From Woeseiaceae bacterium (GTDB lineage: Bacteria > Pseudomonadota > Gammaproteobacteria > Steroidobacterales > Woeseiaceae), in NCBI GenBank assembly GCA_013042375.1, contig JABDQH010000019.1:1-64000 (forward strand): a DNA stretch of 64,000 nt, in the 5' to 3' direction. Each line of letters starts with the position of its first letter. Position 1 is the first letter of the stretch. Below, piece by piece: positions 1 through 64,000 of this stretch. The notes under the pieces were generated by a model. The model had not been told where the DNA came from. It ran no database searches and was given only the letters and a program-made list of their open reading frames with translations. A program made the translations under genes and the position numbers.

Positions 1-302
1 AGCGGTCAGTAGCGACCACGCCTAAATAAGTGAGTTACGCTTTTTTCCAGAATAGATAGTAATGAAAATAGCGGTGTTCCATATCATTCAACCTCCCATA
101 AAGTATAGATAATTGCGCCAGGTGCAGTTGAACAGGCAAACAGCCATTTCTAGTACTAGACGACAGCACACAGGACTGCTTGCATGTCGACATAGAATCT
201 ATCCGCCGATGAATATGTGCGTGGCTTCGAGCTGTAGTCCTGCATATCCAACGCCGAGCGCCGAAATAGAGCCGTGGCAATAGTCAATCAAATGCGCAGA
301 AC
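1..302. other. Intergenic, no supported gene
   Basis: This stretch is relatively AT-rich. Short open frames exist on both strands, but none has a recognisable domain, a signal peptide or a convincing ribosome binding site. I see no tRNA-like cloverleaf or integrase. It begins with a string of the form AGCGGTC...GCGACC that recurs in loose form in other intergenic gaps of the first 4 kb. Confidence 0.5.
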
Positions 303-333
303 AAAAAAAAGGCGCCCCGGGTGGAGCGCCTTT
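303..333 (-). terminator. Rho-independent terminator of the duplicated secreted protein
   Basis: Read on the minus strand, an 11-bp stem (AAAGGCGCTCC pairing with GGGGCGCCTTT, one G-T pair) encloses a four-base loop and runs into eight Ts. It lies 20 bases after the stop codon of the minus-strand gene ending at 354, so it very probably ends that transcript. Confidence 0.85.
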
Positions 334-353
334 GTAGAACGTTTAGCGTCCGA

Positions 354-1112
354 CTATGGTGTCTCGTGCACGATGTCCCACATGTAATCCTCATGCGAAC
401 CGCATATGGACGTAAACTCCATGCCGACTTCGCTACCTTCCGCATACATGGCTTCGATCAGTTCGCCGCGCGCGGCCAACAAGGACTTGTGATCCGTGCC
501 TGTCAGAGTCTGTAGCCGACGGTATTTTCCACCAACCCAGTGGCTGTTCCAGCCCCAGCTCGTGAATTTTCCGTCTTCTACGAACTTGTCCAGTATCGGT
601 GCGAAATCCTTGGCGAAGATTTCGTCAGCCCGTTCTTCACGAGCTTCGTCACAGACGTAGTAGACAGAAAACGACGCTTCACCGCGATCGTCACTGCCGC
701 CACCGCTTTCCCGTTCCCAGATATAGTCCTGGTGTGAACCACAGATCGAGGCAAATTCGGCCTCGAGCTTCTTGGTTGCTGCGTCGCTGTCACCGCTCAT
801 TGCTTCTTGTGCATCGAGCAAACCGTTCAACGTGGGGGCCGTATAGTACTGCGCCCGTCGCCATAAACCGCCGGTGTAATGCGCGAGCCATCCCCAGGCA
901 TTAATGGTGCCGTCTTTGACGCCTTTGTCGAAATCGGGCGCATTGATTTTCTTGATGATTTCGTCCGCACGTTCGGCGCCACCGGCGTCACAATGAAAAT
1001 ACGTTGCGTAGATAAAGCTCTTCGATGCTTCCTGTTCTTCCCCCTGAGCCAGAACTGCCGCCGGAAAAGCCCCCAGTAGAACCACGGCGATGTACTTATG
1101 AGCATTCTTCAT
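354..1112 (-). CDS. Secreted protein with two tandem ~100-residue repeats, function unknown
   Basis: This 252-residue protein starts with a Sec signal peptide (MKNAHKYIAV, cleavage probably after AVLAQ). The ATG at 1112 is chosen over an upstream in-frame start because AGGAG sits at good distance before it and the signal peptide then begins at residue 1. The mature part is two homologous units of about 100 residues. Each has a Cys-Asp near its start, an ERADEI segment, a WGW...H...GG..RR block, a LLxAxxE helix and a closing ICGSH(Q/E)DY(I/M)W motif. The pattern suggests a duplicated alpha/beta barrel-like module with one or two disulfides, but I do not recognise a named family. It is monocistronic with its own terminator. 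Its base composition is less GC-rich than the core of the window. Confidence 0.75.
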   Translation of the reverse strand: MKNAHKYIAVVLLGAFPAAVLAQGEEQEASKSFIYATYFHCDAGGAERADEIIKKINAPDFDKGVKDGTINAWGWLAHYTGGLWRRAQYYTAPTLNGLLDAQEAMSGDSDAATKKLEAEFASICGSHQDYIWERESGGGSDDRGEASFSVYYVCDEAREERADEIFAKDFAPILDKFVEDGKFTSWGWNSHWVGGKYRRLQTLTGTDHKSLLAARGELIEAMYAEGSEVGMEFTSICGSHEDYMWDIVHETP

Positions 1113-1556
1113 TCTTGTTTCTCCTGCCGCGAAATACGGCTGTGCCGGGCAGTGTACACGATCAACGGTTGCCTCGAGTCTAGGAGGAGTCACTCTAGCT
1201 CGAAATCAAACAGGGGCGGCTAACGGCCAAAAGTGGTCGCTAGAAGCTGATCGATATTTGTTGCTGAAAGAAAGATCACGTTGTCGCTGATGAGTAGTGG
1301 CTACCCCTCCAATCTTCATTCCAGACGCAAGTTCCTCCCTGATGAGATCTTGGCAGAGATTCCGTGACGGGTAAGTCGTTGAAGTACTTGTTCGGCAGAT
1401 GGTTCTTGACAACAGGCTGGAAACCCGCCTTTTCAATGCAATAGCTAAATGCATGAATCGCAACTCCATCGGCGGCCAGAATTGCTATCTGTATATAAGA
1501 TTCCTTTCTCAATCGAACTGTTCCAAGTTGATTTGTTCTGAAGCCCCGATAATTGT
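1113..1556. other. Long intergenic gap with a possible gene remnant
   Basis: No gene is supported here. One minus-strand frame (1276-1512, 78 codons) begins MRKESYIQIAILAADGVAI, which faintly resembles the start of DJ-1/PfpI-like regulators (ILAxDGV). It then ends in low-information sequence, so it may be a decayed gene or chance. The string GGCCAAAAGTGGTCGCT near 1223 resembles an intergenic string near 3985. Confidence 0.3.
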
Positions 1557-1775
1557 TTAGCGGTCGGTTTCATCCGAGCTGTACTCGAGTATGTCACCTG
1601 GTTGGCATTCCAGAGCCTCACATATCTTTTCGAGTGTAGAAAACCGAACTCCTTTCACCTTGCCCGTACGCAGCAGGGAGAGGTTCTGCTCAGTAATGCC
1701 GACTTCGTTTGCCAGCACCTTACCCTTCATTCTGCGTTTGGCGAGCATCACGTCCAGATTCACCTGTATTGGCAT
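1557..1775 (-). CDS. Small XRE-family transcriptional regulator
   Basis: This 72-residue protein is almost entirely a helix-turn-helix of the Cro/CI (XRE) type. MPIQVNLDVMLAKRRMK leads into VLANEVGITEQNLSLLRTGK, and the end GVRFSTLEKICEALECQPGD is the classic third-to-fifth helix signature. It belongs to the short YozG-like group normally paired with DUF2975 membrane proteins, and that partner lies directly upstream with an 8-base gap. The start at 1775 fits the family length; a longer in-frame reading would overlap the partner gene. It probably controls its own operon, with the membrane partner modulating it. The target and signal are unknown. Confidence 0.88.
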   Translation of the reverse strand: MPIQVNLDVMLAKRRMKGKVLANEVGITEQNLSLLRTGKVKGVRFSTLEKICEALECQPGDILEYSSDETDR

Positions 1776-1783
1776 GCCGTTAC

Positions 1784-2305
1784 CTAAACAAACTGCCGGT
1801 TTTCGGTTTGCAACTTGCTTCCTTCGACCAACAGATTGCTCATCACCCACAGTACGAGGCCGACACCGATTGCCCTCAATTCGTTGCTGCCGAACATAAC
1901 TGACAGCATTCTCTCACCGGCAGGATGGTTTAGGGACAGCAGAACGCTTGAAAGCCCGAAATGCAGTGGTGTGACGAGCGCTTGCACCAACAACAACATC
2001 GAAAACCGCCTTAGATCGCGACTGTTTTCCAGATTGAACAGCTCACCTACAGCGAAGTTCGCGAAGGCGCGGCGTAAGAAATACAAACCAGCGAGGCCAA
2101 TCGATACATAAAGCGCCAAAAGCGCCCACAATGCATACCACTGCGGATCGGAAACCGTATTCCACTGAATCTTCAATCCAATACTGTTTCGGACAAACCG
2201 ACCGAACGAATCGAGGTCAACGAGAAAGAAAAGAGCAGCAGTCGGCACCATTATCAACAGTGCCGCGCAGCTCCAGGAGATCAGGAGCGACAAGCGACGG
2301 GTCAC
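1784..2305 (-). CDS. DUF2975 family four-helix membrane protein
   Basis: The protein (about 173 residues) shows four hydrophobic segments: LLISWSCAALLIMVP near the N-terminus, WYALWALLALYVSIGLAGLYFL, FSMLLLVQALVTPLHFG, and a C-terminal one around AIGVGLVLWVMSNLLVEG. The helical layout and FANFAVGELFNLENSRDLRRF match DUF2975, a family almost always followed by a small XRE regulator, as here. I chose the GTG at 2305 because AGAGGTG lies just upstream; GTG 2314 and TTG 2323 are in-frame alternatives. The family is thought to work with the regulator as a membrane-linked switch; the ligand is not known. Confidence 0.8.
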   Translation of the reverse strand: MTRRLSLLISWSCAALLIMVPTAALFFLVDLDSFGRFVRNSIGLKIQWNTVSDPQWYALWALLALYVSIGLAGLYFLRRAFANFAVGELFNLENSRDLRRFSMLLLVQALVTPLHFGLSSVLLSLNHPAGERMLSVMFGSNELRAIGVGLVLWVMSNLLVEGSKLQTENRQFV

Positions 2306-2384
2306 GGGGAGCACCTCTTGCAATAGTCGTTATACTAATATAAATTATCGTAAAACAGTAACTATTGCAATCGGAGCATCCATC

Positions 2385-2732
2385 ATGGCCCTCAAAACCA
2401 TTGCAGCTACGGCTATGGCCGCCAGTATTCTTGTATTCCCGAGTAACACCTCGGCACTCACCATGGACCAATTCGCTGCCATCTGTGCATCGCACCAGGG
2501 GGAATGCAGCGAACATCCGATTGTGCAAGCCTACGTGGGTGGCGCTCTGGATCTCATCGCGATGCTTGATGAACAGTCTGACTACCTGGGCGAAGTCTAT
2601 TGCGACAACCCTTCCACATTGTTCGACGTACCGGCAATAATTCAATACATGCAAATACATCGAGAAGAGTATGCCGACAGAAACGCGATGCTCTTGGTCA
2701 TCCGTTATCTGGAGGAAAACGGAGGATGTTGA
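2385..2732 (+). CDS. Secreted Rap1a/Tai-like protein
   Basis: The 115-residue product has a signal peptide (MALKTIAATAMAASILVF, cleavage near TSA). The mature domain carries ICASHQGECSEHPIVQAYVG, a central YC(D)NP and a C-terminal LLVIRYLEENGGC. The Cys spacing, the xxYVxGALD helix and the terminal ...L....GC pattern fit the Rap1a/Tai immunity-protein fold, whose founding members neutralise type VI amidase effectors in the periplasm. Many Rap1a-like genes stand alone without any effector, and none is visible here, so immunity is only a possibility. The ATG follows a GGAG motif at 2373. The vWA-PKD gene begins 61 bases downstream on the same strand, so the two may be co-transcribed. Confidence 0.7.
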   Translation: MALKTIAATAMAASILVFPSNTSALTMDQFAAICASHQGECSEHPIVQAYVGGALDLIAMLDEQSDYLGEVYCDNPSTLFDVPAIIQYMQIHREEYADRNAMLLVIRYLEENGGC

Positions 2733-2793
2733 CGCCGTCAAGCTCACGTCTGTCTGGGTCAATCCTGCGTTCGCTTGTTTGCCAGGTAGCAAT

Positions 2794-3909
2794 ATGACTC
2801 AAGTTCATTCGGTGTGTCGAAAACTTTCGGCCTTAATGCAAGCTGGCGCAGCTGGTTTGCTCGAAAGCTGGCAACTCGTGGCGATAGCCAGTGTCGTTTG
2901 CTGGGCCGGCAATGTTGTTGCTGATAGCGGCTATGGCTTTTCGCCCCATCTGATCCTGGTAGTGGATGAGTCCGGGTCAATGCGAGGGCGACATGACTGG
3001 CTGGCAGACGCAATACCGGCACTTGGGCAGGCGCTTAATGATCGCAACGTAAATTCCCCGCCTGACCAACTGTATTTCACCCTTGCGGGTTTCACGACCC
3101 GCAGTCGCGATCTTGCCCAACGCTCGTCAGAGATTGACGCCGCTCGCGCGGTCCGAACGCTGCGCACGGACGGCGGCACCGAAGACGGCTATGTTGCGAT
3201 CCGCGATGTCTTGAGCGGCTATTTGAGTGGAAATGAATACTCTCCTACGACGGTCATCCTGATCACCGACGAAGACCGAGATGAAACTGATCGCGAACTC
3301 ACCCTGTCCAGCTTATCCAATCAGTTAGTAATGAATGGAATCGTCGTCCACGCGGTAACCAGGGCTCGAATCGTCTGTCCTGATCGAAGAGAGGGCATTG
3401 CTATCGACCGGAGCCGCGTCGCTGTGGTGGCAGGCCAGGATGACTTTTCGACTTGTTCAGATGCCAGGGTAAAGACTGTCCGTGATTACGTGGAGCTTGC
3501 CCACGCAACCGGCGGGCTCGTTTGGAGCCTGGATATGATCGCGGGTTTCGGCGAAAAAAAGACACGACCGGAAACGCTGCAGCAATTTGTCAATGCGCTG
3601 TCAGACAGGGTCATTATGCAATGGCCGACCGGAGCTCTGTGGGCAGATATTGACCACTGGCCGGAAACCCCGCATTCCGGAGACGTCGTTACGTTTGATG
3701 GAAGCAACTCGTTGAGCGCTCAACCAGGCGGGCAGATCAGTGATTGGAAGTGGGATCTCGATGGAGATGGCACCATCGACCAGAATGGCTCAACGGTTGC
3801 CAGGATATTTTCTGCACCTGGTCGCTACCGCGTCGTGCTCTACGTAACAGATAAGTCAAACCCGCCGAGCACGGGTCGCAAGGTATTGTTTCTTCAGATC
3901 TCGGAGTAG
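2794..3909 (+). CDS. Secreted von Willebrand factor A and PKD domain protein
   Basis: The 371-residue protein has a hydrophobic export segment around residues 27-43. A vWA domain follows: the MIDAS motif DESGS lies at residues 58-62, a DGGTEDGY stretch supplies the Thr region, and LITDED supplies the later Asp. After about residue 300 comes a PKD-like beta sandwich (VVTFDGSNS, then DWKWDLDGDGTID and GRYRVVLYVTD). Such proteins bind ligands through a divalent metal at the cell surface or in the periplasm. The ATG at 2794 was preferred over an upstream in-frame start that overlaps the Rap1a-like gene. No sorting signal is visible at the C-terminus. The ligand is unknown. Confidence 0.8.
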   Translation: MTQVHSVCRKLSALMQAGAAGLLESWQLVAIASVVCWAGNVVADSGYGFSPHLILVVDESGSMRGRHDWLADAIPALGQALNDRNVNSPPDQLYFTLAGFTTRSRDLAQRSSEIDAARAVRTLRTDGGTEDGYVAIRDVLSGYLSGNEYSPTTVILITDEDRDETDRELTLSSLSNQLVMNGIVVHAVTRARIVCPDRREGIAIDRSRVAVVAGQDDFSTCSDARVKTVRDYVELAHATGGLVWSLDMIAGFGEKKTRPETLQQFVNALSDRVIMQWPTGALWADIDHWPETPHSGDVVTFDGSNSLSAQPGGQISDWKWDLDGDGTIDQNGSTVARIFSAPGRYRVVLYVTDKSNPPSTGRKVLFLQISE

Positions 3910-4007
3910 AGGCTGAACCACTCACGTCAGTATTTCCTGTTAGCAGCCGTTTGGCCAGTTTCCTGGCGAACTAACGAACTTCGCTAAAAGCGGTCGTTCG
4001 ACATCGG

Positions 4008-5735
4008 CTAGCGGGTGTCGGGATTCGAGTCTATGGATGTCCATTCTCGCTTGACGTCTATCATCAGCGCGTCAAAGCGGGCATCGTCGCGCAGGCAAGC
4101 CACCCACTTGTTGTGCCGAGACCAGAATGGATAGTTGATATTGCCAATACGTACCGTGTTCTCCAGCCAGCCGAGTGCCTCTTCAGTCTCGCCAGCGAGA
4201 GCCAGGCAGTGCGTGAGTTCGCGGGATAGTAACTCGGTGTTGCGTGCTGCAGCACGCAGTTCGTCGGTCACGGCTTCTTTTGCGGCTTCAGGTTCGCCGC
4301 AGACGCCGTGGAAGAGCGCTGTACCGAGCTGCGTCAGGGCTGAGCCGGCATGGTCAGTGTTCAATTTGCGAACAACCTCTGACGCCTCGTCGACTCTGCC
4401 GTTGCGCAGCAAAACATAGTTCCAGGTCCAGATGGCAAAGGCATTCTTCGGATCCAGCTCGAGGAATCGTTTGTAGTGTGGAAGGGCATCCGAACACCGC
4501 CCCTCCATGAGCGCAACGAACCCCGGCATGCAATGGTTCAGCGGAGTGAGCGGGTCAACGTCAAGCAACTCGTCGAATAACTGCGAAGCGCGCTCGTTTT
4601 GACCGCTCAGGGCACACAGGTATCCCAGCGTTGCCAACGCGTCTGGATCGGTGGGATTCGTATCGAGCGAGCGTTCAAGTGGTACGCGAGCCGCACGAAG
4701 ATCGCCAGAAAAGAACCGCACCATACCGATAAGCAGGTACCCGGGCGATGAATGCGGATCGAGCTCGAAAATCTTGTCGGCGCACTCGGCAGCCTTTGCC
4801 ATGAACGCTCCGGCTGGATCGAGACCGAGCTCGCCGTACTTCGCGTAGGCATGTCCGAGAGCGCCCAAAAGACGGGCATTTGGCCCGACGACGTGCAAGC
4901 CGTTTAGCAGGTGTCGCTCGGCCTGCTGAAGGCCGTCTTCGGAGAATTTCAACGTTTCATATCGAGCCCGAAGATACGACTCTACCGCCCGAGGATCCTC
5001 CAGCTCGCCGACCTCCGCTGGCTCACGGGCGCCGAGGCGTATCGCGAGTTCTCTTGCGACGGATTGTGCAACTTCGTCCTGGATCTCGAACAGATCGGCC
5101 AGGGTACCGTTGAAACGCCCGCTCCACCTTACGTCACCGGAATTCAGGCGGCTTAGTTGCAGGATGACCCGAAGGTTGTCGCCGGATTTGCGAACAGAAC
5201 CATCCAGAATGAAATCGACTCCGAGCCCTTTGGCGACGTCTTGTACCGCGTTGCCTGCGCCCTTGAGCCGCATGGCAGAGGCGCGAGCGATGACACGCAG
5301 CGACCGGACTTTCGAGAGTTCCGTGATGATCTCTTCGGTCAGACCGTCCGCAATATACTCGCCGTCGTCGTTGACGCTGTGGTCGTCAATTGGCACAACG
5401 AGGATCGAGACTTTCTTGTCCGCTGCAACCGACTCTTTCGTAACCGGTGCCTCGAGGATATAGCCACGCCGTGCAACAGTGCGAATGACCTTACGTTCGC
5501 GATCGCCGATAGCCGCCCGAATCTCCATCAGGCAGTGCTTTAGAGACCCGTCTGTTACGACCTTGTTGCCCCACACGGCGTCCAGGAGCTCGTCTTTCGA
5601 CACAATTCGCTGCGACCTGTGTAGCAGGTACACGAGCACGTCGAAGGACTGACGTCGGAGCGGTACCGTCTTTCCTGCCAGGCGCACTTCGGCGCGTAGC
5701 GTATCAACGGCAAAATCACCGAACCTGTAAATCAT
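4008..5735 (-). CDS. CadC-type winged-helix regulator with TolB/FlgO-like and TPR regions
   Basis: The 575-residue protein opens with an OmpR/CadC winged helix (residues ~1-100: VPLRRQSFDVLVYLLHRS, LLDAVWG, RTVARRGYIL). A FlgO/TolB-amino-like domain follows (residues ~110-230, ISILVVP then GLTEEIITELSKV and DFILDGSVR). The rest is a TPR superhelix with repeats such as DPDALATLGYLCALSGQ. Unlike CadC itself I see no transmembrane segment between the DNA-binding and sensory parts, so it is probably cytoplasmic. The architecture is known from the so-called adenylate cyclase-like regulators, but no cyclase motif is present. It is divergent from the exported-protein gene at 5994 across a 258-base gap and may regulate it. 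Confidence 0.85.
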   Translation of the reverse strand: MIYRFGDFAVDTLRAEVRLAGKTVPLRRQSFDVLVYLLHRSQRIVSKDELLDAVWGNKVVTDGSLKHCLMEIRAAIGDRERKVIRTVARRGYILEAPVTKESVAADKKVSILVVPIDDHSVNDDGEYIADGLTEEIITELSKVRSLRVIARASAMRLKGAGNAVQDVAKGLGVDFILDGSVRKSGDNLRVILQLSRLNSGDVRWSGRFNGTLADLFEIQDEVAQSVARELAIRLGAREPAEVGELEDPRAVESYLRARYETLKFSEDGLQQAERHLLNGLHVVGPNARLLGALGHAYAKYGELGLDPAGAFMAKAAECADKIFELDPHSSPGYLLIGMVRFFSGDLRAARVPLERSLDTNPTDPDALATLGYLCALSGQNERASQLFDELLDVDPLTPLNHCMPGFVALMEGRCSDALPHYKRFLELDPKNAFAIWTWNYVLLRNGRVDEASEVVRKLNTDHAGSALTQLGTALFHGVCGEPEAAKEAVTDELRAAARNTELLSRELTHCLALAGETEEALGWLENTVRIGNINYPFWSRHNKWVACLRDDARFDALMIDVKREWTSIDSNPDTR

Positions 5736-5993
5736 TGAAAGGGGGCTAGTTCTTCATCTAAGAGCTTGATTCCGCCAAGACGGTCGAAGCCTTGTTGTTC
5801 TCTGTGTCACGCAAATGTACCCGAAGTTTCACAACTTTTCCGTGCCCGGCTCTTAAGCTGAAGGCATCGCGAGCCGGCGATGACTTCAACTTCGAGCTAC
5901 GCGATCCCGGAGGAACCGGTCTTGCGATCCGGTCGCTCGAATCTGGGCCCTCCAATCTTCAGATCCCCAAACTTCGGAAATAGGGGTATAGCC

Positions 5994-6578
5994 ATGTTAA
6001 AAAGCCAATTCAGCAGGATTGCGACCTTGGTCGTCTTTGTCGGCGTATGTGCAGTACTGGGTGCGCAGACCGCCAGCGCAGATGGAGATCGCCGCGTCTA
6101 CCTGCGTTTCGCGGGCGATTTCATTCAAAACCTCGAGCAAAGAGACGCTGTCGGCGGGGTACCAACGGACTCGACGAGCCTCTTCGGCCTCGTAAGGGCA
6201 AAAGTCAAAGGAAACCTGGGACGGGCCGATTTAACCGGAGTGACCAAGTCCAAGGGTGTCGAAACGGGACCCGAGTACGATCCAAGATGCCCGGACTATT
6301 TCCTCAAGATCGTTGACATAACAGACAACAACCTGGTGTTCACTTTCTCGGACCTGTCCTTGCTTTACGGTGACGGGACAGGTGTCGTCTGCGTCAATTT
6401 TGCGACCGGTGAAGAGTACGTTGCCGTGGAAGGAGTGTGGCTGGGTGGCACGAAGAGATTTCGAAACGCCAAAGGCGAATTCTCGATCCGCTTCGACGAA
6501 TCGGTTCTGGTCAACGCGAATACCCAGGTCACTGCAGAAACAGGAAGGATCTTCGGCACGTTGAGTCACCACCGCTAA
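5994..6578 (+). CDS. Exported protein of unknown function
   Basis: This 194-residue protein has a clear signal peptide (MLKSQFSRIATLVVFVGVC, cleavage after QTASA). The mature part is rich in beta-type sequence, with two Cys (in YDPRCPDY and GVVCVNF) that could form a disulfide, and no family I recognise. The ATG at 5994 is preferred because AGGGGT lies before it and the signal peptide starts there; an upstream in-frame extension reads through the promoter region. It is divergent from the winged-helix/TPR regulator, which suggests regulation by that protein. An imperfect stem-loop follows the gene. Confidence 0.65.
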   Translation: MLKSQFSRIATLVVFVGVCAVLGAQTASADGDRRVYLRFAGDFIQNLEQRDAVGGVPTDSTSLFGLVRAKVKGNLGRADLTGVTKSKGVETGPEYDPRCPDYFLKIVDITDNNLVFTFSDLSLLYGDGTGVVCVNFATGEEYVAVEGVWLGGTKRFRNAKGEFSIRFDESVLVNANTQVTAETGRIFGTLSHHR

Positions 6579-6630
6579 TCTAGCGCCGCAATTACGCGAT
6601 ATCATTAGCTGAATCATCGCCGCATCAGGT

Positions 6631-6661
6631 TCAGGGGCCTGCCGTCATGCCAGGCCTCTGA
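6631..6661 (+). terminator. Stem-loop after the exported-protein gene
   Basis: TCAGGGGCCTG and CAGGCCTCTGA pair over 11 bases (one G-T pair) around a 9-base loop, 53 bases past the stop codon at 6578. There is no following T-run, so it may stabilise the mRNA end rather than act as an intrinsic terminator. Confidence 0.45.
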
Positions 6662-6782
6662 TCCCTGTCTGCGGATTCAACGCGCGGAGGCCGCTCGCGC
6701 CCCGGGCGTCGTTTCGTACGCGCGCCATGCCTGCGCATAGCCTGCTACTATACGGGTCACTTTCCCAGCCCGGCCCGACACA

Positions 6783-8735
6783 ATGAAAACAAACGGACTG
6801 AGCCAGAAGGCCTACGTTCCGATCGCCGAAGGCGACAGCTACGACCCGTTCGTTGCGGCGGATGAATCCCCCGCCGAGTTCACGCTCAAGGCCGTCGGCC
6901 TCGGCATCCTGTTCGGCATCATTTTCGGCGCCGCGAACGCCTACCTCGGGCTGCGCGCCGGCCTGACGATCAGCACGTCGATTCCGGTCGCCGTCATGAC
7001 GGTTGCGGTATTCCGTGCGCTGCAGGGCATCGGCATACGCGGCACGATCCTCGAGACCAACATCTCGCAGACGACGGGCTCGGCCTCGAGCTCGCTCGCG
7101 AGCGGCATCATCTTCACGCTGCCTGCGCTCTTTATGTGGGGCATGCCGCCCGAGCTGCTGCAGATGACGCTGCTGGCGATGAGCGGCGGGTTGCTCGGGA
7201 TCCTGTTCATGATCCCCCTGAGGCGTTTCCTGATCGAGCGCGAGCATGGCAAGCTGCCGTACCCCGAGGGCACGGCCTGCGCCGAGGTGCTGGTCGCCAA
7301 CGAGATTGGCGGTGGCCGTGCGCGCTTCGTATTCTACGGACTCGCCGGCGGCGCGTTCTTCAAGTTCCTGACCTCGTGGATCAGCGTCATCCCGGGCGAC
7401 ATTCATTCGAAAATCCCTTTCTTAAAGAAAGGCCAGCTCGGCATGGACCTGTCGGCCGCCCTGTTCGGCGTCGGCTACATCCTCGGGCCGCGCATCGCGG
7501 CCGTCATGGTCGGCGGCGGCCTGTTGTCCTGGCTCATCATAATTCCGGCGATCGCATACTGGGGCGAGGCGCGCACGGAGCCGTTCTATCCCGAAACCAT
7601 CAACCTGATCCGCGACATGTCGCCGAGCCAGATCTGGACGCGCTACGTGCGTTACATCGGCGCGGGTGCCGTGGCGACGGCCGGCATCATCACGCTCATC
7701 CGCAGCATCCCGGTCATGGTCAGCAGCTTCAGGATCGGCTCGCAGCAGCTCAGCGAGCGCGTGGGCGAAACCGATGCTGCAGTGCAGCGAACGAGCAACG
7801 ACCTGCCGCTGCGCGTCGTCGGCATCGGCGTGCTGATGATCGCGGCCGTCCTCGTGCTGGTACCGCAGGTCTTCGGCGCCGTCGGCGGCACGGGCGTGCG
7901 CATGGCCGCCGCCATATGCGTAATCGTATTTGCGTTCTTCTTCGTCACGGTCGCGTCGCGCATCGTCGGCCTCGTAGGCGTGACCAGCAATCCGACCAGC
8001 GGCATGACGATTGCCGCGCTGCTCGGCACGGCGTCGATCTTCCTGCTGTTCGGCTGGACCGACATCACTGGCAAGGTCGCCGCGCTGACCGTTGGTTGCG
8101 TCGTCGCGATTGCCGCATCGATCTCGGGTGACACGTCGCAGGACCTCAAGACAGGTTTCCTCCTGGGCGCCACGCCGCGCCGCCAGCAGACAGCCGAGCT
8201 GATCGGCGTGCTGACGTCGGCCGTGTTCGTCTGCCTGACCGTGCTGGCGCTCGGCAAGGGCTTCGGCTTCGGCAGCACCGAGCTGCCGGCGCCGCAGGCG
8301 ACGCTGATGAAGCTCGTCATCGACGGCGTGCTCGATCAGAACCTGCCGTGGGCGCTCGTTGGCCTCGGCGTCGGCATCGCGCTGGTCTGCGAGATCCTGC
8401 GCATCCCGTCGCTGCCGTTCGCGGTCGGCGTCTACCTTCCCGTGTCGACGATGACGCCGATCTTCGTCGGTGGACTGATTCGCCTGTGGATGGAACGCAG
8501 CGCGCGTGACGAGACTGAAGCCGCCGATCGTCGCGAGCGCGGCGTGCTGCTCGGCAGCGGGTTCGTCGGCGGCGAAGGCCTGCTCGGCGTGGGCATCGCG
8601 CTGGTCGCGGTCATGCAGAGCAAGCGCCCCGACGGCATCGGCACCGATTGGGCCGGTAGCGAGCTCGCCGCGATGCTCGTCGGCGCCGCAGCGTTCGCGC
8701 TGTTCATCACCTGGTTCTTCCGCAAGGTGCGTTGA
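6783..8735 (+). CDS. OPT family oligopeptide transporter
   Basis: The 650-residue protein is strongly hydrophobic, with around 14-16 predicted membrane helices. It carries the prokaryotic OPT family hallmarks: [20 protein letters not shown] near residue 45, [14 protein letters not shown] near 100, and [13 protein letters not shown] near 160. OPT carriers import peptides, or metal chelates in some branches, probably by proton coupling in the inner membrane. The substrate cannot be deduced here. A TACTAT/TATACG string about 30 bases before the start is a plausible -10 region. The TerC-family gene starts at or next to its stop, so the two are translationally linked. GC content jumps upward from this gene onward compared with the first 6.6 kb. 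Confidence 0.92.
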
Positions 8736-8737
8736 CC

Positions 8738-9475
8738 GTGATCGAATCGCTGCTAACCTTATTCAGCGACCCGGCCGCGTGGCTTGCGCTGGTTACGCTT
8801 ACGATCATGGAGGTTGTCCTGGGTATCGACAACCTGCTGTTTATTTCCGTCGTGTCCAACAAGCTGCCCAAGGAGCATCGATCTCTCGCCCGGCGCGTTG
8901 GCATCGCAGGCGCGCTGATACTTCGCCTGGTCCTCCTCGGAGCGATCGTGTGGATCATCAAGCTGACCGACCCGCTCTTCGAGATCTTCGGCCAGGCGTT
9001 TTCATGGCGCGACCTTATCCTGATTGCCGGCGGCCTGTTCCTGGTATGGAAGGCGACGTCCGAGATTCACCAGACGGTGGACCCCGAGCCGGGTCCGGAC
9101 CGACTGAACCCAAAGGTCGTGGCGACGAGCATTACGGCGGTCATTGCACAAATACTCGTGCTGGACATGGTCTTTTCGATCGACAGCATTATCACGGCCG
9201 TCGGTATGACGCCGCACATCCCGATCATGGTGATCGCCATACTGATCACGGTAACCGTCATGTTCATCGCGGCGGATCCGCTGGCTAACTTCATCCAGGC
9301 CAACCCGACGATCGTCATGCTGGCGTTGGCGTTCCTGCTGCTGATTGGAACCGTGCTGATCGCCGACGGCTTCGGCGTGCACATCCCGCGCGGCTACATC
9401 TATGCCGCGATGGCATTTTCGGCCCTCGTCGAAGGGCTGAATATGGTGGCCCGGCGGACGCGGCAGCGCGAATAA
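8738..9475 (+). CDS. TerC/YgdQ family integral membrane protein
   Basis: About 245 residues with seven membrane helices. The TerC hallmarks are present: [14 protein letters not shown] in helix 1 and [19 protein letters not shown] in the second half, whose acidic residues inside the membrane are thought to bind metal. TerC-family proteins have been linked to metal efflux and to metal loading of exported enzymes. I chose GTG 8738; TTG 8732, which overlaps the OPT stop codon, is the alternative. It lies directly behind the OPT transporter, which hints at a metal-related role for the pair, though this is only suggestive. Confidence 0.88.
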
Positions 9476-9514
9476 TCGGGGGCGTCAGCGGGGGCGGGCG
9501 CTACTGGGGCAGAG

Positions 9515-10123
9515 TCACCGGGCTTTGTCGCGTCTCCGCGCTGCCGACCAGAACAGGTACAGCAGTGCGATCGAAACGATCGTCAGCACGATCTTGTTGA
9601 TCAGCAGGACGTCGAATTCCTGGACCGCGCCGCCGAGCGTGAAGGACGGGGACGACCACCACGTCAGCTCGAGAAAGCCCGGCACAATCAACGACATGCC
9701 AACCCACTCATGGCCGCTCGTGTAGAGGCGTGCGCCGCTGCCCAGGAGGACCAGGCCGGCAATCGAGAAGATCCACAGATCGCGGATCTCCGAGGTGATG
9801 CGCTGCCGCTCGTTGAGCTCCATCGCGAGGGCCGAGTGGCGCGCATACAGCTCCGGGTTTTCCTGGTTCAGGGCGTAAGGCTGCATTGACGGGTCTTGTT
9901 TCGTCAGCTCCCCGATCTGTCGGCGAGTGTCTTCATACTCGGCCATCAGTTCGTCCGTCGATTCTTCCATCCGTATCCGCATCCGGGCTTCGGCGGGGAA
10001 GCCTGGCGCAGTTACGGACAGCGGTTCTTCGTAGCCGGTCGCGTAGAGATGCACGTGGCGAATCGCCTGTGTGCTCAGAACGGCCGCGAAGAGTATCAGT
10101 AACGTTATTTGAAACGCCTTCAT
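9515..10123 (-). CDS. Membrane protein, function unknown
   Basis: The 202-residue protein has an N-terminal hydrophobic segment (ITLLILFAAVLST) and a periplasmic stretch with a likely coiled coil (MRIRMEESTDELMAEYEDTR to ELNERQRITSEIRD). Two or three membrane helices follow in the C-terminal half (LWIFSIAGLVLLGSGA, MSLIVPGFLELTWW, IVLTIVSIALLYLFW). The start has a good AGGGAG motif upstream. It is convergent with the TerC-like gene and divergent from the small protein at 10230. I recognise no family. Confidence 0.65.
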   Translation of the reverse strand: MKAFQITLLILFAAVLSTQAIRHVHLYATGYEEPLSVTAPGFPAEARMRIRMEESTDELMAEYEDTRRQIGELTKQDPSMQPYALNQENPELYARHSALAMELNERQRITSEIRDLWIFSIAGLVLLGSGARLYTSGHEWVGMSLIVPGFLELTWWSSPSFTLGGAVQEFDVLLINKIVLTIVSIALLYLFWSAARRRDKAR

Positions 10124-10229
10124 GACCTGCTCCCTAGAGTCCCGCTGAAGGGTCTCTCCCTGGCTATAAGAGTGTCGGGCTGCGTCGTGCCATCGTCAAT
10201 TCTGGGAAATACCAGTAGACTCGTGGCCC

Positions 10230-10664
10230 ATGGATTTTCTCGCTCCGACCATGATCGTCTTCGCCATGCTGCTCGTCGTGGCGATCGCGGCGCTGAGCTT
10301 CGAGTCGGCCGATCCGTTCGCGGCCTGGGTCAAGCTCGCTGAGCGCTATGGCACCGAGCGGCGGCCGACCGCGATACAGTTTGCGGGACAGCGGATCCGC
10401 TTCGGCGGACAACGCGGCAAGCCGAAGGATCTCAATGCCTTCGTCACGTTCGATGCGACGATCGACGACTTCGGCCTGTGGATCATCTGCAACGGCATCG
10501 ACGAGGAACAGTTCCCGGCCGCACTCAAGATCCCGGGGACGCACGTTCGCCTGGTTGCCGAGAAAGGTAACGGGTACGTGTTCGATCTGTACGCAGAGCC
10601 GCCCGTCCGCATGGTCGCGCGCGGCGAGCTCGGCCAGGCACTGGCGGAGCGCAGTCGCCCGTGA
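10230..10664 (+). CDS. Single-pass membrane protein, function unknown
   Basis: The 144-residue product has an N-terminal membrane anchor (TMIVFAMLLVVAIAALSF) followed by a small soluble domain of about 110 residues. That domain is rich in beta strands (RIRFGGQRG, AFVTFDATIDDFGLWIICNG, GYVFDLYAE). It looks like a periplasmic or cytoplasmic-face beta domain on a tether. No catalytic motif is visible. Its stop overlaps the GTG start of the next gene by four bases, so the two form an operon. Confidence 0.6.
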   Translation: MDFLAPTMIVFAMLLVVAIAALSFESADPFAAWVKLAERYGTERRPTAIQFAGQRIRFGGQRGKPKDLNAFVTFDATIDDFGLWIICNGIDEEQFPAALKIPGTHVRLVAEKGNGYVFDLYAEPPVRMVARGELGQALAERSRP

Positions 10665-11221
10665 AAGAGGGCAATCCGCAACCGCTCAGGCTGCGGCGCA
10701 AACATGGCGAAGGTCGGCGACCCGAGGCTACGGCGGAAGACGGCGCGCGCCTCGTGCGCGCGCAATCGCTGCGCGCCGCCGTTACGGCCGGGCTGGTTAC
10801 GTTCATCCTGTTTTGCATCGGGTGGGCAGCGTTGTCGGCGGCTGCCGATCGCGTCTTTCCCTGGATGACGGTCGTTTACGGCATCGTGCTTGGTCTGGTC
10901 ATTCGTTCAGCAGGGCGCGGTGTCGACTGGCGGTTTCCGTTGCTGGCGGCCATGTTCGCGGTCGCGGGCTCGATACTCGGCAACATCGCGCTCGCGGCGT
11001 CGACGACGGCGGCGGAATTTGGCACGGGCACGCTCAGTATCCTGCAGGCCATCACGAGTATGACCCTGCCGCTTTTCTTCGAGGAAGTCTGGAGCGTGGC
11101 GGACGGTTTCTTCACGGTCGTCGCCGCCGGTTTCGCTGCATTCCTGGCACCGCGCCGGCTCACACGTCGCGAGCGATTTGCATTACGCCTGCGGCAGGAG
11201 GCCTCAGACCGGCATCAGTAG
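10661..11221 (+). CDS. Four-helix membrane protein, function unknown
   Basis: A 186-residue protein beginning with a GTG overlapping the previous stop. A polar, Arg-rich N-terminus of about 35 residues precedes four hydrophobic segments (AAVTAGLVTFILFCIGWAAL, WMTVVYGIVLGLVI, LLAAMFAVAGSILGNIAL, FFTVVAAGFAAFLA). The C-terminus is again basic. No motif was recognised, and with the preceding gene it forms a two-gene unit. Its last 18 bases overlap the end of the convergent HD-domain gene. Confidence 0.6.
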   Translation: MKEGNPQPLRLRRKHGEGRRPEATAEDGARLVRAQSLRAAVTAGLVTFILFCIGWAALSAAADRVFPWMTVVYGIVLGLVIRSAGRGVDWRFPLLAAMFAVAGSILGNIALAASTTAAEFGTGTLSILQAITSMTLPLFFEEVWSVADGFFTVVAAGFAAFLAPRRLTRRERFALRLRQEASDRHQ

Positions 11222-12241
11222 CGAGCCGTCCTGGCGCGTCGTCGCGCCGCGAATTGCTTTGAGCTGGCGCCTCACCGCCTTCTCGATTTCCTGCACCGTG
11301 TGTGCAAGACCCAAGAAACAGGACGGCTTGCGCCGCAGCAGGGACCAGTCCCCCGATTCGATGATCCGCACGAGATGGGTCATGTTGACGCGAATCGCAT
11401 CGATATACGGGTTCTGCCCATCGTAGAGTACTTCTATGTAGCGATACACGCGGTTGAACTTTGAGTTCAGCCGCTCCCGCATGACCTGCTGATAAAACGT
11501 CGGAGTCTTTTTGAGCAGATCCTCCCCCGACTCGTAGCGGATCGTGTACTCGCCGGGCTCGGAGTTCTCGACGGCGATGCCACCGATAACGAACTCGTTG
11601 TACAGGTGGTCCCGGCATTTCTCGAGGTAGCAGCGATCGGCCATCTGCGCGATCAGGTCGGCGGTGCCGATCAGGTGACCGCAAATTATGTCACGCGGAT
11701 CCTCAAGCTCGATGTTGTCGAGGTCGACCTCGTAGCCCGTGAAGTGCACGATGATGCTTGCAACCGCGACGTCTTTCGCAAGCCCGAGCTCGGGCAGGTA
11801 GCGGCGCAGGAAATCGGCGCTGCGCGACACGTGGTACAGCGTGAACTCGGCGCCGTTCGCGAAATCACTGTCACGAGACTCGTGTCTTATGTAGCCGGAA
11901 TCGTGGAACAATGATGTGATGATCGACATCTGGGCGCGCGCCGCGCCCAGGCGATCCGATGGTTCCACGCTGCGCTCATAGCCCGATACGAGGCGGGCCA
12001 GCGCCAGCGTCATGTCGAGCGTGTGCTGCATGTCGTGATAGGTCGTATCGCAGCCGTTGTAGCCGGGATACCTCCCTGAGAACAGGCGCTCGAAGTCGTA
12101 GAACGCCAGCCAGAGCTTGTCGAAAGAGGTGCCGGGAAACGTCTCGCTGAACAGCTCGTGCACGGCATCGCGGACGGCGGCCGGACTGCTCACCTGCACG
12201 GTGTTGGTGACGTCGAATTCGTTGCGACGATCTTGATTCAT
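11204..12241 (-). CDS. HD-superfamily metal-dependent phosphohydrolase
   Basis: The 345-residue protein carries the HD-domain ligands. YHDMQHTLDM lies around residue 55 and resembles the HNxxHAxDV signature of class I cyclic-nucleotide phosphodiesterases. SLFHDSGYIRH supplies the HD pair, and a later Asp-rich stretch with GTADLIAQMAD follows. It may therefore hydrolyse a nucleotide or cyclic nucleotide, but the substrate is not evident. The ATG at 12241 starts MNQDRRNEF; an in-frame TTG eleven codons upstream is less likely. It lies downstream of xthA on the same strand with a 95-base gap and may be transcribed with it. Confidence 0.72.
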   Translation of the reverse strand: MNQDRRNEFDVTNTVQVSSPAAVRDAVHELFSETFPGTSFDKLWLAFYDFERLFSGRYPGYNGCDTTYHDMQHTLDMTLALARLVSGYERSVEPSDRLGAARAQMSIITSLFHDSGYIRHESRDSDFANGAEFTLYHVSRSADFLRRYLPELGLAKDVAVASIIVHFTGYEVDLDNIELEDPRDIICGHLIGTADLIAQMADRCYLEKCRDHLYNEFVIGGIAVENSEPGEYTIRYESGEDLLKKTPTFYQQVMRERLNSKFNRVYRYIEVLYDGQNPYIDAIRVNMTHLVRIIESGDWSLLRRKPSCFLGLAHTVQEIEKAVRRQLKAIRGATTRQDGSLLMPV

Positions 12242-12336
12242 AATTCGCTGCGCTTTTTTATTGTTGTTTGTCAATTTATACGCGCTTCGAAGACGTCGTG
12301 GTAATAACTTGCGGAATTTGTCGAGCCGGTCACCAC

Positions 12337-13104
12337 CTAGACTGTGAACTCTGCAACGACCGGCGCGTGATCTGACGGACGCTCCCAGGCGCGCGGCTCC
12401 TTATCAACATAACTTGCCGTGCAGCGCTTGGTCATAATGTCGCTCGTCAGGATCAGATCGATACGTAATCCGGCGTTGCGACGAAACCCGGCCGCGCGAT
12501 AGTCCCACCAGCTGAATGTGCCTTCGGCGTGCTCGAACTTGCGAAACACGTCGGTCAGGCCGAGGTCGAACAGCTTGCCGAGCGCTTCGCGTTCGCGCGG
12601 GCTGCACAGGATGGCGTCGCCCCATTTCTCCGGGTCGTACACATCGGCGTCGGCCGGCGCGATGTTGAAATCGCCGAGAACGACGAGATTTTCGTGTGCC
12701 TCGAGTTCGGCTGCGAGGAAGTCGCGCAGCGAGGCGAGCCAGCGCAGCTTGTAGTCGTATTTCTCCGAGCCGACCTCGGAGCCGTTCGGTACGTACAGGT
12801 TGACGATGCGAATGCCGTCGATGGTCGTGGCGAGAACACGCCGCTGCGGGTCGTCGAAAGCGGGAAAATCGGTGACCGGGTCGGTCGCCGGTGCACGGCT
12901 GACGACGGCCACGCCGTTGTACGTCTTCTGCCCGCTGGCGAGCGATTCGTAGCCGATCTCCCCGAGCGCATCGGCGGGAAACTTCTCGGTGAGCTGCTTG
13001 ATCTCCTGCAGGACGAGTACGTCGGGCTCGTGGGCCTGCAGCCACTCGATGACGTGTCCCTGGCGCACGTTCATCGAGTTGACGTTCCACGTCGCTATCT
13101 TCAC
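12337..13104 (-). CDS. xthA: Exodeoxyribonuclease III
   Basis: The 255-residue length is normal for bacterial Xth. The EEP (endonuclease/exonuclease/phosphatase) motifs are in place: KIATWNVNSMNVR at the start, LVLQEIKQ with the metal-binding Glu, LYVPNGSEVGSEKYDYKL, VVLGDFNIAPADADVYDP, the substrate-pocket GTFSWWDYRA, LRIDLILTS, and the terminal SDHAPV with the catalytic His. The enzyme repairs abasic sites and 3' blocks in DNA in the cytoplasm. The gene is 12 bases downstream of prlC and both run leftward, so they are probably co-transcribed. Confidence 0.95.
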   Translation of the reverse strand: MKIATWNVNSMNVRQGHVIEWLQAHEPDVLVLQEIKQLTEKFPADALGEIGYESLASGQKTYNGVAVVSRAPATDPVTDFPAFDDPQRRVLATTIDGIRIVNLYVPNGSEVGSEKYDYKLRWLASLRDFLAAELEAHENLVVLGDFNIAPADADVYDPEKWGDAILCSPREREALGKLFDLGLTDVFRKFEHAEGTFSWWDYRAAGFRRNAGLRIDLILTSDIMTKRCTASYVDKEPRAWERPSDHAPVVAEFTV

Positions 13105-13116
13105 GAAAGACAGGCT

Positions 13117-15132
13117 CTAGGTCTCGATGCCGTTCTGCCGCAGCAGGGCGTCGATCGTGGGCTCACGGCCACGGAAGGCCTTGTACGCTTCCATGATGTC
13201 GCGGCTGCCGCCGACCTCGAGGATCTCGTGCCGGAAGCGTCCCGCCGTGTCGCGATCGAAGGTGCCCGCCTCTTCGAACGCGTCATAGGCATCGGCGGCC
13301 AGCACCTCGGCCCACTTGTAGCTGTAGTAGCCGGCGGCGTAACCGCCACCAAAGATGTGAGAGAACGCGTGCGGCAGGCGATTGGTATCGGGGTGCCGGA
13401 TCAGTGCGACCTCGTCGCGAACCTCGTCCAGCGTCTGCAGCACGGGTACCGGGTTGTCGGGGTCGTACTCCGTGTGAATGCGAAAGTCGAACAGGGCGAG
13501 TTCGATCTGGCGCAACATCGCGAGCGCCGCACCAGCGTGCCGGCTGTTATCGAGCTTGTCGAAGAGATCACGCGGCAGCGGTTCGCTGGTCTCGTAGTGC
13601 GAAGAACAGCGCGTCAGCACATCGTAGTTCCAGGCGAAATTCTCCATGAACTGGCTGGGCAATTCGACAGCATCCCAGGGCACGCCGTTGATTCCCGACA
13701 CGCTGGGGAAATTCACGCGCGTCAGCAGGTGATGCAGCATGTGCCCGAACTCGTGGAACAGCGTGACGACGTCGGTGTGCGTCAGCAGCGACACGCCGTC
13801 GTCGTCGGCCGGCGGGAAGTTGCAGACGAGGTAGCCGACGGGCAATGTCCGGTAGCCGTTGAGCACCTGTCGGGTTACGCACTCGTCGATCCAGGCGCCC
13901 GCGCGTTTACCGTTGCGCGCATACAGGTCGGTGTAGAACCCGCCGAGCAGCTCTCCGTTCTGGCGGACGTCGTAATAGCGCACGTCGTCGTGCCACGCGG
14001 ACACGCTGTCATTCGGGGATAACTCGACGTCGTATAGCTGCGACGCGAGCGCAAACAGCCCTTCCTTGACCGTGATCGCCGGGAAATAGGCGCGCAGTTC
14101 TTCGTTGGAGATCGAGTAACGATCCTGCTTGAACTTCTCGAGCCAGTAGGTGACGTCCCAGGCCTCGAGCGGCATGCCCGCGAACGCCGTGAGTTCGGCG
14201 AGCTCATGCTCGGCGGCTTCGCGCGAGTGCCCGGCGAGCTCACGCAGGAACTCGAGAACCTGGGCGGGCGTATCCGCCATTTTCGTCGCGAGCGAGTACT
14301 CGGCGTAATTGTCGAAGCCGACCAGGTCGGCCGCCTCGTGGCGCAATGCGAGTATCCGCTCGATGTTCTCGCTGTTGTCCCATTTTGGATCGCGTCCCTG
14401 GTCCGAGCCGCGCGTCACCCAGCCGCGATACAGCGCCTCGCGTAAATCGCGCGAGTCCGCCTGCTTCATGACGGCGTCGTAGGTCGGGAAGTCGAGCTTC
14501 AGCAGCCAGCCATCGAGGTCCTCGGCCTTCGCATCCTCGGCCGCGCGCGCGAGCAGCGTGTCGGGAAGCCCGCGCAGCTCGTTTTCGTCGGTGACGTTGA
14601 GCGACCATGCATCGGACGCATCTTGTACGTTGTGTTCGAAGGTCGCCTGGACTTCGGCCAGCTCCTGCATGATTGCCTTGAATCGATTCTTGGCGCCCTC
14701 CTCGAGGTCGACGCCCGCGAGATGGAAGTCGCGCAGGGCATGATCGACGGCGCTGCGACACGCGGCGGGCGCATCGCCGGGCAGGTTGCCACGCACGTCG
14801 GCGTAGGCACGCTGCAAATCGGCATTCTGGGACAGCTCGGTGCTGTACTCGGTGAGCAGCGGGAGGGCCTGTTTGTAGGCCTCACGCCAGGCCTTCGACC
14901 CGAGTACACTTTGCAGGTGGCTGACGGGCGACCAGATGCGCCCGAGCTCGTGTTCCATGTGTTCGATCGGCGCCACGAGGCCGTCCACATCGCGCCGGGT
15001 GCCGGGGTCGAGAAGGCGCCCGAGCTCGGCGCGGTTATCCGCGATTACATGGCGAATCGCGGGCAGGACGTGCTCGGGGGCTATCTCGTCGAAGCGGGGC
15101 AGCGACGATGTGTCGAGAAGCGGGTTGGTCAT
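13117..15132 (-). CDS. prlC: Oligopeptidase A (M3 metallopeptidase)
   Basis: The 671-residue protein matches the M3 thimet-oligopeptidase family, with the zinc motif HEFGH at residues 460-464 followed by MLHHLLTR. Downstream substrate-binding stretches include FGGGYAAGYYSYKWAEVLAA. It degrades peptides, including cleaved signal peptides, in the cytoplasm. The start at 15132 (MTNPLLDTSSLPRFDEI) matches the N-terminus typical of PrlC; an in-frame ATG nine codons earlier is less likely. It is divergent from gor across 113 bases and sits ahead of xthA. Confidence 0.95.
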   Translation of the reverse strand: MTNPLLDTSSLPRFDEIAPEHVLPAIRHVIADNRAELGRLLDPGTRRDVDGLVAPIEHMEHELGRIWSPVSHLQSVLGSKAWREAYKQALPLLTEYSTELSQNADLQRAYADVRGNLPGDAPAACRSAVDHALRDFHLAGVDLEEGAKNRFKAIMQELAEVQATFEHNVQDASDAWSLNVTDENELRGLPDTLLARAAEDAKAEDLDGWLLKLDFPTYDAVMKQADSRDLREALYRGWVTRGSDQGRDPKWDNSENIERILALRHEAADLVGFDNYAEYSLATKMADTPAQVLEFLRELAGHSREAAEHELAELTAFAGMPLEAWDVTYWLEKFKQDRYSISNEELRAYFPAITVKEGLFALASQLYDVELSPNDSVSAWHDDVRYYDVRQNGELLGGFYTDLYARNGKRAGAWIDECVTRQVLNGYRTLPVGYLVCNFPPADDDGVSLLTHTDVVTLFHEFGHMLHHLLTRVNFPSVSGINGVPWDAVELPSQFMENFAWNYDVLTRCSSHYETSEPLPRDLFDKLDNSRHAGAALAMLRQIELALFDFRIHTEYDPDNPVPVLQTLDEVRDEVALIRHPDTNRLPHAFSHIFGGGYAAGYYSYKWAEVLAADAYDAFEEAGTFDRDTAGRFRHEILEVGGSRDIMEAYKAFRGREPTIDALLRQNGIET

Positions 15133-15245
15133 GCGGTGCTTGATATCCTTATACGCCACCGCATATTAGCACAAGCGCCGGGTCCGACCTTCCGATCTGG
15201 CGAGTGTTCATCGCAGGTATAAATTTTACAAAAGGACGATAAATT

Positions 15246-16588
15246 GTGACGGAACGATACGATCTTCTCGTGATCGGCGGCGGCAGCGGCGGTCTCGCGC
15301 ATGCGCAGCGCGCAGCGGAATACGGCGTCAACGCGGCCGTGGTGGAAAAGGCCGCGTTGGGCGGCACCTGCGTGAATGTGGGCTGCGTGCCGAAGAAAGT
15401 CATGTGGTACGCGGCGCACCACGCGCACCAGTTCCATCACCTCGCCGATTACGGTTTCGACGCCGAGGTCACGGGCCACGACTGGGCCGGCCTCAAGGCG
15501 CGCCGCGACGCCTATATAGAGCGACTGAACGGGATCTACGAGAACAACCTCGATAAGCGCGGGGTCGTCTGGCTGAGCGGCACGGCCCGCTTCGTCGATG
15601 CGCACACCGTCGACATCGACGGCCGGCGGGTAGAGGCCGAGCGTATCGTCATTGCCTCGGGCGGCCGGCCGACGGTGCCCGACATTCCAGGCGCGGAACT
15701 CGGCATTACGTCGGATGGGTTCTTCGAGCTCGAAGAGCGCCCGCAGCGCGTCCTGATCGCGGGCAGCGGCTACATCGCGGTCGAGCTTGCGGGTGTGTTC
15801 AATGCACTCGGCTCGGACGTGCAGCTCGTCATCCGCAAGGACAGCATACTGCGCAGTTTCGATTCGATGCTGAGCGGCGAACTCATGCAGGCGATGGATC
15901 GCGAGCACATCGATGTCGTGAGCCGCGTCATCCCGCAGTTCATCGAAAAAACGGATGAGGGCATCGTGCTGCACGCCGAGGATGGCCGCAGCTTCGGACC
16001 GGTCGACTGCCTGGTCTGGGCAATCGGGCGCACCCCCAACACGGAGGAACTCGACCTGGGCAACGCGGGCGTCGAGCACGATGCCGAGGGTTACGTACCG
16101 ACCGACAAATTCCAGCAGACCAACGTCGACAACGTCTTTGCGCTCGGCGACGTCACGGGCCGGGCGCAGCTTACGCCGGTCGCGATCGCGGCCGGGCGGC
16201 GTCTCGCGGACCGGCTCTACGGTGGCATGGAAGGCCGGCATCTCGAGTACGAATTGATCCCGACCGTAATTTTTTCGCACCCGGCGATCGGGACCGTCGG
16301 CTTGAGCGAGGACGAGGCGCGCGAGCTATACGGCGACGACGTGAAGGTCTACACCTCGGGCTTCACCGGAATGTACTACGCGCTCGGCACCAACAAGAAG
16401 CGCTCGGCGATGAAGCTGGTTACGGTGGGCGATGACGAGAAAGTCGTCGGCTGTCATGTCATCGGCGAAGGCGCCGACGAGATGATGCAGGGCTTTGCCG
16501 TCGCCATGCGCATGGGTGCAACGAAAAAAGACTTCGACGACACGGTCGCGATTCATCCGACAAGCGCGGAAGAACTCGTGACGATGCG

Positions 16589-16592
<4 letters not shown>
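15246..16592 (+). CDS. gor: Glutathione-disulfide reductase
   Basis: The 448-residue protein shows the FAD-binding GGGSGG near residue 11 and the redox-active pair Cys42/Cys47 in [13 protein letters not shown]. An NAD(P)-binding [11 protein letters not shown] lies near residue 177, and the dimer-interface His is in [10 protein letters not shown] at the end. It reduces glutathione disulfide with NADPH, linking to the NADPH supply from PntAB elsewhere in the window. It starts with GTG. Its stop overlaps the aroE stop on the other strand: the four bases CTAG serve as both stop codons. The family also includes mercuric and trypanothione reductases, but the C-terminal pattern supports Gor. Confidence 0.93.
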
Positions 16593-18432
<1,840 letters not shown>

Positions 18433-18547
18433 TCAGAATAATGCAAAGAAGTACTTATTTTCCTTATATTTAGGCAGGGTTTCCACGTGTACGGCACAGT
18501 TTTGGCCGGTTTCCGTAATAAATGCTCCCAGGGGTGGGTCATCTCGG

Positions 18548-19054
18548 ATGACAAGTAGCAGCGCAGAGGGCGTACGGCGGCGGAGGTTTGACAGCCTCGT
18601 GTCGGTCTACTACGCCGACATGTTTCGCTACGCCGCCTGGCTGAGCCGGGACCGGTCGGTAGCCGAAGAAGTCGTCCAGGAGGCGCTATTGCGCGCCTGG
18701 AAAGCCCTCGACGCACTGCGCGACGACGGCGCGGCCAAGCCATGGCTGCTGACGATCGTGCGACGCGAGAACGCCCGCTACTTCGAGCGACGCCGCCTGG
18801 AGACCGTCGATATCGACAATCTCTCGGCGTCGCAGGCGGCACTGCTTGCCGAGGAGCCGGACGAGCAACTCGATGATTTGCGCCATGCAATCTTCGAGCT
18901 CGACGACGACTATCGCGAGCCGCTGGTCCTGCAGGTCCTGATGGGCTACAGCACCAACGAGATTGCCGCCATGATGGGCCTGAAGCAGGGTGCGGTACTG
19001 ACGCGCCTGCACCGGGCCAGGCAGAAACTGATGGATATTGTGGACACCGAATGA
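18548..19054 (+). CDS. ECF-type RNA polymerase sigma factor
   Basis: A 168-residue sigma factor with region 2 (FDSLVSVYYADMFRYAAWLS, then RSVAEEVVQEALLRAWKAL) and region 4 (LDDDYREPLVLQVLMGYSTNEIAAMMG, then VLTRLHRARQKLMD). No region 1.1 or 3 is present, as expected for the ECF group. Its stop overlaps the start of a DUF3379 gene (ATGA), a pair seen widely in gammaproteobacteria where the DUF3379 protein is the presumed anti-sigma or membrane partner. The HvfA-like precursor follows, so this sigma factor may drive that unit. The start at 18548 gives the normal ECF length. Confidence 0.88.
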   Translation: MTSSSAEGVRRRRFDSLVSVYYADMFRYAAWLSRDRSVAEEVVQEALLRAWKALDALRDDGAAKPWLLTIVRRENARYFERRRLETVDIDNLSASQAALLAEEPDEQLDDLRHAIFELDDDYREPLVLQVLMGYSTNEIAAMMGLKQGAVLTRLHRARQKLMDIVDTE

Positions 19055-19680
19055 ACGGCGACCAAGACAAGAGAATCAGGGCACTCGATCTGAAGATCGC
19101 GAAAGCGCTGCAGATCGACGTCCCGCCGCTGGTCATGCCGGAGCTGCCCGAGGTCGATACCGACAAGGTCGCGGCGCTGCCGCAGCGCAGGCGGTCGCGG
19201 AAGCCCGTGTGGTACGCCATTGCTGCGACCGTCGTGCTCGCAACGTCGATCGCGATTCGCATGTCGGGACCGTTCGAGAATTACGATTCGCTGGCGGCCG
19301 AGGTGCTCGCGCACGTCGATCATGAGCCGCGGGCTATGCGGGTCGTCGACACGCCGGTCGCGGACGAACGACTGCAACGTGCGGTGCCCGCGACGATGGC
19401 CGTCTTCGATCGTGGCGAATCGCTGATCACCTACGCGCGCACCTGCATCATCAACGGCAAGAAGGTGCCGCACCTGGTCGTGCAGGGGCAGCACGGCCCG
19501 GTAATGATCCTGCTGATGCCCGATGAAAAGGTCGCCGCGGCGACGCCCCTCGAGGGCGAAAGCGTGCACGGAATCATCATTCCGGTCGGTGAGGGCAGCA
19601 TTGCTGTCGTCGGCGATCGCGAAGAAGCGCTCGAACCCATTCGCGAGAATGTGATTGATTCGATTACCTGGACGACGTAA
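19051..19680 (+). CDS. DUF3379 membrane protein, presumed anti-sigma partner
   Basis: The 209-residue protein has a cytoplasmic N-terminus of about 50 residues rich in charged residues and one membrane helix (WYAIAATVVLATSIAI). The periplasmic domain contains a single conserved Cys in ARTCIINGKKVPHLVVQG, followed by HGPVMILLMPDEKV and GSIAVVGD. This C-terminal pattern fits DUF3379, which is nearly always encoded behind an ECF sigma factor. The architecture matches a membrane anti-sigma factor, although the N-terminus lacks a recognisable zinc-binding ZAS motif. The lone periplasmic Cys could sense metal or redox state; that is an inference. Confidence 0.8.
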   Translation: MNGDQDKRIRALDLKIAKALQIDVPPLVMPELPEVDTDKVAALPQRRRSRKPVWYAIAATVVLATSIAIRMSGPFENYDSLAAEVLAHVDHEPRAMRVVDTPVADERLQRAVPATMAVFDRGESLITYARTCIINGKKVPHLVVQGQHGPVMILLMPDEKVAAATPLEGESVHGIIIPVGEGSIAVVGDREEALEPIRENVIDSITWTT

Positions 19681-19735
19681 GGGTCGTACCGGTCAACTGA
19701 CGCCCGCTTGGGCATAACCCTGGAGAGAAGAGAAG

Positions 19736-20095
19736 ATGTCGGACAAAAAAGTAGTTAAGCCAGTTGTTCTAGCCGTTGGCGCCGCCCTGGCCGGTTCGTT
19801 CGCGATTGCGGGCACGGTCAACGCGGCGCAGGTCGCCGACTCGGCCGAGAGCCCGTTCCAGTTCACGAACCTCGAGATCGGTTACATGATGGGCGAGGGC
19901 GAAGGCTCCTGCGGCGAAGGATCCTGCGGTGAAGGCGACGACAAGGAAGGCGAAGGCAGCTGCGGCGAAGGTAGCTGCGGCGAAAGCGACGATAGTGAAC
20001 CTGAAGGTTCGTGCGGTGAAGGCTCGTGCGGTGAAGGCGACGACAAGGAAGGCGAAGGCTCCTGCGGCGAAGGCAGCTGCGGCGGATCTGCCTGA
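19736..20095 (+). CDS. HvfA/bufferin-like Cys-repeat precursor protein
   Basis: The 119-residue protein has an HvfA-type leader: a basic start, the signal-like VVLAVGAALAGSFAIAG, then SPFQFTNLEIGYMMGEG. Low-complexity sequence follows with eight Cys at residues 59/64, 76/81, 93/98 and 110/115, so pairs of EGSCGEGSCG recur every 17 residues, separated by acidic GDDKEG or SDDSEP spacers. In HvfA proteins the matching motif is usually EGKCGEGKCG, and its Cys are converted by an MNIO enzyme (HvfB, DUF692) with HvfC into thiooxazole-type groups that bind copper. Here the Lys is Ser throughout and no hvfB or hvfC lies nearby. The product is probably exported. A GGAGA motif precedes the ATG and a strong terminator follows. 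Modification and metal binding are inferred from the family. Confidence 0.82.
   Translation: MSDKKVVKPVVLAVGAALAGSFAIAGTVNAAQVADSAESPFQFTNLEIGYMMGEGEGSCGEGSCGEGDDKEGEGSCGEGSCGESDDSEPEGSCGEGSCGEGDDKEGEGSCGEGSCGGSA
19902..20089 (+). repeat. Four tandem 51-bp coding repeats in the HvfA-like gene
   Basis: The Cys-rich part of the gene is built from a 17-codon unit (EGSCGEGSCG plus a 7-residue acidic spacer) repeated about three and a half times. The units differ at synonymous positions (TCC, AGC and TCG for Ser; GGC and GGT for Gly), so the array is held by selection on the protein rather than being a very recent duplication. Confidence 0.85.
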
Positions 20096-20119
20096 AGAAG
20101 CACCACGGAAGACGGAGAA

Positions 20120-20147
20120 AGCCCACGCACTGCGTGGGCTTTTTTTT
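20120..20147 (+). terminator. Strong intrinsic terminator after the HvfA-like gene
   Basis: AGCCCACGC and GCGTGGGCT form a perfect 9-bp stem around a three-base loop, followed by seven Ts. It lies 24 bases after the stop codon and closes the sigma-DUF3379-precursor unit before tag. Confidence 0.92.
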
Positions 20148-20213
20148 GGCCATGGACGGCCTTATGCCGCGGGCGCATGGACGCGCAGGAGCGGCGTTGC
20201 TAGATTGATTTGC

Positions 20214-20798
20214 ATGACAAATGAGCTGTCACGATGTCGTTGGGCCGAGGGTGCCGGCCCGGAGTATGAGCGTTATCACGACGAGGAGTGGGGCGTCCCC
20301 GTGCACGACGATCGGACGCAGTTCGAGTTCCTCATCCTCGAAGGTGCGCAGGCCGGCCTCAGCTGGTCAACGATCCTCAACAAGCGTGCAGGCTATCGCA
20401 AGGCCTTCGCCGCGTTCGATCCGCAAAAGGTCGCGCGCTTCACGAACAAGCGCGTCGAGAAGCTGCTGCAGGACCCCACGATCGTGCGTAACCGGCTCAA
20501 GGTCGAGTCGGCCGTCACCAATGCGCAGGCGTTTCTCGCCGTGCAGGAAGAGTTCGGAACGTTCAGCGACTACGTCTGGCGCTTCGTCGACGGCAGGCCG
20601 GTACAGAACCGTTTTCGCAGGGATCGCGACGTGCCGGCGACGTCACCTGTGTCCGATACCCTCAGCAAGGACCTGAAAAAGCGCGGCTTCCGGTTCGTCG
20701 GCAGCACCATCGTGTATGCGCACATGCAGGCGACGGGCCTCGTCAACGATCACGTGACCGGCTGTTTCCGGCACGGAGCCTGTGCCGCTCTGGCTTGA
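20214..20798 (+). CDS. tag: DNA-3-methyladenine glycosylase I
   Basis: The 194-residue protein has the Tag signature: RCRWAEGAGPEYERYHDEEWG at the start (Cys and His zinc ligands and the DEEWG motif), LEGAQAGLSWSTILNKR, and near the C-terminus VGSTIVYAHMQATGLVNDH with GCFRH (the remaining zinc ligands). It removes 3-methyladenine from alkylated DNA. The ATG at 20214 begins right at the family N-terminus; longer in-frame readings run back through the terminator and the precursor gene. It is the first gene after the terminator, so it must have its own promoter. Confidence 0.94.
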   Translation: MTNELSRCRWAEGAGPEYERYHDEEWGVPVHDDRTQFEFLILEGAQAGLSWSTILNKRAGYRKAFAAFDPQKVARFTNKRVEKLLQDPTIVRNRLKVESAVTNAQAFLAVQEEFGTFSDYVWRFVDGRPVQNRFRRDRDVPATSPVSDTLSKDLKKRGFRFVGSTIVYAHMQATGLVNDHVTGCFRHGACAALA

Positions 20799-20851
20799 AT
20801 TCGCGCCGCCGACGGCGGAATATCGGTGCTGTCCTCGACAGGAGCACCGTC

Positions 20852-21295
20852 ATGGCAGAAACACTGAATAACAAACCGTCCACGGCGTACTGGATTATCG
20901 GCGGCATCCTGCTGGCCTGGAACCTGGTCGGGCTCATGTTCTACTACCAGCAATCGACGTTGACGATCGACATCATGATGGATGCCGGTCTTACCGATCA
21001 GCAGATAGCCCACATAACGAACACGCCGGCCTGGGCGCACGCGGGCTATGCCTTTGCCGTCAATGCCGGCGTGCTCGGCGCGCTTCTGCTGCTGCTGCGC
21101 AAGGCCTGGGCAATTCCGCTGTTCTACATCTCGCTGGCCGGCGCGCTCGTCCAGGATATCGATGCCTTCGTAATGCGCGACGCGCTCGAAGCCTGGGGAA
21201 CGACGGCAGTGGCATTGCCGCTGATCGTGATCCTTATTTGCGCCTTCGAGATCTGGTACGCGCGCCGCGCGAAAGCGAAAGGCTGGGCCAGCTAG
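20852..21295 (+). CDS. Four-helix membrane protein, function unknown
   Basis: The 147-residue protein has four hydrophobic segments (AYWIIGGILLAWNLVGLMFYY, AWAHAGYAFAVNAGVLGALLLLL, AIPLFYISLAGALVQ, AVALPLIVILICAFEIWY). A polar loop between helices 1 and 2 is probably periplasmic. The layout resembles small DoxX-like or sugar-transporter-like membrane proteins, but I cannot assign a family. AGGAG precedes the ATG. It lies 53 bases downstream of tag and is convergent with the subtilase gene. Confidence 0.65.
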   Translation: MAETLNNKPSTAYWIIGGILLAWNLVGLMFYYQQSTLTIDIMMDAGLTDQQIAHITNTPAWAHAGYAFAVNAGVLGALLLLLRKAWAIPLFYISLAGALVQDIDAFVMRDALEAWGTTAVALPLIVILICAFEIWYARRAKAKGWAS

Positions 21296-21311
21296 GACCC
21301 GTCGACAAGCT

Positions 21312-24300
21312 CTAGTTGCCGATCGTGACGAGCGTCAGGCCGGACAGGCCTTGCGGGGTATTGTGCGAGATACCGCCCAGGTAGATCGTGTTGGACACCA
21401 GACCCTGCCACTCGACGGTCACGGTGCCCGTCGTGCCCGCGCTGACGAACGCGGGCCCGCTTGCGCTCATGTTGCCGCGGTCGTCGGCCTCCCCGAACGC
21501 CCACGCGAGTAGCTGGTAGTTCGAGCCCGGCCCGCCCTGCACCTCGTCGGTTTCGAAGCCATGGACGTGCACGGCGTACAGGCCCTCGGCCGGCCGGAAC
21601 ACGTCGAAGCGCTCCTCCGAAGTCGGCTCGCCGCTCTCGCCGAGCCGCGTGCAGCTCGTGCCGTCGAGGCCACAGTAGTAGACGTACAGATCGAGGTCGT
21701 CGTCACCATCGGTCAGCAGGTCGAACAACGCAAAGCGCGCGTACAGCTGACCCGCCGGGACGCTGATGATGTGCCGCGTGACGCCGTCGATCTCGCGGAA
21801 CGTAAATGTCTTGGTCGGGTCGTTGTCGACGAAGCCGGTGACGATCAGCGGCAGGGCCAGGCCGTGCACCTGCGGCGCATACGCACCCGAGTAGCCGAAT
21901 TCGACCTCGAACGTGTCTGAACCCGTGCCGCCGAACGACGTGATCTCCTCGGGGGCGACGATCGACGTTGGCCTGACGGCGACCGGGGTGTAGACGGCAT
22001 GCTCGTCCGAGCGCCACGTAATCGAACCGAAGCGCCACAGGTCGAGCAAGCCGGAGAGGTAATTGACCGTAACGTCGAAGCTGGCCGATTCGCCCGGCGC
22101 CAGCGAAATGCTGTCCGGCACAACGGCAACGCTGGTCTGCGGCGGTGCCTCGACCTCGACCGTCCACGCGCCCGCCTCGTCGCCGACGTTGGTAACCCGG
22201 CGCGTCAGCGTGTGCGAATTCGCGAGCCGCGGCATCGTGACCGACGGCAGGTTCACGGCACCGGCATCCTCGGCGAACACGGCCGCCTCCATCTCGTCGT
22301 ATTCCGCCGCCGTGATGTCGTAGACGAGGCCCGGCGCCATGGCGTCGTTCGGCACGATGTGCCCCGCACCGAAATCGAAGGCATGCGCATTCGTCAGGCC
22401 CGCCGAGCCGGCCACGTCCTGGCGCGCGGTCGTCATGAGCGCCGACTTGATGGCAGCCGGCGACCAGTCGGGATACGCCTGCCTGAGCAGTGCCGCGACG
22501 CCTGCGACGTGCGGCGTCGACATCGAGGTACCGCTCAGGTAGGCGAAGTTCTCGCCGGGCGTCGCGTAGGCGGTGTCGGGTGAAAACCCGGCGAGGATGT
22601 TGACGCCGGGCGCCGTGACGTCGGGCTTGAGCACGTCCGGTATCGGTGCGGGCCCGCGCCCGGAGAAGCTTGCCATCTGGTCGCCCGTATCGCTCGTGGT
22701 CAGCAGGAAGCCTTTCTCGAGAATGAGCTCGACGACGTTGTCCGCGTCGAACTCGGCGAGAATCAGGTTGGCGTCCGCCTGGCCGATCATCAGCGCAGGG
22801 ATGTCGGACAGCCCGCTTTCGCCGTACATCACGATCGGGTCGCCCGCGATGTTGTAAACGAGCGCCGCCACGGCGCCCGCGTCGGCGGCATGCTTTATCT
22901 TGTCCTCGAAGCTGCAGCCGCCGCGCTGGATGAAGGCGATGACGCCGTTTAGCTCGTCACTGTTGATTGGCGGCTGGCAGGCGTCGTTCTCGGTGCCGGT
23001 GCCGCCGGAGGGCAGGGTTACATCGTCGTCATCGACGAGGACGAGCTGCGCCTCGATCGGGTCGACGTCTTCGAGCGGCGGGGTGAAGTGAGCTTCGCGC
23101 ACGGCATAGCGCCCGGCAAGATCCGTCGGCGCCGTGATCTCCAGCGCCTCCTGGTTCGATTCGCCGTCGCGTGTCGAAGCGGCGACCGTGATGACGGCCG
23201 GACTCCCCGCGGGCGAGCCTATCGTGCCGGTGTTCGGGCCTTCGTTGCCCGCGGCGACGGCCGCCACCACGCCGGCGCGCGCTGCTGCAAGCAGCGCGAG
23301 GTCGTCGGGCGCCGTCGTGCGCGTCAACGAACTGCCGACCGAGTAACTGATCACGTCGACGCCATCGGCGACGGCCGCATCGATGGCATTGGCAAGATCG
23401 GACGTGTTACAGCTCGCGCGCGTGTCGCCCGGCCGTAGCCAGCATGCCTTGTAGGCTGCGACGCGCGCCTTGGGCGCGATGCCTTCGATATCGCCAATCG
23501 TCGTGCCGAATATCGTGGCTTGGGTACGGTTGCCCGCGGCCGTTGTCGCCGTGTGCGTGCCATGGCCGTCGGCGTCGCGCGGCGAACGAATTTCGTCGTC
23601 GTCGATCGGGCCCGTCTCGAGCGCGCCGTCGATGAACCAGCGCGCGCCGATGAGCTTGTTGTTGCAGTCGTCTTCGGTAAAGCGCTCGCCGGATTCGCAC
23701 GCGCCGTTCCAGTTCTCGGGCTCGTCGAACGCGAGCACTCCGGGCGCCTTGCGGTAACGGCGGCACAGCCACCGGCCGAGCAGCGTCGTTTCGCCCCAGC
23801 TGCTGCGGCACATGCGCGGCCTGTCGGCTTCGCGCGTGTCCCTGAGTCCCGGGTGCTCGGGAGTGATGCCGCTGTCGATAATGCCGACGACAATGCCGTC
23901 GCCGTCGAGATCTGCGACGCTGCGCAAGCCCTTTTCCCCGTCGAACAGGCCGAGGAACACCGGGCTGTGACGCGTCGCGAGCGGCCGCACTTCGTCCTCC
24001 CAGACTTCGCGCACTTCGGGCAGGTGCTGCAGTTTCTGGGCCTGCGCGGGCGTCATGCGCGCCGCGAAGCCGTTGAGCCCGTAACGGTAGCTGTAGATGT
24101 GTTTCACGCCGGCGCCCGCCCGCGCCAGGACGCGTTCCTGCTCGTCGCCGAGCCGCGCTGCGTACGCGACGGTTTCGGGCTGGTTTTTGTCGAACTTGAT
24201 GCGCGGCGTCGCCTGGCGTTCGGCGACCGATGGGGAACGCAAAGCGACGATATAGACTTTCGTCCGCGACGGGTCCTCCGCTCCGGCCAGGCTGACCTGC

Positions 24301-24392
24301 ATATCGGGCAACTCGCGCAAGGACGGTTCGGCATGGACGCCGGCGGCCAGCGTCAGCAGGATGCACAGCGACAGAATCCGCAATGAGGTCAT
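21312..24392 (-). CDS. Secreted S8 subtilisin-like protease with PA insert
   Basis: This 1026-residue protein starts with a signal peptide (MTSLRILSLCILLTLAAGVH). A propeptide inhibitor-like domain follows (YIVALRSPS to the LNGFAARMTPAQAQKL segment). The S8 catalytic domain has Asp173 in GIIDSGI, His277 in DGHGTHTA and Ser623 in LSGTSMSTPHVAG. A PA domain lies between His and Ser (about residues 430-560, with CSFEDKIKHAADAGAVAALV). The C-terminal 350 residues look like a fibronectin III-like domain and a PPC-type beta domain. The layout recalls plant-type subtilases and suits a nutritional exoprotease. It is the last gene of the leftward run, 4 bases after the peroxidase-like gene. Confidence 0.92.
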   Translation of the reverse strand: MTSLRILSLCILLTLAAGVHAEPSLRELPDMQVSLAGAEDPSRTKVYIVALRSPSVAERQATPRIKFDKNQPETVAYAARLGDEQERVLARAGAGVKHIYSYRYGLNGFAARMTPAQAQKLQHLPEVREVWEDEVRPLATRHSPVFLGLFDGEKGLRSVADLDGDGIVVGIIDSGITPEHPGLRDTREADRPRMCRSSWGETTLLGRWLCRRYRKAPGVLAFDEPENWNGACESGERFTEDDCNNKLIGARWFIDGALETGPIDDDEIRSPRDADGHGTHTATTAAGNRTQATIFGTTIGDIEGIAPKARVAAYKACWLRPGDTRASCNTSDLANAIDAAVADGVDVISYSVGSSLTRTTAPDDLALLAAARAGVVAAVAAGNEGPNTGTIGSPAGSPAVITVAASTRDGESNQEALEITAPTDLAGRYAVREAHFTPPLEDVDPIEAQLVLVDDDDVTLPSGGTGTENDACQPPINSDELNGVIAFIQRGGCSFEDKIKHAADAGAVAALVYNIAGDPIVMYGESGLSDIPALMIGQADANLILAEFDADNVVELILEKGFLLTTSDTGDQMASFSGRGPAPIPDVLKPDVTAPGVNILAGFSPDTAYATPGENFAYLSGTSMSTPHVAGVAALLRQAYPDWSPAAIKSALMTTARQDVAGSAGLTNAHAFDFGAGHIVPNDAMAPGLVYDITAAEYDEMEAAVFAEDAGAVNLPSVTMPRLANSHTLTRRVTNVGDEAGAWTVEVEAPPQTSVAVVPDSISLAPGESASFDVTVNYLSGLLDLWRFGSITWRSDEHAVYTPVAVRPTSIVAPEEITSFGGTGSDTFEVEFGYSGAYAPQVHGLALPLIVTGFVDNDPTKTFTFREIDGVTRHIISVPAGQLYARFALFDLLTDGDDDLDLYVYYCGLDGTSCTRLGESGEPTSEERFDVFRPAEGLYAVHVHGFETDEVQGGPGSNYQLLAWAFGEADDRGNMSASGPAFVSAGTTGTVTVEWQGLVSNTIYLGGISHNTPQGLSGLTLVTIGN

Positions 24393-24396
24393 GGCG

Positions 24397-24957
24397 TCAG
24401 TCGTTGAGGTAGCCGCGCTTTTCGTCTTCGGAAAATTCGACGCCAAGACCGACGGCGATGCGATTAACGAAATTGAAATAACCGACGATCATCGTCAGAT
24501 CGAGGATGTCCTTGTCGGACAGCCCGACAGCGCGCAGTTCACCGAGGTCGCTCTCGGTCATTGCGCCCGGGACACTCGTGAGTTTCTCGGCATGGCGGGC
24601 GATGTTGCTGATGCGTGGTTCCAGGGCCTCGAGTCCGTCCGCGGTCGCGAGCGAGGTGAGGATTTCCTCGTCATCTTCGTAGTTCCGTAACGACTCCAGG
24701 TGGTGATTAACGCAGTACTCGCAGTCGTTAGCGGCAGAGACGACGACGGCGATGGCCTCGCGCTCCATGCGGGTCAGGCCCGAGCGGCCGAACATGAGGG
24801 TCATGTAGAGGTCGAGATGGTCTCCCATCGCCGCCGGATTCAGGCTGTGGACCTTCAGAATGTTAGAGATTTTGCCGCGCGACTTCGTCAGCTCGGCGAA
24901 CATCTCCGCGAGTTCACCCTCGGCCTCTTCGATGTCGATTTCTTCGATCCAGGACAT
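24397..24957 (-). CDS. AhpD-like (carboxymuconolactone decarboxylase fold) peroxidase-related protein
   Basis: The 186-residue protein carries the AhpD-type active-site motif CEYCVNHH around residue 90, preceded by REAIAVVVSAAND. This is the CxxC and downstream His typical of the peroxidase-related branch of the carboxymuconolactone decarboxylase family. Such proteins reduce peroxides or act as thiol relays in the cytoplasm. It follows hemF by 20 bases and precedes the subtilase by four, so it belongs to the topA-tsaC-hemF run. The exact electron donor is unknown. Confidence 0.87.
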   Translation of the reverse strand: MSWIEEIDIEEAEGELAEMFAELTKSRGKISNILKVHSLNPAAMGDHLDLYMTLMFGRSGLTRMEREAIAVVVSAANDCEYCVNHHLESLRNYEDDEEILTSLATADGLEALEPRISNIARHAEKLTSVPGAMTESDLGELRAVGLSDKDILDLTMIVGYFNFVNRIAVGLGVEFSEDEKRGYLND

Positions 24958-24976
24958 GCGCAGAAGTTAACACGAA

Positions 24977-25876
24977 TCATCCCAGCCAGTCTCTCGGTCG
25001 GAGATAGTCCGCATAGAGCTTCTCCTCGGGCGAACCGGGCTCCGGCGACCAGTTGTAGCGCCACTCCACGAGGGGCGGCAACGACATCAGGATCGACTCG
25101 GTGCGGCCATCGGACTGCAGGCCGAAGAGGGTCCCGCGATCGTAGATCAGGTTGAACTCGACGTAACGGCCGCGCCGGTAGAGCTGGAATGCCCGTTGCC
25201 TGTCGCCGTAAGGGTGGCCGGCGCGCTTCCTGACGATCGGCTTGTAGGCTTCGAGGAAGCCGTCGGCCGCGCGCCGCACGAACTCGAAGCTCTTGTCGAA
25301 ACCGGGTTCGTTAAGGTCGTCGAAGAACAGGCCACCGACGCCGCGTGTCTCGCCTCGATGCCTGAGATAGAAATACTCGTCGCACCAGGCCTTGTAACGC
25401 GCATACACGTCCTCGCCGAACGGGTCGCACACGCTTTTGGCGACTTCGTGCCAGTGCACCACGTCCTCACGAAACGGGTAATACGGCGTCAGGTCGAAGC
25501 CGCCGCCGAACCACCACACGGGATTGCGCTCGCCGGCCGTAAAAAAGCGGAAGTTGGCGTGTGTCGTCGGCACATAGGGATTGTGCGGGTGCAATACCAG
25601 CGATATGCCGACGGCCTGGAAGGACTTGCCGGCAAGCTCGGGCCGGTGTTTCGTCGCCGACGGCGGCATCTCCGTGCCGAATACGTGTGAGAAGCCGACA
25701 CCGGCCTTCTCGAAAACGCCACCGTCGGACAGCACACGGCTCTTGCCGCCGCCGCCGCCCGGGCGCTGCCAGTCGTCGGCCGCGAATGTCGCCTTGCCGT
25801 CGAGCGTTTCGAGTTCGGCGCAGATGCGGTTCTGCAGATTGGCGAGGTAGTCGCTGACGTCGTCGATGTTGCTCAT
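24977..25876 (-). CDS. hemF: Oxygen-dependent coproporphyrinogen III oxidase
   Basis: The 299-residue protein is standard HemF length. It shows [63 protein letters not shown], and the terminal [20 protein letters not shown]. It oxidatively decarboxylates coproporphyrinogen III with molecular oxygen, so the host makes heme aerobically. The ATG at 25876 overlaps the tsaC stop by four bases, and upstream in-frame extensions lie inside tsaC. This gene order (tsaC-hemF, with aroE elsewhere) is common in gammaproteobacteria. Confidence 0.96.
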
Positions 25877-26424
25877 TTGCTGCGTGGCCTGAGTACCCGT
25901 CCGCTCGCGAAATCCCGGATCTCGGACGGCCCGCTGGCCGGGCCGCAATCGCCGGGAACGATGTAGTCTACAACGTTGCGCATCTGGCGCCGCAGGACGA
26001 AGCGATTGCGCGCAGTCGGCCTGCCGCTCAGGTTGGCGCTGGTCGAGACAAGCGGTGTGTCGGCGGCCTCGCACAGGGCCTTTGCCGTCGGGTTGGTCGT
26101 CAGGCGCACGGCGATCGTCGCATGGCTGCCGCACAAGGCCGGCGTGACTTTCGGCCCGGGCGGCACGATCCAGGTAACGGGGTGGTTTGGGTCCGGGTCC
26201 GGCAGGGAGTTGCCCGCAGGAAGGTCGATCCAGCCTTCGAGCTGGCCGGCGTGTGCGGCGATGAGGATCAGTCCCTTCGCTGCATCACGTTGCTTGGTGT
26301 CGATGACGCGCTGCACCGCCTGGCTGTCGTCGGGGAGGCAGCCGAGTCCGAAAACCCCCTCGGTTGGATATGCGATCACGCCACCGCGCAGCAGGACGTC
26401 AGCGCCCCGTGCGATGGCGTTCAT
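25873..26424 (-). CDS. tsaC: L-threonylcarbamoyladenylate synthase
   Basis: The 183-residue protein is the short TsaC (YrdC) type, lacking the extra Sua5 domain. It has [63 protein letters not shown] and [12 protein letters not shown]. It makes threonylcarbamoyl-AMP for the t6A37 modification of tRNA. The start overlaps the topA stop by four bases. The extension upstream of 26424 in this frame is an acidic reading of the topA Lys-rich tail and was not accepted as coding. Confidence 0.94.
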
Positions 26425-28859
26425 TTCTTTTTCTTCGCAGTTTTCTTTTTCGCGGTTTTTTTCTTTGCGGTCTTCTTCTTCGACTTTTTCTTGGCTTTCT
26501 TCTTCGTCTTCTTCTTGGTCGCGGTTGTCTTGGCCGCCGCTTTCTTCTTGCCGCGCCGGCCGCGTTCGGGCGCCGCCGCCAGGAGCTCCTTGCACTCCTC
26601 GATGGAAAGCGACTTCGGTTCGCGGTCCTTCGGCACGCGCGCGTTCTTCTTCTTGTCCGTGATATACGGCCCGTAACGGCCGTTCAGTACCTGGATGCCG
26701 TCCTCCTCGAAGTCGAGGATGATGCGGTTCGCGTCGGCAATCTTTTTCTCTTCGATGAGTTCGAGTGCGCGCGGCAGTTCGATCGTGTAGGGATCGTCGT
26801 CACCGCGGATCGACACGTACTTGTCACCGTAGCGCACATAGGGCCCGAAACGGCCGACGCTGGCGGACACGGACAGGCCGTCGGGCGTCTCGCCGAGCTT
26901 GCGAGGTAGTTTGAACAACTCGAGTGCCGTCTCGAGGTCGATCTCGTTCATCTTCTGCCCGGGTCGCAGGCCGGCAAACTTCGGTTTTTCCTCGTCGTCC
27001 TTCGTGCCAATCTGCACGAACGGCCCGTAACGCCCCATGCGCACGGAGACGGGCTTGCCGCTCTTCGGGTCGATGCCGAGTTCGCGTTCCTTGGCGACCT
27101 CGCCGCGTGTGAGGCTCTCTTTCTCCTCGCACAGTTCGTGGAACGGGCCCCAGAAGTTGTCGAGCAGCGGTATCCACTCCTTGTGACCGAGCGAGACCTC
27201 GTCGAGGTCGTCCTCGAGCTTGGCCGTGAAGTCGTAGTCCACGTACTGCGTGAAGTGCTCAGTCAGGAAACCGTTGACGATCCGGCCTATGTCCGTCGGG
27301 ATGAAGCGTTTGCCGTCCATCTCGACGTACTCGCGATTCTTGAGCGTCACGATGATGCTCGCGTAAGTGGACGGGCGCCCGATGCCGTATTCCTCGAGCG
27401 TCTTGACGAGGCTGGCCTCGGTGAAGCGCGGCGGCGGCTCGGTGAAATGCTGCTCGGGCCGCAGTTCGAGCAGTTTGATCGTGTCGCCTTCGGCAGTCTC
27501 GGGCAGCAGGCGATCTCCCTCATCGTCCTTCGTGTCGTCCCGGCCTTCCTGGTACACGGCCATGAAGCCCGGTTCCACGAGGACCGATCCATTGGCGCGC
27601 ATGCGGTGGCCGTCGTCGTTCTGTGTCGCGGCCCCCGGCATCATATCGATAGCCACCGTGTCGAACACGGCCGGCACCATCTGGCAGGCCATCGTGCGCC
27701 GCCAGATCAGTGCGTAGAGTTTGTATTGTTCGTCGTCGAGCGATGCCCTGATGTCGTCGGGATGGCGCGCGACCGAGGTCGGGCGCACGGCTTCGTGTGC
27801 TTCCTGCGCGTTCTTCGACTTGTTCTTGAAGGTGCGCACCGCGTCGGGAACGTTCTGTGCGCCGTAGCGCTCGGTGATGACGTCCCGGATTTCTGCGACG
27901 GCAACGTCGGCCAGCGTGACCGAGTCGGTACGCATGTAGGAAATCAGGCCGACCTGGCCCTCGCCGGGCAGCTCGATACCTTCGTAGAGTTTTTGCGCGA
28001 CACGCATCGTACGCTGCGTGTTGAAGCCGAGCTTGCGCGAGGCTTCCTGCTGCAGCGTCGAAGTCGTGAACGGTGCGGCCGGATTGCGGCGACGCTGCTT
28101 CTTCGTGACGCTGACGGCCGTCAGTTCGCCGCCGGCGGCGGCGAGCAGCGTTTTCTCGACCTCTCGCGCTGCCTGTTCGTTTTCGAAGCTGAACTGTTCG
28201 ACCTTCTCGCCCTTGTACTGCACGAGCCGCGACACGAACGGCTGTTCGCTCTTGCTGACGTCGGCCTCGATGCTCCAGTATTCGCGCGCCTTGAAAGCCT
28301 CGATTTCGAGCTCGCGCTCGACGATCATCCTGAGCGCCGGACTTTGCACACGGCCGGCAGACAGCTTCGGCTGAATCTTTTTCCAGAGCAGCGGCGACAG
28401 GTTGAAGCCGATCAGGTGGTCGAGGGCGCGGCGCGCCTGTTGCGCACCGATGAGGTCGCCGGACAGGTCGCGCGGGTGCGCCACGGCCTCTTGCACGGCC
28501 TGTTTCGTGATCTCGTGGAATACGACGCGGTGCACGTCCTTGTTGTCGAGCGCCTCGCGCTCCCTGAGCAATTCGATCAGGTGCCAGGAAATGGCTTCGC
28601 CTTCCCGGTCGGGGTCGGTCGCGAGGTACAGCGCATCGGCTTTCTTGAGCGCGCGCATGATCGCTTTGACGTGCTTCTCATTGCGCTCGATGATCGCGTA
28701 CTTCATCGCGAAGGCATTGTCCGGGTCGACGGCGCCTTCCTTGGGCACGAGGTCGCGGACATGACCGTAAGAGGCCATGACTTCAAAATCTTTGCCAAGG
28801 TATTTGCTGATCGTCTTCGCCTTGGCGGGCGACTCGACGATAACGAGATTCTTGGACAT
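26421..28859 (-). CDS. topA: DNA topoisomerase I (omega protein)
   Basis: The 812-residue protein starts with the Toprim domain (LVIVESPAKAKTISKYLGKD, LATDPDREGEAISWHL). The type IA core follows, with the active-site Tyr in GLISYMRTDSV and RPSTYASIIVTL. Instead of the E. coli Cys4 zinc fingers, the C-terminus carries several Topo C repeats (VSVRMGRYGPFVQIG, VSASVGRFGPYVRYG, LNGRYGPYITD). It ends in a Lys/Ala/Thr-rich tail of about 45 residues (KKKTAKKKTAKKK). Such basic tails occur in topoisomerases of GC-rich bacteria and probably hold the enzyme on DNA. It relaxes negative supercoils. tsaC overlaps its end. Confidence 0.95.
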   Translation of the reverse strand: MSKNLVIVESPAKAKTISKYLGKDFEVMASYGHVRDLVPKEGAVDPDNAFAMKYAIIERNEKHVKAIMRALKKADALYLATDPDREGEAISWHLIELLREREALDNKDVHRVVFHEITKQAVQEAVAHPRDLSGDLIGAQQARRALDHLIGFNLSPLLWKKIQPKLSAGRVQSPALRMIVERELEIEAFKAREYWSIEADVSKSEQPFVSRLVQYKGEKVEQFSFENEQAAREVEKTLLAAAGGELTAVSVTKKQRRRNPAAPFTTSTLQQEASRKLGFNTQRTMRVAQKLYEGIELPGEGQVGLISYMRTDSVTLADVAVAEIRDVITERYGAQNVPDAVRTFKNKSKNAQEAHEAVRPTSVARHPDDIRASLDDEQYKLYALIWRRTMACQMVPAVFDTVAIDMMPGAATQNDDGHRMRANGSVLVEPGFMAVYQEGRDDTKDDEGDRLLPETAEGDTIKLLELRPEQHFTEPPPRFTEASLVKTLEEYGIGRPSTYASIIVTLKNREYVEMDGKRFIPTDIGRIVNGFLTEHFTQYVDYDFTAKLEDDLDEVSLGHKEWIPLLDNFWGPFHELCEEKESLTRGEVAKERELGIDPKSGKPVSVRMGRYGPFVQIGTKDDEEKPKFAGLRPGQKMNEIDLETALELFKLPRKLGETPDGLSVSASVGRFGPYVRYGDKYVSIRGDDDPYTIELPRALELIEEKKIADANRIILDFEEDGIQVLNGRYGPYITDKKKNARVPKDREPKSLSIEECKELLAAAPERGRRGKKKAAAKTTATKKKTKKKAKKKSKKKTAKKKTAKKKTAKKKK

Positions 28860-28915
28860 CGCGCGGTCTAATTACGTGCTTGACAGCGGCGTGTCAAGAA
28901 ATTCGGGTGCGTGGC

Positions 28916-29392
28916 TCAGTGGAGCTGCGTCGGTGTTTCCTCGAATACGAGGTCTTCCATGCGCGCGTAGGCCAGCTCCTGGCCCGGCTGGCTGAAGAGC
29001 ACCATGAGCACGACCCACTTCACCTGTTCGACGTCTATATCGCTGGTTTCGAGCGCAAGCAGGCGGTCGACGAGGATCTCGCGCTGCGGCGACGACAGGA
29101 TGCCGATCTGCTCGAGATAGGTGATATAGCCGCGGCAGCTGGCGTCGAGCCGTTCCTGTTCGAAGTCGTTGTAAATGCGCGTTCCATGCGCGGTCTCACT
29201 CCCGTAACCCAGGCAACCCTGTTGGTCGGTGAGTCCGTCGAGCCAGTCGAGCGCGCGCTCGATCTCGGGGTCGCCAAAGCCGGCTCGCGACAGCTCGTTG
29301 CGCAGTTCGTTGTGGTCGGGTTCGGGATCTTCTTCGGTGTCGACGTAGGTCTCGAAGAGATACATGAGTACGTCGAGTACGTTTTCCTTCAT
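28916..29392 (-). CDS. smg: Smg/DUF494 family protein
   Basis: The 158-residue protein begins MKENVLDVLMYLFETYVD, the DUF494 (Smg) signature, continues with LRNELSRAGFGDPEIERALDW, and ends with a conserved VKWVVLMVLFSQPGQELAYA block. Function is unknown. The gene sits, as in most gammaproteobacteria, between dprA and topA. Its start overlaps the dprA stop by four bases, so it is translationally coupled to it. Confidence 0.93.
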   Translation of the reverse strand: MKENVLDVLMYLFETYVDTEEDPEPDHNELRNELSRAGFGDPEIERALDWLDGLTDQQGCLGYGSETAHGTRIYNDFEQERLDASCRGYITYLEQIGILSSPQREILVDRLLALETSDIDVEQVKWVVLMVLFSQPGQELAYARMEDLVFEETPTQLH

Positions 29393-30459
29393 GCCTGGAG
29401 AGGCTCCTTCTTGACGTATCGTCCGCCGGACAATGACTCCACTTCTCCATGGAGCTCCAGGATCAGAAGCATGGAGGAAAGCTGATCGATCGTCAATCCG
29501 GATCGTTTTTCCAGTTCGTCGATGCTGACGGGGTCATGATCGAGGCAGCGACGCAGCGTGTCGTAGCCGGCGTCATCGCCACGCATATGCCCTGTCAGCG
29601 GCCCGAGCTCCGCGACGATATCGTCGGCCGTTTCGACGAGCTTCGCACCCTGGCGAATGAGCTTATGACAACCGCGGGACAGCGGGTTATGTATCGACCC
29701 CGGCAGCGCGAAGATCTCGCGACCCTGATCGCCGGCCAGTCGGGCCGTGATGAGCGAGCCGCTGCGGCGCGCCGCCTCGACGACGAGGGTGCCGAGACTC
29801 AGCCCGCTGATCAGCCGGTTGCGCTCGGGAAAATGCCAGTGCTCCGGCGAGGCGCCGAGTGGGTACTCGGTCACGAGCGCGCCGTGTGCGGCGACGTCGT
29901 GGGCCAGTGTGCGATTGACGGCCGGGTAAACGCGATCGATGCCCGTGCCAAGTAACGCCACGGTCCTGCCGCCGGCGTCGAGCGCGCCGCGATGGGCGGC
30001 CGCGTCGATGCCCTGGGCCATGCCGCTGACGATGGTGAAGCCCTGGCCTGCAAGGTGCCGTGCAAACTCGCGGGCATTGCGCTCGCCGCCCTGGGTCGGG
30101 TTGCGACTGCCGATGATGGCGAGCGCCGGCAGGTGCAGGGCATCGACGTCGCCGTTGACGTACAGGACAAGCGGCGGGCCCGGAATCTGCGACAGCATCT
30201 CGGGATAGTCCTCGCCGCCCCACGTGACGAGATGATGGGCATCGGCGTCCAGCCATGCCAGGGCCGCATCGATAGCGGCATCGTCGGGCGAGGCGATCGC
30301 GACACATTTTTCGTCGGCGAGTCCGGTCCCCGCGAGCCGGGCGCGCGGCTGCGCGACGATCTCGTCGACGCTGCCGAAGCTGTCGAGCAACGGGCGCAGT
30401 TCTGTGACGCGCAGGTAGGCGTTCGCGAGAATCAGCCAGGCGCGGTTCGGGGACGGCAT
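29389..30459 (-). CDS. dprA: DNA processing protein DprA
   Basis: The 356-residue protein has an N-terminal SAM-like part and the DprA Rossmann core (IIGSRNPTQGG, VSGMAQGIDAAAHRGAL, LGTGIDRVYP, FPERNRLISGLS, GSLITARLAGDQGREIFALPGS, SRGCHKLIRQGAKLVE). A C-terminal winged helix follows (IDELEKRSGLTIDQLSSMLL). DprA loads RecA on incoming single-stranded DNA during transformation, so natural competence is possible. The ATG at 30459 is the family start; the longer in-frame reading crosses a REP-like repeat. It follows the LysM gene after that repeat. Confidence 0.93.
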   Translation of the reverse strand: MPSPNRAWLILANAYLRVTELRPLLDSFGSVDEIVAQPRARLAGTGLADEKCVAIASPDDAAIDAALAWLDADAHHLVTWGGEDYPEMLSQIPGPPLVLYVNGDVDALHLPALAIIGSRNPTQGGERNAREFARHLAGQGFTIVSGMAQGIDAAAHRGALDAGGRTVALLGTGIDRVYPAVNRTLAHDVAAHGALVTEYPLGASPEHWHFPERNRLISGLSLGTLVVEAARRSGSLITARLAGDQGREIFALPGSIHNPLSRGCHKLIRQGAKLVETADDIVAELGPLTGHMRGDDAGYDTLRRCLDHDPVSIDELEKRSGLTIDQLSSMLLILELHGEVESLSGGRYVKKEPLQA

Positions 30460-30501
30460 GCACAAATGATAACGCCCGCAGGCATGATGCGCTGCGGGCG
30501 T

Positions 30502-30597
30502 ATTCGGGCGGAATCGCGGCTTATTATCCCGCCTGACGGGAAAAGCCGCTCCCACGGTGGATAAGAACACCTGTGGGAGGGCCTTCAGGCCCGAATC
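30502..30597. repeat. REPIN-like pair of REP palindromes between the LysM gene and dprA
   Basis: Two REP-like arms lie back to back. The right arm (30571-30596) reads CTGTGGGAGGGCCTTCAGGC and on; the left arm, read on the minus strand from 30555, starts GTGGGAGCGGCTTTTCCCG and ends in an imperfect palindrome around GCGGATT/AATCGCG. The arms diverge from the centre. The repeat begins two bases after the LysM stop codon. The two arm types correspond to the core sequences at 50236-50301. Confidence 0.8.
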
Positions 30598-30598
30598 T

Positions 30599-31759
30599 CT
30601 ACGTCGGGTTGCGAACCGCGTCGTGCACGTGGATCGCCTGCGTTGCCTCCATCACGAGGCCGTAGCTGATGCGATCGTAGGCCTTGAAGACCATGACCGT
30701 GCCGGCCTGTTCCTCGGGAAGGACGACCTTGCCGCCGCGGACATTGTCGTCAATTTCCTGGCCGGCCTGCCACACGCTCAGTACGTCGCCGACCGAGACG
30801 CCGTTGTTGGTACCGCGGTTGAGCACGACGACCATGTACTGGCCGATCTGTGTGACGCCGCCGACGACCGAAACGATGCGGCCTTCGATGTTGCCGCTCG
30901 GCGTGCGTGGGAAGAAGTTCAGCGGAATATCGACTTCCTCGGGCAGGAAGCGGTCGCCCGCCGTGGCCTCCTGGTTGGTATCCGTTAGTGCGACGGTTGC
31001 CGGGTCGCCATTGCGACGCAGGGCGCCTTCGCCGACTGTGATGCCCTGGTAGCCGATCAGGCGATTGTCATCGGGATCGTAGAGCGGATCGCCAACCTTT
31101 ACGACGCTATAGCGTGCGCCGGGCGTAGCATTGGGCAGGCCGCGCACGTATACGTCATTGCCGGCCGAGGCGATCAGGTGGTCGCCACGCGTTGCGACCA
31201 GGTACGGCAGCGAGTCCGCCTGGGCTTTCTCGAGGACGACACCCGAACTCAGGAAAGCCGCAACGTCTTCGTAAGGGATACTCGTGATCGACTCCGACAG
31301 CGGCGTGACGCGCGCCTGCGGCGACAGGCGGTACGTCGACGCGCGCACGTTGGTGATGCGCGGCTGGCCGTCGATGTAGACGAGACCGAGAACGTCACCC
31401 GGGTATATAAGGTGCGGATTCTCGATCTGGGTATTGATATGCCAGATTTCGGGCCAATACCAGGGGTCGCGGAGGAACGTGCCGGCGATGTCCCAGAGCG
31501 TGTCGCCGACCTGGACGACATACTCGTTCGGTGCACCCGACGCGAGCGGCACCGGGTCGCCCACACGCTCGACCGCTGGCCGGTAGGGCGCGGGCGGTGT
31601 ATAGGTGCGTTGTGTGGGTTCGTAAGTCGAACCGCTCGATGCAGGCGTGGCCGCGGAATCGTAGGCGGGTGGGTTGCCCCCGCAGCCGGCCAGTGTAAGG
31701 ACCAGTGAGACAGCGGTCAGCCGAAGGCTGGGTTTCAGGCTAAGCTTGCTGAGTGACAT
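30599..31759 (-). CDS. LysM-domain lipoprotein
   Basis: The 386-residue protein is a lipoprotein (MSLSKLSLKPSLRLTAVSLV with lipobox LAGC at about residue 25). A Pro/Ser/Tyr-rich linker precedes a LysM domain (EYVVQVGDTLWDIAGTFLRD, WPEIWHINTQIENPHLIYPG). The remaining 240 residues form repeated beta-rich segments. It is the conserved LysM protein found next to dprA in gammaproteobacteria and probably binds peptidoglycan from the outer membrane. The start at 31759 gives a proper lipoprotein signal. It is divergent from def over 238 bases. Confidence 0.9.
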   Translation of the reverse strand: MSLSKLSLKPSLRLTAVSLVLTLAGCGGNPPAYDSAATPASSGSTYEPTQRTYTPPAPYRPAVERVGDPVPLASGAPNEYVVQVGDTLWDIAGTFLRDPWYWPEIWHINTQIENPHLIYPGDVLGLVYIDGQPRITNVRASTYRLSPQARVTPLSESITSIPYEDVAAFLSSGVVLEKAQADSLPYLVATRGDHLIASAGNDVYVRGLPNATPGARYSVVKVGDPLYDPDDNRLIGYQGITVGEGALRRNGDPATVALTDTNQEATAGDRFLPEEVDIPLNFFPRTPSGNIEGRIVSVVGGVTQIGQYMVVVLNRGTNNGVSVGDVLSVWQAGQEIDDNVRGGKVVLPEEQAGTVMVFKAYDRISYGLVMEATQAIHVHDAVRNPT

Positions 31760-31997
31760 GTCGCGAGGACTCCGTGGAAACAATTCGGTTCAGGCCTTTG
31801 GTTTCAAGGCATTGGTATACTATGTCGCCCCGCAACTGCCGGGGCTGCTAATTACGTCACATTTCCGGCCGCAAGAACGGCCTCGGAGGGGTGAATTCAC
31901 GCGGCCTAGTGTGACATCTTATTCAATGAAGTCAATCATTTAGGTCGTATTTGTAGCAACTTACGCGAAAATGGTGCTCCGTGTAGCGCCCGAAATT

Positions 31998-32510
31998 ATG
32001 GCAAAACTGAAGATTCTCGAATTTCCGGATCCGAGGCTCCGCAAGAAGGCGGTGCCGGTAGAGAGCGTCAACGACGAGCTGCGCACGCTCATCGGCGATA
32101 TGTTTGAGACCATGTACGACGCGCCCGGTATCGGGCTGGCGGCGACCCAGGTCGACGTGCACAAGCGCCTGCTTGTCGCCGACGTGTCGCCGGACAAGAG
32201 TGAGCCGCACGCGTTGATCAACCCGGTCATCGTCGAGAAAGATGGCGTCACGGTTACCGACGAGGGCTGCCTGTCGGTGCCCGGTTATTACGAGGAGGTC
32301 GAGCGCGCCGAGCAAATCCGGGTTCGCTTCCTCGACCGCGATGGTGAGGAACGCGAGATGGAAGCGACCGGCCTGCTCGCCGTGTGCATCCAGCACGAGA
32401 TGGACCATCTCGAGGGTAAGCTGTTCGTCGACTACCTGTCCGAGGCCAAGCGGCAGCGGATCCGCAAGAAGCTCGAGAAAGAGCGGCGTCACACGGCGGT
32501 CGTGATGTGA
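31998..32510 (+). CDS. def: Peptide deformylase
   Basis: The 170-residue protein shows the three deformylase motifs: [18 protein letters not shown] (metal-binding Cys) and [12 protein letters not shown] (metal-binding His pair with catalytic Glu). It removes the formyl group from nascent proteins. [16 protein letters not shown] is the normal N-terminus, so the ATG at 31998 was chosen. It overlaps fmt by four bases, the usual def-fmt pair. Confidence 0.97.
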
Positions 32511-33466
32511 CGCGGCTGGTTTTCGCGGGCACGCCGGAGTTCGGGCGTGCTTCGCTCGAGGCGCTCGTCGAGGCGGGCCGCGCTCCCGTTGCCGTTTACA
32601 CCCAACCCGATCGGCCGGCCGGCCGCGGCAGAAAGCTCTCGGCAAGCCCGGTAAAGCGCTTTGCCGAGGCGCACGGAATTCCCGTGTTGCAGCCCGCGAC
32701 GCTGCGCAGTGACGAAGCCGTCGAAGAACTCGCAACGCTCGAGCCGGATCTCCTGATCGTCGCCGCCTACGGGCTGATACTTCCCCAGGCCGTGCTCGAC
32801 GTACCGAAGCACGGCTGCCTCAATGTGCACGCCTCGGTGCTGCCTCGCTGGCGCGGCGCGGCGCCGATCCAGGCGGCCATTCTTGCGGGGGACGCGACGA
32901 CGGGCATCAGCCTCATGGCGATGACTGCCGGGCTCGATTGCGGCCCGGTGTTTCACAGCGAGGAGATCGCGATTGGTGCCGACGAGACAGCCGGCGAATT
33001 GCACGATCGCCTTGCCGCACTCGGCGGTCAGCTGCTCGTGGCCAGGCTCGACGCCATCCTGGCCGGCGACATCGAAGCCCGGGAGCAGGACGAGTCGCTC
33101 GCGACCCACGCGCCCAAGATCGACAAACGCGATGCCGAGATCGACTGGTTGTTGCCGGCCGCCGACGTCGCGCGGCGTATTCGCGCATACAACCCGTTCC
33201 CCGGTGCCTATACCCATGTGAGACAAGAACCCGCTCCCACATCTTCGGCCCTCCCACAAGGCACGAGGCTCAAGATCTGGCGAGCGTCGGTGACTGACGG
33301 CGAAGGCGAGCCCGGGACCGTGTTGCAGTTCGATCGCGACGCCGTCGTCGTCGCCTGCGGGGAGGACGCCCTGCGCCTCGAGGAGCTGCAGCTTCCGGGC
33401 AGGCGGCGTGCCCCTGCGCGCGAGTTCGTCGGGCAGGCCGACCTCGCGGGTGTGCGGCTGAACTGA
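32507..33466 (+). CDS. fmt: Methionyl-tRNA formyltransferase
   Basis: The 319-residue protein has [18 protein letters not shown] at the start, the formyl-folate loop [21 protein letters not shown] with the catalytic Asn/His, [10 protein letters not shown], and a C-terminal OB-like domain. Start is GTG, overlapping the def stop. Between AYTHV and GTRLKIW in the C-terminal domain it carries an extra stretch of about 13 residues ([13 protein letters not shown]). That stretch is encoded by a REP-like remnant (33222-33262) and is likely a tolerated surface-loop insertion. Confidence 0.95.
33222..33262 (-). repeat. REP-like remnant inside fmt
   Basis: Read on the minus strand, two core strings appear: CTTGTGGGAGGGCCGA (33247-33262) and GTGGGAGCGGGTTCTTGT (33223-33240). 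They match the two arm types of the intergenic REPIN-like elements. The insert is a whole number of codons and encodes the Pro/Ser-rich extra loop in Fmt. Confidence 0.65.
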
Positions 33467-33468
33467 CG

Positions 33469-34791
33469 ATGGCGAGCGCGGGGGCGAGAACACGGGCGGT
33501 TGCCGCCGAGGTCGTCGACGCGGTCGTCAGCGCGGGCCAGTCACTCGATGCGGCCATCGCCGCACACGAAGGTAAGTTGCCGCCCGGCGACCGATCCCTG
33601 CTGCGCATGCTGTCTTACGGTGTAGTGAGACATCAATTCAGATTGCAGGAATGGATCGATGCGCTCGTGAGCCGCCCGTTTCGCAAGCGCGATAGCGTCG
33701 TCAACGCGTTGCTGGCCGTGGGGCTTTACCAGCTCCGGGACACGCGCATTCCGGATCATGCCGCCGTGTCGCAAACCGTCGAGGCGACACGCGCCCTCAG
33801 GCGGCCGCAGCTCGCGGGAGTCGTCAATGCCTGCCTGCGCCGATTCGGGCGCGAAGACCTGGCCTCCGTGCCGGCGCGTAGCGAGGCGTCGAAGTGGAAC
33901 CATCCGGCGTGGCTGATCGAACGGCTGCGAGCAGACTGGCCCGACGATGCCGCAGCGATCCTGACGGCGAACAACGCGCGCGCGCCGATGTGGCTGCGGG
34001 TGAATACGGCGCGCCAGGACGTCGCCGATTACGCCCGCCGCCTCGCCGACGCCGGGATCGGCGCGACCAGCTGGGACGGTGTTCCCGGGGCCCTGCGGCT
34101 CGCCGAGCCACAGTCCGTCGACGACCTGCCAGGTTTCGCGGACGGTGACGTGTCGGTGCAGGACGCGGCCGCCCAGGTTGCGGGGCCCTGGCTCATGGCC
34201 GCGCAGCCGCGACGCGTGCTCGACGCCTGCGCCGCCCCCGGCGGTAAGACCGGTCACCTGCTGGAGCTCGACCCGGGTATCGCGCTGACGGCGCTCGACA
34301 GCGATCCCGAGCGGCTCGGGCGCGTCAGCGAGAATCTCGCCAGGCTGGGCCTCGATGCGACGATTGTCGCGGGCGACGCATCAAAACCTGAAGAATGGTG
34401 GGACGGCAAGCAATTCGACGCGATTCTGCTCGACGCGCCCTGTTCGGCGACCGGCGTAATCCGGCGCCATCCCGATATCAAGCTGCTGCGGCGCGACGCG
34501 GACATCGACGCGCTACGTGCCTTGCAACGGCGGATGATCGACGCACTGTGGCCGCTGCTGCAGCCGGGCGGGCGACTGCTGTACGTCACATGCTCGGTAC
34601 TGGCTGCAGAGAACGACACATTGGTGAAAGGCTTCCTCGAGACCCATGACGACGCGGTGGAGGACACCGTGTTGCACAATAACAACATCCGCGATGTAAT
34701 GCGGAGGAAGGCATGCGGATACCAGGTCCTGCCCGGAACGGCCGGCGTGGACGGTTTCTTCTTCGCATGTCTCGTCAAGAAGGTCTCCTGA
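33469..34791 (+). CDS. rsmB: 16S rRNA (cytosine(967)-C5)-methyltransferase
   Basis: The 440-residue protein has an N-terminal NusB-like RNA-binding domain (RTRAVAAEVVDAVVSAGQSL, then VVRHQFRLQEWID and RDTRIPDHAAVSQTVE). The C-terminal methyltransferase domain has DACAAPGGKTGHLLEL, the catalytic DAPCSATGVIRRHPDIK, and the second Cys in YVTCSVLAAEN. It methylates C967 of 16S rRNA. It follows fmt by two bases in the def-fmt-rsmB operon. Confidence 0.95.
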   Translation: MASAGARTRAVAAEVVDAVVSAGQSLDAAIAAHEGKLPPGDRSLLRMLSYGVVRHQFRLQEWIDALVSRPFRKRDSVVNALLAVGLYQLRDTRIPDHAAVSQTVEATRALRRPQLAGVVNACLRRFGREDLASVPARSEASKWNHPAWLIERLRADWPDDAAAILTANNARAPMWLRVNTARQDVADYARRLADAGIGATSWDGVPGALRLAEPQSVDDLPGFADGDVSVQDAAAQVAGPWLMAAQPRRVLDACAAPGGKTGHLLELDPGIALTALDSDPERLGRVSENLARLGLDATIVAGDASKPEEWWDGKQFDAILLDAPCSATGVIRRHPDIKLLRRDADIDALRALQRRMIDALWPLLQPGGRLLYVTCSVLAAENDTLVKGFLETHDDAVEDTVLHNNNIRDVMRRKACGYQVLPGTAGVDGFFFACLVKKVS

Positions 34792-34796
34792 AACAG

Positions 34797-35396
34797 ATGA
34801 CGATGCGAGGACGCGATGGTGTGATGGTCGGACGGCGTGCGATATATGCGCTGCTGGCCATGTTCGTCCTCGGCACGGGGCTGGCGCAGGACGAGATCGA
34901 GCGCGAGGGCTACTTCGAAGTACGCTCGGCGTCGACGGAGGTGATCGACGGCGTGCACTCGCTCGATGCGCGCCTGCAGCTCATACTGTCGTCGGAAGCG
35001 CTCGCCGCGCTCGACAACGGCGTCACGCTGACGATCGAACTGCAGCTGCAGGTCATTCGCACGCGTCGCTTCTATCTCGACGACGTCGAGGCCGAGCTCG
35101 CCGTGCGCTACGAGCTCGAGTACTCGCCCGTCAGCCAGCGATACATCGTTCGCAACCTCAATGTCGGGGACCAGGATTCCTTCGCGACACTCTACTCCGC
35201 GCTGAACAGCCTGGGCCGCGTCCAGGGACTGCCCGTTATCGACGACGCCGTGTTGTCCGCCAATCGCGATTACCGCGTGCGGCTGCGCGCGATGTTGAAC
35301 ACGGAGCGGTACCCGGCCGCGCTGCGCGTGCTGTTCTTCTGGCGCGGCCAGTGGCAGCTGCAAAGCGAATGGTACGAATGGTCGCTCGAAAGATAA
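34797..35396 (+). CDS. DUF4390 family exported protein
   Basis: The 199-residue protein has a signal-anchor (RAIYALLAMFVLGTGLA) and a beta-rich domain (FEVRSASTEVIDGVHSLDAR, LTIELQLQVIRTRRFYLDD, ending LFFWRGQWQLQSEWYEWSL). This pattern and its position between rsmB and an ntrY-like kinase gene fit DUF4390, a family of unknown function conserved there in gamma- and betaproteobacteria. The ATG at 34797 follows the rsmB stop closely. Its end overlaps the kinase start by 19 bases. Confidence 0.85.
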   Translation: MTMRGRDGVMVGRRAIYALLAMFVLGTGLAQDEIEREGYFEVRSASTEVIDGVHSLDARLQLILSSEALAALDNGVTLTIELQLQVIRTRRFYLDDVEAELAVRYELEYSPVSQRYIVRNLNVGDQDSFATLYSALNSLGRVQGLPVIDDAVLSANRDYRVRLRAMLNTERYPAALRVLFFWRGQWQLQSEWYEWSLER

Positions 35397-37612
35397 GGCG
35401 GGCCGCCTACCTCATCGTCGCGACGGCCGGCGTCGGCCTGGCATTGGCCGCCCTGTTCCTGCTGACGCGGACTGTCCAGAAGTCGGAAGACTTCGATCGC
35501 CTGCAGGACATCATCCTCGCGATCAACCTGGCGGGCGGCGTGCTGCTGCTCGCGCTGCTGATCGGCAACCTCGCACGCCTGGCCCGCGACTATCGCGGCA
35601 ACGTGCCTGGGGCCAAGCTCAAGGCGCGCGTGGTCGGCATGTTCGTCGGCCTCGCGGTCCTGCCGCTGATCGTCGTCTTCTATTTCTCGCTGCAGTTCAT
35701 CAACCGCGGCATCGATAGCTGGTTCAACGTCGAGGTCGAGGAGGGACTGGAGAACGCGCTGACTTTGAGTCGTGCCGCGGTCGAGCTGCAAAAACGCCGC
35801 AACCTGCAGGCGACCGAAGCCGCCGCGCAGCGCCTCGCGACCGTGAGCGACCGCCAGGTCATCTTCGAGCTCGGCCTGTTGCGCCGCGAGAACGGCGCCA
35901 GCGACATGACGCTGTATGGCAACAACAACACCGTGCTCGCCACGAGTTCCGGAAGTTCGACCGCCGGCCTGCCGAAGCCGCTCAACGAGGAGGTGGTCCT
36001 GCAGATCCAGCAGGGCCGCCCGTTCGTGAGTCTCGAAACGCTGGCCGAGGGCGGCGCCGAGATCCGCACGGCGGTCCTGTTCACGCATCGTGCCAGCCGC
36101 AATCAGGAGGCGCGCGTCGTGCAGGCGTATTACCCGGTCGACGACCGTCTCGCCAGCATGGTCCGCAGCGTCGAAAACTCGTTCCAGCAGTACCAGCAGC
36201 TCGTGTTCTTCCGCGAAGACCTCAAGGACCTGCTGACCCTCACGCTGTCGTTTGTCCTGTTGCTCAGCCTGCTGGCGGCCATCTATGGCGCCTTCGTCCT
36301 GTCGCGCCGTCTCGTCGCGCCGATCCAGGATCTCGTCGCGGGCACGCGTGCCGTCGCCATGGGCGACTTCGATACTCGTCTGCCGACGCCGACGCGTGAC
36401 GAAATCGGTTTCCTGATCTCCTCGTTCAACGACATGACACAGCGCCTCGCTGCCGCCCGGCGCGAAGCGTCAATGAGCCAGGCGCTCGTGGAAGCCGAGC
36501 GCGCCAACCTCGAGGTCATTCTCGCGCGCCTGTCGACGGGCGTACTGGCGCTCGAGGCCGACCTGACGATCCGTAACGCGAACCAGGCGGCTGGCTCGAT
36601 TCTCGGCGTGGATTTCGAGACGCACAAGGGCGACAGGCTGTCCGATATCTCGCGGCAGAACATGCTGCTCGGGCAGTTCGTCGACGTCGCACGCGTGCAC
36701 CTCGACGCGGGCGAGACCGAATGGCGCGAGCAGATCGTTTTGCGCGGCGATGTCGACCGCCTTGTTCTCACCTGCGCATGCACGGCGTTGCCGGGCGACG
36801 AGGACCATGCGGCTGGCTTCGTCATCGTATTCGACGACATTACGGCCTTGCTGCAGGCGCAGCGCGACGCCGCGTGGGGTGAGGTTGCGCGGCGACTCGC
36901 GCACGAGATCAAGAACCCGCTGACCCCGATCCAGCTGTCGGCGGAACGCATGCGCCACAAGTACCTGCATGCCATGGCCGAAGACGAAGCGCAGGTGCTC
37001 GATCGCGCGACGCACACGATCGTGCAGCAGGTCGAGGCGATGAAGGATATGGTGAACGCCTTCAGCGACTACGCGCGAGCGCCCGACATCCAATTGTCAC
37101 GCTTCGATCTCGACAAGCTGGTGCACGAGGTCGTCGATCTCTACCGGGCGCAGGAGAGCGACGTGCGTATCGTGCTGACGTCCGATCCGACCATGCCGAT
37201 GCTTGAAGCAGACATGGGTCGCGTGCGGCAGATACTGCACAACCTGATTCGTAATGCCGTCGAGGCGCTGGAAAACCGCGAGGGCGGCCGCATCGATGTG
37301 CAAGTCGGCGTTGCCGAGATCGACAGCATCGACATGGTACAGATCCGTGTAGAAGACAACGGGCCGGGATTCCAGGCCGGCGCCGTGAGCCAGATTTTCG
37401 ATCCGTATGTCACGACCAAGCCGAAAGGCACGGGTCTTGGCCTTGCGATCGTCAAGAAACTGGTCGAGGAGCATGTTGGCTCCGTTCGAGCCAGAAATCG
37501 CGAAAGCGGCGGAGCGATGATCAGCATTCGCCTGCCGGTCAATGAGGCCGCGCGGGAGCTGATGATAGCGAAGGCGCCGAGACGCGCTGACAATAGGAGG
37601 GAAAGTGCATGA
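35378..37612 (+). CDS. NtrY-like sensor histidine kinase
   Basis: The 744-residue membrane kinase has about three N-terminal helices (AYLIVATAGVGLALAALFLL, NLAGGVLLLALLIGNLA, MFVGLAVLPLIVVFYFSLQF) and a periplasmic sensor region to about residue 280. A further helix (LTLSFVLLLSLLAAIYGAFVL) leads into HAMP (RRLVAPIQDLVAGTRAVAMG), then a PAS domain. The HisKA has phospho-His509 in RRLAHEIKNPLTPIQLS, and the ATPase shows RNAVEALENREG, DNGPGF and GTGLGLAIVKKLVEEH. This is the NtrY type. Start codons at 35369 and 35351 are alternatives. It overlaps the response-regulator gene by four bases. Confidence 0.92.
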   Translation: MVARKIRRAAYLIVATAGVGLALAALFLLTRTVQKSEDFDRLQDIILAINLAGGVLLLALLIGNLARLARDYRGNVPGAKLKARVVGMFVGLAVLPLIVVFYFSLQFINRGIDSWFNVEVEEGLENALTLSRAAVELQKRRNLQATEAAAQRLATVSDRQVIFELGLLRRENGASDMTLYGNNNTVLATSSGSSTAGLPKPLNEEVVLQIQQGRPFVSLETLAEGGAEIRTAVLFTHRASRNQEARVVQAYYPVDDRLASMVRSVENSFQQYQQLVFFREDLKDLLTLTLSFVLLLSLLAAIYGAFVLSRRLVAPIQDLVAGTRAVAMGDFDTRLPTPTRDEIGFLISSFNDMTQRLAAARREASMSQALVEAERANLEVILARLSTGVLALEADLTIRNANQAAGSILGVDFETHKGDRLSDISRQNMLLGQFVDVARVHLDAGETEWREQIVLRGDVDRLVLTCACTALPGDEDHAAGFVIVFDDITALLQAQRDAAWGEVARRLAHEIKNPLTPIQLSAERMRHKYLHAMAEDEAQVLDRATHTIVQQVEAMKDMVNAFSDYARAPDIQLSRFDLDKLVHEVVDLYRAQESDVRIVLTSDPTMPMLEADMGRVRQILHNLIRNAVEALENREGGRIDVQVGVAEIDSIDMVQIRVEDNGPGFQAGAVSQIFDPYVTTKPKGTGLGLAIVKKLVEEHVGSVRARNRESGGAMISIRLPVNEAARELMIAKAPRRADNRRESA

Positions 37613-38976
37613 GTAATCCTCATGTCCTGGTCGTGGATGACGAGGCTGATATCCGCGTACTGATCAAGGATATCCTCACCGACGAAAGCTATGACGTGAC
37701 CAGCGCCGCGGATGCGAGCGAGGCGCGCGCTGCGCGCGCCGCGCAACGCTTCGACCTGGTTCTGCTCGACATCTGGATGCCGGATACGGATGGCATCACC
37801 TTGTTGCGGGAATGGTCGGACGGCGGTGAGCTGAATTGCCCGGTCGTCATCATGTCGGGCCACGGCACGGTCGATACGGCGGTCGAGGCGACGCGCCTCG
37901 GCGCGTTCGACTTCGTCGAGAAACCGCTGTCGCTCGCGAAGCTGCTGCGCACCGTGGAGGCGGCGCTGGAGTCCGCCGGCCGCCAGTCCCCGGCGGCACG
38001 CAAACTGCTGCCGTCGCTGCTCGCGCCCGTTGGTCGCAGCGCCCTGATGCAGGGTCTGCGCGAGCGCGTGCAGCAGTACGCGCGTCACGACGGCGCCGTA
38101 CTCATCAGTGGCGAGCCCGGGACCGGTCGCAGTGCGTTCGCGCGCTACATGCACGGCCTGAGCCGGCGCGGCGGCGAGGCGCTCACAACGCTGACCGCGG
38201 CGACGATCACGGACAGCAATTGCGAGGAACAACTGCTCGGCAGCGAGCTTGGCGGCGAGGTCGTGGCAGGCGCTTTTGAACGTGCCGCGGGCGGCACGCT
38301 GGTCATCGATGAGCTCGCTGATCTGACCGAGAACGCGCAGCGTATCCTGTTCGGCGCGCTCGAGAGCGGTCGCTTCACGCGCGTCGGCGGGTCCGAGCCG
38401 ATCCGGCTGGACGCGCGTATTGTCGCGACGGTGAGCGCGGATTACGAAGACAGGGTCGAAGCCGGCCAGCTGCGGCGCGACCTCGTGTCGCACCTCGGCG
38501 AACTGAAACTGCGCGTGCCGCCCCTACGCGATTACTCGGAAGACGTGCCAGAGCTGCTGACCTACTACGTGGACAAGCTCGTGGACTCGGAAGGCCTCAC
38601 GTTCCGGCGCTTCAGCGTCGCGGCCCAGAACCGCTTGCGCAACTATCCGTGGCCCGACAATGTCCACGAACTCAAGAACCTCGTCAGGCGCCTGCTGCTG
38701 TCCGGCAGTGACGAAGACATCGGGCTTGAGGAAGTGGAGGCGGAAATCGCCGCGGCGAGTGCGGCCGATGAGCCGCTCGTCAAACAGGACCTGCTGGCGC
38801 TGCCGCTGCGCGAGGCGCGCGAGCAGTTCGAGCGTGCTTACCTGCAGCAGCAACTCGTCCTCTGCGGCGGCAAGGTTGGGCAGCTCGCGAAGCGCGTCGG
38901 CATGGAGCGCACGCATCTCTACCGCAAGTTGCGTTCACTCGGCGTCGACTTCAAGTCAGTCACCTCCGATGACTAA
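37609..38976 (+). CDS. NtrX-like response regulator with degenerate AAA+ domain
   Basis: The 455-residue protein has a receiver domain (acidic pocket Asp10/Asp11, phospho-Asp54 in LLDIWMPD, Lys in VEKPLS). An AAA+ domain follows with Walker A GEPGTGRSAFAR and Walker B GGTLVIDEL, then a Fis-type helix-turn-helix at the end (VGQLAKRVGMERTHLYRKLR). Where sigma-54 activators have GAFTGA, this protein reads ELLGSELGGEVVAGAFERA, so the loop that contacts sigma-54 is missing. It probably acts without sigma-54, or as a repressor. It pairs with the overlapping NtrY-like kinase. A perfect inverted repeat follows its stop codon. Confidence 0.9.
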   Translation: MSNPHVLVVDDEADIRVLIKDILTDESYDVTSAADASEARAARAAQRFDLVLLDIWMPDTDGITLLREWSDGGELNCPVVIMSGHGTVDTAVEATRLGAFDFVEKPLSLAKLLRTVEAALESAGRQSPAARKLLPSLLAPVGRSALMQGLRERVQQYARHDGAVLISGEPGTGRSAFARYMHGLSRRGGEALTTLTAATITDSNCEEQLLGSELGGEVVAGAFERAAGGTLVIDELADLTENAQRILFGALESGRFTRVGGSEPIRLDARIVATVSADYEDRVEAGQLRRDLVSHLGELKLRVPPLRDYSEDVPELLTYYVDKLVDSEGLTFRRFSVAAQNRLRNYPWPDNVHELKNLVRRLLLSGSDEDIGLEEVEAEIAAASAADEPLVKQDLLALPLREAREQFERAYLQQQLVLCGGKVGQLAKRVGMERTHLYRKLRSLGVDFKSVTSDD

Positions 38977-39033
38977 TAAGGTGCCAGTCACCCTATTTCT
39001 TTAGACTCGAAATAGGGTGACTGGCACCTTATT
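38975..39033. repeat. Perfect 25-bp inverted repeat between convergent genes
   Basis: A 25-base arm (38975-38999, containing GGTGCCAGTCACCCTATTTC) is followed by a 9-base loop and its exact complement (39009-39033). It overlaps the ntrX-like stop codon and ends 8 bases before the capA-like stop. Both arms also contain the shorter palindrome-like GGTGCCAGTCACC. The structure could stop transcription from both sides. It resembles mobile palindromic elements that carry a GTGCCAGTCACC core, and TGGCACTTTATTTT just after it looks like a partial further copy. Confidence 0.8.
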
Positions 39034-39040
39034 TGGCACT

Positions 39041-40237
39041 TTATTTTCGGCCGACGATTGACGAGCGGGCTTCGGGCAGGATCTTGCCGTCCGGCAGGAA
39101 ACTGAGGCCGGGCTCGCCGAAGTCTTCGATCGAGAGGCTGCGGATGAGCGTGAGGGCGCGATCGCGCGGGTCGATGCTCGGGCCGGCCGGTCGCAGCTGG
39201 ACCGTCGAGACGATGTCCCCTTCAACGAACCCGCCGTTGCCGTCGAGCGTCACGGTCAGGATCGGCGCGATCCCCTTGATACCGGCGACGCTGATCCCGT
39301 AGTAGGTAGCGAAGTTGCCGAGGCTGTACGCGATCAGCCTCCCGTTGTAGCGCTCCATTGCGCGCACGACATGCGGGCCGTGACCGATAACGAGATCGGC
39401 ACCGGCATCGACCGCCCCGCGTGCGAACTTCACGACGTCGCCGCGCGGCTCGCCGTAGTACTCCTCGTCGTCGAACGGCACATGCGTCGCGTCGGCGCCC
39501 TCGGCACCGCCGTGGAACGTGACGACGACGATATCGAACTCATCGCTGAACGAGGCGATCGTCTCGAACGCCGTCTCGTAGTCGAGCAGCATGTTCGAGT
39601 TCCTGGTCACGGCATAGTTGATGAATGCGACGGACAGGTTGCGGCGAATGATGGCTGACCAGGTCCCTTCGCGCCCGCTCGCAAGGACGCCGACCGCGTT
39701 GAGGGCGGCGGCGCTCGAGTCGCGGCCCTCCTCGCCGAAGTCCCGCGCGTGATTGTTGGCGAGGCTCATGACGTCGAAACCGGCGTCGCGGTAGTGCTGC
39801 GCGTAACGTGGTGGCGAGCGAAACAGGTAACACGCGTTCAGGTTGCTGCATTTCTTTGCCGGCTCGCCGCCTTCCATCAGCACACCCTCGAGATTGCCGA
39901 ACGTCACGTCCGCTGCCGAGAGCACGGCAGCAACGTCGGCGAGGAAAGCGACCGCGTCGTCGTCGGGCAGGTGGTTGTGCGGGTAATCGGTGCCGATCAT
40001 CATGTCGCCGACAGCGGCGATGCTGATACGCATCGCCGATTTATCCGGCGCGGGCTCTGGTGGAAGGGGCTTTTGTCCGGAGTCCTCCGGGCCTGAAGGC
40101 TCTCCCGCAGCTTCCTCAGCTGTTGCCACCGGTTTCGGGGCTGAAGGCCCTCCCACAGGTCCCGGCGCGGGCGGCGTCGCGCACGCCGCGATCAGCGCCA
40201 GCGACACGCACGCGACGAGTGTACGCAGGCTAGTCAC
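39041..40237 (-). CDS. CapA/PgsA-family putative metallophosphatase-like lipoprotein
   Basis: The 398-residue lipoprotein (lipobox AAC near residue 19) has a long Pro/Gly/Ser linker (residues ~20-68). The PGA_cap/CapA domain follows: SIAAVGDMMIG, VTFGNLEGVL, DVMSLANNHARDFGEEG, VTFHGGAE, VIGHGPHVVRAMERYNGRLIAYSLGNF. This fold is calcineurin-like with metal ligands, and relatives act in poly-gamma-glutamate synthesis or similar, though no cap genes are nearby. Part of the linker is encoded by REP-like copies (40060-40158). Its start overlaps the SPOR gene end by eight bases. Confidence 0.88.
   Translation of the reverse strand: MTSLRTLVACVSLALIAACATPPAPGPVGGPSAPKPVATAEEAAGEPSGPEDSGQKPLPPEPAPDKSAMRISIAAVGDMMIGTDYPHNHLPDDDAVAFLADVAAVLSAADVTFGNLEGVLMEGGEPAKKCSNLNACYLFRSPPRYAQHYRDAGFDVMSLANNHARDFGEEGRDSSAAALNAVGVLASGREGTWSAIIRRNLSVAFINYAVTRNSNMLLDYETAFETIASFSDEFDIVVVTFHGGAEGADATHVPFDDEEYYGEPRGDVVKFARGAVDAGADLVIGHGPHVVRAMERYNGRLIAYSLGNFATYYGISVAGIKGIAPILTVTLDGNGGFVEGDIVSTVQLRPAGPSIDPRDRALTLIRSLSIEDFGEPGLSFLPDGKILPEARSSIVGRK
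40060..40158 (-). repeat. REP-like copies forming the linker of the CapA-like lipoprotein
   Basis: On the minus strand two copies of the GGGAGGGCCTTCAGGCCC-type core lie exactly 48 bases apart: 40137-40158 reads CTGTGGGAGGGCCTTCAGCC, and 40089-40110 reads CTGCGGGAGAGCCTTCAGGC. A decayed copy of the other arm type (GTGGAAGGGGCTTTTGTCC on the plus strand, 40061-40079) follows. They encode GGPSAP, GEPSGP and GQKPLPPEP in the same frame. Confidence 0.7.
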
Positions 40238-40829
40238 CGAGGCGAATGCGCAGGACGTCGATCTGCGCGGCGCGCAGGCGGCTGCGCAGCATGTTCAACT
40301 CGTCGAGGTCGTCGGTGGGGCCAACGTAGACGCGGTGGTAGTCGCGATCGTTGACCTTGACGCGCTGGATGTGGGACTCGATGCCACGCAGCGCGAGTTC
40401 GGCGCGTCGCCGGTCGGCATCGTTGTGGCTTGAGAACGAACCGGCCTGCAGCACGTACAGGCCCGGCTCGACGACAACCTGCGGCGCCGCGCCGGCGGTC
40501 ATTGCCGGTTCTTCGTCCGGCGTGACGACCTCGAAGTTCGGCAGGATGTCGTAGAACGTGAAGCGCCGCACTTCCTTTTCTTCCTTCGGGTCCGGAGGCC
40601 CTCCCGCAGAAGAGACTGTACTCGTCTCGCCGTTGTCGTCGAGGGCCGACTGCAGGCTGGCGGGGGTCGAAGGTCCTTCCACACCGACCCCGGCACCCAC
40701 GGGCGGGTCACGACGGTCCTTGACGTACACGGCCACGGCGACCGACAGGCCCACGGCGAGCCCGAACAGCATCGCGACGACGGGCGAAACGCCGGACTTC
40801 TTCGTCGAGCGGCGGCGGCGCTTCGCCAT
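40230..40829 (-). CDS. SPOR-domain membrane protein
   Basis: The 199-residue protein has a basic N-terminus (MAKRRRRSTKKSG), one membrane helix (VVAMLFGLAVGLSVAVAVYV), a variable linker, and a C-terminal SPOR domain (YVLQAGSFSSHNDADRRRAE, VYVGPTDDLDELNMLRSRLR). The layout is FtsN-like: the SPOR domain binds denuded glycan strands at the septum. It lies just after argS, the usual place of such genes. Two diverged REP-like copies form part of the linker. Confidence 0.92.
   Translation of the reverse strand: MAKRRRRSTKKSGVSPVVAMLFGLAVGLSVAVAVYVKDRRDPPVGAGVGVEGPSTPASLQSALDDNGETSTVSSAGGPPDPKEEKEVRRFTFYDILPNFEVVTPDEEPAMTAGAAPQVVVEPGLYVLQAGSFSSHNDADRRRAELALRGIESHIQRVKVNDRDYHRVYVGPTDDLDELNMLRSRLRAAQIDVLRIRLGD
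40591..40684 (-). repeat. Diverged REP-like copies in the SPOR protein linker
   Basis: CTGCGGGAGGGCCTCCGGA (minus strand, 40591-40609) and GTGTGGAAGGACCTTCGACC (from 40684) resemble the REP arm CTGTGGGAGGGCCTTCAGGC. Their cores are 75 bases apart and in the same reading frame, giving AGGPPDP and VEGPSTP. Divergence is greater than in the CapA-like gene. Confidence 0.55.
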
Positions 40830-42577
40830 TACATTTTCTCCGGTGCCGAGACGCCGAGTATACCGAGGCCGTTGGCGATCACGACGCGCGCCGCCGAGAC
40901 GAGATAGAGACGTGCGTCGCGCAGGCCGGCATCGTCGACGATGAAGGCGTGCGCGTTGTAATAAGTGTGGAAGTCGTTGGCGAGATCCCTGAGGTAATGC
41001 ACGAGGTGCTGCGGCGCCCGGTTGTTTGCGGCGAGTTCGAGGACTTCCGGGTAACGACTCATCGACGTCATTAAGGCTTTTTCCTGCGGCTCGCCGAGCA
41101 GGCCCAGCTGGGCGCGACCGTTGGCCTTGTCCCAGGTCAGCGCTTTTTCGCCCAGCTGCCGAAACACGCTCGCGACGCGCGCGTGCGCGTACTGGATGTA
41201 GTAGACGGGGTTGTCGCTAGACTGCGATTTGGCGACGTCGAGATCGAAATCGAGGTGCTGGTCGTTGGACCGCGACACATAGTAGAAGCGTGCCGCATCG
41301 TTGCCGACCTCGGCGCGTAACTGGCGCAGCGTGTCGAACTGGCCCGAGCGCGTCGACATCTGCACTCTTTCGCCGCCGCGATAGAGCGTCACGAACTGTA
41401 CGAGTTTGACCTCGAGATCATCCGCCTCGTAACCCATGGCCTCGAGGCCCGCGCGCACGCGCGTAACGTAACCATGATGATCGGCACCGAGGATATCGAT
41501 CAGGTGATCGTAGCCGCGCTCGCGCTTGTCGAAGTGATAGGCGATATCCGACGCAAAGTAGGTCTTGACGCCGTTCTCGCGCACGACGACGCGGTCCTTC
41601 TCGTCGCCGAACTGCGTCGCCGGGAACCAGGTTGCTCCGTCCTGCTTGTAGAGCATACCGCGTTCTTCGAGCACGGCGAGCGCATCATCGACGCGATTCG
41701 ACTTCGTCAGGCTCTGTTCGGAGAACCACTCGTCGAAGTGCACGCCGAATTCCTCGAGGTCCTCGCGGATCTCGTCGCGGATTGATTCGAGCGCCTGCTG
41801 GCGAATGCGGTCGAAACCGTCCTCGCCGTGCAGCGCTTTGGCCCTGGCGACCAGTGCGTCGACGTAGGCGTCCTTGTCGTCGTCGCTGTCGCCGGGCAGC
41901 CCGCGCGCGACGGACTCGGCCGTGGGCACGTCGAGACCGGCGGTATCGATCTCGTCTGCGATGTTGCGGATGTACTCGCCGCGATAGCCACCCAGCGGGA
42001 ACGCGACATCGACACCGTTGGCCTCGAGCCAGCGCAGCCACACGCTGGCGCCCAGGATGTCCATCTGGCGCCCGGCGTCGTTGACGTAGTACTCGCGATG
42101 GACCGGGTAGCCGGCCGCCTCGAGCAGGTTGCCGACGGTCGCGCCGTAGGACGCGCCGCGACCATGCCCGACGTGCAATGGGCCCGTCGGGTTCGCGGAT
42201 ACGAACTCGAGATTGATCCTCGGGCCTTCTTTCGGCGCCTGGCGCCCGTAGGATGCGCCTTGTGCGAGCGTGCGCTCGAGTTCGGCGTGGAAGGCCTGTG
42301 CGCTCAGGTAGAAATTGATGAAACCGGGCCCGGCGATCTCGATCTTGTCGACGGTGGCGCTGTCACCGAGTGCCGCGACGATAATTGCCGCGATGTCGCG
42401 CGGTTTCTTGCGGGCGGGCTTTGCGAGCCGCATCGCGATGTTGCAGGCGAAGTCGCCGTGGCTCGCGTCGCGCGTGCGCTCGACCGTGCCGTCGAGGTCT
42501 ATGCCGTCGGCAGCCTCCGCTAGTTCGGGCAGAGCGCGCAGCGCACTGGCGACAAGTTCAGCGACGATTGGTTTCAT
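40829..42577 (-). CDS. argS: Arginyl-tRNA synthetase
   Basis: The 582-residue protein shows the ArgRS N-terminal domain (VERTRDASHGDFACNIAMRL) and the class I signature SANPTGPLHVGHGRG. The Arg-site YYVNDAGRQMDIL and QMSTRSGQF stand in place of a canonical KMSKS. The DALR anticodon-binding domain begins around AHARVASVFRQL. It charges tRNA-Arg. The ATG at 42577 starts at MKPIVAELV and any longer reading runs into priA. Its stop codon abuts the SPOR gene start. Confidence 0.96.
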   Translation of the reverse strand: MKPIVAELVASALRALPELAEAADGIDLDGTVERTRDASHGDFACNIAMRLAKPARKKPRDIAAIIVAALGDSATVDKIEIAGPGFINFYLSAQAFHAELERTLAQGASYGRQAPKEGPRINLEFVSANPTGPLHVGHGRGASYGATVGNLLEAAGYPVHREYYVNDAGRQMDILGASVWLRWLEANGVDVAFPLGGYRGEYIRNIADEIDTAGLDVPTAESVARGLPGDSDDDKDAYVDALVARAKALHGEDGFDRIRQQALESIRDEIREDLEEFGVHFDEWFSEQSLTKSNRVDDALAVLEERGMLYKQDGATWFPATQFGDEKDRVVVRENGVKTYFASDIAYHFDKRERGYDHLIDILGADHHGYVTRVRAGLEAMGYEADDLEVKLVQFVTLYRGGERVQMSTRSGQFDTLRQLRAEVGNDAARFYYVSRSNDQHLDFDLDVAKSQSSDNPVYYIQYAHARVASVFRQLGEKALTWDKANGRAQLGLLGEPQEKALMTSMSRYPEVLELAANNRAPQHLVHYLRDLANDFHTYYNAHAFIVDDAGLRDARLYLVSAARVVIANGLGILGVSAPEKM

Positions 42578-42591
42578 GGCGCGCCATTGAA

Positions 42592-44805
42592 TCAGAACAA
42601 CTCGATGGGGTCCACGTCGATCGACCAGCGCACCTTGCGAGCCGCCCGGTCCTGTTCGAGCGTCGGACGCAGGTCGCGCAATGCTGCATGCAGGGCGCGC
42701 CGGTCGCCGGCCTGCAGCAGCAGCTGGGCGCGGTAGCGGCCGGCCCGGCGCGCCATGGGCGCATCGACCGGGCCGAGTACGCGGAGCGTCGGATCGGAGC
42801 GATCGGCGAGCGCACGACGGGCCACCTCGAGCAGAGCATGCGCGTCCTCGCGCCGATGCGCTGCCGAGCGCAGCAGGGCGAGCCGTGTATACGGTGGCCA
42901 GCGCGTTGCCTCGCGTTCGGCCATGGCCTCGGCCGCCACCCGTTCGTAGCCGCCCTGGATCAGGGTCGCCCAGAACGGGTTGTCGGGGTAGGCCGTCTGG
43001 ATCAGCACCTCGCCGGCGCGGCTGCCGCGCCCGGCCCGCCCCGCCACCTGCACAATCGACTGGGCGAGGCGTTCGCCGCTGCGAAAGTCGGTCCCGAACA
43101 GCCCCTGGTCGGCATTGATCACACCGACCAGCGACAAATGCGGAAAGTGATGGCCCTTCGACAGCATCTGCGTGCCGACGAGAATCTCGGCCTCGCCTTC
43201 CTTCGCCTGTTGCAGCGCGTCGAGCATCGCGCCCTGCTCGCGCGTGCTGTCGCTGTCGATACGCGTGACGCGACGTCCCGGGAAGCGTTGCCGCAGCGCC
43301 TCCTCGAGGCGCTCGGTACCTTCGCCGAGCGGCTTGACGGTCTCGCCGCATTCGCTGCAGCGATCGGTGAGGTCGCGTCCGTAGCCGCAGTGGTGGCACA
43401 GCAGGCGTCGTTGCCCGGCGTGTACCGTCAGGCGCGAGTCGCAGCGCGCGCATTCGGCCACGTGGCCGCAGGTCGCGCAGATCAGCGTCGGCGCGAAACC
43501 GCGGCGGTTGAGGAACAACAGCACCTGGCCACCTTCACCGAGGTGCCGTTTGATTGCGGCGGCCAGCGGTTCGCTGATGCCGTCGGTAGCCGGCGCGCGC
43601 AGGGTATCCACGAGACGCAGGCTCGGTGGTTGCGCCCCGCCGGCTCGCCGCGGCAAGCGCGCGTGCACGTAGTTGCCGCTCGCGCAGTGGTGCAGCATCT
43701 CGAGCGTCGGCGTTGCCGTGCCGAGGACGACGGGCACGTCGAGGAGTTTCGCGCGCACGATGGCGAGATCGCGTGCCGAGTAGCGCAGCCCTTCCTGCTG
43801 CTTGAAGGAATGATCGTGTTCCTCATCGACGATGATCAGCCCGGGGTTTGCCAAGGGCGTGAAGATCGCGGAGCGCGTGCCGACGACGAGCCTTGCGGCG
43901 CCCGCACGGGCCGCACGCCATGCGGCGAGCCGCTGCGCGTCGCCGAGTCCCGAGTGCAACAGCGCCGGCTCGATGCCGAGGCGCTTGCGCAGCCTCGCGA
44001 CGATCTGCGGCGTCAGCCCGATCTCGGGCACGAGGACCAGGACCTGCCGGTCCGAGGCGATCACGTCCTGCATGCGCCTCAGGTATACCTCGGTCTTGCC
44101 GCTGCCCGTGACGCCGTCGAGCAGGCACACGCCGAAGCCGTCGTGCTGGCGCAGCGTGGCGAGCGCCGCTTCCTGGTCGTCATTGAGCTCAGGGCCCGGG
44201 GTTGCGGCGGGCGCGATGGTCTCGTCGAAATCGGGCGCGCGCGCATCCGCGCGCTCGAGCAGGCCTTTTTCGAGCAGGCTTTTGGCCGTGCGGCGCCAGT
44301 TCGGCAGCAGTTCGGTCAGCTCGTTCGCCTCGATACCGTTGCCGCCGGCATCGCATACGGTCTCGAGCAGTTCGGCCTGTTTCGGGGCGCGCCTCGCGAG
44401 TCCTTCGATGTCGGTCGCGGCCGCTGCGTCCGTCGCGACCAGCATCTCGACCAGCGGGTGCAGGCCCTTACCCTTGCGGAGCAAGGCCGGCAGGGCCGTG
44501 GAAACGACCTCGCCGACCGGGTGGTGGTAGTAGTCGCTCGTGAAGCGGATCAGCTCGAGCTCGTCGGGACCCAGGAGAGGACGCTCGTCGAGGACGGCGC
44601 TGCAGCGGCGGACCCGGTCGGCCGCGAGATCGGATTCCGTAGCCCGGTCGACGATGAGCCCGACAGCCTGGCGGGAACCGAACGGCACCCGGACGCGGCA
44701 GCCGGGCTGCGGTGCCTGGGACCCCTCCGGGGGCAGGTAATCGAACGCGCGCGACAGCGGGACAGCCACGGCCACCTTGAGGATGGGCTGCTTTTCTCGT
44801 GTCAA
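42592..44805 (-). CDS. priA: Primosomal protein N' (replication restart helicase)
   Basis: The protein (about 737 residues) begins with the 3' DNA-binding domain (VAVAVPLSRAFDYLPPEG). A superfamily 2 helicase follows: Walker A LDGVTGSGKTEVYLR, IIVDEEHD, GTATPTLEM, and late motifs such as QVAGRAGRG. Inserted is the zinc-binding region with eight Cys (LICATCGHVAECARCDS, CHHCGYG, CSECGE). It reloads the replisome at stalled forks. The start is uncertain: no ATG lies near the family N-terminus, and TTG 44805 fits best. It is divergent from the sigma-factor gene and just upstream of argS. Confidence 0.94.
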   Translation of the reverse strand: MTREKQPILKVAVAVPLSRAFDYLPPEGSQAPQPGCRVRVPFGSRQAVGLIVDRATESDLAADRVRRCSAVLDERPLLGPDELELIRFTSDYYHHPVGEVVSTALPALLRKGKGLHPLVEMLVATDAAAATDIEGLARRAPKQAELLETVCDAGGNGIEANELTELLPNWRRTAKSLLEKGLLERADARAPDFDETIAPAATPGPELNDDQEAALATLRQHDGFGVCLLDGVTGSGKTEVYLRRMQDVIASDRQVLVLVPEIGLTPQIVARLRKRLGIEPALLHSGLGDAQRLAAWRAARAGAARLVVGTRSAIFTPLANPGLIIVDEEHDHSFKQQEGLRYSARDLAIVRAKLLDVPVVLGTATPTLEMLHHCASGNYVHARLPRRAGGAQPPSLRLVDTLRAPATDGISEPLAAAIKRHLGEGGQVLLFLNRRGFAPTLICATCGHVAECARCDSRLTVHAGQRRLLCHHCGYGRDLTDRCSECGETVKPLGEGTERLEEALRQRFPGRRVTRIDSDSTREQGAMLDALQQAKEGEAEILVGTQMLSKGHHFPHLSLVGVINADQGLFGTDFRSGERLAQSIVQVAGRAGRGSRAGEVLIQTAYPDNPFWATLIQGGYERVAAEAMAEREATRWPPYTRLALLRSAAHRREDAHALLEVARRALADRSDPTLRVLGPVDAPMARRAGRYRAQLLLQAGDRRALHAALRDLRPTLEQDRAARKVRWSIDVDPIELF

Positions 44806-44822
44806 CGTGGTGCTCGCTCGGG

Positions 44823-44851
44823 CGTTAGATAAGAACGGACACGTTAGATAA
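44823..44851. promoter_or_regulatory. Direct repeat in the priA/sigma-factor intergenic region
   Basis: CGTTAGATAA occurs twice, 19 bases apart (44823 and 44842), in the 68-base gap between the divergent priA and sigma genes. Direct repeats two turns apart are typical of dimeric regulator sites, and AGATAA could also serve as a weak -10 element. A GGAG motif for the sigma gene follows at 44861. Confidence 0.4.
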
Positions 44852-44873
44852 CCTTGCGACGGAGTCAAGGGAT

Positions 44874-45476
44874 ATGAGCGTCGAAACGGCCAGTTTTGCG
44901 GTATCGTGGCCCGGCGAGCAGTCAACAGGGACGCGGGCACTGGATCAGGATCAGCGACTAAACCGGTTTCTGGCCGAAGTCGAACGGCGTGCCTTGCGCA
45001 TTGCCGAGATCGGCGTGCGCGACCGCGACGAAGCGCTCGATCTCGTGCAGGACGCCATGATCAAGCTCGCCAGCAAGTACGCCGACCGCAGCAGCGAGGA
45101 ATGGGCGCCGCTCTTCTATCGCATATTGCAGAACGGCGTGCGTGACTGGCACCGTCGCCAGGCCGTGCGCAATCGCGTCATGGTGTGGTTCGGCCGCGCC
45201 AGGACCGACGCAGAAGACTACGATCCGGTCGCCTCTGCGCCCGACCCGATGGGCAGGACGCCGGACGAGGAGTTGAGTACGAGCCAGTCGATGGACAGCC
45301 TGGCGTCGGCCGTGCACGCACTGCCGGCGCGTCAGCGTGAGGCGTTCATGCTGCGCACATTCGAGGGACTCGACGTTGCCGGAACCGCCGTCGCCATGGG
45401 CTGCAGCGAGGGCAGCGTCAAGACGCATTACTCCCGTGCGATACACTCGCTACGGGCAACGCTGGAAGAGACATGA
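44874..45476 (+). CDS. ECF-like sigma-70 family sigma factor
   Basis: The 200-residue sigma factor has region 2 (EALDLVQDAMIKLASKYADR, WAPLFYRILQNGVRDWHRRQ) and region 4 (LPARQREAFMLRTFEGLDVAG, EGSVKTHYSRAIHSLRA). Some 50 residues of linker between them include the acidic DAEDYDPVASAPDP. The gene overlaps a DUF3619 gene (ATGA) and is followed by an acidic mini-protein and a DUF3106 gene, an arrangement seen in several gamma- and betaproteobacteria. It is distinct from the sigma factor at 18548. Confidence 0.88.
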   Translation: MSVETASFAVSWPGEQSTGTRALDQDQRLNRFLAEVERRALRIAEIGVRDRDEALDLVQDAMIKLASKYADRSSEEWAPLFYRILQNGVRDWHRRQAVRNRVMVWFGRARTDAEDYDPVASAPDPMGRTPDEELSTSQSMDSLASAVHALPARQREAFMLRTFEGLDVAGTAVAMGCSEGSVKTHYSRAIHSLRATLEET

Positions 45477-45817
45477 AAAGCTCGGACGAAAAATTTGTAG
45501 ACGAGGCGAAGGCCCTGTTCGACGAGTCGGTCGAACGGCTGGATGCAGCGACGCTGTCCACGCTCAATCGCAACCGCCATGCCGCGCTCGAGCGGGCACG
45601 GGGCGCGCGGTTACAGTGGCTGCGCTGGGCGCCGGCAACCGGCATAGCCGCAGTGGTTATCGTCGCCGTCATGCTGGCACTGCCGGGCAACGGCGTCGAT
45701 ACGATTCCGTCTGCGACGAGCGACGTGGACATCCTGCTGGGTGAGGAGAGCATCGAGATGCTCGAGGACCTCGAGTTCTATGTGTGGCTCGACATGCAGG
45801 AAGACGATGTCGGCTGA
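45473..45817 (+). CDS. DUF3619 single-pass membrane protein
   Basis: The 114-residue protein has a cytoplasmic helix pair (FVDEAKALFDESVERLDAAT then LNRNRHAALERAR), one membrane helix (WAPATGIAAVVIVAVMLAL) and a short acidic periplasmic tail ending LEFYVWLDMQEDD. This is the DUF3619 layout. Placement immediately after a sigma-factor gene suggests it anchors or inhibits that sigma factor at the membrane. The next gene starts 11 bases before its stop. Confidence 0.85.
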   Translation: MKSSDEKFVDEAKALFDESVERLDAATLSTLNRNRHAALERARGARLQWLRWAPATGIAAVVIVAVMLALPGNGVDTIPSATSDVDILLGEESIEMLEDLEFYVWLDMQEDDVG

Positions 45818-46037
45818 ACACATCGCGATGCTGGCCTGCGGCCTGTGCATCGGTGGCGTAACGATCGCCGCAGACGAGGAAGCGGTCGATACCGCGTTCC
45901 TCGAGTATCTCGGCGAATGGGAAGAGGCGGACGACGACTGGCTGCTGTTCGAGGACGTCGAATTGGCGGCGGCAAGCGAGCAGGACGAGTCAGCGGAAGA
46001 GGAGGCGGAGTCGCCGGAGAGGGAAGATGAGAGCTAG
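45807..46037 (+). CDS. Small acidic exported protein
   Basis: The 76-residue product begins with a weak signal peptide (MSAEHIAMLACGLCIGGVTI). It continues with DTAFLEYLGEWEEADDDWLL, a motif seen in small proteins at this position in other gammaproteobacteria, and ends in a strongly acidic Glu/Asp tail. It overlaps both neighbours (11 bases each), so it is translationally embedded in the sigma-DUF3619-DUF3106 operon. Its negative charge is opposite to the strongly basic DUF3106 product that follows, which hints at binding between them (inference). Confidence 0.72.
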   Translation: MSAEHIAMLACGLCIGGVTIAADEEAVDTAFLEYLGEWEEADDDWLLFEDVELAAASEQDESAEEEAESPEREDES

Positions 46038-46494
46038 GGTCATTGTAGTGCTGAGTGCATTGCTGGCGTGCGGCACGGTGTTCGCCGACGGTGTTGCCTG
46101 GAACGAGCTCAGCGACGAGCAGCGCGCTGCGTTGTCCTCGTTCGAGGAGTCGTGGGACAGCCTGCCGGCAGAGCGCCAGCTGCGCCTGTCGCGGGGCGCG
46201 GCTCGCTGGACCGGCATGTCGAAGCGTCAACGCAGGGAGGCGCAGCGGCGATTCAATACCTGGCAGAAGCTGCCCCAGGAGCGCCGTGCACTGATCCGCG
46301 AGCGTGCGGACATCTTTCGCAACCTGTCGCCCGAGGAGCAGCAGCGCGTTCGTGAAAACTACAAGCGTTACCGTGAGATGACGCGCGAGCGCCGCGAGAA
46401 GCTGCGCGAGCGGTACCGGGACCTGACGCCGGAGCAGCGTCGCAGCCTCCGCGAAGAGATGGGTCGCCGCAGCAAGGGCCGCCGCGGGCGGTAA
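46027..46494 (+). CDS. DUF3106 family basic exported protein
   Basis: The 155-residue protein has a signal peptide (MRARVIVVLSALLACGTVFA) and then a highly Arg-rich helical domain with repeated motifs of the form LS.E.R..L..F...W..LP.ER (LSDEQRAALSSFEESWDSLP, then WQKLPQERRALIRERADIFR, then LSPEEQQRVRENYKRYREM). This is the DUF3106 pattern. It ends in a basic KGRRGR tail. It is probably periplasmic, and it is the last gene of the sigma-factor operon. Confidence 0.87.
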   Translation: MRARVIVVLSALLACGTVFADGVAWNELSDEQRAALSSFEESWDSLPAERQLRLSRGAARWTGMSKRQRREAQRRFNTWQKLPQERRALIRERADIFRNLSPEEQQRVRENYKRYREMTRERREKLRERYRDLTPEQRRSLREEMGRRSKGRRGR

Positions 46495-46562
46495 GCACTT
46501 TCCACCTTTGTGCCCGCCCGGGGCCTTAGATACACTCCCGCAGTCCGAAAGGGAGTGGTCCT

Positions 46563-48101
46563 ATGAGAATCGGTGTACCGAAAGAGAATTTTGCGGGCGA
46601 ATGCCGCGTTGCGACGACGCCCGACGTCGCCGCGCAGCTGATCAAGCTCGGCTTCGACGTCTCGGTCGAAACCGGAGCCGGCGCGAAATCGAGTTTCTCC
46701 GACAACGCATATCGCGACGCGGGATGCGACGTCGTCGCGACGACGGCTGACCTTTGGTCGCAGTCCGACATCGTCATGAAGGTGCGCGGTCCGGACGACC
46801 AAGAGGCGGCCCAGCTGCGGTCCGACCAGACGCTGATCAGCTTCCTTTGGCCCGGCCAGAATCCGGAACTGCTCGAGAAGCTGACCGGGACCGGGGCCAC
46901 CGTGCTCGCGATGGACAGCGTGCCGCGTATCTCGCGGGCGCAGAAGATGGATGCCTTGAGCTCGATGGCCAATATCGCCGGCTATCGCGCCGTCGTCGAA
47001 GCCGCGCAGCATATCGGGCGTTTCTTTACCGGCCAGATCACGGCAGCCGGCAAGGTGCCGCCCGCCAAGGTGCTCGTCATCGGCGCCGGCGTCGCCGGCC
47101 TCGCGGCCATCGGCGCGGCGAAGAGCATGGGCGCCATTGTGCGTTCCTTCGACACGCGTCCCGAGGTCAAGGAGCAGATCGAGTCGATGGACGCCGAGTT
47201 CCTCATGCTCGACTTCGAGGACGAGGACGGTTCGGGCGAAGGCGGTTATGCCAAGGTCATGAGCGACGAGTTCATCAAGGCCGAGATGGAGCTGTTCGCC
47301 GAGCAGGCAAAAGACATCGATATCATCATCACGACGGCGCTTATTCCGGGCAAGCCAGCACCGCGTCTGATTACGGCCGAGACGGCCCGCTCGATGAGGG
47401 ACGGCAGCGTCATCGTCGACCTGGCCGCCGAACAGGGCGGCAACTGCGAGCTCACGGTGCCGGGCGAAGTCACCGTCGACAGCGGCGTTACGATCATCGG
47501 CTATACGGACCTGCCGAGCCGCCTCGCGGCCCAGTCGTCGCAGCTCTATGCGACCAACCTCCGACACCTGCTGACGGACATGACGCCCGAGAAGGACGGC
47601 AAAATTGTCGTCGACTTCGAGGACGAGGTCGTTCGTGGCACCACTGTCTGCAAGGACGGTGAAACGACCTGGCCACCACCGGCACCCAAGCTCTCGGCCG
47701 CACCGCCGAAAGCGGCGCCGGCTCCAGAGCCTGTGGTTGAGAAGGAAAAGAAACCGCGTTCGTTCGTCGGGCCTGCGATCGGCATGGCGCTCGCGGGCGT
47801 TGCGCTGCTCGGACTCGGTGCTGTTGCGCCGGCGTCCTTTATGGCGCACTTCACGGTCTTCGTCCTGGCCTGCTTCGTCGGCTACATGGTGATCTGGAAT
47901 GTAACGGCTGCCCTGCATACACCGCTTATGAGTGTCACGAATGCCATTTCGAGCATCATCGTGATTGGCGCACTGATGCAAATCAGTTCGGACAACCCCC
48001 TGACGATGTGGATTGCAGCGGTGACGGTCGGAATAACAAGTATCAATATTGCGGGCGGATTCGCGGTGACACGCCGCATGCTCGAAATGTTCAGGAAGTG
48101 A
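46563..48101 (+). CDS. pntA: NAD(P) transhydrogenase alpha subunit
   Basis: The 512-residue protein has the AlaDh/PNT N-terminal domain ([20 protein letters not shown]) and the NAD-binding domain ([20 protein letters not shown]). A Pro/Ala-rich linker with a KEKKPR patch follows, then four membrane helices at the C-terminus, as in the long E. coli-type PntA. With PntB it couples proton entry to NADPH formation, supplying reductant for gor, aroE and others. GGGAG lies before the ATG and pntB starts seven bases downstream. Confidence 0.96.
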
Positions 48102-48108
48102 GGCCGAC

Positions 48109-49509
48109 ATGATTAACGCTGGAATCGTAACCGTGTCGTACATCATCGCGACCATTCTTTTTATCCTGGCCCTTGGCGGTCTTTCCAACCAGGAGACCGC
48201 ACGTCGCGGTAACTGGTACGGCATCATCGGTATGGCGATTGCCTTGATCGCGACCATACTCGGTGTGGTCACCGCGCAATACACGATTTTGCTCGTGGCA
48301 TTGCTCATTGGTGGCAGCATCGGTCTGTTTGCGGCTTCGCGCGTGCAGATGACGCAGATGCCCGAGCTTGTCGCAATCCTGCACAGCCTTGTTGGTGTGG
48401 CTGCGGTTGCCGTCGGCTACGTGAATTTCATGGATCCGACGGAACACCTCACGGGTGTCGAGCTAACCATTCACGATATCGAAACCTATCTCGGCATCCT
48501 GATCGGTGCCGTGACGTTCTCCGGTTCCGTTATCGCGTTCGGCAAGCTGTCGGGCCGCATTTCGGGTAACCCGATGATCCTGCCGGCACGCCATTGGCTC
48601 AATCTTGGCCTGTTGATCGGGGCGATTTGGTTCGGACGTGAGTTCGTCATGCAGTCGGCCGCGGGCACGGGCATGGAGCCGTTGATCATCATGACAGTCA
48701 TTGCCTTGCTCTTCGGCATCCACATGGTAATGGCAATTGGTGGTGCGGACATGCCGGTCGTTGTGTCCATGCTCAACAGTTACTCGGGTTGGGCTGCGTC
48801 GGCGACGGGCTTCATGCTCGGCAATGACCTTCTCATCGTGACGGGCGCGCTCGTCGGTTCAAGCGGTGCCATCCTCTCTTACATCATGTGTCGCGCGATG
48901 AACCGCAAGTTCCTGGCCGTGATTGCCGGTGGCTTCGGTACGGGTGGTGGCTCTCCAGCCGCGGCCGGCGGTGGTGAAGACCAGGGCGAGGTTGTCCCGG
49001 TCGAGCCGCTCGAAACGGCCGAGCTGTTGTCGAACGCCAAGGAAGTCATGATCATCCCGGGCTACGGCATGGCCGTTGCGCAGGCGCAGCACACGGTGTT
49101 CGAAATCACGCGCACGCTGCGGGAGAAGGGCGTCAATGTGCGTTTCGGCATTCACCCGGTTGCGGGCCGCATGCCGGGCCACATGAACGTGCTGCTCGCC
49201 GAGGCCAAAGTGCCTTACGACATCGTGTACGAAATGGACGAGATCAACGAGGATTTCCCGGACGTCGACGTGTCCGTCGTCATCGGGGCCAACGACATCG
49301 TCAACCCGTCGGCGCTCACGGACCCCGACAGCCCGATCGCTGGCATGCCGGTGCTCGAGTGCTGGAAAGGCAAGGTGTCGATCGTCTTGAAGCGCAGCAT
49401 GGCGACCGGCTACGCCGGTGTGCAGAATCCGCTGTTCTTCCTCGACAACACGCGCATGCTGTTTGGCGATGCCAAGGCGACGCTCGATGAGGTTTTAAAG
49501 GCGCTCTAA
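48109..49509 (+). CDS. pntB: NAD(P) transhydrogenase beta subunit
   Basis: The 466-residue protein has about eight or nine membrane helices in its first 270 residues and the NADP-binding domain at the C-terminus ([68 protein letters not shown]). It is the partner of PntA in a two-gene operon. Length and motifs are standard. Confidence 0.96.
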
Positions 49510-49534
49510 TTGCTGTAATAATGCGTGCATAGCG

Positions 49535-49551
49535 GGCGCACATGGTGCGCC
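49535..49551 (+). terminator. Short stem-loop after pntB
   Basis: GGCGCAC and GTGCGCC pair over seven bases around a three-base loop, 25 bases past the pntB stop and 20 bases before the HNH gene. No T-run follows. It may be a weak terminator or an mRNA stabiliser. Confidence 0.35.
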
Positions 49552-49571
49552 TATCCCGAAGGGGGGAGACT

Positions 49572-50225
49572 ATGCTCGCTGGGCTTGCATCCGATATTTC
49601 GCAACAGGTTCTGAGGACCGATGTTGCCGGTATGCCGCTCGAGTGGATCGACTACCGCGAAGCGGTGCGTCTCTACCACGCCGAGCAGGTCGCCTATGAC
49701 TGCGGTACGCGCCTGTACACCGTGTTCGGCGGCTTTAGCTCGATCGATGGCAGCCGCAGCCGTATTCACGTCAGTTCGATCATCGCGACGCACGGCACGA
49801 GCAAAAGCCTGTCGAAAAGCCGTGACAAGTACGTGCCGCCGCTCAACAATCGCACGCTGTTCAAGCGCGACGCGAACCTGTGCCTGTATTGCGGCATGCG
49901 TTTCATGACGCGCGATCTGACGCGCGACCACATTACGCCCGTTTCGCGCGGTGGGCTCGACACCTGGAACAACGTTGCGACCGCCTGCAGGCGCTGCAAC
50001 AACTACAAGGGTGGACGCATGCCGCAGGAGGCGGCGATGGAGCTGATCGCCGTGCCGTTCACGCCGAATTACGCCGAGTACATCTACCTGAAAGGCCGCC
50101 GCGTGCTTAGCGACCAGATGGAGTACCTGCTCGCGCATATCCCGCGCTCGAGCCCCCTGCACGCGCGCCTCTCCGGCCATCTCGCCAACGGCAGCGAGAT
50201 CGTTGACGTCCATTATCACGATTAA
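49572..50225 (+). CDS. HNH endonuclease family protein
   Basis: The 217-residue protein has an HNH domain around residues 100-140: LCLYCGMRF, then LTRDHITPVSRGG, DTWNNVATACRRCNNYKG. This gives the CxxC...CxxC zinc site together with the catalytic Asp-His. The N-terminal part (DVAGMPLEWIDYREAVRLYH) and the position-specific VLSDQMEYLLAH tail fit the chromosomal HNH family widespread in gammaproteobacteria, whose role is unknown; no toxin or restriction partner is nearby. The ATG at 49572 follows GGGGGGAG. A REPIN-like repeat separates it from the exonuclease gene. Confidence 0.88.
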   Translation: MLAGLASDISQQVLRTDVAGMPLEWIDYREAVRLYHAEQVAYDCGTRLYTVFGGFSSIDGSRSRIHVSSIIATHGTSKSLSKSRDKYVPPLNNRTLFKRDANLCLYCGMRFMTRDLTRDHITPVSRGGLDTWNNVATACRRCNNYKGGRMPQEAAMELIAVPFTPNYAEYIYLKGRRVLSDQMEYLLAHIPRSSPLHARLSGHLANGSEIVDVHYHD

Positions 50226-50233
50226 TAATGTGA

Positions 50234-50308
50234 ATTGTGGGAGCGGCTTCATACCCCGAGGGCACCTCGGCCGCGATTCGGGCCTGAAGGCCCTCCCACA
50301 GCCACAAT
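50234..50308. repeat. REPIN-like palindrome pair between HNH and exonuclease genes
   Basis: The left arm (50237-50280) starts GTGGGAGCGGCTTC and ends GCCGCGATTCG around an inner CCGAGG..CCTCGG hairpin. The right arm, read on the minus strand from 50301, is CTGTGGGAGGGCCTTCAGGC. The outermost bases ATTGTGG and CCACAAT also pair, so the whole unit folds as one long hairpin. The arms converge here, whereas those at 30502-30597 diverge. Confidence 0.82.
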
Positions 50309-50317
50309 GATTCGGCT

Positions 50318-51211
50318 ATGCAGTACTTAATTGATGCCTCCGTCTACGTTTTCCGGGCCTACTATTCCATGCCCGACGACATGGTCGATGACGCCGGCAA
50401 CCCGGTCAATGCCCTGTACGGATTCTGTCGCTTTTTCGGCGACTTCATGGAGCAGGTGACGCCCGAGTTCATTGCCGTCGCTTTCGACGAAAGCCTGAGC
50501 AAGTCGTTTCGCACCGAGATCTATCCCGAGTACAAGGCGAACCGCGATCCGGCACCCGAGGAACTGAAGCGCCAGTTTGCGCAGTGCCGGCGCTACGTGC
50601 GTTCGCTCGGGGTCATGGAACTCGCGAGCCCGCGTTATGAGGCCGATGACCTGATCGGCACGCTGGTCGAACACGGCCGCCGCCAGGGTCGGCCATCGAC
50701 GATCGTCAGCCGTGACAAGGACCTGACGCAGCTGCTGGGCAAGGAGGACGTGTTCTGGGACTTCGCCGGCAAGGGCAAACTGCGCTACGAGGAGATACCA
50801 GGCTCCTTTGGCGTGTGGCCCGAGCAGATCGCCGATTTCCTGGCGCTCGCGGGCGACGCCGTCGACAACATCAAGGGCGTCCCGGGCGTCGGCAAGAAGA
50901 CGGCGGAGAAACTGCTGGCGCATTTCGGCAGCCTCGACGTCATCTACGACAACCTCCATCGCGTGCACGAAGTCAACGTGCGCGGGGCGAAGACGCTGGG
51001 CGCGAAACTCGACACGCATCGTGACGACGCAATGCTCGCGAGGAAACTGACGGGCATTGCCTGCGATGCGCCGATCGACGATGCCGAGTCGATGCTGCAG
51101 CCGGCGCCGCCACAGCTCGGCGCAGTCAATTCGCTGTTCGACGAGGCCGGCATCGGCATGGCGCTCAGGCGGCAGGCCGAACGCGTTTCGGACATCTATC
51201 GGCATCAGTAG
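50318..51211 (+). CDS. 5'-3' exonuclease (FEN/PIN-type)
   Basis: The 297-residue protein resembles the 5'-nuclease domain of DNA polymerase I and the Xni group. It has YLIDASVYVFRAYYSMP, FIAVAFDESLSKSFRTEIYP, EYKANRDPAPEELKRQF, YEADDLIGTLVEHG, IVSRDKDLTQLL, and the helix-hairpin-helix GVPGVGKKTAEKLLAHFG. The acidic metal ligands are kept. It has no polymerase domain. It probably removes flaps or RNA primers. The start codon follows the REPIN-like repeat by nine bases, so its promoter and leader must cross or lie inside that repeat. Confidence 0.92.
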   Translation: MQYLIDASVYVFRAYYSMPDDMVDDAGNPVNALYGFCRFFGDFMEQVTPEFIAVAFDESLSKSFRTEIYPEYKANRDPAPEELKRQFAQCRRYVRSLGVMELASPRYEADDLIGTLVEHGRRQGRPSTIVSRDKDLTQLLGKEDVFWDFAGKGKLRYEEIPGSFGVWPEQIADFLALAGDAVDNIKGVPGVGKKTAEKLLAHFGSLDVIYDNLHRVHEVNVRGAKTLGAKLDTHRDDAMLARKLTGIACDAPIDDAESMLQPAPPQLGAVNSLFDEAGIGMALRRQAERVSDIYRHQ

Positions 51212-51246
51212 CCGCAATCCGGAATATCCCTAGTTCCGGAAGCGGC
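51211..51246 (+). terminator. Hairpin after the exonuclease gene
   Basis: GCCGC/GCGGC and CCGGAA/TTCCGG form a two-part stem with small internal loops around a 9-base loop immediately after the stop codon. There is no T-run. It could terminate transcription weakly or protect the mRNA 3' end. Confidence 0.4.
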
Positions 51247-51295
51247 GACCGAGTGTTGTCATGAAGTCCCCGGAATAGCGTCGGGTGACGAGGTA

Positions 51296-53680
51296 ATGGC
51301 CGAGATCATCGCACGCAACGAGCAGCTGGTCGTCCCCACGGCACGCCTGCGTACGACCTGCGACGCCATCGCGACTCGCCGCGCCGAGGTCGCGGACGTT
51401 GCTCATGTCGGACAGCGCCGCGCCGTTGAGTCGGCGCGCTTCGGCATCGGCGTGGAGCGCGAAGGCTTCAACCTGTTTGTCATGGGCCCTCCCGGCAGTC
51501 ACCGGCACGCACTGGTCACAGAGCTGGCAGAGGCACGGGCGGCGCGCAAGCCGTCGCCCGAAGACTGGTGCTATGCCAACAACTTTGCCAACCCCGAGCG
51601 CCCCCGGGCGCTGCGGCTACCGGCCGGCAGGGGGGCCGCGTTCCGGGAGGACATGCATGCACTGATCGACGAGATTCGCATCGCGATCCCGGCCGCGTTC
51701 GAGGAGGAGGACTACCGTAACCAGCTCAAGGCACTCGAGAGCGAGTTACACGAGGAGATCGAGCAGCAGTGGGAGGACATCCGGCGCAAGGCGGCCAAGG
51801 ATGACATCGCCGTGCTGCAGACGCCGAGCGGCTACGTGCTGGCGCCATTGCGTGACGGCAAGGTCATCGACGACAAGGACTTCAAGGAACTTCCCGACGA
51901 TGAGCGCAAGTCGATCGAGGCGACCATCGACAAGCTCGGCGAGGAGCTGCAGGCGCGCATCGAATCGCTGCCGAAGCTGCGCAAGCAACAACACGAGCGC
52001 GTCAGGGCGCTCGACCGGGAGGTAACGGCACACGCCGTGACCGTGCTGATCCAGGAGCTGGCCGCCAAGTACGCCGACGTGCCCGACGTCGCACACTACC
52101 TAGAGGAGGCGCGCGAGGACATCATCGAGCATGCGCAGGAGTTCCGGCAGACCGACGAACCGGCACTACCCTTCCTGCGCAATGACATCCCCTCGCTGCT
52201 GATGAGCTACGAAATAAACCTCGTCGTCGGCAACGAGCCGGACCGCCCGGCACCGGTTATCTACGAAACCAATCCGAGCTACCCGAACCTCGTCGGCAAA
52301 GTCGAACACCGTGCCGAGATGGGCGCGCTGCTGACCGACTTTCGGATGGTGCGCGGCGGCGCGCTGCTGCACGCCAACGGCGGCTACCTCGTGCTCGATG
52401 CGCATCGCGTCCTCGGGCGCCCGTTTGCCTGGGAGGCGCTCAAGCAGGCGCTGTTCACGAAAGAGGTCCGCATCGAATCGCCGGCCGACACGCTCGGCTT
52501 CGCGACGACTACAACGCTCAAGCCCGAACCGATACCGCTCGACGTGAAGATTATCCTCATCGGCGAGCGCTGGCTGTACTACCTGCTGTCGTTGTACGAC
52601 AAGGAGTTTGGCAGTCTCTTCAAGGTCGCCGTCGATCTCGACGACGACGTCGAACGAACCGGCGACAGCGTCGCGGCGTACGCGAAGATGATTGGTAACC
52701 GCGTGCGTAGCCACGAACTCCTGCCCTTCGACGAGGCGGCCGTGCGGCGCGTCATCGAGCAGCGCGCGCGACAGGCTGACGACAGTGAGCGCCTGTCGAT
52801 GAACATGCAGTCGCTCGACGATCTCCTCGTCGAGGCTGAGTACTGGGCCAGGCAACACGATGCGAACAGCGTCGGCGTCGACGACGTTGTCGAAGCGATC
52901 AGGCGCAAGAAAGAGCGGCTCGGGCGCATCGAGAAACGCATTGTCGACGCTATCGAGCGCGATACGTTGCTGATCGACACGTCCGGCGAGTGCGTCGGCC
53001 AGATAAACGGCCTGTCGGTCATCGATCTCGGCGACCATCGATTCGGTCACCCGGTCAGGATCACGGCGACGACGCGTATCGGCACTGGCGACGTCGTCGA
53101 TATAGAGCGCGAGGTGGAACTCGGCGGTGCGATACACTCGAAAGGCGTCATGATCCTGTCGTCGGCGTTGTCGTCTCGCTACGCGCCGGACACGCCGCTG
53201 TCGCTGCACGGCAGCATTGTCTTCGAACAGTCCTATGGCGGCGTCGACGGGGACAGCGCATCGGTCGCTGAGCTTTGTGCGCTGCTGTCGTCGATCTCGA
53301 AGCTTCCGATCCGGCAAAACGTCGCGTGCACTGGATCGATTAACCAGCTCGGTCGCGTGCAGGCCGTTGGTGGCGTGAACGAGAAGATCGAGGGGTTCTA
53401 CGAGATCTGCAAGGCGCGCGGGCTCGACGGTACGCACGGCGTCGTCATTCCCAAGGACAACGTCAAGCACCTGATGCTGCGCGAGGACGTCGTCGACGCG
53501 GTCGATAAGGGCAGGTTCGCGGTGTGGGCCGTCGAGACCATCGACGAGGCCGTCGAAACACTGACCGGTACACGTGCGGACGTCGTCAGCGGCAAGGTCG
53601 AGGAGCAGCTCGTCGAATATGCCAGGCAGCGCAAGCGCTTCGCCGAGGGAACGAGCAACGGAGCGAGCAACAATGAGTGA
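51296..53680 (+). CDS. Lon-like ATP-dependent protease (LonB/AAA_32 type)
   Basis: The 794-residue protein lacks the Lon N-terminal substrate domain. It has an AAA-type nucleotide-binding region with GPPGSHRHALV near residue 63, long coiled-coil helices (residues ~120-290), and the second half of the AAA module. The C-terminal Lon protease domain has catalytic Ser654 in GDSAS and Lys697 in VNEKIEGFYE. Motifs such as GGYLVLDAHRVLGRPFAWEALKQ are typical of the AAA_32 branch. It is probably a cytosolic quality-control protease. The next gene overlaps its end by eight bases. Confidence 0.9.
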   Translation: MAEIIARNEQLVVPTARLRTTCDAIATRRAEVADVAHVGQRRAVESARFGIGVEREGFNLFVMGPPGSHRHALVTELAEARAARKPSPEDWCYANNFANPERPRALRLPAGRGAAFREDMHALIDEIRIAIPAAFEEEDYRNQLKALESELHEEIEQQWEDIRRKAAKDDIAVLQTPSGYVLAPLRDGKVIDDKDFKELPDDERKSIEATIDKLGEELQARIESLPKLRKQQHERVRALDREVTAHAVTVLIQELAAKYADVPDVAHYLEEAREDIIEHAQEFRQTDEPALPFLRNDIPSLLMSYEINLVVGNEPDRPAPVIYETNPSYPNLVGKVEHRAEMGALLTDFRMVRGGALLHANGGYLVLDAHRVLGRPFAWEALKQALFTKEVRIESPADTLGFATTTTLKPEPIPLDVKIILIGERWLYYLLSLYDKEFGSLFKVAVDLDDDVERTGDSVAAYAKMIGNRVRSHELLPFDEAAVRRVIEQRARQADDSERLSMNMQSLDDLLVEAEYWARQHDANSVGVDDVVEAIRRKKERLGRIEKRIVDAIERDTLLIDTSGECVGQINGLSVIDLGDHRFGHPVRITATTRIGTGDVVDIEREVELGGAIHSKGVMILSSALSSRYAPDTPLSLHGSIVFEQSYGGVDGDSASVAELCALLSSISKLPIRQNVACTGSINQLGRVQAVGGVNEKIEGFYEICKARGLDGTHGVVIPKDNVKHLMLREDVVDAVDKGRFAVWAVETIDEAVETLTGTRADVVSGKVEEQLVEYARQRKRFAEGTSNGASNNE

Positions 53681-54050
53681 CGCGGACACCATCCGGCGCA
53701 TATTGCTCGCCGTGACCGAGACGAGCCCGGTCGAGACCCTGTGGCAGTCGCTTCTCGATGCCGTCGAGAACTCACGCGCCGAGGTGGTGACGGTGTTCGT
53801 ACGGGACGAACACTGGCGGCGCGCCGCGAGCCTGCCGTTCACGCGGGAAATCTCGCGCCTCAGCGGTTTGCAGGCCGAATTCACGCATCGTCGTGCCAGG
53901 CAGGTCAGCCTGGCCACGGCCGTGCGCGTGCAGCAGCGGCTCGAGCATCTCGCCTCGAAGACCCGCCTGAAGCTCGAGTTCGAAGTCGTTTCCGAGCAGG
54001 AGGGGGCCGAGCTGGCACGCCGCGAACGGCACATTCTGCTGGTACGATAA
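53673..54050 (+). CDS. Small protein overlapping the Lon-like gene, function unknown
   Basis: The 125-residue protein begins MSDADTIRRILLAVTETSPV and continues with VVTVFVRDEHWRRAASLPFT. This is a beta-alpha pattern reminiscent of universal-stress-type folds, followed by a long basic helix (RRARQVSLATAVRVQQRLEH) and a short tail. There is no signal peptide, so it is cytoplasmic. It overlaps the protease gene by eight bases and is presumably co-translated with it, so it could be an adaptor or regulator of the protease. I recognise no family. Confidence 0.65.
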   Translation: MSDADTIRRILLAVTETSPVETLWQSLLDAVENSRAEVVTVFVRDEHWRRAASLPFTREISRLSGLQAEFTHRRARQVSLATAVRVQQRLEHLASKTRLKLEFEVVSEQEGAELARRERHILLVR

Positions 54051-54057
54051 CGCGCCT

Positions 54058-54933
54058 ATGCCCCAGTGGTCACCGATATACACGGCCCTGCGCGAGGCCG
54101 GACTGAGCGTCGGCGAGGAGGCGTCGCCGCGGTCCGTCGGCGGCGGCGACATCAGCGCAGCCTGGCGTCTCGACAGCGACGACGGTCCGGTGTTCGTCAA
54201 GACGGGCCCGGCCTCGTCATACGACATGTTCTCGGCCGAAGCGGAAGGCCTGGCCGAGCTCGCGGCGCCGGGCGCGATCCGCGTTCCGCGCGTGATTGCC
54301 TGCGGCGTCGAGGCCGAAGCGGCGTACCTGGCGCTGGAGTGGCTGGCCTTCGACACGCCGACGCGCGCGACGGAAACGCGCCTGGGTGAGCAGCTCGCCG
54401 AGCTGCATCGCACGACGCGCGAGCGCTACGGCTGGCACCGCGACAACACGATCGGCCTGACGCCGCAGCGCAACGACGCGAGCGATGACTGGGTCGAGTT
54501 TTTTCGCGAGCACCGTCTCGGCTTCCAGCTGCGGCTCGCGGCCGACAACGGCTTCACGGGCAGCCTGCAGGAGGAAGGCGCGCGGCTCATGAAACGCATG
54601 GGCGTGTTCTTCGCCGACTACGCTCCCGACGCGTCGCTGTTGCACGGCGACCTGTGGGGCGGCAACTGGGCGAGCTGTGACGGTGAGCCCGTCATCTTCG
54701 ATCCGGCCGTCTACTTTGGCGACCGCGAAACCGATCTCGCGATGACGCGCCTGTTCGGCGGCTTCGGTGCTGCATTCTACGAAGCCTACGAGTCGAACGC
54801 GCCGCTGGCTGCCGGCCATCGCGCGCGCTGTGACCTCTACCAGCTGTATCACGTTCTCAATCACCTGAACCTGTTCGGGAGCGGCTATCTCGGACGGGCG
54901 CAGGCGCTTATTCGCAACCTTTCGAAGGCTTAA
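54058..54933 (+). CDS. Fructosamine kinase family protein
   Basis: The 291-residue protein has the aminoglycoside/fructosamine-kinase fold. It shows SVGGGDISAAWRL, VFVKTG with the ATP-binding Lys, the hinge LALEWLAFD, the catalytic loop LLHGDLWGGNWA, and metal-binding FDPAVYFGDRETDLAMT. The length fits fructosamine-3-kinase (YniA type). Such enzymes phosphorylate sugar adducts on proteins so that they fall off, repairing glycation. It precedes the DUF3365 heme lipoprotein by three bases, so the two are probably co-transcribed. Confidence 0.92.
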   Translation: MPQWSPIYTALREAGLSVGEEASPRSVGGGDISAAWRLDSDDGPVFVKTGPASSYDMFSAEAEGLAELAAPGAIRVPRVIACGVEAEAAYLALEWLAFDTPTRATETRLGEQLAELHRTTRERYGWHRDNTIGLTPQRNDASDDWVEFFREHRLGFQLRLAADNGFTGSLQEEGARLMKRMGVFFADYAPDASLLHGDLWGGNWASCDGEPVIFDPAVYFGDRETDLAMTRLFGGFGAAFYEAYESNAPLAAGHRARCDLYQLYHVLNHLNLFGSGYLGRAQALIRNLSKA

Positions 54934-54936
54934 GTC

Positions 54937-55500
54937 ATGAATTCCCGCATCCTGCTTGTTGCACTCCTTGTCGCGTCGCTCGGCGCGTGTTCGAAACCGG
55001 CCGGCGAGCCGGCTGCGCCGTCCGGCGAACCGGCCGCACCTGCCGAGGACGCGGCCGCGAAGGGCGCCGCGCTGCTCGGCCCGTTCAAGGTAAATCTCAT
55101 GCAGGCATTTTCGACCGGCATGCAGCAGGGCCCCGAGTCGGCGATCGGCGTGTGCCGGGACGAGGCGCCCGGCATTGCGGCGAGTTTGTCCGTCGATGGC
55201 GTACGCATGGGCCGCAGCAGTCACAAGTTGCGCAACCCCGACAACGCGCCGCCCGAATGGCTCGTCCCCGTCCTCGATACGTATGTGAGTGGAGATGCCC
55301 AGGGTCCGCAGGTGGTCGAGCTTGCGGACGGCAGGCACGGCTATGCCGAGCCGATCATGATGCAGGGCATGTGCGTGATGTGCCACGGCAGCAACATCCA
55401 GCCCGCCGTCGCGGCGCGCACTGCCGAACTGTACCCCGAAGACCAGGCCACGGGGTTCGGCGAGGGCGATCTTCGCGGCGTGTTCTGGGTCGAGTTCTGA
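54937..55500 (+). CDS. DUF3365 heme-binding lipoprotein
   Basis: The 187-residue protein is a lipoprotein (MNSRILLVALLVASLGACSK, lipobox LGAC). An Ala/Pro/Glu-rich linker contains a GEPAAPSGEPAAP repeat. The DUF3365 domain (Tll0287-like) follows, with a single c-type heme motif CVMCH near residue 145 and NPDNAPPEWL. It is probably a periplasmic or membrane-anchored monoheme protein with a sensory or electron-transfer role. Its presence implies cytochrome c maturation in the host. It shares a transcript with the fructosamine-kinase-like gene. Confidence 0.88.
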   Translation: MNSRILLVALLVASLGACSKPAGEPAAPSGEPAAPAEDAAAKGAALLGPFKVNLMQAFSTGMQQGPESAIGVCRDEAPGIAASLSVDGVRMGRSSHKLRNPDNAPPEWLVPVLDTYVSGDAQGPQVVELADGRHGYAEPIMMQGMCVMCHGSNIQPAVAARTAELYPEDQATGFGEGDLRGVFWVEF

Positions 55501-55564
55501 AGGCGCCTGGACGTTAAGTACATCCCAGAATTGACGAATCGGCCTCAGCGGTCAGACTAGGAAG

Positions 55565-55683
55565 GTTCGATAAAGGCAAATCGGGCGAAAGTCCGAGACG
55601 CAAAGCCACGGGTCCTCGCCTCCTCCGCGACGCATTCCGCCCGCCCCGTAGGACCCCAAGATCGCCGGGCTGCCGAATAGTCC
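55565..55683 (+). promoter_or_regulatory. Class I cyclic-di-GMP riboswitch (GEMM-I)
   Basis: The leader carries the GEMM-I core: AAAGGCAAATC, a hairpin CGGGC-GAAA-GTCCG with a GNRA loop (55587-55590), then GAGACGCAAAGCCACGGG. The second stem GGGTCC/GGACCC (55610-55615 with 55651-55656) follows, and the closing strand is CGCCGGGCTGCCGAATAG. The order and conserved strings match the c-di-GMP-I aptamer. No terminator T-run follows, so control is probably at translation. CTCCTCC in the second stem-loop (55620-55626) is a perfect complement of the ribosome-binding GGAGGAG (55706-55712). It lies 33 bases before the beta-helix gene. Confidence 0.88.
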
Positions 55684-55704
55684 GAGCCAACAACGGCATC
55701 GGAT

Positions 55705-55712
55705 AGGAGGAG
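55705..55712 (+). promoter_or_regulatory. Strong Shine-Dalgarno of the riboswitch-controlled gene
   Basis: AGGAGGAG precedes the ATG at 55716 by three bases after the motif. Seven of its bases are exactly complementary to a pyrimidine stretch inside the riboswitch, so this site may be the one masked or released by the switch. Confidence 0.7.
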
Positions 55713-55715
55713 AAA

Positions 55716-56546
55716 ATGAAAAGCAGCCATCTAACAACAGCACTATTCCTGGGCCTGATCCTTGGACTGTGGTCCGCCGGTGCGGCGGCGCAGGACCCCG
55801 TGTATGTCGACTGCGGAGACGGCGACGGCGATTCGTTGAACGACGCCATTCGAATGGATGGAGACTGGGGACAGCCGCTGCGGCTCTATGTGATCGGCAC
55901 ATGCTACGAGCGTGTGACGGTCCCACGGCATCGCGTAACCATCGACGGCCAACCCGAAGAAGGTGGCCCCATAGCCGTTCTTGACGGCACCATCGTCAAT
56001 TGGGGTTCGAATATAACAATCCGAAACATCACGATCACGGGTGCGGGGGTCGGCGTCTCGGCATCGGTGGGTCGGACACGGCTGATCAATGTCGACATCT
56101 CCAACAACGACGAGGAAGGCATCGTCATCAGCGGTGGTGGCGCGGTTTTTCTCAACGATAGCCGCGTACAGCATAACGGCCTAGAAGGTGTTGCCGTCGA
56201 AACCGGCTTCCTCGTAGTCAACGATTCCGTTATCGCCGGCAATGAGGTCGGGATCGATGCGACTATGGGAAAGATCACGCTCGAGGGAACCAGTATCGTC
56301 GAAAATTACGGCGCCGGTGTCATTGGCAGACTGCACACGGGCATCGTCGCGAACGGTCCTGTTTGGATCGAGAGAAACGGCAAGGTTGGCGTGAAGCTCA
56401 TGCTCGACTCCGGGCTCCTGACGAGTGGTGAGGTCAGCATCAACGATAATCACTGGGCCGATGTGGCATGCCGTGACCGGGAGTCCAGCGCCAGGTTCGA
56501 GGACACGTATCCGGGACGCGTCTGGTGTTCGGATTTCCGTTGGTAA
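55716..56546 (+). CDS. Secreted right-handed parallel beta-helix protein
   Basis: The 276-residue protein has a signal peptide (MKSSHLTTALFLGLILGLWS, cleavage after GAAA). It then shows a repeating pattern of short strands typical of pectate-lyase-like beta helices (ITIRNITITGAGVGV, TRLINVDISNNDEEGIVISG, GGAVFLNDSRVQHNGLEGVA, LVVNDSVIAGNEVGIDA, KITLEGTSIVENYGAGV). Three Cys (one near the start, one in GTCYE, two near the end) suggest a disulfide clamp. No catalytic Lys/Arg cluster of a pectate lyase is evident. The gene is poorer in GC than its neighbours. Control by c-di-GMP points to a role in adhesion, biofilm matrix or surface sugar binding. Confidence 0.82.
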   Translation: MKSSHLTTALFLGLILGLWSAGAAAQDPVYVDCGDGDGDSLNDAIRMDGDWGQPLRLYVIGTCYERVTVPRHRVTIDGQPEEGGPIAVLDGTIVNWGSNITIRNITITGAGVGVSASVGRTRLINVDISNNDEEGIVISGGGAVFLNDSRVQHNGLEGVAVETGFLVVNDSVIAGNEVGIDATMGKITLEGTSIVENYGAGVIGRLHTGIVANGPVWIERNGKVGVKLMLDSGLLTSGEVSINDNHWADVACRDRESSARFEDTYPGRVWCSDFRW

Positions 56547-56562
56547 ACGGTTTCTCGCGGGA

Positions 56563-56590
56563 CGTTCGCGGCTGAAGCCGCTCCCACGGT
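56563..56590. repeat. Single REP-like palindrome between convergent genes
   Basis: CGCGGCTGAAGCCGCTCCCA (read on the minus strand as GTGGGAGCGGCTTCAGCCGC) is the first REP arm type with a compact hairpin GCGGCT/AGCCGC. It lies between the beta-helix stop (56546) and the VOC-protein stop (56597), so it may end both transcripts. Confidence 0.7.
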
Positions 56591-56596
56591 CGCAGG

Positions 56597-57364
56597 TTAG
56601 CCTGGGAAGTCCGCCGGATCGCCGGACTCGTCGACTTCGTACGCTTCGCCGAGGAAGTCCTCGTCGAACAGGTAGAGCATCGAACCTTCGGGGGCGCGTA
56701 ACGCGGCAAAGGCGCCCTCGAATCCCGGGTACTTCTCGTAAGCAATGCCGCTTTGCTCGATGACCGCCATCAGAGAGGCGCGGTCGTGGCAGCGAAAACA
56801 CAGTGACGGCGCTTCGAGCGCAATACTCTCGGACAGGCCGAGCGGGGCGCCAGCCGCATCGAAACGCATGTGCGTCGTCGGCTCTTCTCGCATTTCCAGA
56901 AGGGCCGGTGCGATCGGCGCCCAGAACCGCGCGGCGCGAACCGTGTCGCGCACGGGCAGCGAGAGTTCGAACCAACTGCCGCACAGCGAGTCGTTCTCGG
57001 CGTCTTCGCTCATATGAAACGTGCGCGCCTCGACCATGCGCACGCTGTGGCCGTCGCGGTCCCTGAACCGGAGCTGGTTGAATGCGTCGTCGTGAAGTCG
57101 CACGAAATCGAATTCGAAGCCGCGGTCGGTCATCGAGCGCGCGTGCCGCGCAAGGTCAGCCTGCACGAACGTGATGGCCGGCGCGTCGAAATCTGCGTCG
57201 TGCAAGCCGATATTGAGCTCACCGTCACTGACCACGGCGTACTTGTGGCGATAGACGTCGGCGCACTCGAGTTCGGTGAAGCCGAGGGATGTGTAGAAGC
57301 GCAGCGATTCGAGAACGTCGGGCGTGCGCACGGCGAATTCGAGAAAATGGCCGATGGTACTCAC
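56597..57364 (-). CDS. VOC (glyoxalase/dioxygenase) superfamily protein
   Basis: The 255-residue protein has two VOC-type beta-alpha-beta-beta-beta modules. The first begins STIGHFLEFAVRTPDVLESL and contains the FRDRDGHSVRMVEA motif; the second begins WFELSLPVRDTVRAARFW. The substrate is unknown. The start is a GTG (57364) that overlaps the hemH stop by four bases, so it is translated as the second gene after hemH. It ends near a REP-like palindrome. Confidence 0.83.
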   Translation of the reverse strand: MSTIGHFLEFAVRTPDVLESLRFYTSLGFTELECADVYRHKYAVVSDGELNIGLHDADFDAPAITFVQADLARHARSMTDRGFEFDFVRLHDDAFNQLRFRDRDGHSVRMVEARTFHMSEDAENDSLCGSWFELSLPVRDTVRAARFWAPIAPALLEMREEPTTHMRFDAAGAPLGLSESIALEAPSLCFRCHDRASLMAVIEQSGIAYEKYPGFEGAFAALRAPEGSMLYLFDEDFLGEAYEVDESGDPADFPG

Positions 57365-58392
57365 GAGCCTGGCCACCCGCGCGTATGGCGCTCGACGAGC
57401 CTCGTGAGAGCTGTGACATGGTCGTCGCGCGTATTGAGCGCCGGGATGTAGCTCAGCGTGCCGCCGCCGGCTTCCGTGAAGAACTCCGCGTTCTGCATCG
57501 CGATCTCTTCGAGGGTCTCGAGGCAGTCCGTCGAGAAGCCCGGGCAGATGACGTCGAGGCGGCCGACGCCACGCTCGCCGAGTTGCCTGACTGTCTCGTC
57601 GGTGTAGGGTTTCAGCCACTCTTCGCGGCCGACGCGTGACTGGAACGACAGGGTCCAGTCGTTCTCGCCGAGCCCGAGTGCTTCTGCGAGGAGACGCCCC
57701 GTCTTCTGGCAAAGACAGTGGTAGGGGTCGCCGCGGTCGAGTGTGTACTGCGGTACGCCATGGAACGACATCATCAGGTGATCGCCCCGGCCGCTCTCGG
57801 CCCAGTGGTCGCGCACGCTGGCGGCCAGCGCCTCGATGTAGCCGTCGTCGTCGTGATACTGATTGACGAAGCGCATTTCCGGCACCCAGCGGACGCCTTG
57901 CAGGTGCTTTGTCACGGCATCGAATACCGACGCCGTGGTCGTGGCCGAGTATTGCGGGTACAGCGGCAGCACGAGGATGCGGCGCGCTCGTTCGAGACGC
58001 AGCCGTTCGATGGCGCCGGCGACAGACGGTTCGCCGTAGGTCATGGCGAGCTCGACACTGAAGCGGCCGGATGACTGCTCCTCGAGGCGGGCCCGGACGC
58101 GTTCGGTCAGCGCGCGTGAATACAGCATCAGCGGCGAACCCTCGTCGGTCCAGACCTCACGATACGCTTTCGCGGAACGCGACGGGCGGATGCGCAGGAT
58201 GATGCCGTTCAGGATCAGCCACCAGAGCAGCCGCGGGTACTCGATGACGCGAGGGTCGGACAGGAATTCCTTGAGGAAGCGCCGCACGGATGTCGTCGTC
58301 GGCGCATCGGGTGTCCCCAGGTTAACGAGGAGGACGCCAGTGGTCTCGGTCTGTCCGTGTTCGAATTCGCGCGTGGGCTCGTATGACGGCAT
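57361..58392 (-). CDS. hemH: Ferrochelatase
   Basis: The 343-residue protein has GVLLVNLGTPDAPTTTSVRR, the metal-site SFHGVPQYT, YHCLCQKTGRLLAE, WTLSFQSRVGREEWLKPYTD and CPGFSTDCLETLEEI. It inserts Fe2+ into protoporphyrin IX, the last step of heme synthesis, in line with hemB and hemF elsewhere in this window. The VOC gene follows, overlapping its stop codon. Confidence 0.96.
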   Translation of the reverse strand: MPSYEPTREFEHGQTETTGVLLVNLGTPDAPTTTSVRRFLKEFLSDPRVIEYPRLLWWLILNGIILRIRPSRSAKAYREVWTDEGSPLMLYSRALTERVRARLEEQSSGRFSVELAMTYGEPSVAGAIERLRLERARRILVLPLYPQYSATTTASVFDAVTKHLQGVRWVPEMRFVNQYHDDDGYIEALAASVRDHWAESGRGDHLMMSFHGVPQYTLDRGDPYHCLCQKTGRLLAEALGLGENDWTLSFQSRVGREEWLKPYTDETVRQLGERGVGRLDVICPGFSTDCLETLEEIAMQNAEFFTEAGGGTLSYIPALNTRDDHVTALTRLVERHTRGWPGS

Positions 58393-58499
58393 TATTCGGC
58401 AACCGTTGAATTCAGCGTAACCCTACTGCAAAGACCGCTCGCGTACCAGCGCGGGCGACTATAATCGTTTGCCGTAAAACAACTTTTTCGGAACATGCC

Positions 58500-58931
58500 A
58501 TGGACAATCGCACCCTGATTCGCGACGTCGCCGTATTCCAGTTCAAGCTCGTTGTCGATGGCCTGCGCGACCTGTTCCTCGTACCGATTTCCCTGGTCGC
58601 CGGCATCCTGAGTCTCGTGACAGGCAGGGAGGGCGCGCCTGGCCAGCAGTTCTACCAGGTGCTCGTGGCAGGCAAGCAGAGCGAGTTATGGATCGACCTC
58701 TTCGGCGCACTGCGCAACGCGCCGGAGGATGTCGAGCAGCCGGTGCCTTTTCCCGATGCAAAGATGGACGAGATGCTCGACGGCATCGAGGCGTTCGTCG
58801 TTGACGAGGAGCGCCGCGGCGGCATGACCGCGCAGGCCCGTGCGCGCTTCGAAAAAGCCCTACACAGCTTCCAGGATCGCCGTGACGCCCATGCCTCCGG
58901 CGGTACAGACGGAGACGAGCCCCCGGCCTGA
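58500..58931 (+). CDS. Small hypothetical protein
   Basis: The 143-residue protein has a hydrophobic stretch (LVVDGLRDLFLVPISLVAGI) that may associate with the membrane. A mainly helical domain follows (FYQVLVAGKQSELWIDLFGA, MDEMLDGIEAFVVDEER). It lies alone and is divergent from hemH. Its last 72 bases overlap the end of the convergent thiolase gene, so a shorter true end would require an error here, and expression of both is plausible. I recognise no family, though a similar gene beside lipid-degradation genes occurs in several gammaproteobacteria. Confidence 0.7.
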   Translation: MDNRTLIRDVAVFQFKLVVDGLRDLFLVPISLVAGILSLVTGREGAPGQQFYQVLVAGKQSELWIDLFGALRNAPEDVEQPVPFPDAKMDEMLDGIEAFVVDEERRGGMTAQARARFEKALHSFQDRRDAHASGGTDGDEPPA

Positions 58932-60146
58932 GCCTTGCTGGCTGAGCACCTTGGCAAGGGTCGCGAGAATACGTGCGCCCGTCGCTGCGAACGGGTGGCC
59001 CATCGCGAGGCTGCCACCCTTGACGTTGAGCTTCGCCAGGTCGATCGGGCCCATCGGTTGGTCGCGGCCCAGGCGCTCGCGGCAGAACTTGGCAGACTGC
59101 CACGCTTTCAGCGTCGCGATCGTCTGCGCGGCGAATGCTTCGTGAATCTCGTAGAAGTCGAAATCCTGCAGCGACAGGTTCGCATCCTTGAGCATGTCCG
59201 ACACGGCATACGCCGGGGCCATGAGCAGGCCCTCGTCATCGACGAAGTTGACGGCCGCCACCTTGGCGAACGTCAGGTAGGCGAGGACCGGGAGGTTCTT
59301 TCTCGTCGCCCATTCCTCGGAAGCGAGTAACAGGGCCGCGGCACCGTCGGTCAACGGTGTGCTGTTGCCGGCCGTCATCGTGCCTTCCCCGCTGCGGTCG
59401 AAGACAGGCTTGAGGCCGGAGAGCCTCTCCAGGGACGTGTCACGACGAATGTTGTTATCTTCCTCGACGTTCATGAATGGTACGACGAGGTCGTCGTAAA
59501 AACCTTCGTCATAAGCCGCCGCGGCTCTCACGTGGCTGGCGAACGCAAGCTTGTCCTGGTGCTCGCGCGGAATCTCCCACTTCTTCGCCGTGAGTTCGGT
59601 GCTTTCTCCCATCGACAAGCCCGTGCGCGGCTCGGTGACACCGGGCAGTTCCGGCTTCAGGAAGCTCGGGCGGAAACGCAGAATTGGCTTGATGCGGTCG
59701 ATGAACGATCGTGCGGCGTGCATTTCGAGCAACATCTCGCGATACGGGTCCGGGTACACGATCGGCGCATCGCTGACCGTATCGGTGCCGCCGGCAATGC
59801 CTGACTCGATCTGCCCGAGCGCGATCTTGTTTGCGATATGAATGGCTGCCTCGATGCTCGTGCCGCAGGCGCGCTGCAGGTCGTAGGCTGGTGTTTGCAG
59901 CGACAGTCCGGATTCGATCACGGACTCGCGCGCCAGGTTCCAGTCGCGCGAGTGCTTGATCACGGCGCCGAGCGCGACGTCACCCAGGGTCTGGCCGCGC
60001 AGGTCGAACCGGTTGACGACCCCGTCGAGCGCAGCGGTCATCAGGTCCTTGTTCGGGCACTTGCGGTAGATCGAATGTGAGCGGCAAAAAGGAATCCGCG
60101 ATCCGCCGATAATCGCGACGCGGATGGCTTGTCCATCGTGCAACAT
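58860..60146 (-). CDS. Acetyl-CoA C-acyltransferase (thiolase, FadI-like)
   Basis: The 428-residue protein has the thiolase active-site Cys in YDLQRACGTSIEAA, the catalytic His in YEIHEAFAAQTIATLKAW, another in GGSLAMGHPFAATGAR, and the second Cys in VSVCTAGGMGV. Size and features fit acetyl-CoA acyltransferases of the FadI branch, used in beta-oxidation or in making acetoacetyl-CoA. The ATG at 60146 begins MLHDGQAIRVAIIGGSRIPF. No fadJ-like partner is nearby. Confidence 0.9.
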   Translation of the reverse strand: MLHDGQAIRVAIIGGSRIPFCRSHSIYRKCPNKDLMTAALDGVVNRFDLRGQTLGDVALGAVIKHSRDWNLARESVIESGLSLQTPAYDLQRACGTSIEAAIHIANKIALGQIESGIAGGTDTVSDAPIVYPDPYREMLLEMHAARSFIDRIKPILRFRPSFLKPELPGVTEPRTGLSMGESTELTAKKWEIPREHQDKLAFASHVRAAAAYDEGFYDDLVVPFMNVEEDNNIRRDTSLERLSGLKPVFDRSGEGTMTAGNSTPLTDGAAALLLASEEWATRKNLPVLAYLTFAKVAAVNFVDDEGLLMAPAYAVSDMLKDANLSLQDFDFYEIHEAFAAQTIATLKAWQSAKFCRERLGRDQPMGPIDLAKLNVKGGSLAMGHPFAATGARILATLAKVLSQQGSGRGLVSVCTAGGMGVTAILEAV

Positions 60147-60240
60147 GCTGGTTTCTCCGAGTGCATTCTCGCAGCGGGGAAACTGTACACCATCCATGGA
60201 CGCCGCCCCAGTATTTCAGCGCCTGGGGTAAGATGCGCCG

Positions 60241-61581
60241 ATGCTCGCCCTGTCCGCCACAACGCGCAGCCAGTTTGCGTCGATCATGCGCATCAGCGGG
60301 CCGCTGATCGTCAACTACCTGGCCGTCGCCGGTATGAACCTCGCCGACATCATGATGTCCGGGCGGCTCGGCGCGGATGCGCTCGCGGCCGTGGCCGTCG
60401 GCAGCAACACCTGGATGCTGGCCTTCTCGGCCTGTCTCGGCCTGCTTATGGCGTTGTCGCCGATCATTGCCCGGCTCTACGGTGCGGGCGACGTCAGGAA
60501 GATCGGGCGCTACGCGCGTCATGGCATGTATCTCGGCTTCGGGCTGGGACTTCTCATATTGCTGTTCGGCCGTCCGCTTGCCGAGGTCCTGTTGACGACC
60601 ATCGGCATCGATCCCGAATTCAGGCCCCTGGCCGTCGCCTATGTCCGGGCCCTGTTGTTCGGAGCACCCGGCATCCTGATGTTTATCGCGCTGAGGTTCA
60701 CGGTCGAAGGCGTTGGCTATACGCGCCCGATCATGTTCACGTCGCTGTTCTCGCTAGCGTGCAACGTATTTCTCAATTACACGCTGATGTTCGGCAACTT
60801 CGGCGCGCCGGCGCTCGGCGTCGAGGGCTGCGCCTGGGCGAGCGCGATCACGATGTGGGTGGTCTGGCTGGCGCTTGCGTCGTATATCTCGGTCAGCCCG
60901 AGGCTCAAGGAACTCGGGGTTTTTACCCGCCTCGGGCAGTTCCGGCCGCAGCTGCTCCGTGAGATCTTCACGCTGGGTATTCCCATTTCGATCACGATCA
61001 CGGCCGAGGTCGGCCTGTTCGCCGTCGTGTCGGTGATGATCGGCACGCGCGGGGTCGACATCACGGCGGCGCACCAGATTGCGATCAGTTATGCGTCCAC
61101 GATGTTCATGATCCCGCTGGCGCTCGCGTCGGCGACGACCGTGCAGGTCGGTCACATGCTGGGCGCAGCGCGCAATGAGGAAGCGCGGATCGCGGGTTTC
61201 GCCGGCATCGCGATGTGCGCCGTGTTCATGGCGATGTCGTCGCTCGTGCTGCTCGTATTACGCGACCAGATCATAAAGCTGTACACGGACGACCCGGTCG
61301 TAACCGGCATTGCCTTGAGCCTGCTGCTGGTTGCCGCGATCTTCCAGATCGCCGACGGTGTACAGATCTCGGCCGCGGCGGCGCTGCGAGCATTCAAGGA
61401 CACGCGTGTGCCGATGGCGATCAACGTGTTCGCGTTCTGGGTCGTGGGGTTTCCGCTGGCCTACCTCGCGACGATCACCTACCAGCTGCCTGCCGACCGC
61501 ATCTGGGCGGCCTTCATCGCGGGGCTCGCCGTCGCGGCCGTCTTGCTGACGTGGCGCTACAATCGCCTGTCGAGGCCCTAG
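60241..61581 (+). CDS. MATE-family multidrug/sodium exporter
   Basis: The 446-residue protein has about 12 membrane helices in two homologous halves, with MATE motifs (GPLIVNYLAVAGMNLADIMM near the start, AVAVGSNTWMLAFSACLGL, and later TAAHQIAISYASTMFMIPLA). It exports cationic drugs or metabolites in exchange for sodium or protons. Its stop shares the bases CTAG with the stop of the convergent DUF924 gene. Its start lies close to the divergent thiolase gene. Confidence 0.92.
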   Translation: MLALSATTRSQFASIMRISGPLIVNYLAVAGMNLADIMMSGRLGADALAAVAVGSNTWMLAFSACLGLLMALSPIIARLYGAGDVRKIGRYARHGMYLGFGLGLLILLFGRPLAEVLLTTIGIDPEFRPLAVAYVRALLFGAPGILMFIALRFTVEGVGYTRPIMFTSLFSLACNVFLNYTLMFGNFGAPALGVEGCAWASAITMWVVWLALASYISVSPRLKELGVFTRLGQFRPQLLREIFTLGIPISITITAEVGLFAVVSVMIGTRGVDITAAHQIAISYASTMFMIPLALASATTVQVGHMLGAARNEEARIAGFAGIAMCAVFMAMSSLVLLVLRDQIIKLYTDDPVVTGIALSLLLVAAIFQIADGVQISAAAALRAFKDTRVPMAINVFAFWVVGFPLAYLATITYQLPADRIWAAFIAGLAVAAVLLTWRYNRLSRP

Positions 61582-62240
61582 CCCTGCCCGAAATCGGGCG
61601 CATCGCCCGCAAGGTATTCGTCTTCCTCGGACGTGTTCTCCCGGCCGAGCAACGTGTTGCGATGCGGGAAACGCCCGAACTGGTCGATGATGTCCTTGTG
61701 CAGTTCGGCAAACTGCACGACCGTCTCGAAGGTCTCGCGGTAGGTTGGTGAGACGGATTCGGCGAGCTTGTTATAGAGCGCCACCGACTTTGCCTGCACC
61801 CTCTTCGATTCCGCATGCTGCAGAGGCATGTAGAAGAACACGCGCTGGATAGGGGTGAGGCTCGTGTCCTTCTTCTCCATGGCGCCCTCGACGCACAGCT
61901 TGAGCGCGAGTTTGTCGTGCGAGAATGCTTTCTCGGTGTTGCGATGGATGTTGCGGCGAAACTGGTCGATCAGGAGTATGAGGGCCAGGCGGCCGCGCGG
62001 TTCCGTGGCCCAGTAGTCGAGCTGCCCATTGCTGGCCAGGTCGACATCGTCGCCGAACTCCTTCTCCAGCTCGTGATCGAATACCGGGTCCTCGCCGAAC
62101 CACGTATCCATGCGTCGGTCGATCTGCGGGGCTGCCAGCTCCTGCTCCTTGAACCAGAAGGACAGGATCTTGTCGATACGGGCCTGGTCCTCATCCGTGA
62201 TGGTGGCGCCCCGGCTTTCTCTAAGCAATTTAACGGACAT
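61578..62240 (-). CDS. DUF924 family protein
   Basis: The 220-residue protein shows the DUF924 pattern: KILSFWFKE at the start, MDTWFGEDPVFDHEL, WATEPRGRLALILLIDQFRR with RNIHRNTEKAF, then FFYMPLQHAES and a C-terminal QFGRFPHRNTLLGRENTSEE. The family is tetratricopeptide-like and cytoplasmic; its function is unknown. It is divergent from the lipoprotein genes downstream. Confidence 0.92.
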   Translation of the reverse strand: MSVKLLRESRGATITDEDQARIDKILSFWFKEQELAAPQIDRRMDTWFGEDPVFDHELEKEFGDDVDLASNGQLDYWATEPRGRLALILLIDQFRRNIHRNTEKAFSHDKLALKLCVEGAMEKKDTSLTPIQRVFFYMPLQHAESKRVQAKSVALYNKLAESVSPTYRETFETVVQFAELHKDIIDQFGRFPHRNTLLGRENTSEEDEYLAGDAPDFGQG

Positions 62241-62257
62241 GCGGTAGACTCTAGCAG

Positions 62258-62719
62258 ATGATCAATACCCCCACCCGTGCACTGCTCACAGGCTGCCTGT
62301 GCGCAGTATTGCTGTCGGGCTGCGGCGAGCAGCGGTCGGCGCCCGAGCAGGAATTGCGGGCCTGGGTCGACAGCGGTATCGAGGCCGCCGAGGCCAAGGA
62401 GCGCCGCCGCCTCGTCGGCATGGTGTCGCCGGCATATGCCGACGCCCGGGGCAACGAGCGCAGCGACATCGAAGACCTGTTGCGCGTGTATATGTTCAGG
62501 CAGAATCGCATCGTGCTGCTGCCCGATATCGAGGAGATTACGGTCTACGACGATACGGCTGCCATGATCGTCATGACGGTCGCAATGGCCGGGAAGAGCG
62601 ATGGCGTCCTGGGCTTCAGTGCAGATGCCTATCGCTTTGCACTCGAGCTCGAAAAGGACGCGGGCGAGTGGCATTTGATTTCGGCACGCTGGGGAGAGCT
62701 GGGTGATGAATTACGCTAG
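62258..62719 (+). CDS. Lipoprotein with NTF2-like or related domain, function unknown
   Basis: The 153-residue protein is a lipoprotein (TGCLCAVLLSGCGEQ lipobox). A helical stretch (LRAWVDSGIEAAEAKERRRL) leads into a beta-rich half (IEEITVYDDTAAMIVMTVAM, YRFALELEKDAGEWHLISAR), which resembles SnoaL/NTF2-like folds. It is 17 bases from the divergent DUF924 gene and overlaps the LEA-type lipoprotein gene start by about 14 bases, so the two form an operon. Confidence 0.72.
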   Translation: MINTPTRALLTGCLCAVLLSGCGEQRSAPEQELRAWVDSGIEAAEAKERRRLVGMVSPAYADARGNERSDIEDLLRVYMFRQNRIVLLPDIEEITVYDDTAAMIVMTVAMAGKSDGVLGFSADAYRFALELEKDAGEWHLISARWGELGDELR

Positions 62720-63191
62720 ACGAACCGCATGTATCGGCCTCGTTGCCGTCCTGGGCAGTCTCGCCGGCTGCGCGTCTATTCCCGAGAACCTGATCGAGCA
62801 GCCGGAGGTCAGGTTGCGCGACGTAAAGGTGCAGGGACTGGGCTTCAATGCCCAGACGTTCCTGCTGACCTTCGACATCAGCAACCCGAACGCCTTCCGG
62901 CTGCCTGTGAGCTACGTCAGCTATGGCCTCAAGCTGGACGGCCAGCAGTTCGCGAGCGGCAAGACCGCCGGCAATGTCTCGGTGCCGGCGAGCGGCATGA
63001 CGGAGTTTGCGATCAGCGTGGACCTCGACCTGCTGAACACGGCGCCACGCCTTTTGTCCATCATCCGCGACGGCGCGCGCCGCGAAATTCCCTGGCAGCT
63101 CGACGGCGAACTCGGCCTGGACATTCCGCTGACACCGCCCGTCAACTACAGCAACACGGGCGTGATCCAGCTGAATTCAGGCGCTTACTGA
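62706..63191 (+). CDS. LEA type 2 family lipoprotein
   Basis: The 161-residue lipoprotein (lipobox LAGC near residue 23) has one LEA14-like beta domain: VRLRDVKVQGLGFNAQTFLL, TFDISNPNAFRLPVSYVSYG, then LKLDGQQFASGKTAGNVSVP and a closing strand with ELGLDIPLTPPVNYSN. LEA14/WHy domains are small immunoglobulin-like domains linked to stress tolerance. It may sit on the periplasmic face of a membrane. GTG 62703 is an alternative start. Confidence 0.87.
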   Translation: MNYARRTACIGLVAVLGSLAGCASIPENLIEQPEVRLRDVKVQGLGFNAQTFLLTFDISNPNAFRLPVSYVSYGLKLDGQQFASGKTAGNVSVPASGMTEFAISVDLDLLNTAPRLLSIIRDGARREIPWQLDGELGLDIPLTPPVNYSNTGVIQLNSGAY

Positions 63192-63321
63192 GTATTTGGT
63201 TACTGCCGCAACCGATGCGACGATTCCGGCCGTCCCTTATACTGGATGGTCCGCGGCGCGCTGCGCCATCTACTAGCAACACGGGAATCGGGGCCGCCAG
63301 CGGGCGTGCTCCGCGGCACGT

Positions 63322-64000
63322 ATGACCGAGCGACCAGCGAAAAACCTGCTGGACCCGAACCTGCACCGCGACAGCTGCGGCTTCGGGTTAATCGCCAATC
63401 TCGACGACCTGCCCAGTCACCGGGTCGTCGCGACGGCGATCGAGGCGCTTGCGCGCCTGACGCACCGCGGTGCCGTTGCGGCCGACGGCAAGACCGGTGA
63501 CGGCTGCGGTTTGCTTATCAAGTTTCCCGAGACCTTCCTGCGCGCGGTCGGTAAGGACCTCGGGTTCACGCTCGCCAAACGCTTTGCCGCGGGCACGGTC
63601 TTCCTGAGCAGGGACAAGGCAACAGGCGATGCGGCGCGCGCGACGATCACGCAGGCGATCGGTGAGTTCGGGCTCGAAGTCGCGGGCTGGCGCGAGGTCC
63701 CCGTCGATACATCGGCCTGCGGGGAGCAGGCGCTGGCGACGTTGCCGAAGATCGAGCAGGTGTTCGTCAACTCGCCCGACTACATGCCGCGCGGCTCGTT
63801 CAACCGCAAGCTGTTCCTGGCGCGTCGCCGCGCCGAAACGCGTGTCGTGGACGACGAGACCTACGTCGCGAGCCTGTCCTCGGCGACGATCAGCTACAAG
63901 GGCATGATCATGCCGACGGCGCTGCCGGTGTTTTTCCCGGACCTCCGGGACCCGCGCATGGAATCGTCGGTGTGCGTGTTCCACCAGCGCTTCTCGACCA
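63322..64000 (+). CDS. gltB: Glutamate synthase large subunit, 5' part
   Basis: Only the first 226 codons are inside the window; the frame stays open to the end. The start MTERPAKNLLDPNLHRDSCG places the catalytic Cys of the class II glutaminase domain at residue 19 after a short propeptide, matching GltB (usual length about 1500 residues). Downstream TKHRG-like LARLTHRGAVAADGKTGDG, and SYKGMIMP, are GltB signatures. It makes glutamate from 2-oxoglutarate and glutamine with NADPH. A gltD partner should follow outside the window. Confidence 0.9.
   Translation, partial: MTERPAKNLLDPNLHRDSCGFGLIANLDDLPSHRVVATAIEALARLTHRGAVAADGKTGDGCGLLIKFPETFLRAVGKDLGFTLAKRFAAGTVFLSRDKATGDAARATITQAIGEFGLEVAGWREVPVDTSACGEQALATLPKIEQVFVNSPDYMPRGSFNRKLFLARRRAETRVVDDETYVASLSSATISYKGMIMPTALPVFFPDLRDPRMESSVCVFHQRFST

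Follow-up and report, generated by a model that had tools for sequence, protein, structure and literature searches.

The HvfABCX systems, also described as captophorins or oxazolins and represented by H. influenzae HvfA, FonA, NgoA and Microbulbifer MmrA, are of the EGKCG type (PMC13097082, PMC12538549). In the Bufferin Buf1 clusters an exported MNIO substrate stands under an ECF sigma/anti-sigma pair, the sigma factor being accompanied by NrsF (PMC12452194). Many bufferin precursors do not adjoin MNIO genes, so that split precursors as such are known (PMC12452194).

The locus described here lies in the window, the whole stretch of 64,000 nucleotides that was analyzed, which comes from a Woeseiaceae (Gammaproteobacteria) MAG of 2.76 Mb (120 contigs, 84% complete). 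As in the HvfABCX systems, a Sec signal is followed by an SPF...GYM leader and paired EGxCG repeats with one Cys per 5-mer, and HvfB, HvfC and HvfX are the enzyme set. Unlike those systems, the Woeseiaceae have Ser for Lys before the Cys and an acidic core, the precursor is split from the enzymes, and an ECF sigma factor and a DUF3379 protein are encoded in the precursor operon. The arrangement also recalls Buf1, but the precursor is not a DUF2282 protein, the anti-sigma candidate is DUF3379 rather than NrsF, and the enzymes lie elsewhere. The window unit is probably one half, regulatory genes plus precursor, of a split, sigma-controlled HvfA-type (captophorin/oxazolin-like) metallophore system. 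In a trans-acting, ECF-unified, Ser-type HvfA system, the parts would be ordinary ones and their arrangement unreported. A literature search, with subscription journals and supplements outside its reach, found no paper with DUF3379, no link of DUF3379 to MNIO systems and no MNIO paper with EGSCG.

The precursor operon and its EGSCG core

The ORF list and profile searches placed an ECF sigma factor, a DUF3379 protein, an exported HvfA-type precursor and a terminator in 18548–20147 (Table 1), which bears out the positions and order given in the preliminary description. The sigma factor scored 202 bits against NCBIfam PRK12517 (cut-off 197) and, as expected of an ECF factor, matched Sigma70 regions 2 and 4 in Pfam and lacked region 3. 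Its start ATG is conserved in the family alignment; in-frame starts further upstream also exist. The DUF3379 start overlaps the sigma stop through ATGA, and the terminator stem at 20120–20140 with its U-run is predicted to be stable (−22.4 kcal/mol, z −5.2). A sigma-70 consensus scan of 18400–20300 detected no promoter. The short hairpin preceding the precursor gene keeps its place and stem in 18 aligned relatives, a few stems being altered yet still pairing, while the window copy alone folds no better than shuffles (z −0.05); with a conserved place and an unexceptional stability, no function is claimed for it.

Table 1. Features of the precursor locus, in window coordinates
Feature	Position	Strand	Basis
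Promoter-like box GTAATAA-N15-GGTC, 5' of sigma gene	18515..18540	+	2 genome matches; recurs in relatives
ECF sigma factor, 168 aa	18548..19054	+	PRK12517, Sigma70_r2, Sigma70_r4_2
DUF3379 membrane protein, probable anti-sigma factor	19051..19680	+	PF11859, AF2 model
Short GCCC-GCTT-GGGC hairpin 5' of precursor ribosome-binding site	19702..19713	+	Kept in aligned relatives
HvfA-type RiPP precursor, EGSCG core, 119 aa, 8 Cys	19736..20095	+	NF050137
Intrinsic terminator	20120..20147	+	9-bp stem, 3-nt loop, U-run

The precursor has a Sec-like N-terminus, the leader SPFQFTNLEIGYMM and all of its Cys in EGSCG, as four pairs. The HvfA leader layout and the four EGSCGEGSCG pairs noted in the preliminary description were thus confirmed, and the NF050137 profile (HvfA-type KCGExKCG domain) matched with 47.3 bits over a cut-off of 19.5. 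The signal-like N-terminus and the SPF...GYM leader are also kept in the precursors of relatives. Against the HvfA equivalog model NF050188 the score was 50.1 bits, below the cut-off of 95, and the protein is therefore not filed as HvfA proper. A Pfam search gave no match and hence no DUF2282, the mark of Buf1. Captophorins of the Lys-Cys type have Lys preceding each core Cys and an MNIO and a DUF2063 partner at the same locus; here all eight such residues are Ser and the partners are on another contig.

Across 86 Woeseiaceae precursors, the residue before CG is Ser 582 times, Lys 73, Ala 37, Thr 16, Gly 8, Asn 4 and His 3, as against 238 Lys and 2 Ser at 30 precursor loci from other families within the class. 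The median net charge of the core is −13 in Woeseiaceae precursors and +3.5 in the 30 other-family loci, in two sets of related sequences cut at slightly different points; that of the window precursor is −19. The characterised EGKCG enzyme pair FonBC tolerates Ala, Arg and Thr in place of this Lys, though not Phe or Glu, and Ser is not among the variants reported in the text of that study (PMC13097082). Given this tolerance, Ser at the core motif makes a plausible substrate for modification. A natural acidic core with Ser for Lys offers a test case for the effect of charge on thiooxazole formation, copper loading and aggregation.

The distant hvfBCX operon and the box common to both operons

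A profile search of the contigs for MNIO and DUF2063 genes, which the preliminary description had proposed, found a single MNIO gene, on contig C54, in an hvfB-hvfC-hvfX operon whose products all exceed the equivalog cut-offs (score/cut-off: HvfB 418/360, HvfC 289/142, HvfX 132/80). Reading of the ORFs around hvfB placed nth and a DUF1841-like gene on its upstream side and a permease on the downstream side, with no precursor within 16 kb on the one contig, and the genome's only NF050137 matches fall inside the window. The earlier statement that no modifying enzyme is present up to 64 kb holds for the window but is misleading for the genome, at which level the label of orphan precursor is wrong.

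The neighbors of related precursors, also proposed for inspection, were the sigma and DUF3379 genes in 88 of 89 Woeseiaceae loci examined, with the precursor directly behind DUF3379; an order that recurs so often shows that the window arrangement is not due to chance. The exception is G001, a 98% complete genome that is also without an MNIO. The preliminary description had considered that relatives might always lie beside hvfB/hvfC, but in Woeseiaceae the precursor was never seen there, and no EGxCG ORF adjoined any of the MNIO loci examined. In G105, a single contig, the precursor maps close to 105 kb and the MNIO to 2477 kb, 2.4 Mb apart, and in G011 both are on one 3.6-Mb contig at a distance of about 2 Mb. 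Judged from these genomes, the split of precursor and enzyme is old and family-wide and no accident of assembly. The search for MNIO precursors has mostly concentrated on the neighborhood of the enzyme gene, and by that approach the HvfB of this common and widespread marine family of sea-floor bacteria would seem to have no substrate.

Comparison of upstream regions provided a means to pair the split genes. Alignment of the regions preceding the sigma genes revealed a common block ending GTAATAA...GGTC...ATG, and an identical block with an equal spacer is found 5' of hvfB. The pattern GTAATAA-N15-GGTC has exactly two matches in the genome, C83:18515–18540 and C54:50178–50203, the second of which lies 28 nt ahead of hvfB; its reversed control has none. 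A relaxed form (spacer 13–19) matched the genome 11 times, a figure close to that of its reversed control, and for this reason only the fixed-spacing form was used. In relatives, among the matches listed, the box stands before 35 of 40 sigma operons and before 32 of 40 MNIO genes, counted over the genomes appearing first among those matches rather than over a selected set; of the eight MNIO genes lacking it, some are second, divergent ones. The box is probably the −35/−10 pair of this ECF factor, and the sequence comparison argues strongly for a regulatory link between the sigma operon and hvfBCX. Only 7 nt separate the end of the box from the sigma ATG, and a clear ribosome-binding site is lacking, so the sigma mRNA is likely to be leaderless or nearly so.

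The box was also observed 15–31 nt before an AhpC/TSA-type redoxin gene at L171, L172, L173, L277 and L278 (G009, G010, G011, G002 and G003, respectively), spanning four other Woeseiaceae genera, as well as at a DUF1223-like gene (L279), a DoxX gene (L179) and others. The regulon may be a thiol/redox response. The source genome has no close homologue of the box-linked redoxin, the nearest showing only 27% identity. At L152 (G011 C1:210000–214500) a second MNIO cluster has the box before a Cys-rich CKG-type (Buf2-like) precursor, and the sigma factor may there drive two metallophore types.

DUF3379 and an MNIO were each detected in 87 of 107 Woeseiaceae genomes, and the precursor domain in 78. 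The presence of DUF3379 and of MNIO co-varies (82/5/5/15; Fisher 2e-10, or 2e-4 without the small-genome genus), figures that are a supportive guide and no clean test because the genomes are related. Three fragmented MAGs, G062 (estimated 100% complete), G035 and G087, have the precursor and no MNIO or DUF2063 match, so maturation in trans may not be universal.

The residues R15, R16, D249 and F250 of FonB are those of Lys-Cys-type enzymes. The corresponding R-R and D-F were matched in 28 of 28 Woeseiaceae MNIO sequences, bar one Ser at the Phe site. Two further positions mark the Woeseiaceae enzymes, V186 (Tyr in 20/20 EGKCG enzymes) and F260 (Ile in 16/20). They were rejected as the cause of the Ser core, since G005, whose precursor is all EGKCG, has a Woeseiaceae-type MNIO; within the family, differences among the MNIO sequences do not follow the change between Lys and Ser.

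The DUF3379 protein and the proposed switch

The DUF3379 protein scored 97.3 bits against PF11859 (gathering score 33.2). Its AF2 model (mean pLDDT 80.5) has a cytoplasmic helix, a transmembrane segment at 54–71 and a periplasmic domain at 81–209, a single-pass anti-sigma layout like that of RseA/RseB and MucA/MucB, with one protein in place of two. In structure comparisons, the predicted periplasmic domain resembled the C-terminal domains of RseB and MucB (Z 7.0–7.4), a weak match tied with that to 1vr8 (Z 7.8), at values that can arise by chance. The RseB/MucB domain is the best-supported neighbor of the modeled domain and is taken as a lead. Full-length homologues, among them 73 of 88 Woeseiaceae members, have at the N-terminus an HxxxCxxC segment of the kind typical for zinc anti-sigma factors. 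The window protein, together with a few sister lineages, has lost this cytoplasmic segment (window 19051–19110) and kept the rest. H88, C132 and H141 are conserved in 87 of 88 Woeseiaceae proteins, the remaining one being truncated; among 25 proteins from other families, they are present in 17, 20 and 18, respectively. These residues form a candidate metal or redox site, in which a sensor role of the lone periplasmic Cys, C132, is plausible. DUF3379 is probably an anti-sigma factor, and the common box makes it a candidate regulator and sensor for these putative copper peptides.

In the proposed mechanism, the membrane-bound DUF3379 protein would hold the ECF sigma factor until its periplasmic domain senses stress, most likely copper or thiol/redox stress. 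The released sigma factor would then transcribe its own operon (sigma, DUF3379 and precursor) and, via the matching box, the distant hvfB-hvfC-hvfX. Before export by Sec, HvfBC would modify the EGSCG Cys, the probable products being 5-thiooxazoles, and copper would be sequestered in the periplasm by the acidic, polyanionic peptide. Both the core chemistry and the copper role are predicted from characterised EGKCG relatives. As context, Woeseia was among the dominant genera on copper surfaces kept in seawater (PMC6917582). The preliminary description had listed as separate options an enzyme elsewhere that works in trans on a changed core and a new branch under sigma control of its own; both are supported and prove to be one thing, the hvfBCX operon lying on C54 and having the box of the sigma gene.

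Its third option was that the protein binds metal unmodified, as an exported acidic Cys-rich peptide with plain thiols, hvfBCX serving some other, undetected precursor. The predominance of Ser over Lys in the motif (582 to 73 in 86 genomes) and the three MAGs with a precursor and no detected MNIO are in keeping with this reading. It is nevertheless disfavored, and improbable, in view of the box common to both operons, the retained leader motif SPFxxxxLxxGYM, the co-variation of DUF3379 with MNIO and the tolerance of FonBC for small residues at the Lys site; moreover, no other NF050137-type precursor is found in the genome and none adjoins hvfB.

A general redox-stress ECF factor might also co-regulate both operons without precursor and enzyme acting on each other. 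The boxes at the redoxin genes of G002, G003, G009, G010 and G011, and at the DUF1223-like, DoxX and other genes, do indicate a wider regulon. The precursor, however, can be recognised as HvfA-type and the MNIO scores above the HvfB equivalog cut-off, no other substrate was found for this HvfB, and in G234 the same sigma family adjoins a precursor-MNIO cluster, so that mere co-regulation appears somewhat less probable still. That a second hvfA beside hvfB was simply missed in a genome of 120 contigs, 84% complete, is hardly credible: the 16 kb around hvfB are precursor-free on one contig, no EGxCG ORF lies beside any MNIO locus examined, and the equal split in G105 and G011 largely refutes an artefact. 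The split, sigma-controlled system remains the preferred reading.

DUF3379-sigma pairs in other families

Across Gammaproteobacteria, DUF3379-sigma pairs scored over the cut-off in 29 of 202 genomes. Of 24 genomes checked, five have such a pair no more than about 1.5 kb from an MNIO: G234 next to an EGKCG precursor-MNIO cluster, G189 and G216 next to Buf2-like clusters, and G148 and G279 next to an MNIO. In G276, sigma, DUF3379 and an EGKCG precursor form a single operon, and in G280 and G147 the box, in the form GTAATAT, precedes an EGKCG precursor. Tentatively, DUF3379 might combine a periplasmic metal/redox sensor and an anti-sigma factor in one protein and control gammaproteobacterial MNIO metallophore systems, with the Woeseiaceae, through their split regulon and EGSCG precursor, producing a distinct polyanionic thiooxazole metallophore class; we hold this broader proposal to be possible, at somewhat less than even confidence.

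Other small proteins were also seen behind DUF3379. At L209 (G229) and L208 (G167) these are, respectively, a PWxYGGAFxAW repeat protein and a short exported protein whose gene is preceded by a second box. Such small exported proteins are perhaps other outputs of the same switch.
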